Source of the DNA: a virus
DNA length: 26,705 nt
Direction: 5' to 3' (one strand)
Virus record (IMG/VR): IMGVR_UViG_3300035670_001091
Span: 1-26,705 of that record
Shown here: positions 1-26,705 of the stretch, piece by piece
How positions within the stretch are numbered: the stretch's first letter is position 1
Layout: each line of letters starts with the position of its first letter
Program-made: the position numbers and the translations under genes
The notes under the pieces: generated by a model
The model's input: only the letters and a program-made list of their open reading frames with translations
Database searches by the model: none
What the model was told of the DNA's origin: nothing

Positions 1-376
1 TTTGTGCTTCAAAAGGTAGTTCTTTGTCCTCAGCAGATGCACCAGGGCGCAAAGCCAATTGAGTCCAAAATCCAGCCAAGTCTTTTTGACAGAATCTCTT
101 CATGTATCCAAGAGTCTCAACAGCGATTGCACGATCAGTGAATACTGTATCTCCAGCTGGTGTCATTTCGCAATCTCCAGCTTGGTAAGTCAAAGTATCA
201 TCTAACAATTTGATCTCTTCAGATCCTTTGATACCTTCTTGAATTGTGATGTAACGTAAAGTTTTAGCTTCAGTTACTGATCTAGTGATTAGATCTTCTC
301 TTTGCTCGTCTACATATGCTGCCAAACCTGACACATCATAGTCGAATTTTTGTTTGATAAACTTTTTTAAGCTCAT
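1..376 (-). CDS. Major capsid protein, N-terminal 125 residues (cut by window edge)
   Basis: The gene starts at ATG 376-374, reading MSLKKFIKQKFDYDVSG, and runs off the left edge, so only about 125 residues are visible. The visible part has the style of Bacteroidota phage major capsid proteins: an acidic/basic N-terminus, a stretch about autoconversion to an extended beta arm (ITIQEGIKGSEEIKLLDD), then a region with paired cysteines (residues near 70 and 97) and a LPFEAQ-like segment. It follows a protease and a scaffold gene, the usual head-gene order. The start has an A/T leader ending ATAACAAAGAAA and no Shine-Dalgarno, almost the same leader as the scaffold gene. Assignment rests on context plus family resemblance; a minor head protein is the alternative. 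Confidence 0.72.
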   Translation of the reverse strand, partial: MSLKKFIKQKFDYDVSGLAAYVDEQREDLITRSVTEAKTLRYITIQEGIKGSEEIKLLDDTLTYQAGDCEMTPAGDTVFTDRAIAVETLGYMKRFCQKDLAGFWTQLALRPGASAEDKELPFEAQ

Positions 377-384
377 TTTCTTTG

Positions 385-1122
385 TTATTTAATTTGTGAT
401 TTAAGGAATAATTGACGTGATGTCAATGTGCTATTTGTTCTTGCGAATTTCTCGCTCTCAGTTGTACTGTTAGAAGGCATTGCTTTGAATGATTCAAAAT
501 CATTTTTCATTGCTGCCATCTCAGTGCGAAGAGTTTCATTATCTGAAGCAATAGTCTGCATCATTTCACCTATAGCTTCTACAGCTGTAGAGAATGATGA
601 CATCTTTGCATTCACAATTGATTCTACTTGCTCAGCACTCATTGATTCTTCTTTCATTTCTTCTGCATTGATAGCTGCAATGACTGCCGTAGCAATGTCA
701 TATGCTTGCCCCATTTCAATGTTCAAAGTTGCAGCGATTGCCTCTGTAGCTCTCTCTAGTGCTGCTGGCATCTCTTCAATGTCAATAGCTTCAAACTCAT
801 CAGAGCTTGCTGCTTGTTCTGTTGCTCTCTCATCAATAACCTCTAACACTACACCATTGGCATCTGTTATGATCTTGATTCCAGTAAACTCACCACCTAA
901 TTCATGTGTGCCTTCAGGAGCTGGAATCTGCTCACCATCAGCAACAATAAATACAGTGGTACCTACTGCTAGTTCACCCTCATATGATACAGCTGTACCA
1001 TCTAGCAAAACTGCCTCACCAAATGCTTGAGCTTCTGTTGTTTCAGTAGCTTCAGCAGATGTTGAAAACATTGCTTTCATGTCAGCAATTGCATCCATTA
1101 CTTTTTTGAAATTCTCGTTCAT
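385..1122 (-). CDS. Head scaffolding-like protein
   Basis: This 245-residue protein is strongly acidic and alanine/glutamate rich. It has a short N-terminal helix (MNENFKKVMDAIADMKAMF), then a compact beta-rich unit (about residues 33-100) with the pattern LLDGTAVSYEGELAVGT...IPAPEGTHELGG...GVVLEVIDE. A long alpha-helical section follows (about 105-215), and the tail is basic (TSRQLFLKSQIK). Scaffolds of Bacteroidota phages commonly combine such a beta unit with coiled helices and a basic C-terminus that contacts the capsid protein. It sits 7 bases downstream of the protease and 8 bases upstream of the capsid gene, which fits a scaffold made in large amount and removed by the protease. A plus-strand ORF of 200 residues over the same bases is a shadow. 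Confidence 0.7.
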   Translation of the reverse strand: MNENFKKVMDAIADMKAMFSTSAEATETTEAQAFGEAVLLDGTAVSYEGELAVGTTVFIVADGEQIPAPEGTHELGGEFTGIKIITDANGVVLEVIDERATEQAASSDEFEAIDIEEMPAALERATEAIAATLNIEMGQAYDIATAVIAAINAEEMKEESMSAEQVESIVNAKMSSFSTAVEAIGEMMQTIASDNETLRTEMAAMKNDFESFKAMPSNSTTESEKFARTNSTLTSRQLFLKSQIK

Positions 1123-1129
1123 TTGTTTG

Positions 1130-1774
1130 TTATTTAATTATACTATGTTTAATTGTTCCACTTAGATCATTCAATGCCTTGAATATCTGTGCCATCATCT
1201 CTGATTCAATAGTGCGATCTGTTGCTGTAATCTGAAAATATCCCTCAACACTAAAGCCAGTAAACTTGCCTTCTTTAGCTTTCTCCCAAACATCCTTATC
1301 AGTTACCTTGTAGCTGACAATCCAAGATCCATCATTTGCATCATGGAATCTTTCAGGAGCTGTGAATCCTTTGTCATTATCTATCTGATAGCTATGGATC
1401 ATGTAGATCCCATCAACTACATTGGATGAATTGTGCTCTATGTTTACATTGTTGAAGTTGCCTCTCCTAGCATAGTCATGGATGATGTCCTTGATAGCAG
1501 CCTTTGTGAATACCACATAATACTCCTCATTGCTATCCTCATCATATCTATAGATAGGTGTATCAGCAGAGATAGCCACACCGGTGATTACTTGCTCCTC
1601 ATCATTGAATTGAAATTTCTTAGCTTGTGAGAATGTTTGAAAACTTATCTCATGCGCTGGATCTCTCACTAGTGAATTAAATTCCACAGATGTCTCTGCT
1701 TCATTCAAGTCAATTGAGATTTCATAAATAGGCAATTCTTTCATCATATTAGATAATATGTATTTTTGTTCCAT
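1130..1774 (-). CDS. Prohead protease, XkdF-like (S78_2 type)
   Basis: The protein has 214 residues and should cleave the scaffold and perhaps capsid during head maturation. The match is to the XkdF-like phage serine protease family: a beta-rich N-terminal half, an EH motif at residues 113-114 (NIEHNSSNVVDGIYMI), then GSWIVSYKVTDKDVWEKAKE (residues 149-168) followed by GKFTGFSVEGYF with Ser175. His114 and a serine in the second block are the likely catalytic residues by family analogy. Its start codon (1774-1772) overlaps, in opposite direction, the ATG of the plus-strand sugar-transferase gene. That places its promoter and leader inside that gene; I found no good TAnnTTTG promoter there. The C-terminal 30 residues are variable and helical. 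Confidence 0.82.
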   Translation of the reverse strand: MEQKYILSNMMKELPIYEISIDLNEAETSVEFNSLVRDPAHEISFQTFSQAKKFQFNDEEQVITGVAISADTPIYRYDEDSNEEYYVVFTKAAIKDIIHDYARRGNFNNVNIEHNSSNVVDGIYMIHSYQIDNDKGFTAPERFHDANDGSWIVSYKVTDKDVWEKAKEGKFTGFSVEGYFQITATDRTIESEMMAQIFKALNDLSGTIKHSIIK

Positions 1775-2414
1775 GATTCTAGTCTACCCACATAAACAAG
1801 GCAAGGAAGGCAGCACAATACAGCACTCCATTAACTGGGCCTTAAAGAGATATCCTAATGCAGAAGTCTACATCATTGGTGATCATGTCAGAGGATACAA
1901 CAATCTCATCCCTGATGCAAGGTCATCTGTCAGAGGATGTGACGTCACTCACAAGCTGTTGACATTTGCCCGGCATATTGGCGGCAAGTTCCTATACATG
2001 AATGATGATTTCTTTATTGGTCCTAAATTCAATGAGGATACAGTGATTTCTAATGGCAATCTGATGATTAATGATCTTCATGCACCCACATATCAGGAGG
2101 CTTGTCAAAATACTATGGATGTGCTCAAAGCAATGGGATGTAGCACAATCAATTTTGAATGTCATCAGCCAGTGATGATGTATAGTCAGAAGCTGATTGA
2201 ATTGTTTGACTCAATATCTTGGGATGGACACAATCACTTTGTGAAATCTCTCTATCTTAACTACTACCAGGTACCACATTCACCTGGACAAAATCTGAAG
2301 CTAGGCAGTGACATAAAAAAGGCCCAACAATTGCTGGACCTCTATGGCTCATTCTCATGCTCAGATCAGTGGATGAGAGGGAACGCACAAATTAAATTTC
2401 TTACCACACACTGA
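1773..2414 (+). CDS. Stealth-like sugar-phosphate/glycosyl transferase, the only plus-strand gene
   Basis: The protein is 213 residues if started at ATG 1773 (MILVYPHKQGKEGS); an ATG 15 bases upstream gives a poor extension. It resembles the core of Stealth/GT-like proteins: an N-terminal strand with a YP motif, a middle YIIGDHVRG strand, and KFLYMNDDFFIGPKF (about residues 72-86), whose NDD is the expected metal/nucleotide-sugar motif. A later CHQPVMMYS segment (about 130-138) matches the conserved HxP region. The likely role is transfer of a sugar or sugar-phosphate to a glycan; the acceptor is unknown. Its start overlaps the protease start head to head and its end overlaps the tape-measure stop by 14 bases. 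The opposite-strand terminator lies within its coding sequence. It looks like a gene added to the structural region. Confidence 0.72.
   Translation: MILVYPHKQGKEGSTIQHSINWALKRYPNAEVYIIGDHVRGYNNLIPDARSSVRGCDVTHKLLTFARHIGGKFLYMNDDFFIGPKFNEDTVISNGNLMINDLHAPTYQEACQNTMDVLKAMGCSTINFECHQPVMMYSQKLIELFDSISWDGHNHFVKSLYLNYYQVPHSPGQNLKLGSDIKKAQQLLDLYGSFSCSDQWMRGNAQIKFLTTH
2315..2340 (-). terminator. Rho-independent terminator of the tail operon, inside the plus-strand gene
   Basis: On the minus strand, GGUCCAGC pairs with GUUGGGCC around an AAUU loop and is followed by six U. Two of the eight pairs are G-U in minus-strand RNA but become A-C mismatches in plus-strand RNA, so the element works for minus-strand transcripts. 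It lies about 60 bases beyond the tape-measure stop codon and should end the tail transcript. Confidence 0.8.
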
Positions 2415-4881
2415 GCTTGTTCTGAATAGCCACATTGTTCTGTGTGCCGGTGATGTCAGACTCTAAGACATATACTTGATTGATTCCAGCTGATTGCTGT
2501 GCAGCCAATCCAGTAAGATCAGTCTGCTGTGTATTTGTGTTAGCATTGGCACCACCTAATTCATTGGCTGAAGCTCCAGCAGATACACCTCCGCTAGTGT
2601 CAAATGTTGGCGCAGTTCCTGATTGATACTTTGTTGCAGCAATGGCAGCTATTTGTGTAGCACCAATCAAGGCAGCTGAAGCTATGGCAGCAATACCAGC
2701 TGGTGATGGAGGAGGACCAAACTGAGCAATCCCCTTCACAATAGCTGATGCAGTATCAATAGCTGCTTGACCTATTCTCAGAATCTTATCACGTTCAAAT
2801 TGTTTCTTTTTAATAGCCTCAAGTGCATTGAAATTCTTAAGCTCAATCTGATACTTTGCGGCTGCATAGTTATCATCAATTGCTTTCTTTTGTTCAGCTG
2901 TTAAGTTTTGACCTTCTAGCTCTTTTTTGTGCTTAGCATCCAATGCAGACAGCTCATCATTTGCTCTAGTTTGCATGTTCTGCATCCTTGCATCTTCTAA
3001 TGAGCTAAAGGCATCATTTAAGGCACTGAATTGGTCAAAGATAAACTGAGCATTGTCCAGCTGTTTTTGAAGTCTCTCAGCATTGTATTTGTTCTGAATC
3101 TTACTGATCTCTTGTTGCTGCTGCTCTTCTAGTTTAGTGATATCAAGGCCGTATTGTTTGGCACCTTCAATCAGTTTAAAGTATTTATCTGTGACAGCTT
3201 GCTCTTCTGTTTGTTGAGCAGTCAATAAAGCTGCATTATATTCATCAAAGAAAGCCTCTTCTGTTGCAATCTCTTCCCTTCTTAGAGCTTCTTTACGATT
3301 GAATTCAGCTATATCAAGATCTCTTTTTTCTTTGGCTGTTTTATCAGCTAGATCAATCTCTATCTGTGCATATTTAGCCTCAATATCATTCAATGAATTT
3401 TTCAAAGCCAGCCTCAAGGTAGTAGTATCTTGATTGTTCTTGACTGCTAGTGCTATAACCTCATTAAATTTCTTCTGTTCTGCTGCAATCTCTTGTTCTT
3501 TATTGGAAAGCATTGATAGATTGAAGGCATCCTCAACCTCTTTTATCTTAGCTAGATCTTGCTTTCTTTGCTCTCTTGCCTTATCAGCAGCGGCCTTTGA
3601 CTTGTCAGCTTGGTCCTTCTGTACTTTCTCAGCATTCTCAGCTACCTTCTTAGCGTTATCTTGTACCTTCTTAACATTCTCAGCTGCATCAATTGCTCTC
3701 TGCTGCTTGATATCTGCATAGTAGTCTTTTGCTTGTTGGCCCAGCTTGACATATCTTTCTCTTGATGTAGTCAGTTGCTCTCTGATCTTGGCAGCTTCAT
3801 CCTCATTCCCCTGATCCAGCATCTGCTGATATCTCTTCTGTAAGTTCTGAAATGCAAACTGTTCTTTCACTCTTGCATCTTGGCGAGCCTTTGCTAGTAT
3901 CTCAAGATTCTTGATTTCAGCCTTAGTGATCTCTTCATCAGTTGCACCAGCAGCCTTCATCAAAGCTATTCTGTTGCTTGTATATTTCTGCAATGCACTG
4001 AATGAATCATCAAGAGCTTTACGGCCATTCTCAAGACTCTTGTTAAATTTCTCATTTGACTCAGCAGCTTCAGCACTATTGTCACCAAATGCAATGAATG
4101 CCCCAGCTATAGCAGCTAGTGCAGCAATGATCAAGAATATTGGATTGGCTTTCATCACAGCATTCAATGCTTTCATGGCCAATGTTCCCAAATTTGTAGC
4201 AACAGCAGCAGCTTTCTGTGCTGTGCTCATGGCTGTAGTGGCAACAGCATTACCAGTAGTGACTGCTGTATTCTCAACTATGAATGCATTCTGAATCTTC
4301 TGCGCTACATTCCGGAGCTGGATTCCTAGAATAGCCTCCTTATTCAAATTGTTGGCAACAGTGCTTACAGCATTCACCACACCTTGCACAGCTTGCAGTT
4401 TTACCATTGTCTGCACCAATTGCTCAGACTCTACACCAGTCAATGCAATGGCTGACTGAAAGCCTCCAAAGATAGCAGCTCCAGTATCAATCCCAGCTAG
4501 TGCTGTATCAAGGCCCACAAAGTCAGAAGATAGTGCTGTGGTTTGTGCCTTCAAATCACCTATCTCATCTTTCAATGCCGCAGCATTACGAATGGCATCT
4601 GCACCCACTGGTGACTCAACACCAGCTTGTGCTGCAATAGTCTGATACTGCTTCATGACTTGAGTCATCTCTCTCAAGCTCAATCCTCCAGCTTCTACCC
4701 TTGCATTCAGCTCCGCTAATTTCTCAGCAAAGGCATCTGTGCCAGCATCTGAGGCCGCAGTTTTCTGTGTTGCTTGCAGATCCTTATTCAGATTGTTGAC
4801 TGCCTTGTCAAATGATTGTACATCTTGTACACTGTTGCCAGTGTCAACTCTAAGTGAAAATACTGCTTCCTTATTTGCCAT
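2401..4881 (-). CDS. Tail tape measure protein
   Basis: The protein has 826 residues from ATG 4881 (MANKEAVFSLRVDTGNS). An upstream ATG at 4908 would put the start inside a terminator stem and is unlikely. The N-terminal 100 residues are helical. They are followed by a hydrophobic region (about residues 115-280) containing MKANPIFLIIAALAAIAGAF, a typical tape-measure membrane segment. Then come about 400 residues of charged coiled coil rich in K, A, Q and E, another hydrophobic Ala/Gly/Ile segment (AIVKGIAQFGPPPSPAGIAA), and a flexible Gly/Asn/Thr C-terminus. The protein sets tail length and is ejected at DNA entry. It lies last in the tail operon, with a terminator just after it. Confidence 0.93.
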   Translation of the reverse strand: MANKEAVFSLRVDTGNSVQDVQSFDKAVNNLNKDLQATQKTAASDAGTDAFAEKLAELNARVEAGGLSLREMTQVMKQYQTIAAQAGVESPVGADAIRNAAALKDEIGDLKAQTTALSSDFVGLDTALAGIDTGAAIFGGFQSAIALTGVESEQLVQTMVKLQAVQGVVNAVSTVANNLNKEAILGIQLRNVAQKIQNAFIVENTAVTTGNAVATTAMSTAQKAAAVATNLGTLAMKALNAVMKANPIFLIIAALAAIAGAFIAFGDNSAEAAESNEKFNKSLENGRKALDDSFSALQKYTSNRIALMKAAGATDEEITKAEIKNLEILAKARQDARVKEQFAFQNLQKRYQQMLDQGNEDEAAKIREQLTTSRERYVKLGQQAKDYYADIKQQRAIDAAENVKKVQDNAKKVAENAEKVQKDQADKSKAAADKAREQRKQDLAKIKEVEDAFNLSMLSNKEQEIAAEQKKFNEVIALAVKNNQDTTTLRLALKNSLNDIEAKYAQIEIDLADKTAKEKRDLDIAEFNRKEALRREEIATEEAFFDEYNAALLTAQQTEEQAVTDKYFKLIEGAKQYGLDITKLEEQQQQEISKIQNKYNAERLQKQLDNAQFIFDQFSALNDAFSSLEDARMQNMQTRANDELSALDAKHKKELEGQNLTAEQKKAIDDNYAAAKYQIELKNFNALEAIKKKQFERDKILRIGQAAIDTASAIVKGIAQFGPPPSPAGIAAIASAALIGATQIAAIAATKYQSGTAPTFDTSGGVSAGASANELGGANANTNTQQTDLTGLAAQQSAGINQVYVLESDITGTQNNVAIQNKLSVW

Positions 4882-4891
4882 GTCTATATTC

Positions 4892-4917
4892 AAAAAAAGG
4901 CTAGTCACCCAGCCTTT
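4892..4917 (-). terminator. Hairpin with U run directly in front of the tape measure start
   Basis: In minus-strand RNA, AAAGGCU pairs with AGCCUUU around an eight-base loop, and the U run continues to seven. Only ten bases separate the U run from ATG 4881. The structure looks like a rho-independent terminator, but the gene behind it has no visible promoter of its own, so it probably lowers rather than stops readthrough into the tape measure gene. Confidence 0.72.
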
Positions 4918-4942
4918 ATAAAGTTAATATTTTAACAATAGA

Positions 4943-5236
4943 TTATTTTAATACTTCTAATACTACTGCATCAATAAGTGCTGCATTCAGTTCTGAATAG
5001 TCAACTCTAAAGGTATTGCCATCTTCATCTGAATAGTCTGCAAAGATATCATTCAAGATAGTGATTGTTCTATACTCAGTTGTTGCAGGATTGCCAGATG
5101 GCTTCTTAGAGTAAAGGTCATCTACTACTAACTGCACTCCTACAATTGAATCAGTTGCTACCTTCTTATTTTCTGTGTCTGTAATTACTTGAGTCTCTCC
5201 GTACCCAAATATGTGTAATGTATTGTAAATTGCCAT
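4943..5236 (-). CDS. Small tail-region protein of unknown function
   Basis: This is a 97-residue protein starting MAIYNTLHIFGYGETQVITD, mostly beta-stranded, with no membrane segment or recognisable catalytic motif. It lies 9 bases after the fiber gene and before the hairpin that precedes the tape measure, so it belongs to the tail operon. Size, beta content and position would suit a tail-fiber accessory or small structural protein. I do not recognise a named family. Confidence 0.6.
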   Translation of the reverse strand: MAIYNTLHIFGYGETQVITDTENKKVATDSIVGVQLVVDDLYSKKPSGNPATTEYRTITILNDIFADYSDEDGNTFRVDYSELNAALIDAVVLEVLK

Positions 5237-5245
5237 AGTTTATAA

Positions 5246-6586
5246 TTAAGCGTAAATTACTTCTGTTGTTTCTATTACCGCAGTCCACTGAATGTTAGTA
5301 GCTGCTGCACCCGTACATTGTACTCTTAGACCTCCGTTAGTTGTATCTGCTGCCAAAGTAGGTGTACCCCAAGCTGGTGTATTCTGTACCAATGTTACAT
5401 TTGAAACATTCAATGTTGTAGCTGCTGCATTAGCACCTCTTACAATAAATCCATCCACATCCCAAACTGATGCGTTTACACTACCTGATTGCTTACCTAC
5501 AATAGTTCCTTTAAATCTATATGCTGATTGATTGGATAGAATTACTTGATTAGCTGCACCAGCTGCTCCTGAATCTGATGTTAAAGTAGTAGCTGTGTTG
5601 TTTGTAGTTCTTTCTCTTAATATAAATTTAGAGGCTTGAGAATCTCCAGTTGTTCCTTCTTGTCCACTAGCGTAAACTTGTCTACCTATGATGCCAAATG
5701 TGTGCGCTCTATTTCCTAAAGCAAATGAGTGTATTGCATTTGCAGTGTTATTTATACCGATAGCAACACTATTTGCTGAACTTGCTGTATTACTCTCACC
5801 TAAAGAAACAGAACGTGAACCACTTGCAGTGCAAGCAAATCCAGCAGTTAATGTTCCATCTCCGCTTGAGGTATTACTTCTACCTAATGATACTGCTCCA
5901 AACCCCCCGCTTGATGTGCTTCCTGTTCCAAATGAATAATTATTTCCTGCTCCACATATTGACCCTGAACCCAAAGCCATAGAATCAACTCCATCAGCCG
6001 TGCAGCTGCTGCCTATTGCAACCGAGTTATTAGCTGATGCTCTATTATTTACTCCAATAACAACACTATCATTACCACTAGCTACTGCTGTGTTAGCTGA
6101 CCTTTTTGTCTGCAAGTCAATTGAATTTGTTCCTCTTTTATTACCACCAGTATTAGTATTATCAGGAATATTTGCTAACAATGCTCCATTACCTTTGGGT
6201 ATTAAAGCAAAGTCTGCATTCGTTGTAGCAGTTACTGGTGTCAATGAATTAACTGGTACAGTAGCGTTTGGTGCTGCCGTAGTTTCTAATTCAGTAAATT
6301 CTGTTAAACCACCACCTGCTGGTACTGCCCACGTTCCATCACCTCTTAAAAACTTTGCAGTGTCATTTGGTGCCTTTGGTGCAAATCCGTGTTTAGCTGT
6401 ACTTACATCATTTGTAGTGATGTCTGAAGTAGTCATATTCGCATCTGTTACCAATGCTTTGATGTTGGCACCAGTTACACTGCGTGATGTGTATAAACCA
6501 CCACCAGCTGATTGAGATACCTCTACTAAATCAGTGTCTGCTATTGTTGCCCCTTTGGCCGTTAAGCCTGATATCTTTACTCCCAT
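5246..6586 (-). CDS. Tail fiber protein with YadA-head-like repeats
   Basis: The protein has 446 residues. The N-terminus (KISGLTAKGATIADTDLVEV) is the usual opening of phage fibers that attach to the tail tip. It is followed by a GFAPKAPNDTAKFLRGDGTW motif (residues 67-86) common in fiber shafts. Residues about 165-298 hold eight or so copies of a 14-residue repeat such as ASANNSVAIGSSCTA, the pattern of the left-handed beta roll in trimeric autotransporter (YadA) head domains. The C-terminal 130 residues are beta-rich (FKGTIVGKQSGSVNASVWDV...ETTEVIYA), like fiber end domains that show up in many phages. The role is most likely host binding as a trimer. Confidence 0.82.
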   Translation of the reverse strand: MGVKISGLTAKGATIADTDLVEVSQSAGGGLYTSRSVTGANIKALVTDANMTTSDITTNDVSTAKHGFAPKAPNDTAKFLRGDGTWAVPAGGGLTEFTELETTAAPNATVPVNSLTPVTATTNADFALIPKGNGALLANIPDNTNTGGNKRGTNSIDLQTKRSANTAVASGNDSVVIGVNNRASANNSVAIGSSCTADGVDSMALGSGSICGAGNNYSFGTGSTSSGGFGAVSLGRSNTSSGDGTLTAGFACTASGSRSVSLGESNTASSANSVAIGINNTANAIHSFALGNRAHTFGIIGRQVYASGQEGTTGDSQASKFILRERTTNNTATTLTSDSGAAGAANQVILSNQSAYRFKGTIVGKQSGSVNASVWDVDGFIVRGANAAATTLNVSNVTLVQNTPAWGTPTLAADTTNGGLRVQCTGAAATNIQWTAVIETTEVIYA

Positions 6587-6589
6587 GTC

Positions 6590-6730
6590 TTATTCTATTA
6601 TTCTTTGTTGATTATCTTCTGTCATTCTATTGATACCATCCTCAGATAGTCTGTTGAACAGCGCATCAGCCACAGCCTTAATGGCAGCAGTTGCACTATT
6701 GAACATCATTGTGATTCCGTATCCGTACAT
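6590..6730 (-). CDS. Small 46-residue protein sharing a C-terminal motif with the big tail-tip protein
   Basis: The ORF starts at ATG 6730 (MYGYGITMMFNSATAAIKAV) and ends at TAA 6592-6590, filling the gap between the 88-residue gene and the fiber gene with one spacer base upstream and three downstream. The N-terminal half is hydrophobic and helical. The last residues, RMTEDNQQRIIE, match the end of the 800-residue tail protein, RITEDNITRTIE, and the DNA of the two ends is also similar. Function unknown. Tight packing and the shared ending make it likely to be translated. Confidence 0.62.
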   Translation of the reverse strand: MYGYGITMMFNSATAAIKAVADALFNRLSEDGINRMTEDNQQRIIE

Positions 6731-6731
6731 C

Positions 6732-6998
6732 TTACAAGATTAAAGCTACAGATCCTGATGTCAAGTCAATAGCTGAAAATTTGCGAGCTCCAGTACATCT
6801 GATCATTGCTCCAGCTTTTACAGCTGTGCCTGGTGTAGTTATTAAATCAGCCTTGATGTCAACACCACCTACCTTGATGCTTGCAAAGATAGTGTCCTCA
6901 AGGACAAAGATTGCATCATAAACTATTGTCTTTTCTGTAGTGTCATTCACTATCAGTGTTCCCTGACTCGCTGTCAGTATCTCTTCCCAAAGTGCCAT
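6732..6998 (-). CDS. Small tail-region protein (88 residues)
   Basis: The protein reads MALWEEILTASQGTLIVNDT and is mainly beta-stranded, with AIFVLEDTIFASIKVGGVDI in the middle and a final SAIDLTSGSVALIL strand. No catalytic motif is visible. This pattern (a value or default plus units of beta strand) is common for small proteins coded next to fibers in Bacteroidota phages, perhaps a fiber-tip or decoration protein. It starts three bases after the stop of the 800-residue protein and is co-transcribed. Confidence 0.6.
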   Translation of the reverse strand: MALWEEILTASQGTLIVNDTTEKTIVYDAIFVLEDTIFASIKVGGVDIKADLITTPGTAVKAGAMIRCTGARKFSAIDLTSGSVALIL

Positions 6999-7000
6999 AT

Positions 7001-9403
7001 TTATTCTATTGTTCTAGTTATATTATCTTCTGTTATTCTTGTCTGAGCTCCAGTTGTAAACTTGCCTTCTGTTTCTCTTAAGTTACCTTTGTCAGGGAGA
7101 TAAGGTATCTCTATATCAAAAGTTTGGATACTCTCTCCTTCTATTATGCGAATCAGTTCCACTAATGTAGTGTTATCTTTTCCACTATCAAATTCTGATA
7201 CCTTCTGAAGTCTATAGATTACACCATCAATGTTGATCAGTTCCTTAAAATTAAGCATGTTGATCATGCTGTTATCTATCTTGATATAGCATGTTAATAA
7301 CTTTCCAAACCTAGATATCACCTCCTTGATGTATCTCTCATGATAATGGAATAAGTTATTGGTAGTGTAGGCCGCATCTTGATAAAAGACATATTCAGGC
7401 ACCCCAAAATTGAAGTCAAATGTAGGTGATGTTAAGCTATTGAGATGGCCCACATACGGATATGATCCCTCGGTAGTGGCGATACCATCCTCATCAATAT
7501 ATTCCCATGTAGCTGTAGTCATTGGCCCCAGCTGCACAAGGAATGGCTTGCCCTTCTTGATAGCTATAGCTGAAGTACCATCTTGCTCAGTCTTGACTTG
7601 GAATGACCTTGGCACAATGATATTGGTGAAGGTACTCTCATCTACTGGAATATTCACCAGGAGCTTCTGTGAGAATGGCAGCTTGAATTCAGTTGTATTC
7701 TTAGCGAATTGATTCTGTGAATCTAAGCTGAATGCACCGTACTGCTTCCTGACATCTTGTGCATAGTAGAAGTTATAATAGTCATCATCTTGATCAAATA
7801 CAAAGTTATATGTGTTGCTCGCAAAGTTGATTGTAGGTGTCACCTTGTAATCTCTGCTATAGTCAACTAGATGAGTCCAATTCAAGGCATCAGCTGATGA
7901 GTTATAGAAGTCATCCATTGGCTCAATCTCAAGGATGGTGTTATCATTCACATTAGGCTTGACATATAGATTGAATGCTGTAGTAATTCCTTTAAAGAAT
8001 GTGGCACAATCCATTGTTGGAAGAAAGTTATCAATCAAGATAGTTCCGCCTGGCTCAAGTGACTGCTCAGATAATACGATGTTGAGATCCGATGTATTGC
8101 TTGTGATGTTGGTATTCAATGAGAAGGCCGTAGGAATGTCATCAGCCTCAACAGATGAATCATAAACATTCCACACTAGAACAAATTTCAGTTCATCATT
8201 GAAGGTCACAAACACATCTCTACTATAGTCAAAGCTGATAGTAGCTGAATAGTCACCAGTACCATTATCAAAGGCTCCCTGATATACATCATCTTGAGAT
8301 ATCACAAATCCATTCTTGTATACTATCAATACCAGCTTAAACCTGATCCATGTATCCACAAGGTTAGCTCCAGTGATTGTAAAGTCAATATTCAAGTCAT
8401 GATCACCAACATAGTTAATTCTCATGATGCCCTCAGTAGCTGATACAAAGCGCATGAATGTAGCAGCGTTCTCAATCTGTCCAGCTGGATCAGATGTTAC
8501 TGTACTATTGTACGCATCAGTTGCCACTGTATTCTGTAAGTCAGCTCTTCTATTGCCACCGAATACTAGATTCCAACCACTAGATAGTAGAATGTTAGTA
8601 TTGATAATATGACCACTGGTGCCATTGTCCTCTGTAGTATAGGCTGACAAGGCAAGTGAATCAGCAGCTGTGATTGTTGGCAATGAGCCACCTTCAAAGG
8701 CCATGAGCATTCTCTTGAATGTCTGACTCTCAAGGAAGGCTGATGACCAGCTGATGCCACAGTAATCAAATGCCCTCTTCAGGATGTCATAACAGAATAC
8801 TTGTGGCGGAATGTGCTCCACACCAAACGCATCTACTGCTGGCCTATCATATCCATAGTCAATCAGTCCATAGTAGTATCCTAATCCATCCCAATTGGAT
8901 CCAGTCTTGTTGCTTGTTGGTACACCATTCACCTGGATAGTTCCAGCCCATGAATTCTCTTGATTGGCCTTGATTAGTGTATGTGTGTATTCGGACCATG
9001 ACAGCTCATTGATTCTGATCTTGGATAGCAGTCCAATGTAGTCAACAGTTTCTGAGATCATGATGATAGAGAATCTCCACATGCCATTTACCCAGGCGCA
9101 CTCGGTCAGCTGACATATACCATTGAACTGCAATAGACCTTGATCATAATATCTAGCTGTAGCCTTGACAGATGGATCAAAGTTTAGGAATGCGCTCTGA
9201 GTATCCAGCACTGGCTCAGCTGATGTCAAGCTGAATACTTGATACATCAGATATGTGTTTATCTTGGTACCAGGCAAAGTGATAGTCTTGGAATTATTCC
9301 CTTTCCTACTAGACAAATCTCTGACATCACTGATGTTGTATGTCAATGGGAATGGCAGCCTTTCATCAAGGTCTACTCGTATATCATTGATGTATAGCTC
9401 CAT
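7001..9403 (-). CDS. Large tail-tip/baseplate-like structural protein
   Basis: This is an 800-residue, beta-rich protein starting MELYINDIRVDLDERLPFPL, with a conserved-looking opening (RKGNNSKTITLPGTK at about residues 33-47). It is rich in aromatic residues, Asn, Asp and Thr, and has no membrane segment or enzyme motif. Large proteins with this opening lie between the tail chaperone and fibers in many Bacteroidota phages and probably form the tail tip or hub. The C-terminus ends in RITEDNITRTIE, a motif repeated in the small protein coded at 6590. It is joined to the preceding gene without spacer. Confidence 0.72.
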   Translation of the reverse strand: MELYINDIRVDLDERLPFPLTYNISDVRDLSSRKGNNSKTITLPGTKINTYLMYQVFSLTSAEPVLDTQSAFLNFDPSVKATARYYDQGLLQFNGICQLTECAWVNGMWRFSIIMISETVDYIGLLSKIRINELSWSEYTHTLIKANQENSWAGTIQVNGVPTSNKTGSNWDGLGYYYGLIDYGYDRPAVDAFGVEHIPPQVFCYDILKRAFDYCGISWSSAFLESQTFKRMLMAFEGGSLPTITAADSLALSAYTTEDNGTSGHIINTNILLSSGWNLVFGGNRRADLQNTVATDAYNSTVTSDPAGQIENAATFMRFVSATEGIMRINYVGDHDLNIDFTITGANLVDTWIRFKLVLIVYKNGFVISQDDVYQGAFDNGTGDYSATISFDYSRDVFVTFNDELKFVLVWNVYDSSVEADDIPTAFSLNTNITSNTSDLNIVLSEQSLEPGGTILIDNFLPTMDCATFFKGITTAFNLYVKPNVNDNTILEIEPMDDFYNSSADALNWTHLVDYSRDYKVTPTINFASNTYNFVFDQDDDYYNFYYAQDVRKQYGAFSLDSQNQFAKNTTEFKLPFSQKLLVNIPVDESTFTNIIVPRSFQVKTEQDGTSAIAIKKGKPFLVQLGPMTTATWEYIDEDGIATTEGSYPYVGHLNSLTSPTFDFNFGVPEYVFYQDAAYTTNNLFHYHERYIKEVISRFGKLLTCYIKIDNSMINMLNFKELINIDGVIYRLQKVSEFDSGKDNTTLVELIRIIEGESIQTFDIEIPYLPDKGNLRETEGKFTTGAQTRITEDNITRTIE

Positions 9404-10615
9404 CTATCCTAATTGTGAAATGTAGGTGTATGTTCTATCTATCTGTACTTGCTCCTGAATAAGTCCAGCTTTACGTCTCTGCTTGAGTAGATAGTTAGCA
9501 TTGGTCACGTTCACTGGCTCAAATATTGATAATCCAAAATCATTCTGTAGATATACTCTTGGAGATTCATACAGATCTCTAACCAGCCATTGCTGTACCT
9601 CCTCATGAATCCAGTCTGAATTCAAAATGAGCTTGTCTTGCACGCTTTTACTAACAGTCATCTGATGACCATCACTCAAGTCATATTCATAGCTGCTGCC
9701 TACCCATCTGCCAGTTCTTTTGCTATATCTATTTGATGTCACATCAGAGCTATCCTCAGATAACAAAGTGAATGTAAAGCTATCCCATGCACCATATTTA
9801 TTGAGCCAGTGCAGTCTGCGTCTTGAATACGCACTGCATGACTGATCATAGTATATTCTGTAAATCTCTGAATCCTTTGAGGCATCAGCAGTCTGCTTGA
9901 TTTGGATGGTGTAGTAGTAGCAGTTATCAAAGTCAGCTTGTACCAATGATGTGCCACCTACTAGAACAGATGGCCCCACACTAACCAAAGGTATTATAAG
10001 ACCAGTTGCAAGTGCTCCAGTCCATGTAGCTGATGTAATAAGTGTACCACTGATATTGTATAGACTCACATATCCAGTACAGTTATCTCCACCACTATTG
10101 ATGATTGATAGATACTTTGCCTCTGAATAAGATACTAAATCCTTTCTATTTCTTGGAAAGTCAGTTAAAAATAAGTCACCTTTGCCACCAGTATCAAGGT
10201 CATAGTCTTGATAATCCCAGTTTCCAGTAGTAGCATTGGCATATCTGAATGATCCGTTTAGAAAAATGAATCCACTTGTTGCCTCTGAGGATGCAGTGAT
10301 TACCTCAGCTGGTGTGCCATATCTCTCATAGATTAGTAATGACCAAACATACTCTGTTAATAACTCTTGTCCGAATGTAGCTTGATTAGGATAGTTATTA
10401 TTCAATACCGCCCTACCAAGTGCTGATATATTAAACTTGCCAGCATCACCATTCTCAGGGAATACTTGATGAGTAGAATTCAGAGCACCATTGATATACA
10501 CCTCAACAATGAATGAAAAGTTAGCTTGTCCAGTATTGTCTGATTCAAAGGTCCATTCCACATTGTTGCAGATAGGCCAAAATGGCATTGGCTCATCTAG
10601 TATTGTTATTGCCAT
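9404..10615 (-). CDS. Tail-tip associated structural protein (403 residues)
   Basis: The protein starts MAITILDEPMPFWPICNNVE and is beta-rich, with several Tyr/Trp-rich segments (YSRRRLHWLNKYGAWDSFTF at about 267-286) and no enzyme motif. The sequence is similar in style to proteins coded just before the large tail-tip protein in Bacteroidota phages, and probably forms part of the distal tail. Its start overlaps the previous gene by ten bases and its stop abuts the next start, showing tight translational coupling. A distal-tail (Dit-like) role is possible but cannot be proved by eye. Confidence 0.65.
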   Translation of the reverse strand: MAITILDEPMPFWPICNNVEWTFESDNTGQANFSFIVEVYINGALNSTHQVFPENGDAGKFNISALGRAVLNNNYPNQATFGQELLTEYVWSLLIYERYGTPAEVITASSEATSGFIFLNGSFRYANATTGNWDYQDYDLDTGGKGDLFLTDFPRNRKDLVSYSEAKYLSIINSGGDNCTGYVSLYNISGTLITSATWTGALATGLIIPLVSVGPSVLVGGTSLVQADFDNCYYYTIQIKQTADASKDSEIYRIYYDQSCSAYSRRRLHWLNKYGAWDSFTFTLLSEDSSDVTSNRYSKRTGRWVGSSYEYDLSDGHQMTVSKSVQDKLILNSDWIHEEVQQWLVRDLYESPRVYLQNDFGLSIFEPVNVTNANYLLKQRRKAGLIQEQVQIDRTYTYISQLG

Positions 10616-11133
10616 GTTCTTGTGTTTTTTGTGAATGATATTTCAAACATCAAACCAGTGACAGCAGCTAGATCATTAGCTATCCTATCAAGGACCTCAT
10701 TGCTCATGACATTAGTTGTGATATTGCGAGGCTTGATACCATACTTGTTCTTTGTAGCTGATGCTGATGCATAGGCATGGCTGAGATCATATCCTTTCCA
10801 TTGCTGTATTGCCTTAGCATGATTCTTTGAAACATTAGGATACTTAAAGCTGTAAGGTGTTTGGAATTTATTCTGGCCTACTGGATTGACACCCTCATCT
10901 TGGAACTTATAGTATTCGTCTGATTCAACAGTGATTGTCAAAGGACCACTTACAAAAGCTATAGTTGCAGCTGATAGTCCTCCAGTATTGTTAACATTGT
11001 TAAAAATGTAATCTCTAAAGTTATCTGTTAGCTTATTACTTAGCTCAAGTATGAAGGCTTGATAGACATTGCTAGGCTGAGCTATATCACTTTGTGATAG
11101 TCCGAATTCTCCTAAAAAGTCTAGATCAGCCAT
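10606..11133 (-). CDS. gp10-like tail completion protein
   Basis: The protein has 175 residues. It combines an N-terminal helix (VYQAFILELSNKLTDNFRDY), a beta unit with EYYKFQDEGVNPVG, and the segment KYPNVSKNHAKAIQQWKGYD. It ends with an amphipathic section and SFTKNTRTW. The pattern resembles HK97-gp10-like head-tail connector/tail completion proteins, in which the residues around the helix and beta hairpin form a ring end piece. Its ATG lies within the last codons of the -1 frame of the chaperone-like gene, so the two are translationally linked. The likely job is joining head and tail. Confidence 0.65.
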   Translation of the reverse strand: MADLDFLGEFGLSQSDIAQPSNVYQAFILELSNKLTDNFRDYIFNNVNNTGGLSAATIAFVSGPLTITVESDEYYKFQDEGVNPVGQNKFQTPYSFKYPNVSKNHAKAIQQWKGYDLSHAYASASATKNKYGIKPRNITTNVMSNEVLDRIANDLAAVTGLMFEISFTKNTRTWQ

Positions 11134-11392
11134 GTCTTTGTAATATGTAATCTTGTTCCGCTTTCAGCTTAAAGAAGTTCAGCCAGAACAATGTCTTTAT
11201 GTATGGCTGACGCGTGATAGTGTCCACATCTTTGCCAAGCTCCTGCGCCAGCTTGAGGAGGATTCTTGTCCACGTAAACCATTCGCTGTCTCTAAGAGTT
11301 TCTGATGCATTGTCTGATTCTGATTCATCAGCCTCGCTGTCTGTATTCCCAAGATAGCGAGACTCCGCCTCTCTGATTCTCGCAAAAAAAAA
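11126..11392 (-). CDS. Minus-one-frame extension of the chaperone-like gene
   Basis: If ribosomes slip back one base on the T run at 11392-11384, reading continues for 85 residues after Phe176, to TGA 11128-11126, giving a 261-residue product. The extension is gene-like: an acidic linker (GNTDSEADESESDNASETL) and then SEWFTWTRILLKLAQELGKD and TRQPYIKTLFWLNFFKL. It shows even amino-acid use and ends exactly over the next start codon. In contrast, the zero frame beyond the slip is rich in Arg, Ser and Met with no pattern. This resembles the G/GT tail-assembly chaperone scheme, with the longer form needed for tail building. A one-base sequencing or assembly error in the run of nine is the alternative. 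Confidence 0.68.
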   Translation of the reverse strand, partial: FFFARIREAESRYLGNTDSEADESESDNASETLRDSEWFTWTRILLKLAQELGKDVDTITRQPYIKTLFWLNFFKLKAEQDYILQRHG

Positions 11393-11910
11393 GCGAAGAA
11401 GTTCAGAAATTCATCACCAGGGAAGGCCCTCTTAAATATCTCTTCCCTCTTCTTATTGGGATTGATGACCTTGCCCCTATCATCCTCTTGGCAGTATTCC
11501 ATCCCCTCCTCAATGTAACAGATAGCCAATGCCTCACATGGTGTTGAGCTGACATCCTCAATGAGCTTCATGTCAATGATCTGACCAGTCTCTATGGCAC
11601 TAAAGTCCTTTTCAAATCTGTATCTCTTGCCTTCAATCTCAATGAATTCAGATGGCTCATTTGTGCTGTATTGTGATAGCATATTCAGAAGCACACTACT
11701 GGCATTCATGATGTCATCAATGTGAATCTTTCTAACCTTGTTGATTGGCAGTCCAGTGAAGATACTGACAAGCTGTGACTGAAAGTCAAGCATATTGATC
11801 AGTGACTTATCTGTCTGCTGGATGAATGGTGCCAACATGAGCCACTTAGTCAATTGGTCCGGTCTACACTCTTGGATTGTCTGTGGATAGTTTACATCAA
11901 TAGTTTTCAT
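11197..11910 (-). CDS. Tail assembly chaperone-like protein, zero-frame product
   Basis: The zero frame gives 237 residues. The N-terminal 175 look like a real domain: an opening beta hairpin and helices (MLDFQSQLVSIFTGLPINKV), then EFIEIEGKRYRFEKDFSAIE, TGQIIDMKLI and CEALAICYIEEGMEYCQEDD. This order resembles tail-chaperone-like proteins of other Bacteroidota phages. The last 62 residues (from Leu176) look unlike a normal protein. The gene overlaps the large terminase by four bases (ATGA) and precedes the tail genes, the usual position of the chaperone. It should help assemble tape measure and tail tube. Confidence 0.6.
   Translation of the reverse strand: MKTIDVNYPQTIQECRPDQLTKWLMLAPFIQQTDKSLINMLDFQSQLVSIFTGLPINKVRKIHIDDIMNASSVLLNMLSQYSTNEPSEFIEIEGKRYRFEKDFSAIETGQIIDMKLIEDVSSTPCEALAICYIEEGMEYCQEDDRGKVINPNKKREEIFKRAFPGDEFLNFFAFFLRESERRSLAILGIQTARLMNQNQTMHQKLLETANGLRGQESSSSWRRSLAKMWTLSRVSHT
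11383..11394 (-). other. Slippery site for -1 frameshifting (nine T)
   Basis: In the zero frame the minus strand reads GCT TTT TTT TTG, so a T_TTT_TTT heptamer is in frame for -1 slippage, and the next T_TTT_TTG is also slippery. The downstream -1 frame stays open for 85 codons. Polymerase slippage on the nine-T run could give the same product. Confidence 0.6.
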
Positions 11911-13109
11911 GCTCTTAATATTTTGTATTGCCCTCTCTTACTGTAGTTCTTTTTACTATGCCATGCCAGTGCTAGTGAGATCACCCCATCATCATGCAGT
12001 CCACTTGGTGCTGAATATTGTACTGACCTGGTATTCGGATTGTAAATATAAGTAAAATTCTCAAGCTCATCTATCAGCCATTGCTCTTCTATTATCTTGA
12101 TGTCTGACTGTTCAAAGGCTAGTGCTAGATCCTCAATGATTATTGGCTTAGTCTTGCTGGTAGTTGTGAAGGGATTGACTAGGTTACGCAGTCTTGATGA
12201 CAGCATCTCATAGAAGATATCCCCTTGATTGTTGACCTCTATCAATGTGACTGCTTGATATTGCTTGATGATGTCTGCTACCTTGTCAATGATCTTGGAC
12301 CACTCATCATGGCGCCACCTTCCCACATAAACCATCTGCCCTCTCTCATTCAGTATGGTCAGCACTGTGTAGTCATCTGCCCTACCTATGTCAAGTCCAG
12401 CATAGCACTTGCCACCTCTCTCCCATGTGCCAGCTGACTGCCTCACGTTCTTGAATAGTCCTGATGCGTTGTCAATGAATTCAGCCATGTATTCCTGGCG
12501 AAAGATATGATCAGGCAGTGACCTCTTTCTCTCCTCCAGCTCTTGTGGTGCAATCATTGGATTATCATAGGATGTGAAGTGGATGTACTTGTATCTGTCA
12601 TCATAGTTAGGCTGCATACACAAGGCATGAAAGTGATTCTTTCCCTTTGGTGTTGAGATGAATATTACCTTCTTACCCTTGACCATGACAGTTGCTGATA
12701 GCACCTCATTCCACAGCTCAGGTCTTGTGAAGGCCATCTCATCCACTACCATAAAGTGGAAGGTATTCCCTCTGATATTGTCGGGCCGTTCACCACTGAA
12801 GAATTCTATTGATGATCCAAACCCAGTCACCTTGAGATCTGATTTGTTGAATTCAAATAGTCCGCTGTTTTTTACTGCTCTCTCAAGCTCTGCGAATACT
12901 TTCTTGCCTTGCTTGTATACTGGTGTAACCCAAGCAATCTGTGAGCCTGGATGATTGATGGCCCAGTACAGAAGCTGATTGATCCCTAGTAAGGTCTTGC
13001 CAAACTGCCTACCAATATTGAGAGCATAGTATTTTTCTGTGCCTTGATTGATAGCATTGTGGATATGCCTCTGATTAGGATGAGGTTTGTAGCCTTTGAT
13101 TGTACTCAT
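11907..13109 (-). CDS. terL: Terminase large subunit
   Basis: The protein has 400 residues with both halves of the packaging motor. The ATPase has Walker A GRQFGKT (residues 33-39), Walker B VVDE (121-124) and a coupling STPKG (152-156). The nuclease half has metal-binding carboxylates in GLDIGRADD (about 238-246), LIEVNNQGD (289-297) and LHDDGVISLA (371-380), the usual D-E-D order. It drives DNA into the head and cuts concatemers. The ATG at 13109 lies only 11 bases after the U run of a terminator and about 80 bases downstream of a promoter. It overlaps the chaperone-like gene by four bases. Confidence 0.96.
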   Translation of the reverse strand: MSTIKGYKPHPNQRHIHNAINQGTEKYYALNIGRQFGKTLLGINQLLYWAINHPGSQIAWVTPVYKQGKKVFAELERAVKNSGLFEFNKSDLKVTGFGSSIEFFSGERPDNIRGNTFHFMVVDEMAFTRPELWNEVLSATVMVKGKKVIFISTPKGKNHFHALCMQPNYDDRYKYIHFTSYDNPMIAPQELEERKRSLPDHIFRQEYMAEFIDNASGLFKNVRQSAGTWERGGKCYAGLDIGRADDYTVLTILNERGQMVYVGRWRHDEWSKIIDKVADIIKQYQAVTLIEVNNQGDIFYEMLSSRLRNLVNPFTTTSKTKPIIIEDLALAFEQSDIKIIEEQWLIDELENFTYIYNPNTRSVQYSAPSGLHDDGVISLALAWHSKKNYSKRGQYKILRA

Positions 13110-13120
13110 TCATCAAAGAT

Positions 13121-13174
13121 AAAAAAAACCCACTATGTATCTGATTGTGGTACTCAATCATTTAACATAGTGGG
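13121..13174 (-). terminator. Long-stem terminator or attenuator ahead of the large terminase
   Basis: In minus-strand RNA a perfect ten-base stem, CCCACUAUGU with ACAUAGUGGG, is followed by eight U. The loop carries a second small hairpin, UGAUUG with CAAUCA (13142-13160), giving a Y shape. It lies between a promoter (13196-13225) and the large terminase ATG. Confidence 0.85.
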
Positions 13175-13195
13175 AGTCTATTTTAACTCAACATA

Positions 13196-13225
13196 CAAAT
13201 ATAAGTAATTTTATTCAAAGTCAAA
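13196..13225 (-). promoter_or_regulatory. Bacteroidota-type late promoter
   Basis: The minus strand has TTTG, then 18 bases, then TATATTTG, a full match to the -33 TTTG / -7 TAnnTTTG consensus. The start would be near 13190, at the 3' end of the small terminase gene, so the transcript meets the terminator stem after about 20 bases and its U run after about 65. Confidence 0.65.
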
Positions 13226-13606
13226 GTTGTCAACATTCCTAGTCTCTACTTGCTGACGATCATGCATGCCAAATTTGTTCTTAGCATAGAAGATTCCTTT
13301 GCCTTCATTGGCTACAATATCCTTGCCTAGAGCTATGAATTCACCATCAATATTTTTTATAGTGTGCGATTTGTCTTTGTTCTCCCTCAACCAATCATAC
13401 CATGTTCTCCTTGCAATTAGTTTCATTCCTAATTTCATTGGAATCCAAATCAATAAAAAATAATCTATAGTAGGAATTTGCCTATCAGGTACATCCACTA
13501 CCTTACCACTGCCAGCTACATGTGGTTTAGTTTTATTGAGGCATTCTTGAACATATTCATATCCAAGGTCCTCCAGCTGATCAACTACCTCTTGAGAATA
13601 TGCCAT
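13211..13606 (-). CDS. Terminase small subunit-like protein
   Basis: The protein has 131 residues. ARRTWYDWLRENKDKSHTI (about residues 65-83) and FYAKNKFGMHDRQQVETRN (about 106-124) match the style of phage small terminases, with a helix-turn-helix-like part and the KNKFG motif. Family members bind packaging sites and stimulate the large subunit. It lies just upstream of the large terminase but is separated from it by a promoter and terminator, and its start overlaps the stop of the previous gene (TAATG). Confidence is moderate because small terminases diverge strongly. Confidence 0.62.
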   Translation of the reverse strand: MAYSQEVVDQLEDLGYEYVQECLNKTKPHVAGSGKVVDVPDRQIPTIDYFLLIWIPMKLGMKLIARRTWYDWLRENKDKSHTIKNIDGEFIALGKDIVANEGKGIFYAKNKFGMHDRQQVETRNVDNFDFE

Positions 13607-14052
13607 TATTTCAATTCATTAATTTTAGATTCTGCCCATGTCTTTGCTGCCTTGCCACCCCACAGAAGATATGAGATGTATCCGCAATCTTCAGGTGTAC
13701 CATTTTCATAGTAAGTCTCAGCTCTTGATAGATAGCTTATCATTCTTTTTATCGTGTCAATGGATAGCTTTTCTCTATTGCTGAGCTGCTGTGCTCTGAC
13801 TTTGCCAATCTGCGTGGAGCACCTATTCCCTTGCTTTTCATTTAGCTCTATCCCTCGTCTAGCATTGTTCACTACAGCATCAGGATAGTCATTATAGCTA
13901 TCTTGAAATTCTTGCTTTGCTCTTTGCCATGATGACTTGCACACTGGATAGCGTTGAGTAGATGGATATTCCTCTTTCATCTTCTCATCAGCCATGCATC
14001 TAGTAATGAATTCATTCTCTGATTCTGCTGGTCTTGGTTTAGGTATTGGCAT
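13606..14052 (-). CDS. Conserved phage protein with two recognisable segments
   Basis: The 148-residue protein begins MPIPKPRPAESENEFITRCM, a segment (with VCKSSW at about 38-43) seen at the start of many phage packaging-region proteins. It continues with YNDYPDAVVNNARRGIEL, IGKVRAQQLSNREKLSIDT, TIKRMISYLSRAETY and CGYISYLLWGGKAAKTWAE, a motif series found in various phage head and prohead proteins. No enzyme site is evident. It sits between the amidotransferase and the small terminase, joined to both by TAATG overlaps. The molecular role is unknown; packaging or head assembly is the best guess. Confidence 0.6.
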   Translation of the reverse strand: MPIPKPRPAESENEFITRCMADEKMKEEYPSTQRYPVCKSSWQRAKQEFQDSYNDYPDAVVNNARRGIELNEKQGNRCSTQIGKVRAQQLSNREKLSIDTIKRMISYLSRAETYYENGTPEDCGYISYLLWGGKAAKTWAESKINELK

Positions 14053-15122
14053 TACTTGCAGTATTTAGTGTAAAATGTATAGGGCACTACCTTCATCTTT
14101 GCCAGGATCCATATCAGTGGCCTATAGGCTTTGAAGTTGTACTTCTCATATTTGGCTCTGTCACCATTGCGAAGGTTAATTAGTGCATTTATTTTAGATT
14201 CGTATTCCCCTAGCTTTGTCATGTCAAACTTAGGCTTAACATCGAACAGCTCTCTAGCTTGTTGTTTTGTCAATCTGCCTGATCTGACTTGTGCAGAAAG
14301 GTATACTATTCTCTTGTCAATGCCAAATTTATTAGGCAATAGAAAGCTCCCTACAAACTCAGTGTAAACATTCTCACAATGCTTGCCTCCATAGTCTTGC
14401 CATTGAATCAGTCGTTTCATTTCAAGCTCCATTGTCTCTCTATCAAATCCATAATGGAATGGCCTTACATTCTTGATTCCCTTCAGTGCATAGTACAGTT
14501 GATCCTTGAATGTGAATAGTGGATAATTAGTCAGCTCTGCTTGTGTATATGCCTTGTAGACTGATCTGATGTACTTGGCATCCATGTATGTCCATGATGC
14601 TGGTGTTGATCCCTCAGTTCTGAAGTCATGACCATTGAGAATGTACTTGATCTTGTACTTATGTGCAGTATCGTACATCAGCTTTGTCATGGCAATATCA
14701 TTGGGGATATCTGCATCAGGTAGTCCAGCGTAAAGGAATGCTTCATTGAGTTTGTCATATTCTGACTTATTCACCTGGTAGGTGATTGCATCCACATTCA
14801 GCTTCTTGATAAGCTGCTGCATATTGTGCACAGCTTGTGGTGCATTCCAGTTGTTATCGAAGTGGATCACCAATGGCTTGAGGCCCCAATAACGCACAGC
14901 AGTGTACAGTAACACTGAACTGTCAAGACCTCCACTGATGCCCATGATGCAATCGTATTTGTCACCATATCCATGTACTCTGATCTTGTTGAGCATATCA
15001 TGCAGTCCTTGTGGATCTGATTGCTTCTGTAGCTCATCATGGAGATCACAATAGTTGCATTGCTTATTGTTTATGACAGCGAAGTCAGAAGTGAATAGGC
15101 ATCTTTTACATTCTTTTTTCAT
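14052..15122 (-). CDS. N-acetyl sugar amidotransferase (WbpG/PseA-like)
   Basis: The protein has 356 residues. The N-terminus has a four-cysteine zinc site (C5, C8, C22, C25: CKRC...CNYC) followed by an ATP-pyrophosphatase loop SGGLDSS (residues 63-69) and NGHDFRTEGSTP (163-174), the layout of N-acetyl sugar amidotransferases in the PP-loop family. These enzymes activate a sugar carboxyl or carbonyl group with ATP and transfer ammonia to it, giving amidino or amino sugars in LPS and flagellar glycans. They usually work with a glutaminase (HisH-like) subunit that I do not see here. Its start overlaps the methyltransferase stop (ATGA). Transfer from a host glycan cluster is likely. Confidence 0.85.
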   Translation of the reverse strand: MKKECKRCLFTSDFAVINNKQCNYCDLHDELQKQSDPQGLHDMLNKIRVHGYGDKYDCIMGISGGLDSSVLLYTAVRYWGLKPLVIHFDNNWNAPQAVHNMQQLIKKLNVDAITYQVNKSEYDKLNEAFLYAGLPDADIPNDIAMTKLMYDTAHKYKIKYILNGHDFRTEGSTPASWTYMDAKYIRSVYKAYTQAELTNYPLFTFKDQLYYALKGIKNVRPFHYGFDRETMELEMKRLIQWQDYGGKHCENVYTEFVGSFLLPNKFGIDKRIVYLSAQVRSGRLTKQQARELFDVKPKFDMTKLGEYESKINALINLRNGDRAKYEKYNFKAYRPLIWILAKMKVVPYTFYTKYCK

Positions 15123-15658
15123 GTAATAATTATTTGAAAATAGCTTTCGTTTATATTGACCATGTGTATATTATAATCAGCAAAGTCTATAGGTTTAATA
15201 TTGTACCAAATATGTTCAGGATCACAATCTTCAGGCTCATCCAGTGGCAAAGATAACACAAGATATTTACAATGCTTCTTGCATTTGTCAATCACCTCAA
15301 ATGGATTCTCAAGATGCTCTAGTGTTTCTGCAATGATGATCACATCGTATTGACTGGATGGCTCATCTGTTCTGATATCTAGCAGCTGAATATGATCCGC
15401 TTTGTCAGCTGCTTTGTTGACAGCTATCATTGAGAAGTCTGATGCAGTATATATGCAATCAAACTGATTCTTGATATATTCAGCTCCTATGCCAGTGCCA
15501 CATCCTATCTCTAGGATAGTATTGAATTTTATCTGTTTTAGGATCTCAGACAGTTGCTCATATATTATCAGCCTATCCTCCTCCACATCAACACCAGCAT
15601 AGTAGCCATCCCAAAATACCATGCTGTTGGTGTTTATTTTATCCTTTACTCTGCGCAT
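15119..15658 (-). CDS. SAM-dependent class I methyltransferase
   Basis: The protein has 179 residues. Motif I is ILEIGCGTGIGAEYIKNQF (about residues 48-66), followed by TASDFSMIAVNKA (the acidic residue of the second strand) and QYDVIIIAETLEHLENPFE (about 107-125), which fit a Rossmann-fold methyltransferase. The short C-terminus suggests a small-molecule or sugar substrate rather than DNA; no DNA-methylase DPPY motif is present. It is flanked by a glycosyltransferase and a sugar amidotransferase with overlapping ends, so sugar methylation is the most likely job. The start overlaps the stop of the glycosyltransferase by 13 bases. Confidence 0.8.
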   Translation of the reverse strand: MRRVKDKINTNSMVFWDGYYAGVDVEEDRLIIYEQLSEILKQIKFNTILEIGCGTGIGAEYIKNQFDCIYTASDFSMIAVNKAADKADHIQLLDIRTDEPSSQYDVIIIAETLEHLENPFEVIDKCKKHCKYLVLSLPLDEPEDCDPEHIWYNIKPIDFADYNIHMVNINESYFQIIIT

Positions 15659-16365
15659 AGTTCATTTTGTAAATCATATATTTCAGGGAATGATTGAAGG
15701 AATGCAATCTGCTCTTTGCCGGTGATGCGTTCACTCTTTAACTTGCCAGTCCAATGATCCTTAAATTTATGTTTATTCTCCCACTTATCTGTACTGATTG
15801 ACAAGAATTGTATCTCATCTGCATCGAATATACCAATGGATGCATCACTGATGATTGCTCTGAGCCACATGGCCCAATCAAGTCCGCTGTTCAATCTCTT
15901 ATCAAATGGCTGCCAGTTTATCTTGTCAAGGAATCTATTTGATAGCATTCTGCCAATACCTATAGGCTCACAGGATCTTGGTCCTTTGCCGTATCCAGTC
16001 CAGTTGACAAGTCTGATCTTATCATCCACATCAATGAAATGACATCCTAGCTTTCCCACCATGTCAAACTCTTTGAGCTTATCTTCAGCCTCCTTGATGT
16101 AATTATCTGACACCCAATCAGAAGAGCCAACAAACAGCACCCCAGTAGGATTGTATTTCTTGGCTGCCATGAATCCAGCATTCCACTTCGCACCTAGTGG
16201 ATCATTGGATATTTCTATCCACTCGGCACCTAGGTTAATGCATAGCTCTTTGTCTTCAGGATCATGGCCCATGCATATTACTTTAACTCCAGCCTTCTGA
16301 AGTCTTGTGATTGTGATCTTTAGCAGTGGCCTTCTGCCATTCACTGGAATAGGAGCTACAATCAT
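15646..16365 (-). CDS. GT-A-type glycosyltransferase
   Basis: The protein has 239 residues. It starts MIVAPIPVNGRRPLLKITIT, the opening of a nucleotide-sugar fold, and has NDPLGAKWNAGFMAAKK (about residues 54-70) and FVGSSDWVSDNYI (about 78-90). GSSDW stands where the usual DxD metal motif would be, as in a subset of family-2-like proteins. The C-terminal half is variable, including WAMWLRAIISDASIGIFDAD. The role is sugar transfer to an unknown acceptor. It overlaps the SAP-domain gene by four bases upstream and the methyltransferase by 13 downstream, so these genes form one unit. Confidence 0.72.
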   Translation of the reverse strand: MIVAPIPVNGRRPLLKITITRLQKAGVKVICMGHDPEDKELCINLGAEWIEISNDPLGAKWNAGFMAAKKYNPTGVLFVGSSDWVSDNYIKEAEDKLKEFDMVGKLGCHFIDVDDKIRLVNWTGYGKGPRSCEPIGIGRMLSNRFLDKINWQPFDKRLNSGLDWAMWLRAIISDASIGIFDADEIQFLSISTDKWENKHKFKDHWTGKLKSERITGKEQIAFLQSFPEIYDLQNELCAE

Positions 16366-16715
16366 GACTTCAATGCATTGATTAGATCAGCTTTCTTTGG
16401 TGCTGCTCCTAAGTTTAGTCCTCTATCTTTTGCCAGTGCCTTCATATCATTGTAGCTCATGCTCTCATAGTTATATTGTTTTGTTCCAATAAACTGAATC
16501 TTAGCTGGTTTGATTTCTGTGTTGATGTTGGATTGAATGTGGGCAGACAAGTCTCTCATTGCATTGCGTAGGCATGTACCACATCTTTTGTTGAGCACTA
16601 TGTTCTTATTTAACTTGAGCCATATAGCTAGCTCTTCTTTGAGCTCTTCATTCAGTGCAAAGGATCTAGTCTTCATAAATCTCTGCACCTGGCTCATCAG
16701 CTCATTTGATATCAT
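16362..16715 (-). CDS. Small protein with C-terminal SAP/HeH-like domain
   Basis: The 117-residue protein has a helical N-terminus, a possible metal-binding CGTC pair (about residues 45-48) and a C-terminal YESMSYNDMKALAKDRGLNL followed by GAAPKKADLINALKS (about 102-117). This helix-extension-helix layout is typical of SAP-type nucleic-acid binding domains. Its start overlaps the 44-residue gene upstream (ATGA) and its stop overlaps the glycosyltransferase. Such proteins occur near phage head and packaging genes. A link to glycan synthesis is only by position. Confidence 0.6.
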   Translation of the reverse strand: MISNELMSQVQRFMKTRSFALNEELKEELAIWLKLNKNIVLNKRCGTCLRNAMRDLSAHIQSNINTEIKPAKIQFIGTKQYNYESMSYNDMKALAKDRGLNLGAAPKKADLINALKS

Positions 16716-16846
16716 GGCTTCATAATTTTAAGTAGTTTCTTTTCTAAGGATGTGCCTTTTATCTTTCGTCTGAGCTCTCTGCTATTGTGCAGCTCACGCA
16801 AAAGTATTGCACCAATCATGGCAAAATACTTGTCTTGGTCAGTCAT
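16712..16846 (-). CDS. Small basic protein (44 residues)
   Basis: The ORF starts at ATG 16846 and reads MTDQDKYFAMIGAILLRELH, then a strongly basic helix (SRELRRKIKGTSLEKKLLKI). It overlaps both neighbours: its ATG shares an A with the stop TAA of the membrane protein (TAATG) and its TGA overlaps the next ATG (ATGA). That coupling is the main evidence that it is translated. Function unknown; the basic helix could bind nucleic acid or membrane. Confidence 0.6.
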   Translation of the reverse strand: MTDQDKYFAMIGAILLRELHNSRELRRKIKGTSLEKKLLKIMKP

Positions 16847-17058
16847 TACTTGCTCTCCCATGATTGTATTATATCAGCTAATAAATATGTGATGAATGCT
16901 ATGCCAACAGTATGCCAGTCGTACATCAGTAATAAGATTACTGAAGTCCAAAAGGATAGGCAGCTCCAGCAGTTTAGTGGTTTGATATCAGGCAGTTCAA
17001 AGGTCATCATTGCTCTTGATATCCCTAGGCTCGCCAGTATGAATAGAATATAAATCAT
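16846..17058 (-). CDS. Small membrane protein with a CxxC pair
   Basis: The protein has 70 residues. It starts with a hydrophobic helix (MIYILFILASLGISRAMMTF), then has a PLNCWSCLSFWTSVILLLMY segment with a C-x2-C pair entering a second helix, and a third hydrophobic stretch (GIAFITYLLADIIQSW). It overlaps the end of the sigma-like gene by 62 bases in another frame, and is joined by TAATG to the next gene. Small proteins of this style occur in many phages of this group; the function is unknown. Confidence 0.6.
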   Translation of the reverse strand: MIYILFILASLGISRAMMTFELPDIKPLNCWSCLSFWTSVILLLMYDWHTVGIAFITYLLADIIQSWESK

Positions 17059-17497
17059 TTTTAAATTGTTTTATGGCACCATGGATGACTCTGAGGGGCA
17101 GATTAGTTTCTGCCTTGATATCTCTATAAGTCATCCCATACAGATGCATCTTAGTTAGTTCTTTACAAAATAGTTCTTGATCATCTTCAGGAGACTTCTG
17201 CATGTAGTTATCAAGATAGCATTGATATTCTGATAGGTCATCATCTTCTGTCTCTTTGAAGGCAACATCTGTCTCGAATGGGAGCAGACGTATTGGGGGA
17301 TTGAATTTCTTGTTGAATTCACTGCCAGGCCATTTCCACTGATTGTATGCAAATCTTGCAAATGTTCTTGGAAGATCGGCCTCTTGGATCTCGTACTGAC
17401 TGAGTATGATGAACACATCTGAGACAAGGTCACGGTATAGCTCTGAGCCTCCAGTGATCTTGATAGCGATATTGTATGCCTCCTTATTCCAAAACAC
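16997..17497 (-). CDS. Sigma-70-like transcription factor
   Basis: The protein has 166 residues. The start is GTG 17497 (reading MFWNKEAYNIAIKITGG), because the ATG just upstream is in another frame. Residues 4-60 look like sigma region 2 (AYNIAIKITGG...LVSDVFIILSQ...FARFAYNQWKW). Residues about 112-147 (LTKMHLYGMTYRDIKAETNL, then PLRVIHGAIKQFKNDL) form a sigma region 4-like helix-turn-helix for -35-type binding. A spacer of acidic residues separates the two. It may direct host RNA polymerase to phage promoters, perhaps the late set. It overlaps both neighbouring genes. The alternative is a general HTH regulator. Confidence 0.68.
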   Translation of the reverse strand: MFWNKEAYNIAIKITGGSELYRDLVSDVFIILSQYEIQEADLPRTFARFAYNQWKWPGSEFNKKFNPPIRLLPFETDVAFKETEDDDLSEYQCYLDNYMQKSPEDDQELFCKELTKMHLYGMTYRDIKAETNLPLRVIHGAIKQFKNDLYSIHTGEPRDIKSNDDL

Positions 17498-17711
17498 ATC
17501 CCGAAGTTATTAAATATTTGAATACTTCATTAAGAAATTGTTCTGATACTGGCTTGCTATTACAAAATCGCCACAGCTGTGCATAGTTCAAATCACTATC
17601 CTCTGATAGATGAGTCAGCTTGTAACGAGAAGAAAGCCTCTTGTGAAGCTCTCCTCTCATCCAATCACTTAGGCTCACATCAGAAGGGAAGGTCATCTTC
17701 AAATAACTCAT
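17484..17711 (-). CDS. Small HTH-like protein (75 residues)
   Basis: This protein reads MSYLKMTFPSDVSLSDWMRG and continues with a helical core: LTHLSEDSDLNYAQLWRFCN then SKPVSEQFLNEVFKYLITSG. The second part resembles a small helix-turn-helix repressor fold, with a plausible recognition helix LNYAQLWRFC. It overlaps the SSB-like gene by 32 bases at its start and the sigma-like gene by 14 at its end. A regulatory role is possible; the family is not recognised. Confidence 0.55.
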   Translation of the reverse strand: MSYLKMTFPSDVSLSDWMRGELHKRLSSRYKLTHLSEDSDLNYAQLWRFCNSKPVSEQFLNEVFKYLITSGCVLE

Positions 17712-17943
17712 CTGCTGCTGACTTTATTTTATCACTTGTATTCTGTAGCACTGGTGCTGGTGCCACATAAGGCTCTTTGATTGCTGCACTCATGTACTTA
17801 ACTCCTGATTGAGCTGTCTTCACCCATAGTGAGATTTCAAGCTCCTTGCCTTCTACATTGATCTTGCCTCTGTAGTCAGGCTGATTGTCGGCAGTCTTCT
17901 TGTCATTTTTGAAGATTGCTCCACTGTTGATTTTCTGTTCCAT
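17680..17943 (-). CDS. SSB-like protein (DUF736-type) with acidic tail
   Basis: The protein has 87 residues from ATG 17943 (MEQKINSGAIFKNDKKTADN); a TTG start at 17982 is possible but adds only a poor extension. The core PDYRGKINVEGKELEISLWV and SGVKYMSAAIKEPY is like phage DUF736/SSB-like proteins, and the C-terminus ends DELFEDDLPF, the acidic tail that SSB proteins use to recruit partners. It should bind single-stranded DNA during replication and recombination. The gene lies just after a chain of tiny ORFs and is followed by overlapping HTH-like and sigma-like genes. Confidence 0.66.
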   Translation of the reverse strand: MEQKINSGAIFKNDKKTADNQPDYRGKINVEGKELEISLWVKTAQSGVKYMSAAIKEPYVAPAPVLQNTSDKIKSAADELFEDDLPF

Positions 17944-17944
17944 T

Positions 17945-18067
17945 TTAAAAGTATATTGGTGTATAATTTCTGATTTGTTCAATGGTCATATCTATGATCA
18001 TTTGCTTGATGTTCAATGGTCATCCTGGACATTGAATTGGTGCTGCTGTTATAATATCACAAGCCAT
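17945..18067 (-). other. Chain of three tiny overlapping ORFs in the SSB-like leader
   Basis: On the minus strand there is MACDIITAAPIQCPG (18067-18020), MTIEHQANDHRYDH (18023-17979) and MTIEQIRNYTPIYF (17989-17945). The first two are joined by an ATGA overlap and the second and third overlap by 11 bases. The last stop is one base before ATG 17943. The second and third begin at a direct repeat, GTTCAATGGTCAT on the plus strand (17977-17989 and 18011-18023). Whether they are translated is not known. Confidence 0.3.
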
Positions 18068-18087
18068 TCTATTTTCTGTAGATTAAA

Positions 18088-18270
18088 TTAATTACCAGTA
18101 CCCATAAATTTTCTCCTGGTCTCCAAGTCCTCAAGGATTTGATCCAGCTTCGCAGACACCTCATGATATTCCTCATTTGTCAAAGGTATTAAAGATATTT
18201 GAGTAAAGTAAATCCTCCAATACATTGATTCAGACTTGATATCATACACATGCTCTTGTACTACTTCCAT
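18088..18270 (-). CDS. Small unknown protein (60 residues)
   Basis: From ATG 18270 the protein reads MEVVQEHVYDIKSESMYWRI and ends with a helical, charged part (EVSAKLDQILEDLETRRKFM). An in-frame start at 18309 would reach into an inverted repeat and adds a hydrophobic start of poor quality. It shows no known motif. It lies between the micro-ORF leader and the repeat island. I am only moderately sure it is expressed. Confidence 0.5.
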   Translation of the reverse strand: MEVVQEHVYDIKSESMYWRIYFTQISLIPLTNEEYHEVSAKLDQILEDLETRRKFMGTGN

Positions 18271-18304
18271 ATTATATATTTTAAATTTATAACAAAGCAT
18301 AAGC

Positions 18305-18340
18305 ACCACTAACGCGGATGCCTATGCGGCTGTTAGCGGT
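18305..18340. repeat. Inverted repeat, cassette-end-like (ACCACTAAC / GTTAGCGGT)
   Basis: The arms are ACCACTAAC (18305-18313) and GTTAGCGGT (18332-18340), eight of nine matching, with 18 bases between. The same outer motif recurs at 18434-18441/18618-18625 and at 18851-18858. Confidence 0.6.
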
Positions 18341-18342
18341 AA

Positions 18343-18579
18343 TTAGCCGTTTGGATGAATCTTACATCCATTCGGATACCATTTATCACCACCAGTAAAT
18401 CTTATACACTTGCACTCGTCAACGGCTAACTCACTGCTAACATTGTGTTTGCGCAATTTTCGTTCACGTTCCAAAATAACAGCTTCATCAAGGAGCGAAA
18501 CTACGTGCCTAACATCAATCATTGATACTTCACCAATTTCACCAGCTATCAATATTTGTTCTTTAGTATATTTTTTCAT
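18343..18579 (-). CDS. Small unknown protein in the repeat island (78 residues)
   Basis: From ATG 18579 it reads MKKYTKEQILIAGEIGEVSM, then IDVRHVVSLLDEAVILERER, and ends with a cysteine-containing CKCIRFTGGDKWYPNGCKIHPNG-like part. The first 40 residues look like a genuine helical protein with regular pattern. The C-terminal Cys residues (CKC, GC) might bind metal. The gene has an inverted repeat inside its coding region and repeat elements after its stop. The likely function is unknown. The upstream in-frame start at 18612 falls inside the repeat arm and is rejected. Confidence 0.5.
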   Translation of the reverse strand: MKKYTKEQILIAGEIGEVSMIDVRHVVSLLDEAVILERERKLRKHNVSSELAVDECKCIRFTGGDKWYPNGCKIHPNG

Positions 18580-18612
18580 ATCAAATTTTCGTTTAAAACT
18601 GCGCAAACACAA
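18443..18612. repeat. 18-bp inverted repeat around the 5' part of a small gene
   Basis: The arms are TTGTGTTTGCGCAATTTT (18443-18460) and AAAACTGCGCAAACACAA (18595-18612), one mismatch. Outside each arm lies CTGCTAAC (18434-18441) and GTTAGTGG (18618-18625), so the match extends in an interrupted way. The 134 bases between contain the 5' part of the 78-residue gene. Confidence 0.7.
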
Positions 18613-18630
18613 GAAACGTTAGTGGCAACC

Positions 18631-18834
18631 TTACGGACGCTTCTTACCACCAAGAAAATTCAACATATCATCCATCATATCTATTGCTTCATTGAACTCG
18701 TCTTTTGACTTTTCAACCTTGTGAAATATGATTTTGCTTTTAACAAGTTCTTTGGCTTTTTCTTCATTTTCAGCCATTACGGTTGTTTTCATTTTCTTAC
18801 CGTAGATTTCAAAGTATATCGTGTAATTTTTCAT
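18631..18834 (-). CDS. Small unknown protein in the repeat island (67 residues)
   Basis: From ATG 18834 the protein reads MKNYTIYFEIYGKKMKTTVM and continues AENEEKAKELVKSKIIFHK with a helical, lysine-rich end (MMDDMLNFLGGKKRP). The first 40 residues look like a small beta-alpha-type domain. An in-frame upstream start at 18948 would read through the inverted repeat and gives a Cys-rich, unlikely N-terminus. The gene lies between the 18-bp and 18862 repeats, consistent with a small cassette. Function unknown. Confidence 0.5.
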   Translation of the reverse strand: MKNYTIYFEIYGKKMKTTVMAENEEKAKELVKSKIIFHKVEKSKDEFNEAIDMMDDMLNFLGGKKRP

Positions 18835-18861
18835 TTGACAAAAAAGGCAGCCACTAACATT

Positions 18862-18968
18862 ATATTGGCAAAAGCAGGGCTGACGTGCTAAAACCAACAG
18901 AAGTACACTTATTAAACTTTTGTGCTGACATCGGCAGTAGTACTTCAAATCCCTGCCTTCGCCAATAT
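18862..18968. repeat. 18-bp inverted repeat between the exonuclease and the 67-residue gene
   Basis: The arms are ATATTGGCAAAAGCAGGG (18862-18879) and CCCTGCCTTCGCCAATAT (18951-18968), 16 of 18 matching. A second pair, GAAGTAC (18900-18906) and GTACTTC (18940-18946), nests inside, giving a long imperfect hairpin. CCACTAAC lies at 18851-18858 and GTTA at 18975. Confidence 0.75.
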
Positions 18969-18975
18969 TTTGCCG

Positions 18976-19608
18976 TTATTTATTATTTAGCTTGTTAATA
19001 TACTGTACATAAAACTCTGATGCATGTCTTAGCCTCTCCAGCATTGCTAGCTCAAGCTCAATGTCACGTTCATATCTGATGACTGTGATACGTTTTGCTG
19101 CATCAATATGATCCACTCTATGCAATGACATGTTATCCCACTGATTAAGCAGTCCATAATCATTGTTAGGATCTGTTGACACCATGCAGTAGATGAGCTC
19201 AAATGATGGCCTATCATACAGATACATGTAGGCTCTGCCTTGCCATTCATAAATTGACTCATCACCATCCTCTGCTGTTGCTGGCCATGTCTCAAGTGAC
19301 CATGATGTCTTGATGTCAATGATAGTATCATCCAGTAGGATGTCGCACTCACCAGTCATGAGCTCAGTCTCTAGTCTGACCTTGTTCTTTTTGTAGTCAG
19401 TGAATCTCACTGCATTCACTAGATCAATACTATCTTGCTCTTGCTCAATGCCCTTGATGATATACTTGTTATTCAGCTCAATATTGTAGCCATAGAAGTC
19501 TTGCTTTGCAATTGACTTGATATAACTCTTTGCTGTTTCTGATAGGACCTCTGACTTGCTTCTAGCGTTTGTCATGATCTTCCCTATGCTTGATGGATGC
19601 CATTTCAT
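18976..19608 (-). CDS. YqaJ-like exonuclease (PD-(D/E)XK)
   Basis: The protein has 210 residues. The motifs follow the YqaJ/lambda-exonuclease order: KGIEQEQDS (about residues 52-60, the early glutamate), GECDILLDDTIIDIKTSW (about 86-103, with D89, D98 and K100 as the catalytic D-(D/E)xK) and EWQGRAYMYLYD (about 121-132, with Q123 and Y127). It should degrade one DNA strand 5'-3' to give ends for the ERF annealing protein coded just upstream. The gene overlaps the 68-residue gene by four bases. The stop is followed directly by the inverted repeat of the small-gene island. Confidence 0.85.
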   Translation of the reverse strand: MKWHPSSIGKIMTNARSKSEVLSETAKSYIKSIAKQDFYGYNIELNNKYIIKGIEQEQDSIDLVNAVRFTDYKKNKVRLETELMTGECDILLDDTIIDIKTSWSLETWPATAEDGDESIYEWQGRAYMYLYDRPSFELIYCMVSTDPNNDYGLLNQWDNMSLHRVDHIDAAKRITVIRYERDIELELAMLERLRHASEFYVQYINKLNNK

Positions 19609-19811
19609 ATTTCAAAGTTTTGTTTGATGTAATCTTCTGAATTCTCATAGCCTTCTGACTTGTACTTGCCATCAATATAGGCTGTCATTATCTCTAGCTT
19701 AGCTTTTTGATAGAAGTTTTTAAGCCATTCTGATTTGAGATGGTCACTCAGTAAATTCCATTCATCACTTAGGATAAACTCTGCCATCCTTTCTATTGCC
19801 ATCTTATTCAT
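19605..19811 (-). CDS. Small unknown protein between recombination genes (68 residues)
   Basis: The protein reads MNKMAIERMAEFILSDEWNL and continues as a helical, charged sequence with SEWLKNFYQKAKLEIMTAY and YKSEGYENSEDYIKQNFEI. No known motif is visible. It is joined to the ERF gene and the exonuclease gene by ATGA overlaps, so it is probably translated as part of the recombination operon and could be a partner of either protein. Confidence 0.6.
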   Translation of the reverse strand: MNKMAIERMAEFILSDEWNLLSDHLKSEWLKNFYQKAKLEIMTAYIDGKYKSEGYENSEDYIKQNFEI

Positions 19812-20341
19812 AATCTTGCCTCCTGATCTTTAGTTAATAGATAGTTTGTTCTTAATTCTTCAGCTGTATACTCACCTCTTGCAATCTTAGCCAGTGCTCT
19901 GCCAAATGCCTCATCTGTAAGTGATGTCTTAGCTGCTGGCTTTGGCTCTTCAGTTGCCTTAGATGCTGCTTTGCCATCATCATCTGTTGCGGCCAATGAT
20001 AAAATGCTAGTCAATGTGTACCTGCGATAGTAAGAAATGGCACTACCAAGCTGCTGGGGATTCTGTAAGTCAGGCAGTTTCATCATTGATTCTACATGTT
20101 CACCACTGTCAACATCTATAATCTTAGTGTAGACCATTTGGTCAATGATAGGCTGCATGATGATCAGTCCATTGTCCATCAGGATATTCTCACATGCATC
20201 TAGTACAGCGTTGAGATCTGCGTATCTTGAATGATGTGACTGAGCATTCTTGTGGACCTTGCCAATTGCCAGCTTTGCATTATGCAGTTTTTTGTACATA
20301 GGTACTGGAGCTGCACTCTCCTTTTCTTTAACTGTTGCCAT
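19808..20341 (-). CDS. erf: ERF-family ssDNA annealing protein
   Basis: From ATG 20341 (MATVKEKESAAPVPMYKKLH) the protein has 177 residues; a longer upstream start would run over a good promoter, so it is rejected. The ERF signature is clear in HHSRYADLNAVLDACENILM and GSAISYYRRYTLTSILSLAA followed by TDDDGKA. ERF proteins form rings on single-stranded DNA and anneal complementary ends, here working with the YqaJ-like exonuclease. A variable linker (KATEEPKPAAKTSL) leads to a C-terminal helix region. A full Bacteroidota promoter lies 23 bases upstream. Confidence 0.88.
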   Translation of the reverse strand: MATVKEKESAAPVPMYKKLHNAKLAIGKVHKNAQSHHSRYADLNAVLDACENILMDNGLIIMQPIIDQMVYTKIIDVDSGEHVESMMKLPDLQNPQQLGSAISYYRRYTLTSILSLAATDDDGKAASKATEEPKPAAKTSLTDEAFGRALAKIARGEYTAEELRTNYLLTKDQEARL

Positions 20342-20363
20342 AATTTGTGGTATTAAATTTAAA

Positions 20364-20394
20364 CAAATATAATTATTATTTTGAGATAAACAAA
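20364..20394 (-). promoter_or_regulatory. Bacteroidota-type promoter for the recombination genes
   Basis: TTTG, 19 bases, TATATTTG on the minus strand; this matches the consensus fully. The start would be about 20357, giving a 16-base leader before the ERF ATG. It overlaps the end of the VRR-NUC gene. Confidence 0.72.
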
Positions 20395-20837
20395 TCAAAC
20401 CATTGAATAAAATCATCAAATGACTTAACAATGATATAAATTCCTCCAGCTCTCTCTATCATTTCTTGATATCTTATCTGTGCTTCAGACTGTCTATCCT
20501 TCATTTTAATCTCTATCTTCACTGATCTGCCATTGATTGTGGCTGATATGTCAGCTGATCCCTTTGTACCAGTTCCTTTGGTCCACTTACCTGGCATCTG
20601 TCTTGTGCCCTCACCTACCTTCAGCTTGGCTCCTTGCCTCCACATTCCAGTAGTATTGATTCTTTCAGCTTGATAGCCTGATAAGTTGATGAATGACACC
20701 ACTGATTTGGTCAGAGCATTGGCTGATGAGTCGGCCCACTTAGTCTTACCCAGTGCGAATTCAGGCATTGATGGATATTTCTCTTTGAGATGTGCTGTCT
20801 CAAGATCAATAAGTCTTTGTTTATTTTCCTTGTTCAT
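20376..20837 (-). CDS. VRR-NUC-type nuclease
   Basis: The protein has 153 residues. The catalytic part has TKGSADISATINGRSVKIEI (about residues 91-110) followed by KMKDRQSEAQIRYQEMIERA and GGIYIIVKSFDDFIQWF: a D96, E109-x-K111 core and Q117, typical for VRR-NUC, the family that includes Holliday junction resolvase-like enzymes. It might cut branched DNA during replication or recombination. The N-terminus (EKYPSMPEFALGKTKWADSS) is variable. It overlaps the small membrane-anchored gene at its start and contains the ERF promoter at its end. Confidence 0.8.
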   Translation of the reverse strand: MNKENKQRLIDLETAHLKEKYPSMPEFALGKTKWADSSANALTKSVVSFINLSGYQAERINTTGMWRQGAKLKVGEGTRQMPGKWTKGTGTKGSADISATINGRSVKIEIKMKDRQSEAQIRYQEMIERAGGIYIIVKSFDDFIQWFDLFISK

Positions 20838-21024
20838 AGATTCTATCTAGTGTTAATATTTTACCTGGTGCCATAGTTGTATCTCTTGCCCAGTCTTCTG
20901 CGTTTACAAATGTAAATTTATGCTGTTCAGCTGGCTCTACTTTCTTCTGCTCTGACAATTTACTGATGAATAGAGCAAAGATTGCAGACCAAGCTAGGAT
21001 CATGATGATTGATATCTGTTTCAT
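20821..21024 (-). CDS. Small protein with N-terminal membrane anchor (67 residues)
   Basis: The protein starts with a basic residue and a hydrophobic helix (MKQISIIMILAWSAIFALFI), followed by a polar domain (QKKVEPAEQHKFTFVNAEDW, RDTTMAPGKILTLDRIYEQGK). No lipoprotein box is evident. It overlaps the PrimPol gene by four bases (ATGA) and the VRR-NUC gene by 17 bases. The function is unknown; an anchor for replication proteins at the membrane is a speculation. Confidence 0.6.
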   Translation of the reverse strand: MKQISIIMILAWSAIFALFISKLSEQKKVEPAEQHKFTFVNAEDWARDTTMAPGKILTLDRIYEQGK

Positions 21025-23249
21025 TCTTTCTCTAGTTTTTTAACCCAGTTCTGAATTGTTCTCCTGGATACCTCAAGGATCTCAGATGCTGTTGTTCTGT
21101 TAATATTTGGATTTGCTTTATACATGGCCATGAATTGATCATGAGTATTTGATCCAGCTGATCTTGCTATCTGCTTGAGATTGTTTTTCTCTTTTACATC
21201 TCTTTTTACTAACTTACTCATGTTGATAAAATAATCAGATAGCTTTTCAGCTCTCAATAGACTATCAGTTTTTACTATCCCCATCTTGATAGAGTCATCA
21301 AATGCTGACCAAATTGTGTTGATGATCAATGCGAATCTTGGGATGTAGCTCTTTTGTTTAGGCAACATTGATTTCATGTACTCATTCTCATCATCTGAAT
21401 TCTGAATATCAGTAATCTGATCATGGATCCGTATCCATTCAGCTACTGCCTTGCTTTCAAACTTAGATACTGTTGATTCAATCTCACCTTTGTCATTAAA
21501 TTTCAATAGATTGCGCTGTATAGAATCTCTAAAGTTTATGACAAAGGATCTGTACCATTCAATAATATCCTCTTCAATATGCTTGTTATTATAGTGATTT
21601 ACATTTAGCTCAGGATAACTGATGAGAATCCTATCCACAAATCCATTCTCTTTATTGTCACCAGTAGTGAAGTCCTCAAATACTGATGGCTGTATACCGC
21701 CTAGCACTGGAATGAATGGCTTGTCAACAAATGCACTCTTGGATGTTTTACGATTGAGAGATATGCTAGTACCTGACCATGATGATAGCCAAAACTCAAG
21801 ATCAGATCCTTGTCTGTATTTATTCATGTCCTTAAACCATCCAGCTAGTTCATCCTTGAATATTCCTACAGCATTTGGATTCTGCTCATGTAGGTCCACA
21901 AGAGCTTCAAGAGTAATATCACCAACAAGAAACTGCTTGCTAACTGGCTTTGTTATCTCCTCAGCATATTGCTTTTCTTTCTTATCCAGTGCCTCATATT
22001 CTCTCCACTTGGCATATTGCTTCACATATTCTTTCTGCTCTCTGACATTTACCTCTCTAAGTGGGAATATCATCTGATTGATAGATGGCGTTTTTCCTAT
22101 ACCTGGTTTACCAACTATTGCAATCCATACTGTTGCAATCTCTTGCCATCCTGGCTTGACTTCAATCCTAGCAGAATTACCAATGATAACTGATGCCATC
22201 CAAATGAAAGCTGATCCCATGTAATCAATTGACAAACCTAATGTATTGGCTGACTCAATGATGTACTGCTGGATCTCATGAGGAAAGATATCAAGAGGGA
22301 ATTGTATCCTATCAATCTGTACTTCAGGCAGCTCATTCTTAAAGTCTACTTTAGGAATCTTCCTGGTACCATATCCTTGAGAATAGATATCAGATGCTGC
22401 CTTTGTCATATCACCATTGTGATACTTATAGGCATAGATTGCAAATGGTGACAGCAGCTGCTCATTAGGATACAATGTGCCAGTGCTGAATAGATACATG
22501 CATCCACTATCCTTGTAGACATATCCTGAATGTGGTGATGTCGCACCATGTCTTTTGATAATGTAGTTTGTGGATGTATTCCTTACAATTGTAAACTCAT
22601 CACTGATTAGGTCCATTGCTGAATGTCTCGAGTTATAGTCAACCCAAGGTGTGATATCATTCTCTGATGTGGACTTGTATTCACTTTTCTTAGGAGCATC
22701 AATCTTGACATTATCAATGTGATTGAATGTCTTTGATATGGACCAAATGATATCCCTCTCTTGTTCACTGATGTAGTCAATCTCATGATAGCTTTTAGAA
22801 TACAAAAAATTATCATATAGCACCACCATTCCTCCAGTGCCTCTTGATTCAATGATAGCCTCTTTCTGTCCTTTTAATCTAGCTATTTTTGTATTGCCAG
22901 CTGGAAACTTGCATTTGTACAAAATATGATATCCAGCATTCTTTGTCTTGGCAATTACTACCTTATCAGCAAAGTCCTCAATATTATCATTGATAAAAGA
23001 TAGGTATTCTTTCCACCATTCTTTCTGCTCTTGCAGTCCTACAATGACCTTGAGATCAACATCAATGCATTCCACATCATTAACACCAGTGACTAATCCA
23101 TACAATGGTGAATCCAATTGCTCCACCTCATCAGCTGATCTTGCCTTTGTTTGGTTTACCTTCCATAATCCTATTGGACTTTTATCTTGGTCCACTGGTA
23201 TTATTGAATAACCAAGTGAGGCTAATTTTCTTAGATATGATTTAGTCAT
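21021..23249 (-). CDS. PrimPol-DUF3987 primase/helicase
   Basis: The protein has 742 residues. The N-terminal PrimPol domain has a D63-V-D65 metal pair in ECIDVDLKV, H108 in GYHILYK and R136 in IESRGTGGMVVLYDNF. The second half (about 320-690) is a DUF3987-type ATPase with Walker A GKPGIGKT (380-387) and a Walker B-like FKDELAGW (464-471). The C-terminal 35 residues form a helix-turn-helix (RTTASEILEVSRRTIQNWVK). The likely role is primer synthesis and unwinding for phage replication. It follows the repeat-rich candidate origin, and a 25-residue leader ORF overlaps its start by four bases. Confidence 0.85.
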   Translation of the reverse strand: MTKSYLRKLASLGYSIIPVDQDKSPIGLWKVNQTKARSADEVEQLDSPLYGLVTGVNDVECIDVDLKVIVGLQEQKEWWKEYLSFINDNIEDFADKVVIAKTKNAGYHILYKCKFPAGNTKIARLKGQKEAIIESRGTGGMVVLYDNFLYSKSYHEIDYISEQERDIIWSISKTFNHIDNVKIDAPKKSEYKSTSENDITPWVDYNSRHSAMDLISDEFTIVRNTSTNYIIKRHGATSPHSGYVYKDSGCMYLFSTGTLYPNEQLLSPFAIYAYKYHNGDMTKAASDIYSQGYGTRKIPKVDFKNELPEVQIDRIQFPLDIFPHEIQQYIIESANTLGLSIDYMGSAFIWMASVIIGNSARIEVKPGWQEIATVWIAIVGKPGIGKTPSINQMIFPLREVNVREQKEYVKQYAKWREYEALDKKEKQYAEEITKPVSKQFLVGDITLEALVDLHEQNPNAVGIFKDELAGWFKDMNKYRQGSDLEFWLSSWSGTSISLNRKTSKSAFVDKPFIPVLGGIQPSVFEDFTTGDNKENGFVDRILISYPELNVNHYNNKHIEEDIIEWYRSFVINFRDSIQRNLLKFNDKGEIESTVSKFESKAVAEWIRIHDQITDIQNSDDENEYMKSMLPKQKSYIPRFALIINTIWSAFDDSIKMGIVKTDSLLRAEKLSDYFINMSKLVKRDVKEKNNLKQIARSAGSNTHDQFMAMYKANPNINRTTASEILEVSRRTIQNWVKKLEKE

Positions 23250-23323
23250 GATACAAAATACAAAAGCCCCTTCAGTTTTCGTGACGCACCACTACTCACC
23301 GAAAGAGCTTTCAATAATTTCAT
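23246..23323 (-). CDS. Possible leader peptide (25 residues) coupled to the primase gene
   Basis: ATG 23323 starts MKLLKALSVSSGASRKLKGL and ends at TGA 23248-23246, overlapping the primase ATG (ATGA). It is short, basic and has no recognised family. A promoter and inverted repeat lie immediately before it. It may only serve to couple translation to the primase, and may be untranslated. Confidence 0.4.
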   Translation of the reverse strand: MKLLKALSVSSGASRKLKGLLYFVS

Positions 23324-23326
23324 TAT

Positions 23327-23356
23327 ATATCCTGTGCGTAGGATATTGCAAATATA
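23327..23356 (-). promoter_or_regulatory. Promoter with overlapping inverted-repeat operator for the primase gene
   Basis: A TATATTTG box (23349-23356) fits the -7 consensus; the -33 is weak (no clear TTTG at the right distance). The predicted start, about 23342, falls within an inverted repeat: ATATCCT (23327-23333) and AGGATAT (23340-23346), six bases apart. This could be a repressor operator or a small RNA hairpin. Confidence 0.45.
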
Positions 23357-23403
23357 TAAAAAATAAGATAACACCATATAATTTGAATTTATTAATTTCT
23401 TAC

Positions 23404-23589
23404 TGTGCAAGGTGTGCAATGTGCACACCTAATTTCACACCTAATTTCACACCATTTTCTTAGTGTTTATAAGGGATACAGAGCAAAGTGCACACTTTTC
23501 ACACCTTTTTTGTTTTTTCACTTTTTTTCTTTGATAATTTTTTACAAAATATCTAGTGTGCACTGTGCAAGTGTGCAATGTGCACACCT
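23404..23589. repeat. Repeat-rich non-coding region, candidate replication origin
   Basis: A 26-27-base repeat occurs at 23404-23430 and 23564-23589, each starting TGTGCAAG and ending in a palindrome with arms around ATG: AGGTGTGCA/TGCACACCT (23410-23418, 23422-23430) and GTGTGCA/TGCACAC (23571-23577, 23581-23587). TTTCACACC occurs three times (23433, 23445, 23497) and a palindrome AAAGTGCACACTTT at 23485. No DnaA box of the usual form is seen. Position just upstream of the primase and downstream of a DnaA-like gene suggests an origin with iteron-like sites. Confidence 0.55.
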
Positions 23590-23590
23590 C

Positions 23591-23845
23591 TTATTCATAC
23601 AGTTGCACCCATTCTGTGACCTTACCAATGAAGTCATAATCCTCTAGGATCACAAGTCCAGCTGGAGATTTCTCAATGGGGCAATCAAACTCATCTCTTA
23701 GCATGAAGATATCTTTCTCAATGGATGACTGACTATAATTATCGGATAGGATATGATTTATCCTAGTGTGCAGTCTTGTAATTGTGTACGGCCTTTGTTG
23801 AAGGCAATATACAATAGCTGACATTCGTCTCAATTTGTTCCTCAT
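23591..23845 (-). CDS. Small winged-helix protein (WYL N-terminus-like)
   Basis: The protein has 84 residues: RRMSAIVYCLQQRPYTITRL then HTRINHILSDNYSQSSIEKD and IFMLRDEFDCPIEKSPAGLV. This helix-turn-helix plus beta wing pattern (SIEKDI..LRDEF..PI) is the N-terminal DNA-binding part seen in WYL-family regulators, without the WYL domain. It may repress early genes or bind the nearby GTGTGCA repeats. It overlaps the DnaA-like gene by four bases. Confidence 0.6.
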   Translation of the reverse strand: MRNKLRRMSAIVYCLQQRPYTITRLHTRINHILSDNYSQSSIEKDIFMLRDEFDCPIEKSPAGLVILEDYDFIGKVTEWVQLYE

Positions 23846-24261
23846 AGCAATTCTTTTAAGTTCTCCCTGGTGATGTATCCACTTCTATCGAGAAAGTGGC
23901 TAGAATCGTCTGTATTGAGCTTGAGCGTCAATGTAATCATATTGCCTGATACATGGTCAACACACATCCATACTTTCTCCTCTTCTATTTGTAGCAGATA
24001 ATCTTCATGTACTTCCTTGTGCAGCTCATTGATTGTCTTTAGATATTCATAGTCTTTGGCCCTCATCCAAATGTTGTGCTGCTTGAGTCCATGCAATACA
24101 GAACAGTGATCCATTCCAAACATCTTCCCAATTGCATCAAGGCTGTGCCATCTTCTAAGCTCTGACCAAAGATAATATCGTTTATAAACTATCTCTCGCT
24201 TTCTGTTTCTTACTTTCAGACCATGCTTCTCAGCTAGATCCATTATCATTGATGTGTTCAT
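23842..24261 (-). CDS. Stand-alone DnaA domain IV-like protein
   Basis: The protein has 139 residues. RKREIVYKRYYLWSELRRWH (residues 20-39) and SLDAIGKMFGMDHCSVLHGL (40-59) match the DNA-binding domain IV of DnaA, including the IG..FG.DH..V motif that reads DnaA boxes. No AAA+ ATPase is present. The C-terminal 70 residues are acidic with a beta section (MCVDHVSGNMITLTLKLNTD). It could recruit or replace host DnaA at the phage origin, which may be the repeat region 250 bases downstream. A regulator with the same fold is the alternative. Confidence 0.78.
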   Translation of the reverse strand: MNTSMIMDLAEKHGLKVRNRKREIVYKRYYLWSELRRWHSLDAIGKMFGMDHCSVLHGLKQHNIWMRAKDYEYLKTINELHKEVHEDYLLQIEEEKVWMCVDHVSGNMITLTLKLNTDDSSHFLDRSGYITRENLKELL

Positions 24262-24443
24262 AGCTTCTCTATTTCTTGTTTGACATCATGCCAGTATTGT
24301 TCATCATCTACAAAGACTAATAGTCCTGAATTGTATATCTCATCAACTACTTTTAAAGCGCATATTTTCGCTTTATCATCATTTGCAATTACATCTCTAA
24401 TAAATGAGAAATGTAAATGAAATGCTTTCTCTTTTGCTGTCAT
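24258..24443 (-). CDS. Small unknown early protein (61 residues)
   Basis: The protein reads MTAKEKAFHLHFSFIRDVIA and continues NDDKAKICALKVVDEIYNSG, a helical, mixed-charge sequence. No motif is recognised. It is linked to its neighbours by ATGA overlaps on both sides, the main support for real translation in the early operon. Confidence 0.6.
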   Translation of the reverse strand: MTAKEKAFHLHFSFIRDVIANDDKAKICALKVVDEIYNSGLLVFVDDEQYWHDVKQEIEKL

Positions 24444-24874
24444 ATCTCTTCGATTTTATATCCCCATGCAATGTATTGCTGTAATGTATCAAGCTCATTA
24501 ACTGGATGATCATATCCTTCTTGTCTTAGATAGCCTCTAGCATCTTCAAAACAATACCACCATGTGCCACCTTCTGATTCAACGGAGTCAGAAAGCCATA
24601 TTCGGTATTTTTTCAATGGCACCATTCTTATCTCATTAAAACTAACAGTATGTGTGCCACATGATTTCAAATATTTCTCCACATTCTTTGTCAAAACTTC
24701 TCTTGTATGAATCACTCCCTTATGAGGATGTACTATTTCAAAAAGTATTGGGATTCTTTTAGTGGCCCTTTTATGCTCTCTGTACGGCATCATTTTAATT
24801 GATTTCAAATTCATAGGATTGTCCTGATTAATTATGTTTTTGACAGCATCCTCTTGATGTATTGTAATTTTCAT
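24440..24874 (-). CDS. Unknown early protein (144 residues)
   Basis: It begins MKITIHQEDAVKNIINQDNP, has a basic segment (YREHKRATKRIPILFEIVHP) and a C-terminal part with Trp and Tyr residues (SEGGTWWYCFEDARGYLRQE). No family or catalytic motif is recognised. Both ends overlap neighbours by ATGA, so it is part of the early operon. Confidence 0.6.
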   Translation of the reverse strand: MKITIHQEDAVKNIINQDNPMNLKSIKMMPYREHKRATKRIPILFEIVHPHKGVIHTREVLTKNVEKYLKSCGTHTVSFNEIRMVPLKKYRIWLSDSVESEGGTWWYCFEDARGYLRQEGYDHPVNELDTLQQYIAWGYKIEEI

Positions 24875-25023
24875 ATCTCTTGTACTGCTTTAATTAATGG
24901 AGGCCACATGTCAGCCTTCTTGATTGCATCCTCTCTGCTGTTAGCTTGCAGCACTCTATAGGCATCTTGCCATTTAGCTTTGCTGTTCAGCTTGAATTTA
25001 TATGTGATCTTCCAGGTCTTCAT
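24871..25023 (-). CDS. Small unknown early protein (50 residues)
   Basis: The ORF from ATG 25023 reads MKTWKITYKFKLNSKAKWQD and then AYRVLQANSREDAIKKADMW, a basic beta-alpha layout. Its TGA overlaps the next ATG (ATGA), and its start lies 26 bases inside the end of the preceding gene. Too short for a family call, but the coupling supports it. Confidence 0.55.
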   Translation of the reverse strand: MKTWKITYKFKLNSKAKWQDAYRVLQANSREDAIKKADMWPPLIKAVQEI

Positions 25024-25174
25024 TTCTCTTTGCTTTTATCTTGTAAATAATTATCATGATTGCTGTATAGGCTAATGCTACATAAACACCTACCCATTCA
25101 AACCAATGCCATACACCCCACCAAAACAATAATGTTGTGGCTGCCATGACAAATAATACTGCTGCTGTTTTCAT
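24998..25174 (-). CDS. Small membrane protein (58 residues)
   Basis: From ATG 25174 the protein reads MKTAAVLFVMAATTLLFWWG and then WHWFEWVGVYVALAYTAIMI, so two membrane helices, followed by a charged tail (YKIKAKRNEDLEDHI). An upstream in-frame ATG at 25210 lies inside the preceding gene and is less likely. The ATG follows the preceding stop (TAA) after one base. Function unknown. Confidence 0.6.
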   Translation of the reverse strand: MKTAAVLFVMAATTLLFWWGVWHWFEWVGVYVALAYTAIMIIIYKIKAKRNEDLEDHI

Positions 25175-25175
25175 C

Positions 25176-25358
25176 TTACTCTGATTTAAAGTCAAACCAA
25201 TAAAGTCCAAAAAATATTCTCATAAATTGCCTATGAATCCATTTTGGTTTATGACAAATATTAAACTGAACTGTGCCTTTAAGTTTCTTACCTAATCTGT
25301 ACCCACCAACAACTTTTGGCGGGGTAACTGCTTTAAAAAATGATTCTTCTGCTTCCAT
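25176..25358 (-). CDS. Small basic early protein (60 residues)
   Basis: MEAEESFFKAVTPPKVVGGY is followed by a basic section (RLGKKLKGTVQFNICHKPKW) and an aromatic end (RQFMRIFFGLYWFDFKSE). No domain is recognised. It fits end to end between the genes at 24998 and 25360 in the early operon, which is the main support. Confidence 0.5.
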   Translation of the reverse strand: MEAEESFFKAVTPPKVVGGYRLGKKLKGTVQFNICHKPKWIHRQFMRIFFGLYWFDFKSE

Positions 25359-25359
25359 C

Positions 25360-25575
25360 TTACTCTGCTTTAAAGGTTTCGTTGTAGTATTGTTCTGCTG
25401 TCAAATAATTACCATCTTCATCAAAACACACATTGCCATAAGCCTCGATTATCTGTTCTTTCTCCATTTCTTTGGCTTTGTCAATGGTTGGTTGATATAA
25501 TGTCGCATCAGGGAAGAACATATTTAATTGTTCTTGTATTTCCTTTGCCAAACATTCTACTGCTGTCTGTTTCAT
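25360..25575 (-). CDS. Small acidic early protein (71 residues)
   Basis: The protein reads MKQTAVECLAKEIQEQLNMF and ends EQYYNETFKAE, with a repeated helical charged pattern (IDKAKEMEKEQIIEAYGN). Short proteins with this MKQTAVE opening and EQYYNET ending are frequent in Bacteroidota phages, but the function is not known. Its ATG overlaps the stop of the preceding gene. Confidence 0.65.
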   Translation of the reverse strand: MKQTAVECLAKEIQEQLNMFFPDATLYQPTIDKAKEMEKEQIIEAYGNVCFDEDGNYLTAEQYYNETFKAE

Positions 25576-25727
25576 GCTCTTGCTTTTAAAAATTGTTCAT
25601 ATAACCTTACATTGAATGATGCACTTTTCACATCATCTGATTCTTTTGATTTCCACCATTTAATCATTCTGTTGACTGGTGATCTGAATGATACAAACTC
25701 ATTCTCTTTTTGCTGTGCTTTTTTCAT
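25572..25727 (-). CDS. Small basic early protein (51 residues)
   Basis: The ORF from ATG 25727 reads MKKAQQKENEFVSFRSPVNR and MIKWWKSKESDDVKSASFNV, a strongly basic helix-rich sequence. Its TGA overlaps the ATG of the 71-residue gene (ATGA), and a five-base spacer separates it from the gene before. Function unknown. Confidence 0.55.
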   Translation of the reverse strand: MKKAQQKENEFVSFRSPVNRMIKWWKSKESDDVKSASFNVRLYEQFLKARA

Positions 25728-25732
25728 GGTAC

Positions 25733-25987
25733 TTAGATTAAAATTAAACATACTCTTGCTATCTCTGTTGATATAACTGCATAGGTCTTTAGCAGCATAT
25801 TGATTTGATCTGATATATTATTGTGCTTGACTAGATACTCTTCATATTCTTTATGTGATATGAATTCTATGCATTGCTTGTAGAATGTCTCCTCACACAT
25901 TTGCTCATCCTGAAGATCTTGAATTTGCTTTCTAAGATCACTTAACAATACAGTGAGCTTGTCAATTTTTAGTATTTTTTCTTTCAT
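25733..25987 (-). CDS. Coiled-coil early protein (84 residues), first gene of the early operon
   Basis: The protein reads MKEKILKIDKLTVLLSDLRK and QIQDLQDEQMCEETFYKQCI with heptad leucines/isoleucines through most of its length, so it is probably a dimeric coiled coil. The hydrophobic end (YAVISTEIARVCLILI) may pack against another chain. It lies about 20 bases after the -7 box of a full promoter. No known family. Confidence 0.6.
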   Translation of the reverse strand: MKEKILKIDKLTVLLSDLRKQIQDLQDEQMCEETFYKQCIEFISHKEYEEYLVKHNNISDQINMLLKTYAVISTEIARVCLILI

Positions 25988-26009
25988 CTTTTTGTGGTAT
26001 TGATATGGT

Positions 26010-26040
26010 CAAAGATAGGTATCTTTTTTATATATGCAAA
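26010..26040 (-). promoter_or_regulatory. Strong Bacteroidota-type promoter of the early operon
   Basis: The minus strand has TTTG (26040-26037), 19 bases, and TATCTTTG (26017-26010), a full match to the Bacteroidota promoter consensus. Transcription should begin near 26003, ahead of the gene at 25987, and it lies just after a terminator that isolates it from the lysis genes. Confidence 0.8.
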
Positions 26041-26080
26041 TAATTATCATAATTTATTCACATTTTTTTTATTGGCCCAC

Positions 26081-26110
26081 AAAAAAAGAGTAGCCATTAC
26101 TGACTACTCT
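26081..26110 (-). terminator. Rho-independent terminator after the endolysin
   Basis: In minus-strand RNA, AGAGUAG pairs with CUACUCU over a ten-base loop and is followed by seven or more U. It lies 27 bases after the endolysin stop and ends the lysis transcript before the early promoter. Confidence 0.88.
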
Positions 26111-26136
26111 CACCTAAATTACCACATTTGATGGCT

Positions 26137-26598
26137 TTACGAAAAAGCTAGGTATACGGTTGAACCGTTTATCTTTTTGGCCTTTAGTATTTGACCTCTG
26201 TTTCCTTTTGCTTTGTAGCTGACATGTACCCAGTCAGGCTGTGAGTCATTACCAAACTCCCATATCATCTGATCAAAGGTAATATTTTCCTTGATATATT
26301 CAAATATCTGTGCATTTGTTATCTTGCCGTATCTGTCAGCATCAAGATCCATTGCTTCAGCCTTGCAATGCTGCGAGCTAGCACTGCCCTTCACCGCACG
26401 ATTCAAGGCACCAGATCTGTAGCCTGAGCTGATATGAATAGGTACAGCAAAGTGCAATCTGATAGGCTCGAATACTTGCTCACATAGGAGCTTTGCAGAT
26501 GCTAGATGCTTTGGATCAGTGATAGTATTATCAATGCCTCTGCGCTTAGCAGTATCTGAATGGCAAAACTCTGCTAGTGTGACGTGATCACTTAGCAT
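26137..26598 (-). CDS. Endolysin, M15-family peptidase
   Basis: The protein has 153 residues. It matches the zinc-dependent M15 D-Ala-D-Ala carboxypeptidase fold: SSGYRSGALNRAVKG (about residues 57-71), SSQHCKAEAMDLD (about 74-86) with zinc ligands H77 and D84, then FDQMIWEFG and PDWVHVSYK with H125 as the third ligand. Cutting peptide bonds of peptidoglycan allows release of progeny. No signal peptide is seen, so export probably depends on a holin. The stop codon of the small hydrophobic gene lies inside its start. Confidence 0.9.
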   Translation of the reverse strand: MLSDHVTLAEFCHSDTAKRRGIDNTITDPKHLASAKLLCEQVFEPIRLHFAVPIHISSGYRSGALNRAVKGSASSQHCKAEAMDLDADRYGKITNAQIFEYIKENITFDQMIWEFGNDSQPDWVHVSYKAKGNRGQILKAKKINGSTVYLAFS

Positions 26599-26705
26599 CT
26601 TCCTTAGTTAGTTGTGATAATGTAGCTGTAACTGTACCAGCTGCCACCATGTATCCAGCTGCTGTGACAAGTGATGCTGGCAATACTACTGGAGCAGCAA
26701 CAATA
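26588..26705 (-). CDS. Small hydrophobic protein, C-terminal part (holin candidate)
   Basis: The gene runs in from the right edge; 38 codons are visible plus the stop at 26590-26588. The sequence (IVAAPVVLPASLVTAAGYMV and AAGTVTATLSQLTKEDAK) is hydrophobic, with Ala/Val/Gly helix-forming residues and a short polar tail, ending over the endolysin start by 11 bases. A membrane protein next to an endolysin is a holin candidate; with only the C-terminal part seen this is a guess. Confidence 0.5.
   Translation of the reverse strand, partial: IVAAPVVLPASLVTAAGYMVAAGTVTATLSQLTKEDAK

Follow-up and report, generated by a model that had tools for sequence, protein, structure and literature searches.

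The window, a 26,705-base IMG/VR virus record analysed over its whole length, is a fragment of a phage genome in which a minus-strand capsid gene, protease, tape measure, tail proteins, TerL, a small group of sugar-related genes (hereafter the cassette), replication genes and a peptidase follow one another. Its longest sampled relatives span ~28–34 kb, and the lineage consists of small phages with genomes of ~32 kb. The three cassette ORFs that a sequence-only reading had described as an amidotransferase (AT), a methyltransferase (MT) and a glycosyltransferase (GT) were recovered on the minus strand (Table 1), AT and MT overlapping by 4 bp and MT and GT by 13 bp. Shine-Dalgarno-like sites are rare among the genes and the upstream regions are A-rich; together with a BT4734-like primase domain found in one relative, these features weakly suggest a Bacteroidota host. 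A TerL search for a prophage or host gave no match in 396 Bacteroidota genomes, a sample without a positive control. Outside the cassette, the primase-helicase gene (window 21021-23249; L236:9909-12284) is swapped for a BT4734/DUF5906-type gene in some relatives, and a DNA N6/N4 methylase (L236:12931-13581) occurs in relatives G313, G302 and G300 and is absent from the window.

Table 1. Positions of the features discussed, numbered along the window.
Feature	Positions	Strand	Description	Evidence
ST	1758..2414	+	Stealth-like protein with YMNDDFFI; core gene, independent of the cassette	
TerL	11907..13109	-	Terminase large subunit; basis of the lineage tree	PF03237 2.2e-20; phrog_2 3.5e-46
g131	13211..13606	-	Conserved; flanks the cassette site downstream; putatively in the position of the small terminase subunit	
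g148	13606..14052	-	148 aa; directly downstream of AT, which it often, not always, accompanies	phrog_2859 4.2e-11
AT	14052..15122	-	356 aa; N-acetyl sugar amidotransferase-like (NASAT/WbuX/WbpG)	TIGR03573 profile match
MT	15119..15658	-	179 aa; class I SAM methyltransferase in the variable slot between GT and AT	PF13489 match
GT	15646..16365	-	239 aa; predicted GT-A-fold glycosyltransferase	AlphaFold model and Foldseek
SAP	16362..16715	-	117 aa; SAP-domain-like small protein; conserved; flanks the cassette site upstream	PF02037 0.0026, subthreshold

Enzymes of the cassette

The assignment of AT as a WbpG/PseA-like amidotransferase was borne out by a profile match of residues 3–294 to TIGR03573 (WbuX; 2.4e-51, 175.2 bits), which lies under the curated cut-off of 203.2 bits, so that we call AT NASAT-like and stop short of assigning it to WbuX. 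Its PP-loop (SGGLDSS, residues 63–69) appears as SGGxDSS in 17 of 17 aligned phage ATs, and the zinc-site cysteines C5, C8, C22 and C25 are invariant across these 17 sequences, the relatives being 70–91% identical. The published NASAT signature consists of SGGXDS plus CXXCXn[GN]XCXXC (PMC10607449). At the [GN] position of the tetracysteine motif the phage ATs carry K, H or another residue, with all four cysteines kept, and the altered [GN]XC element sits near a 3-residue deletion. Phage ATs and 20 cellular NASATs have 41 alignment columns in common, among them the PP-loop and the KFxxDxR region; the match to PDB 8wex was weak. The nearest cellular relatives share 33–39% identity with AT over 260–375 residues, and the phage ATs fall together in a clade separated by a long branch (1.47 changes per site) from the sampled cellular NASATs, which argues for an old acquisition; a recent theft from a host is not supported by this single distant clade. 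At two loci (L093 and L097) AT is seemingly split over two ORFs, possibly through frameshifts or assembly errors. As a NASAT-like enzyme, AT would be expected to yield an acetamidino sugar.

MT, likewise read earlier as a small class I methyltransferase, matched Methyltransf_23 (PF13489) at 1.6e-13, scoring 51 bits against a cut-off of 27, and contains motif I as EIGCGTG. A role in a defence system was considered and rejected, PADLOC having returned just a generic methyltransferase-domain match for this protein.

Family profile searches with GT gave no match. Its AlphaFold model (pLDDT 92.4) was compared with the PDB using Foldseek, and the top matches were GT-A enzymes (6p61, AvpGT and RmlT), with nucleotidyltransferases of the same fold matching as well; GT is thus predicted by modelling to have the GT-A fold, as proposed from sequence. 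The GSSDW motif noted earlier occupies residues 80–84 and is invariant in 19 aligned GTs. Since AT-less homologues from the cassette site (L252 and L326) show GSDDW or GSDDY at this position, the SSD of GT would lie where a metal-binding motif is expected. We found no match to GT in 297 Bacteroidota genomes, again a sample without a positive control.

Order, distribution and exchange at the cassette site

Relatives share the gene order sigma-like, SAP, GT, slot, AT, (g148), g131 and TerL. From the SAP side towards the terminase, SAP, GT, slot, AT and g148 form a single chain of overlapping genes, and at almost every locus adjacent cassette genes overlap or abut, suggesting one transcript with the downstream packaging genes. 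Hydropathy analysis revealed no membrane segment in any cassette protein; the cassette therefore encodes no flippase or membrane-bound step.

Scans for relatives confirmed at least 122 viral sequences for AT, of which 80 were kept, and 63 for GT; these are not independent phages, because many of the contigs are fragments, some of them overlapping, and some are near-copies. GT and AT co-occur strictly in 25 records, both being present in 10 and neither in the other 15. Neither AT, GT, the Stealth-like gene nor the lineage capsid was found in 50,697 phage records, a cellular NASAT query also found nothing there, and no relatives of the AT locus were found among cultured phages. The carriers of the cassette are a widespread group of uncultured freshwater phages.

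The slot between GT and AT is the variable part of the site. Over the sampled loci, some of them overlapping, it holds a GT-B protein in 46 cases and MT in 34, and is empty in 23; the model of the GT-B protein (pLDDT 84) matches GT4-type enzymes. A tree of 70 terminases (TerL), obtained by a quick search, requires at least 22 changes of slot state and 4 of AT presence, and some phages with near-identical TerL proteins differ in slot content. Where AT is missing, the site can contain a GT4-like gene, a methyltransferase and a GT2 gene (G302 and G303) or related glycosyltransferase/methyltransferase sets; at some sites it is empty, which indicates that the lineage can do without the cassette. 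One such AT-less site (L326:1-4563) holds a hexapeptide (LpxA-like) acyltransferase next to the GT with GSDDY.

By a simple pairwise estimate, median dN/dS is 0.059 for AT, 0.061 for the capsid, 0.037 for TerL, 0.155 for GT, 0.160 for MT and 0.129 for the GT-B slot gene. Purifying selection acts strongly on AT, at the same level as on the capsid. With at least 122 viral AT relatives, a conserved gene order and dN/dS of 0.06–0.16, the AT/MT/GT group stands well beyond chance. We consider its best reading to be a soluble, swappable glycosylation cassette at a fixed site between the SAP gene and TerL.

The Stealth-like gene (ST), which the sequence-only reading had placed at 1773 and tentatively in the same pathway, does exist, although position 1773 is an internal ATG of an ORF that begins upstream (Table 1). 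Within the head/tail module it is encoded on the opposite strand, between the protease and the tape measure. Stealth_CR2 was matched weakly by 10 of 20 family members (best 3.5e-6; the window copy, at 0.045, is subthreshold) and Stealth_CR4 weakly by one; CR1 and CR3 were not found in the 20-member family, and a PDB sequence search with the family gave no match. ST is kept in every relative compared, down to ~30% identity, including all that lack AT and GT. As a core gene of AT-bearing and AT-less members alike, it provides no evidence for a part in the cassette pathway, and we rejected it as a member.

Ammonia source and NASATs elsewhere

Cellular AT homologues sit in surface-polysaccharide clusters with Wzx/Wzy-like, GT and HisH/HisF genes. 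HisH- and/or HisF-like genes, recognised by short motifs and sequence starts, lie near NASAT in most of the cellular neighbourhoods examined. It had been proposed to look for a HisH-like glutaminase elsewhere in the phage genome; searches for the ammonia suppliers HisH and HisF (PF00117, PF00977) gave no match in 10 phage records, with all controls positive. The phage AT must therefore use free ammonia, borrow HisH/HisF from the host or carry out another reaction, and amidation by AT is not assured. NASAT matches occurred in 34 of 297 sampled Bacteroidota genomes.

A scan with cellular NASATs as queries recovered large marine virus contigs of 23–231 kb (L382, L383, L384, L385 and L387) that carry sugar clusters of HisH, HisF, NASAT and an aminotransferase (DegT). 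PhoH lies near the cluster in L387, with similar genes in L383 and L385. Three further contigs (L386, L388 and L389) have NASAT with no HisH/HisF nearby. In one of them, an unrelated phage contig (L386:1065-7128), NASAT lies between a major head protein and a head-tail connector, directly behind the gene for a GT41 (OGT-like)/hexapeptide fusion, with two small proteins also encoded in this stretch. GT41 enzymes typically glycosylate proteins, and this arrangement thus supports, by analogy only, a virion-protein acceptor.

Candidate acceptors and comparison with known systems

The proposal that the phage encodes sugar modification and glycosyl transfer holds without the Stealth-like gene. Since an interchangeable set of sugar enzymes, a NASAT-like one among them, adjoins the packaging genes, these phages probably produce and exchange an unusual sugar coating, borne either by the virions or by the host. 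AT would take an N-acetylated host sugar, most likely a nucleotide sugar, and activate its acetamido oxygen with ATP at the PP-loop; ammonia, free or from host enzymes, would then replace the oxygen to give an acetamidino sugar. GT would transfer this sugar, or another one later modified by AT, to the acceptor. The middle gene would finish the glycan, MT by methylating it or the GT-B enzyme by adding a sugar, with nothing added where the slot is empty. The acceptor would most likely be a virion protein modified in the cytosol. Recombination would exchange the site lying between SAP and TerL, leaving closely related phages with different glycans. Overall, we lean slightly towards a phage-encoded soluble glycosylation cassette that is probably co-expressed with the terminase and structural genes and most likely acts on a virion protein. 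Among acceptors considered singly, a virion protein is favoured at about even chances, a host surface glycan comes next and DNA appears unlikely. No structural gene stood out in 11 genomes as tracking the cassette and hence as a candidate acceptor.

The main competitor to a virion acceptor, which we judge unlikely while taking it seriously, is that the target during infection is a glycan of the host surface, be it an LPS O-chain, capsule or S-layer glycan: AT would shift the host nucleotide-sugar pool, GT and MT would alter the finished chain, and this would stop competing phages from adsorbing, or progeny from adsorbing to debris, as with serotype-converting phages. The surface-polysaccharide clusters around cellular NASATs, with their Wzx/Wzy-like, GT and HisH/HisF genes, would equally suit such LPS or capsule modification, the rapid slot swapping resembles serotype switching, and AT could borrow HisH/HisF if the host makes such sugars, as the NASAT matches among Bacteroidota genomes would allow. 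However, the cassette contains no membrane protein, flippase, polymerase or undecaprenyl-linked GT and is linked to terminase and structural genes, and no integrase was seen among the Pfam matches of relative G313, serotype conversion being mostly a trait of temperate phages. The soluble proteins, the packaging and structural linkage and the L386 contig favour the virion over the host surface, though not decisively. A block to superinfection, as suggested earlier, is possible.

A drift of the phage NASAT to another PP-loop reaction, such as peptide or small-molecule amidation, and a phage-specific small molecule, not a glycan, as the product of GT and MT, would fit the long branch of the phage clade, the missing HisH/HisF and the altered [GN]XC motif. 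We nevertheless regard it as improbable, given the 41 kept residues that include the PP-loop and KFxxDxR region, the constant placement of AT beside one or two glycosyltransferases and the glycosyltransferase/methyltransferase nature of the alternative cassettes. Less probable still, and in our view barely tenable, is DNA hypermodification, in which phage DNA would be protected by a modified base that GT glycosylates and whose sugar AT or MT decorates. DNA glycosylation by phage glycosyltransferases is known (T4), and the cassette does lie upstream of the terminase. The sequence-only reading had already considered DNA modification less likely, and the Pfam matches of the G313 proteome agree, with no hydroxymethylase, thymidylate-synthase homologue, kinase or TET/JBP enzyme among them; in addition, the cellular AT relatives sit in surface-glycan clusters, and relatives with homologous replication genes lack the cassette.

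Returning to a virion acceptor, we tentatively suggest a more specific form, somewhat short of an even bet, in which a partnerless phage NASAT decorates the virion with acetamidino-sugar glycans and the coat is diversified by cassette exchange between two fixed borders, as a possible viral counterpart of bacterial O-serotype switching. If true, phages of ~32 kb would carry and constantly exchange sugar-coat genes, including an amidotransferase of a type absent from 50,697 phage records. These abundant freshwater phages would then provide a concrete model of how virion glycans vary, and a natural test of NASAT function in the absence of HisH/HisF.

NASAT is known so far from bacterial surface polysaccharides, and our literature search found no paper on a phage NASAT. 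The phage AT resembles the NASAT/WbpG-WbuX family (TIGR03573; LpNASAT, PDB 8WEX, PMC10607449) in its SGGxDS PP-loop, tetracysteine, KFxxDxR and length. It differs in falling below the family cut-off, forming a separate long-branch clade, having lost [GN]XC and lacking HisH/HisF partner genes, and in lying within a phage packaging/structural operon. The passage of PMC11256854 that cites Freeman et al. 2023 reports virion glycosylation in mycobacteriophages Che8 and Rita, which likewise have phage glycosyltransferases; the virion acceptor reported there is proposed here. Relative to what that source describes, the present phages belong to a different group and have an amidotransferase, a site that is a swapped cassette and a putative acceptor. 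All cassette proteins here are soluble and no integrase was seen in the Pfam matches of G313. In contrast, gtr cassettes encode a membrane flippase and transferases in temperate phages. They are alike as phage genes that vary a surface glycan (serotype-converting phages; PMC2629481, PMC3851460). The marine virus contigs (L382–L385 and L387) also place NASAT in a virus genome; their nucleotide-sugar pathway is fuller and includes HisH and HisF, whereas the window phage has a minimal set that would rely on its host.

Follow-up and report, generated by a model that had tools for sequence, protein, structure and literature searches.

The locus described here raises the question of which protein reads a repeat array beside the primase-helicase gene of a phage. 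The window, by which we mean the whole 26.7-kb stretch of DNA that was analysed, is an IMG/VR virus contig that encodes a phage terminase, an Erf-like annealing protein, an exonuclease, and a Prim-Pol/DUF3987 primase-helicase. On its minus strand, the gene for an orphan DnaA domain IV protein (24261-23842) is followed by an 84-aa open reading frame (ORF; 23845-23591), a noncoding region (23590-23250), and the primase-helicase gene (23249-21021). A sequence-only reading had proposed an origin with its own recognition protein, the orphan; the origin-like region beside the primase gene, free of DnaA boxes, has held up, but the role given to the orphan has not. We consider it likely that the region is a self-contained iteron origin that is read by its own primase-helicase, and that the orphan is an accessory protein rather than the reader of the iterons. 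The features of the locus are as follows.

23842..24261, minus strand: orphan DnaA domain IV protein, 139 aa; DNA-binding module at residues ~1-86, then a beta-rich tail
23591..23845, minus strand: 84-aa ORF between the orphan and the array, overlapping the orphan stop codon
23554..23590, minus strand: outer iteron cluster GAGGTGTGCACATTGCACACTTGCACAGTGCACACTA
23512..23553, no strand: AT-rich stretch (83% A+T), candidate unwinding element
23485..23505, minus strand: inner iterons GGTGTGAAAAGTGTGCAC, which flank the core
23452..23484, minus strand: conserved core GCTCTGTATCCCTTATAAACACTAAGAAAATGG
23410..23453, minus strand: three iterons in direct orientation, spaced at 12 bp (GGTGTGAAATTA, GGTGTGAAATTA, GGTGTGCACATT), with an inverted partner
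23349..23356, minus strand: Bacteroidota-type -7 promoter element TATATTTG, its position and sequence shared by most relatives
23250..23348, minus strand: primase leader
23261..23339, minus strand: H-type pseudoknot in the primase leader RNA, with a U-rich tail after stem B
23339-23334 / 23289-23284, minus strand: pseudoknot stem A, ACGCAC/GTGCGT
23313-23298 / 23276-23261, minus strand: pseudoknot stem B, TGAAAGCTCTTTCGGT/ACTGAAGGGGCTTTTG
21021..23249, minus strand: Prim-Pol + DUF3987 primase-helicase, 742 aa
21027..21146, minus strand: C-terminal helix-turn-helix (HTH) of the primase-helicase, aa 702-741 (HTH_11, E = 0.002)

Anatomy of the noncoding region

The two repeats that had been noticed are present, at about 23404-23430 and 23564-23589, and are near-identical: they measure 26 and 27 bases and differ by one inserted base. 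Also within the array are the palindrome-like AGGTGTGCAATGTGCACACCT and the TTTCACACC unit, the latter in three copies. There is more to the noncoding region than these repeats, however, since it extends over 23250-23590 and also contains the AT-rich stretch, the core, the promoter, and the structured leader. The orphan gene had been placed 250 bases from the array; it is near, but the 84-aa ORF intervenes. This ORF gave only a nonsignificant HTH-like match (PuR_N, E = 0.09); ORFs of 84 to 94 aa occupy the equivalent position in the nearest relatives and are absent there in most orphan loci.

GTGTGCA occurs eight times in the 26.7-kb window, with six of these copies within 23412-23587 (the GTGTGCA/GGTGTGAAATTA array), and the commonest 7-mer in 23380-23600 has six copies, compared to at most three in 1000 shuffles. 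Standard DnaA boxes are absent from the array region, as had been stated earlier: no TTWTNCACA, and hence no cluster of the kind expected of a DnaA-dependent origin, was found in 23404-23590, and the whole window has two boxes (6488 and 26054) against 3.8 expected. Across the orphan-bearing origins the boxes are likewise not enriched (5 found, 4.7 expected), which leaves the earlier suggestion that host DnaA is recruited to, or competed with at, boxes inside the region unsupported.

Scans with the orphan and four primases yielded some 300 loci, mostly on viral contigs; primase homologues were also found in a handful of metagenome-assembled genomes labelled Bacteroidota and in one labelled Sphingomonadaceae. 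The cultured phage collection held no close relative and no match to the orphan. Dereplication at 96% primase identity left 92 loci with sufficient upstream sequence, and in 55 of them clear iterons form an array comparable to that at 23410-23590, which lies directly upstream of the primase-helicase gene. All parts of the region are present and conserved, and the overall architecture is common to all 55 loci; the iteron word varies by lineage (TGTGAAA, TGTAACA, TGTGACA, TGTAAAC, TGCGAAC, and others), as in these examples.

Window: TGTGCA/TGTGAAA
L034: TGTAACA
L049: TGTAACC
L070: TGTAAAC
L038: TGTGTAA
L027: TGGGACA/TGCGACA
L199: TGCGAAC

In about 37 relatives, iterons were not detectable upstream of the primase gene. 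L255, L210, L225, and about 30 similar loci encode a similar primase-helicase, but the 1.3 kb upstream of it is free of iterons; such loci must have an origin at another place or one that works differently.

Between the diverging iterons lies an almost invariant core of ~30 bp. The TTATAAACA sequence within it occurs in 22 of the 55 related origins (2.2 expected), and in L209, which is distantly related and lacks the orphan, the longer core is nearly the same. The core is inverted in L050, L070, L194, and L201, and it also turns up on three contigs (L300, L307, and L311) that lack this primase in its vicinity. A host chromosomal site such as dif was considered and rejected as the identity of the core: an exact copy was present in 0 of 395 Bacteroidota genomes, and at three mismatches there was no excess over a reversed control.

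Within the stretch from the promoter to the primase start, an H-type pseudoknot with a U-rich tail can form in 31 of 47 loci, compared to 0.4 expected after shuffling. Its stems differ in nearly every lineage and yet stay complementary through compensatory changes. A search of the leader against Rfam gave no credible match. The conserved fold suggests attenuator-like control of primase expression.

Covariation of the iterons with the primase-helicase

That a primase-helicase gene follows the array is borne out by domain matches to Prim-Pol (5.2e-7), DUF3987 (1.6e-52), and a PHROG helicase (2.2e-33). The C terminus of the protein is predicted to fold as a three-helix HTH (702-712, 718-725, and 729-741). 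Since the reader of a changing word must change too, the residues that read the iterons should vary with the iteron word. Using sliding windows over each of the two proteins, the primase-helicase and the orphan, we therefore asked how closely local sequence similarity follows the similarity of the iterons; overall relatedness was removed, and palindromic iteron words were set to one orientation by hand. The permutation P value of the partial Mantel test is reached even by weak orphan windows and was therefore set aside as evidence; the ranking of windows and tree-independent pairs took its place.

Among 724 seven-residue primase windows in the 55 dereplicated loci (mean partial r of 0, standard deviation of 0.10), the top-ranking one was SRRTIQN, aa 728-734, with a partial r of 0.405. 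The covarying segment, S728-W735, belongs to the C-terminal HTH, and the best three single columns in the primase alignment, R730, N734, and Q733, all lie on one face of its recognition helix. All 12 loci with Arg734 have iterons that end in ACA, an ending found in 0 of the 43 loci without Arg734. When the HTH is excluded from tree building, this trait changes at least eight times on the tree, and the phylogenetically independent pairs are concordant in 8 of 8 cases (P = 0.008). Likewise, Arg730 is accompanied by a G as the fourth iteron base in 9-10 of 9-10 informative pairs (P of about 0.004), with L051 as an exception. The same pairings recur in distant proteins: TGTGAAA with helix SRRT[IV]IN in L052, L072, and L101, and TGTAACA with helix SR[IM]TI[HI]R in L034 and L102. 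The window shares helix SRRTIQNW with the distant L202, their iterons being TGTGCAA/TGTGCAC and TGCGCAA/TGCGCAC, respectively. When only the 28 orphan-bearing loci were considered, the localization to the HTH was weaker, the HTH window ranking second of 718 (0.391, versus 0.393 for a window near aa 640).

The windows over the orphan recognition helix gave partial r values of -0.007 (MDHCSVL) and 0.048 (DHCSVLH) against the iteron words. The orphan is also separable from the iteron origin: 28 of the 55 iteron loci carry it, in every case on the strand of the primase gene and 0.23-1.8 kb upstream of that gene, and the same architecture exists without it in L048-L052, L054, L101-L103, L195-L201, and others. 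A search at an E value of ≤0.1 did not find it in the 24- to 34-kb contigs L050 (25 kb), L196 (32.4 kb), L209 (30.8 kb), and L250, nor in that of L053 (33.8 kb), whose origin region was not captured; these absences are not proof, since the contigs may be incomplete. Conversely, a few loci without iterons carry the orphan (L249, L258, and L259).

These observations bear on two other accounts of the array. In the first, it is the orphan that recognizes the GTGTGCA iterons and brings in parts of the replisome. Its DnaA-type fold and contact residues are retained, its gene keeps its place upstream of the primase gene in every orphan-bearing iteron locus, and TGT is common to the complement of the DnaA box and to most iterons; however, its recognition residues do not track the iteron words, iteron origins exist without it, and the primase HTH accounts for the words position by position. 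We rejected the orphan as iteron reader, given the absent covariation and the iteron loci that lack it, and regard that role as very improbable. The other account, in which the iterons are operators at which the primase-helicase HTH or another protein regulates its own promoter while replication starts elsewhere, is also unlikely, if less so. A promoter (TATATTTG) and a structured leader do lie directly downstream of the array, and initiators that autoregulate at their own iterons are common in iteron plasmids. An array that flanks an AT-rich stretch and a conserved core nevertheless exceeds the needs of an operator, the iterons and core of L306 and L316 lie downstream of the primase gene, and the predicted binding protein is itself a primase-helicase.

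We therefore favor the primase-helicase as reader, and from the covariation and the layout of the locus we infer that it is the origin initiator and that 23250-23590 serves both as the phage replication origin and as the control region of the primase-helicase gene. The Prim-Pol/DUF3987 protein would bind the iterons, including those at 23410-23453 (minus strand), through its C-terminal HTH, with aa 729-741 as the putative recognition helix and R730, Q733, and N734 as the residues that would specify bases. It would assemble there as a self-loading helicase, open the adjoining AT-rich stretch, and then prime synthesis, by a mechanism like that of SaPI Rep and P4 alpha. Iteron and recognition helix change together by lineage, and each phage should therefore replicate only its own kind of origin.

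What is gained is a testable model that names the protein responsible for reading a given base. Taken together, the natural pairs of iteron and recognition helix amount to a recognition code, from which the origins of many uncultured Bacteroidota phages, and their compatibility, would be predictable, and the core and the leader pseudoknot are conserved elements that are open to direct testing.

The orphan DnaA domain IV protein

The orphan was correctly described as a DnaA DNA-binding protein without an AAA+ part: the ORF at 23842-24261 (minus strand) has homology to domain IV only, and the AAA+ ATPase domain III of a full DnaA initiator is absent from its 139 residues. The Pfam match to Bac_DnaA_C (PF08299; E = 4.9e-6, 26.9 bits) does not reach the curated cutoff of 31.5, but the homology is genuine, because DnaA chains are the only PDB matches to a profile of the orphan family (8btg, 2.1e-6; 1j1v, 1.6e-5) and the predicted structure (AlphaFold2, pLDDT of 82) is nearest to DnaA DNA-binding domains. 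The structural comparison with domain IV that had been proposed thus returned a match (Foldseek probability of 1.00 for 3pvp and 0.97 for 1j1v). Bac_DnaA_C is also matched by 26 of 27 diverse family members, the best at 1.1e-10. No part of the full orphan alignment was sufficiently conserved for a search to be based on it.

DnaA touches bases at positions 399, 423, 432-435, and 438-439 (PMC5043019). In the 27 diverse orphans, the equivalent of the minor-groove arginine R399 is kept in 26 and that of H434 in all 27; the positions equivalent to 423, 432, 433, and 435 vary, D433 being retained in only half of the family, so that an altered DNA specificity is possible. The basic loop RKREIV resembles that of Bacteroidota host DnaA, which R399, R401, R407, and H434 also match, and the orphan was therefore probably acquired from such a DnaA. 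A common host gene was considered as an identity for the orphan and rejected: 41 genomes yielded full-length DnaA and only two short proteins. Other short DnaA domain IV frames, L113 and L109 (164 and 182 aa), occur outside the phages studied, in the genome of L105, which is labelled Sphingomonadaceae.

The fixed place of the orphan in 28 of 55 loci means that it must matter there. We envision it as an accessory DNA-binding protein and, most likely, a regulator, which would either act at DnaA-box-like sites outside the region, on the host chromosome, or modulate the replication operon. A host-directed role, in which it occupies chromosomal DnaA boxes and thereby damps host initiation or frees replisome parts, is a tentative possibility that is compatible with an iteron origin read by the primase-helicase, since it concerns the orphan only. 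The likeness of its basic loop and invariant residues to Bacteroidota host DnaA speaks for such a role, as do the DnaA boxes, which are missing from the phage origin and not enriched in the window; a box-binding protein would therefore have its targets elsewhere. On the other hand, with 432, 433, and 435 variable, box specificity may have been lost, and the gene stays beside the phage origin, with no direct link to the host oriC. We think it improbable that the target of the orphan is instead the TTATAAACA core of the phage origin, a DnaA-box-like TTATnnACA to which it would bind by itself or in competition with host DnaA. The core is nearly invariant while the iterons change and fits 7 of 9 positions of TTATCCACA, but it is equally present in loci without the orphan, two of the contigs without this primase nearby carry it (L307 and L311), and the core is altered in several of the loci that have the orphan (L028, L031, and L072). 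The orphan is a clear instance of DnaA reuse, in which the DNA-binding domain serves without the motor.

Comparison with known systems

The orphan shares with DnaA domain IV (PF08299) the fold, the basic loop, the HTH, and the equivalents of R399, R407, and H434, and differs from it in the missing AAA+ domain, the altered positions 423, 432, 433, and 435, and the added C-terminal tail. Its reuse is reminiscent of the TnpA-REP transposases with a Bac_DnaA_C domain, in which a DnaA-type HTH also serves a mobile element outside DnaA, probably with another target (PMC6006769). Unlike the orphan, which is a separate small protein encoded by a phage origin, the HTH of these transposases is fused to an HuH nuclease.

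For SaPI Rep, an initiator helicase that the element itself encodes, it is established that the C-terminal domain reads the iterons, and there is support for the same in SCCmec Cch2 (PMC7581432). As in the phage locus, where binding is predicted, the helicase is encoded by the element and fused to or paired with a primase, and its C-terminal domain binds iterons in the adjacent origin (PMC7581432). The SaPI and SCCmec origins lie downstream of the helicase gene, whereas those described here are mostly upstream; the phage system also differs in its DUF3987 helicase family, its presence in Bacteroidota phages, and its additional core, leader pseudoknot, and DnaA domain IV gene.

Satellite phage P4 alpha binds its origin at GGTGAACAG-type iterons, and P4 has a regulatory leader RNA; we know of no orphan DnaA domain IV protein in P4. 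The replication proteins of P4 and SaPI have primase and helicase activity (PMC7145576), and alpha combines both in one protein (PMC7145576), as domain matches indicate for the phage protein, whose primase, in contrast, is of the Prim-Pol type.

One could regard the locus as an undescribed replicon module, in which a readable HTH-iteron code in the DNA and a lineage-specific pseudoknot attenuator in the RNA diverge jointly around an invariant ~30-bp core, which even phages without this primase share, and the truncated DnaA serves as a plug-in regulator in competition with host DnaA; we find this rather doubtful. Most likely, the system is an iteron initiator of the primase-helicase kind that works like SaPI Rep and P4 alpha.
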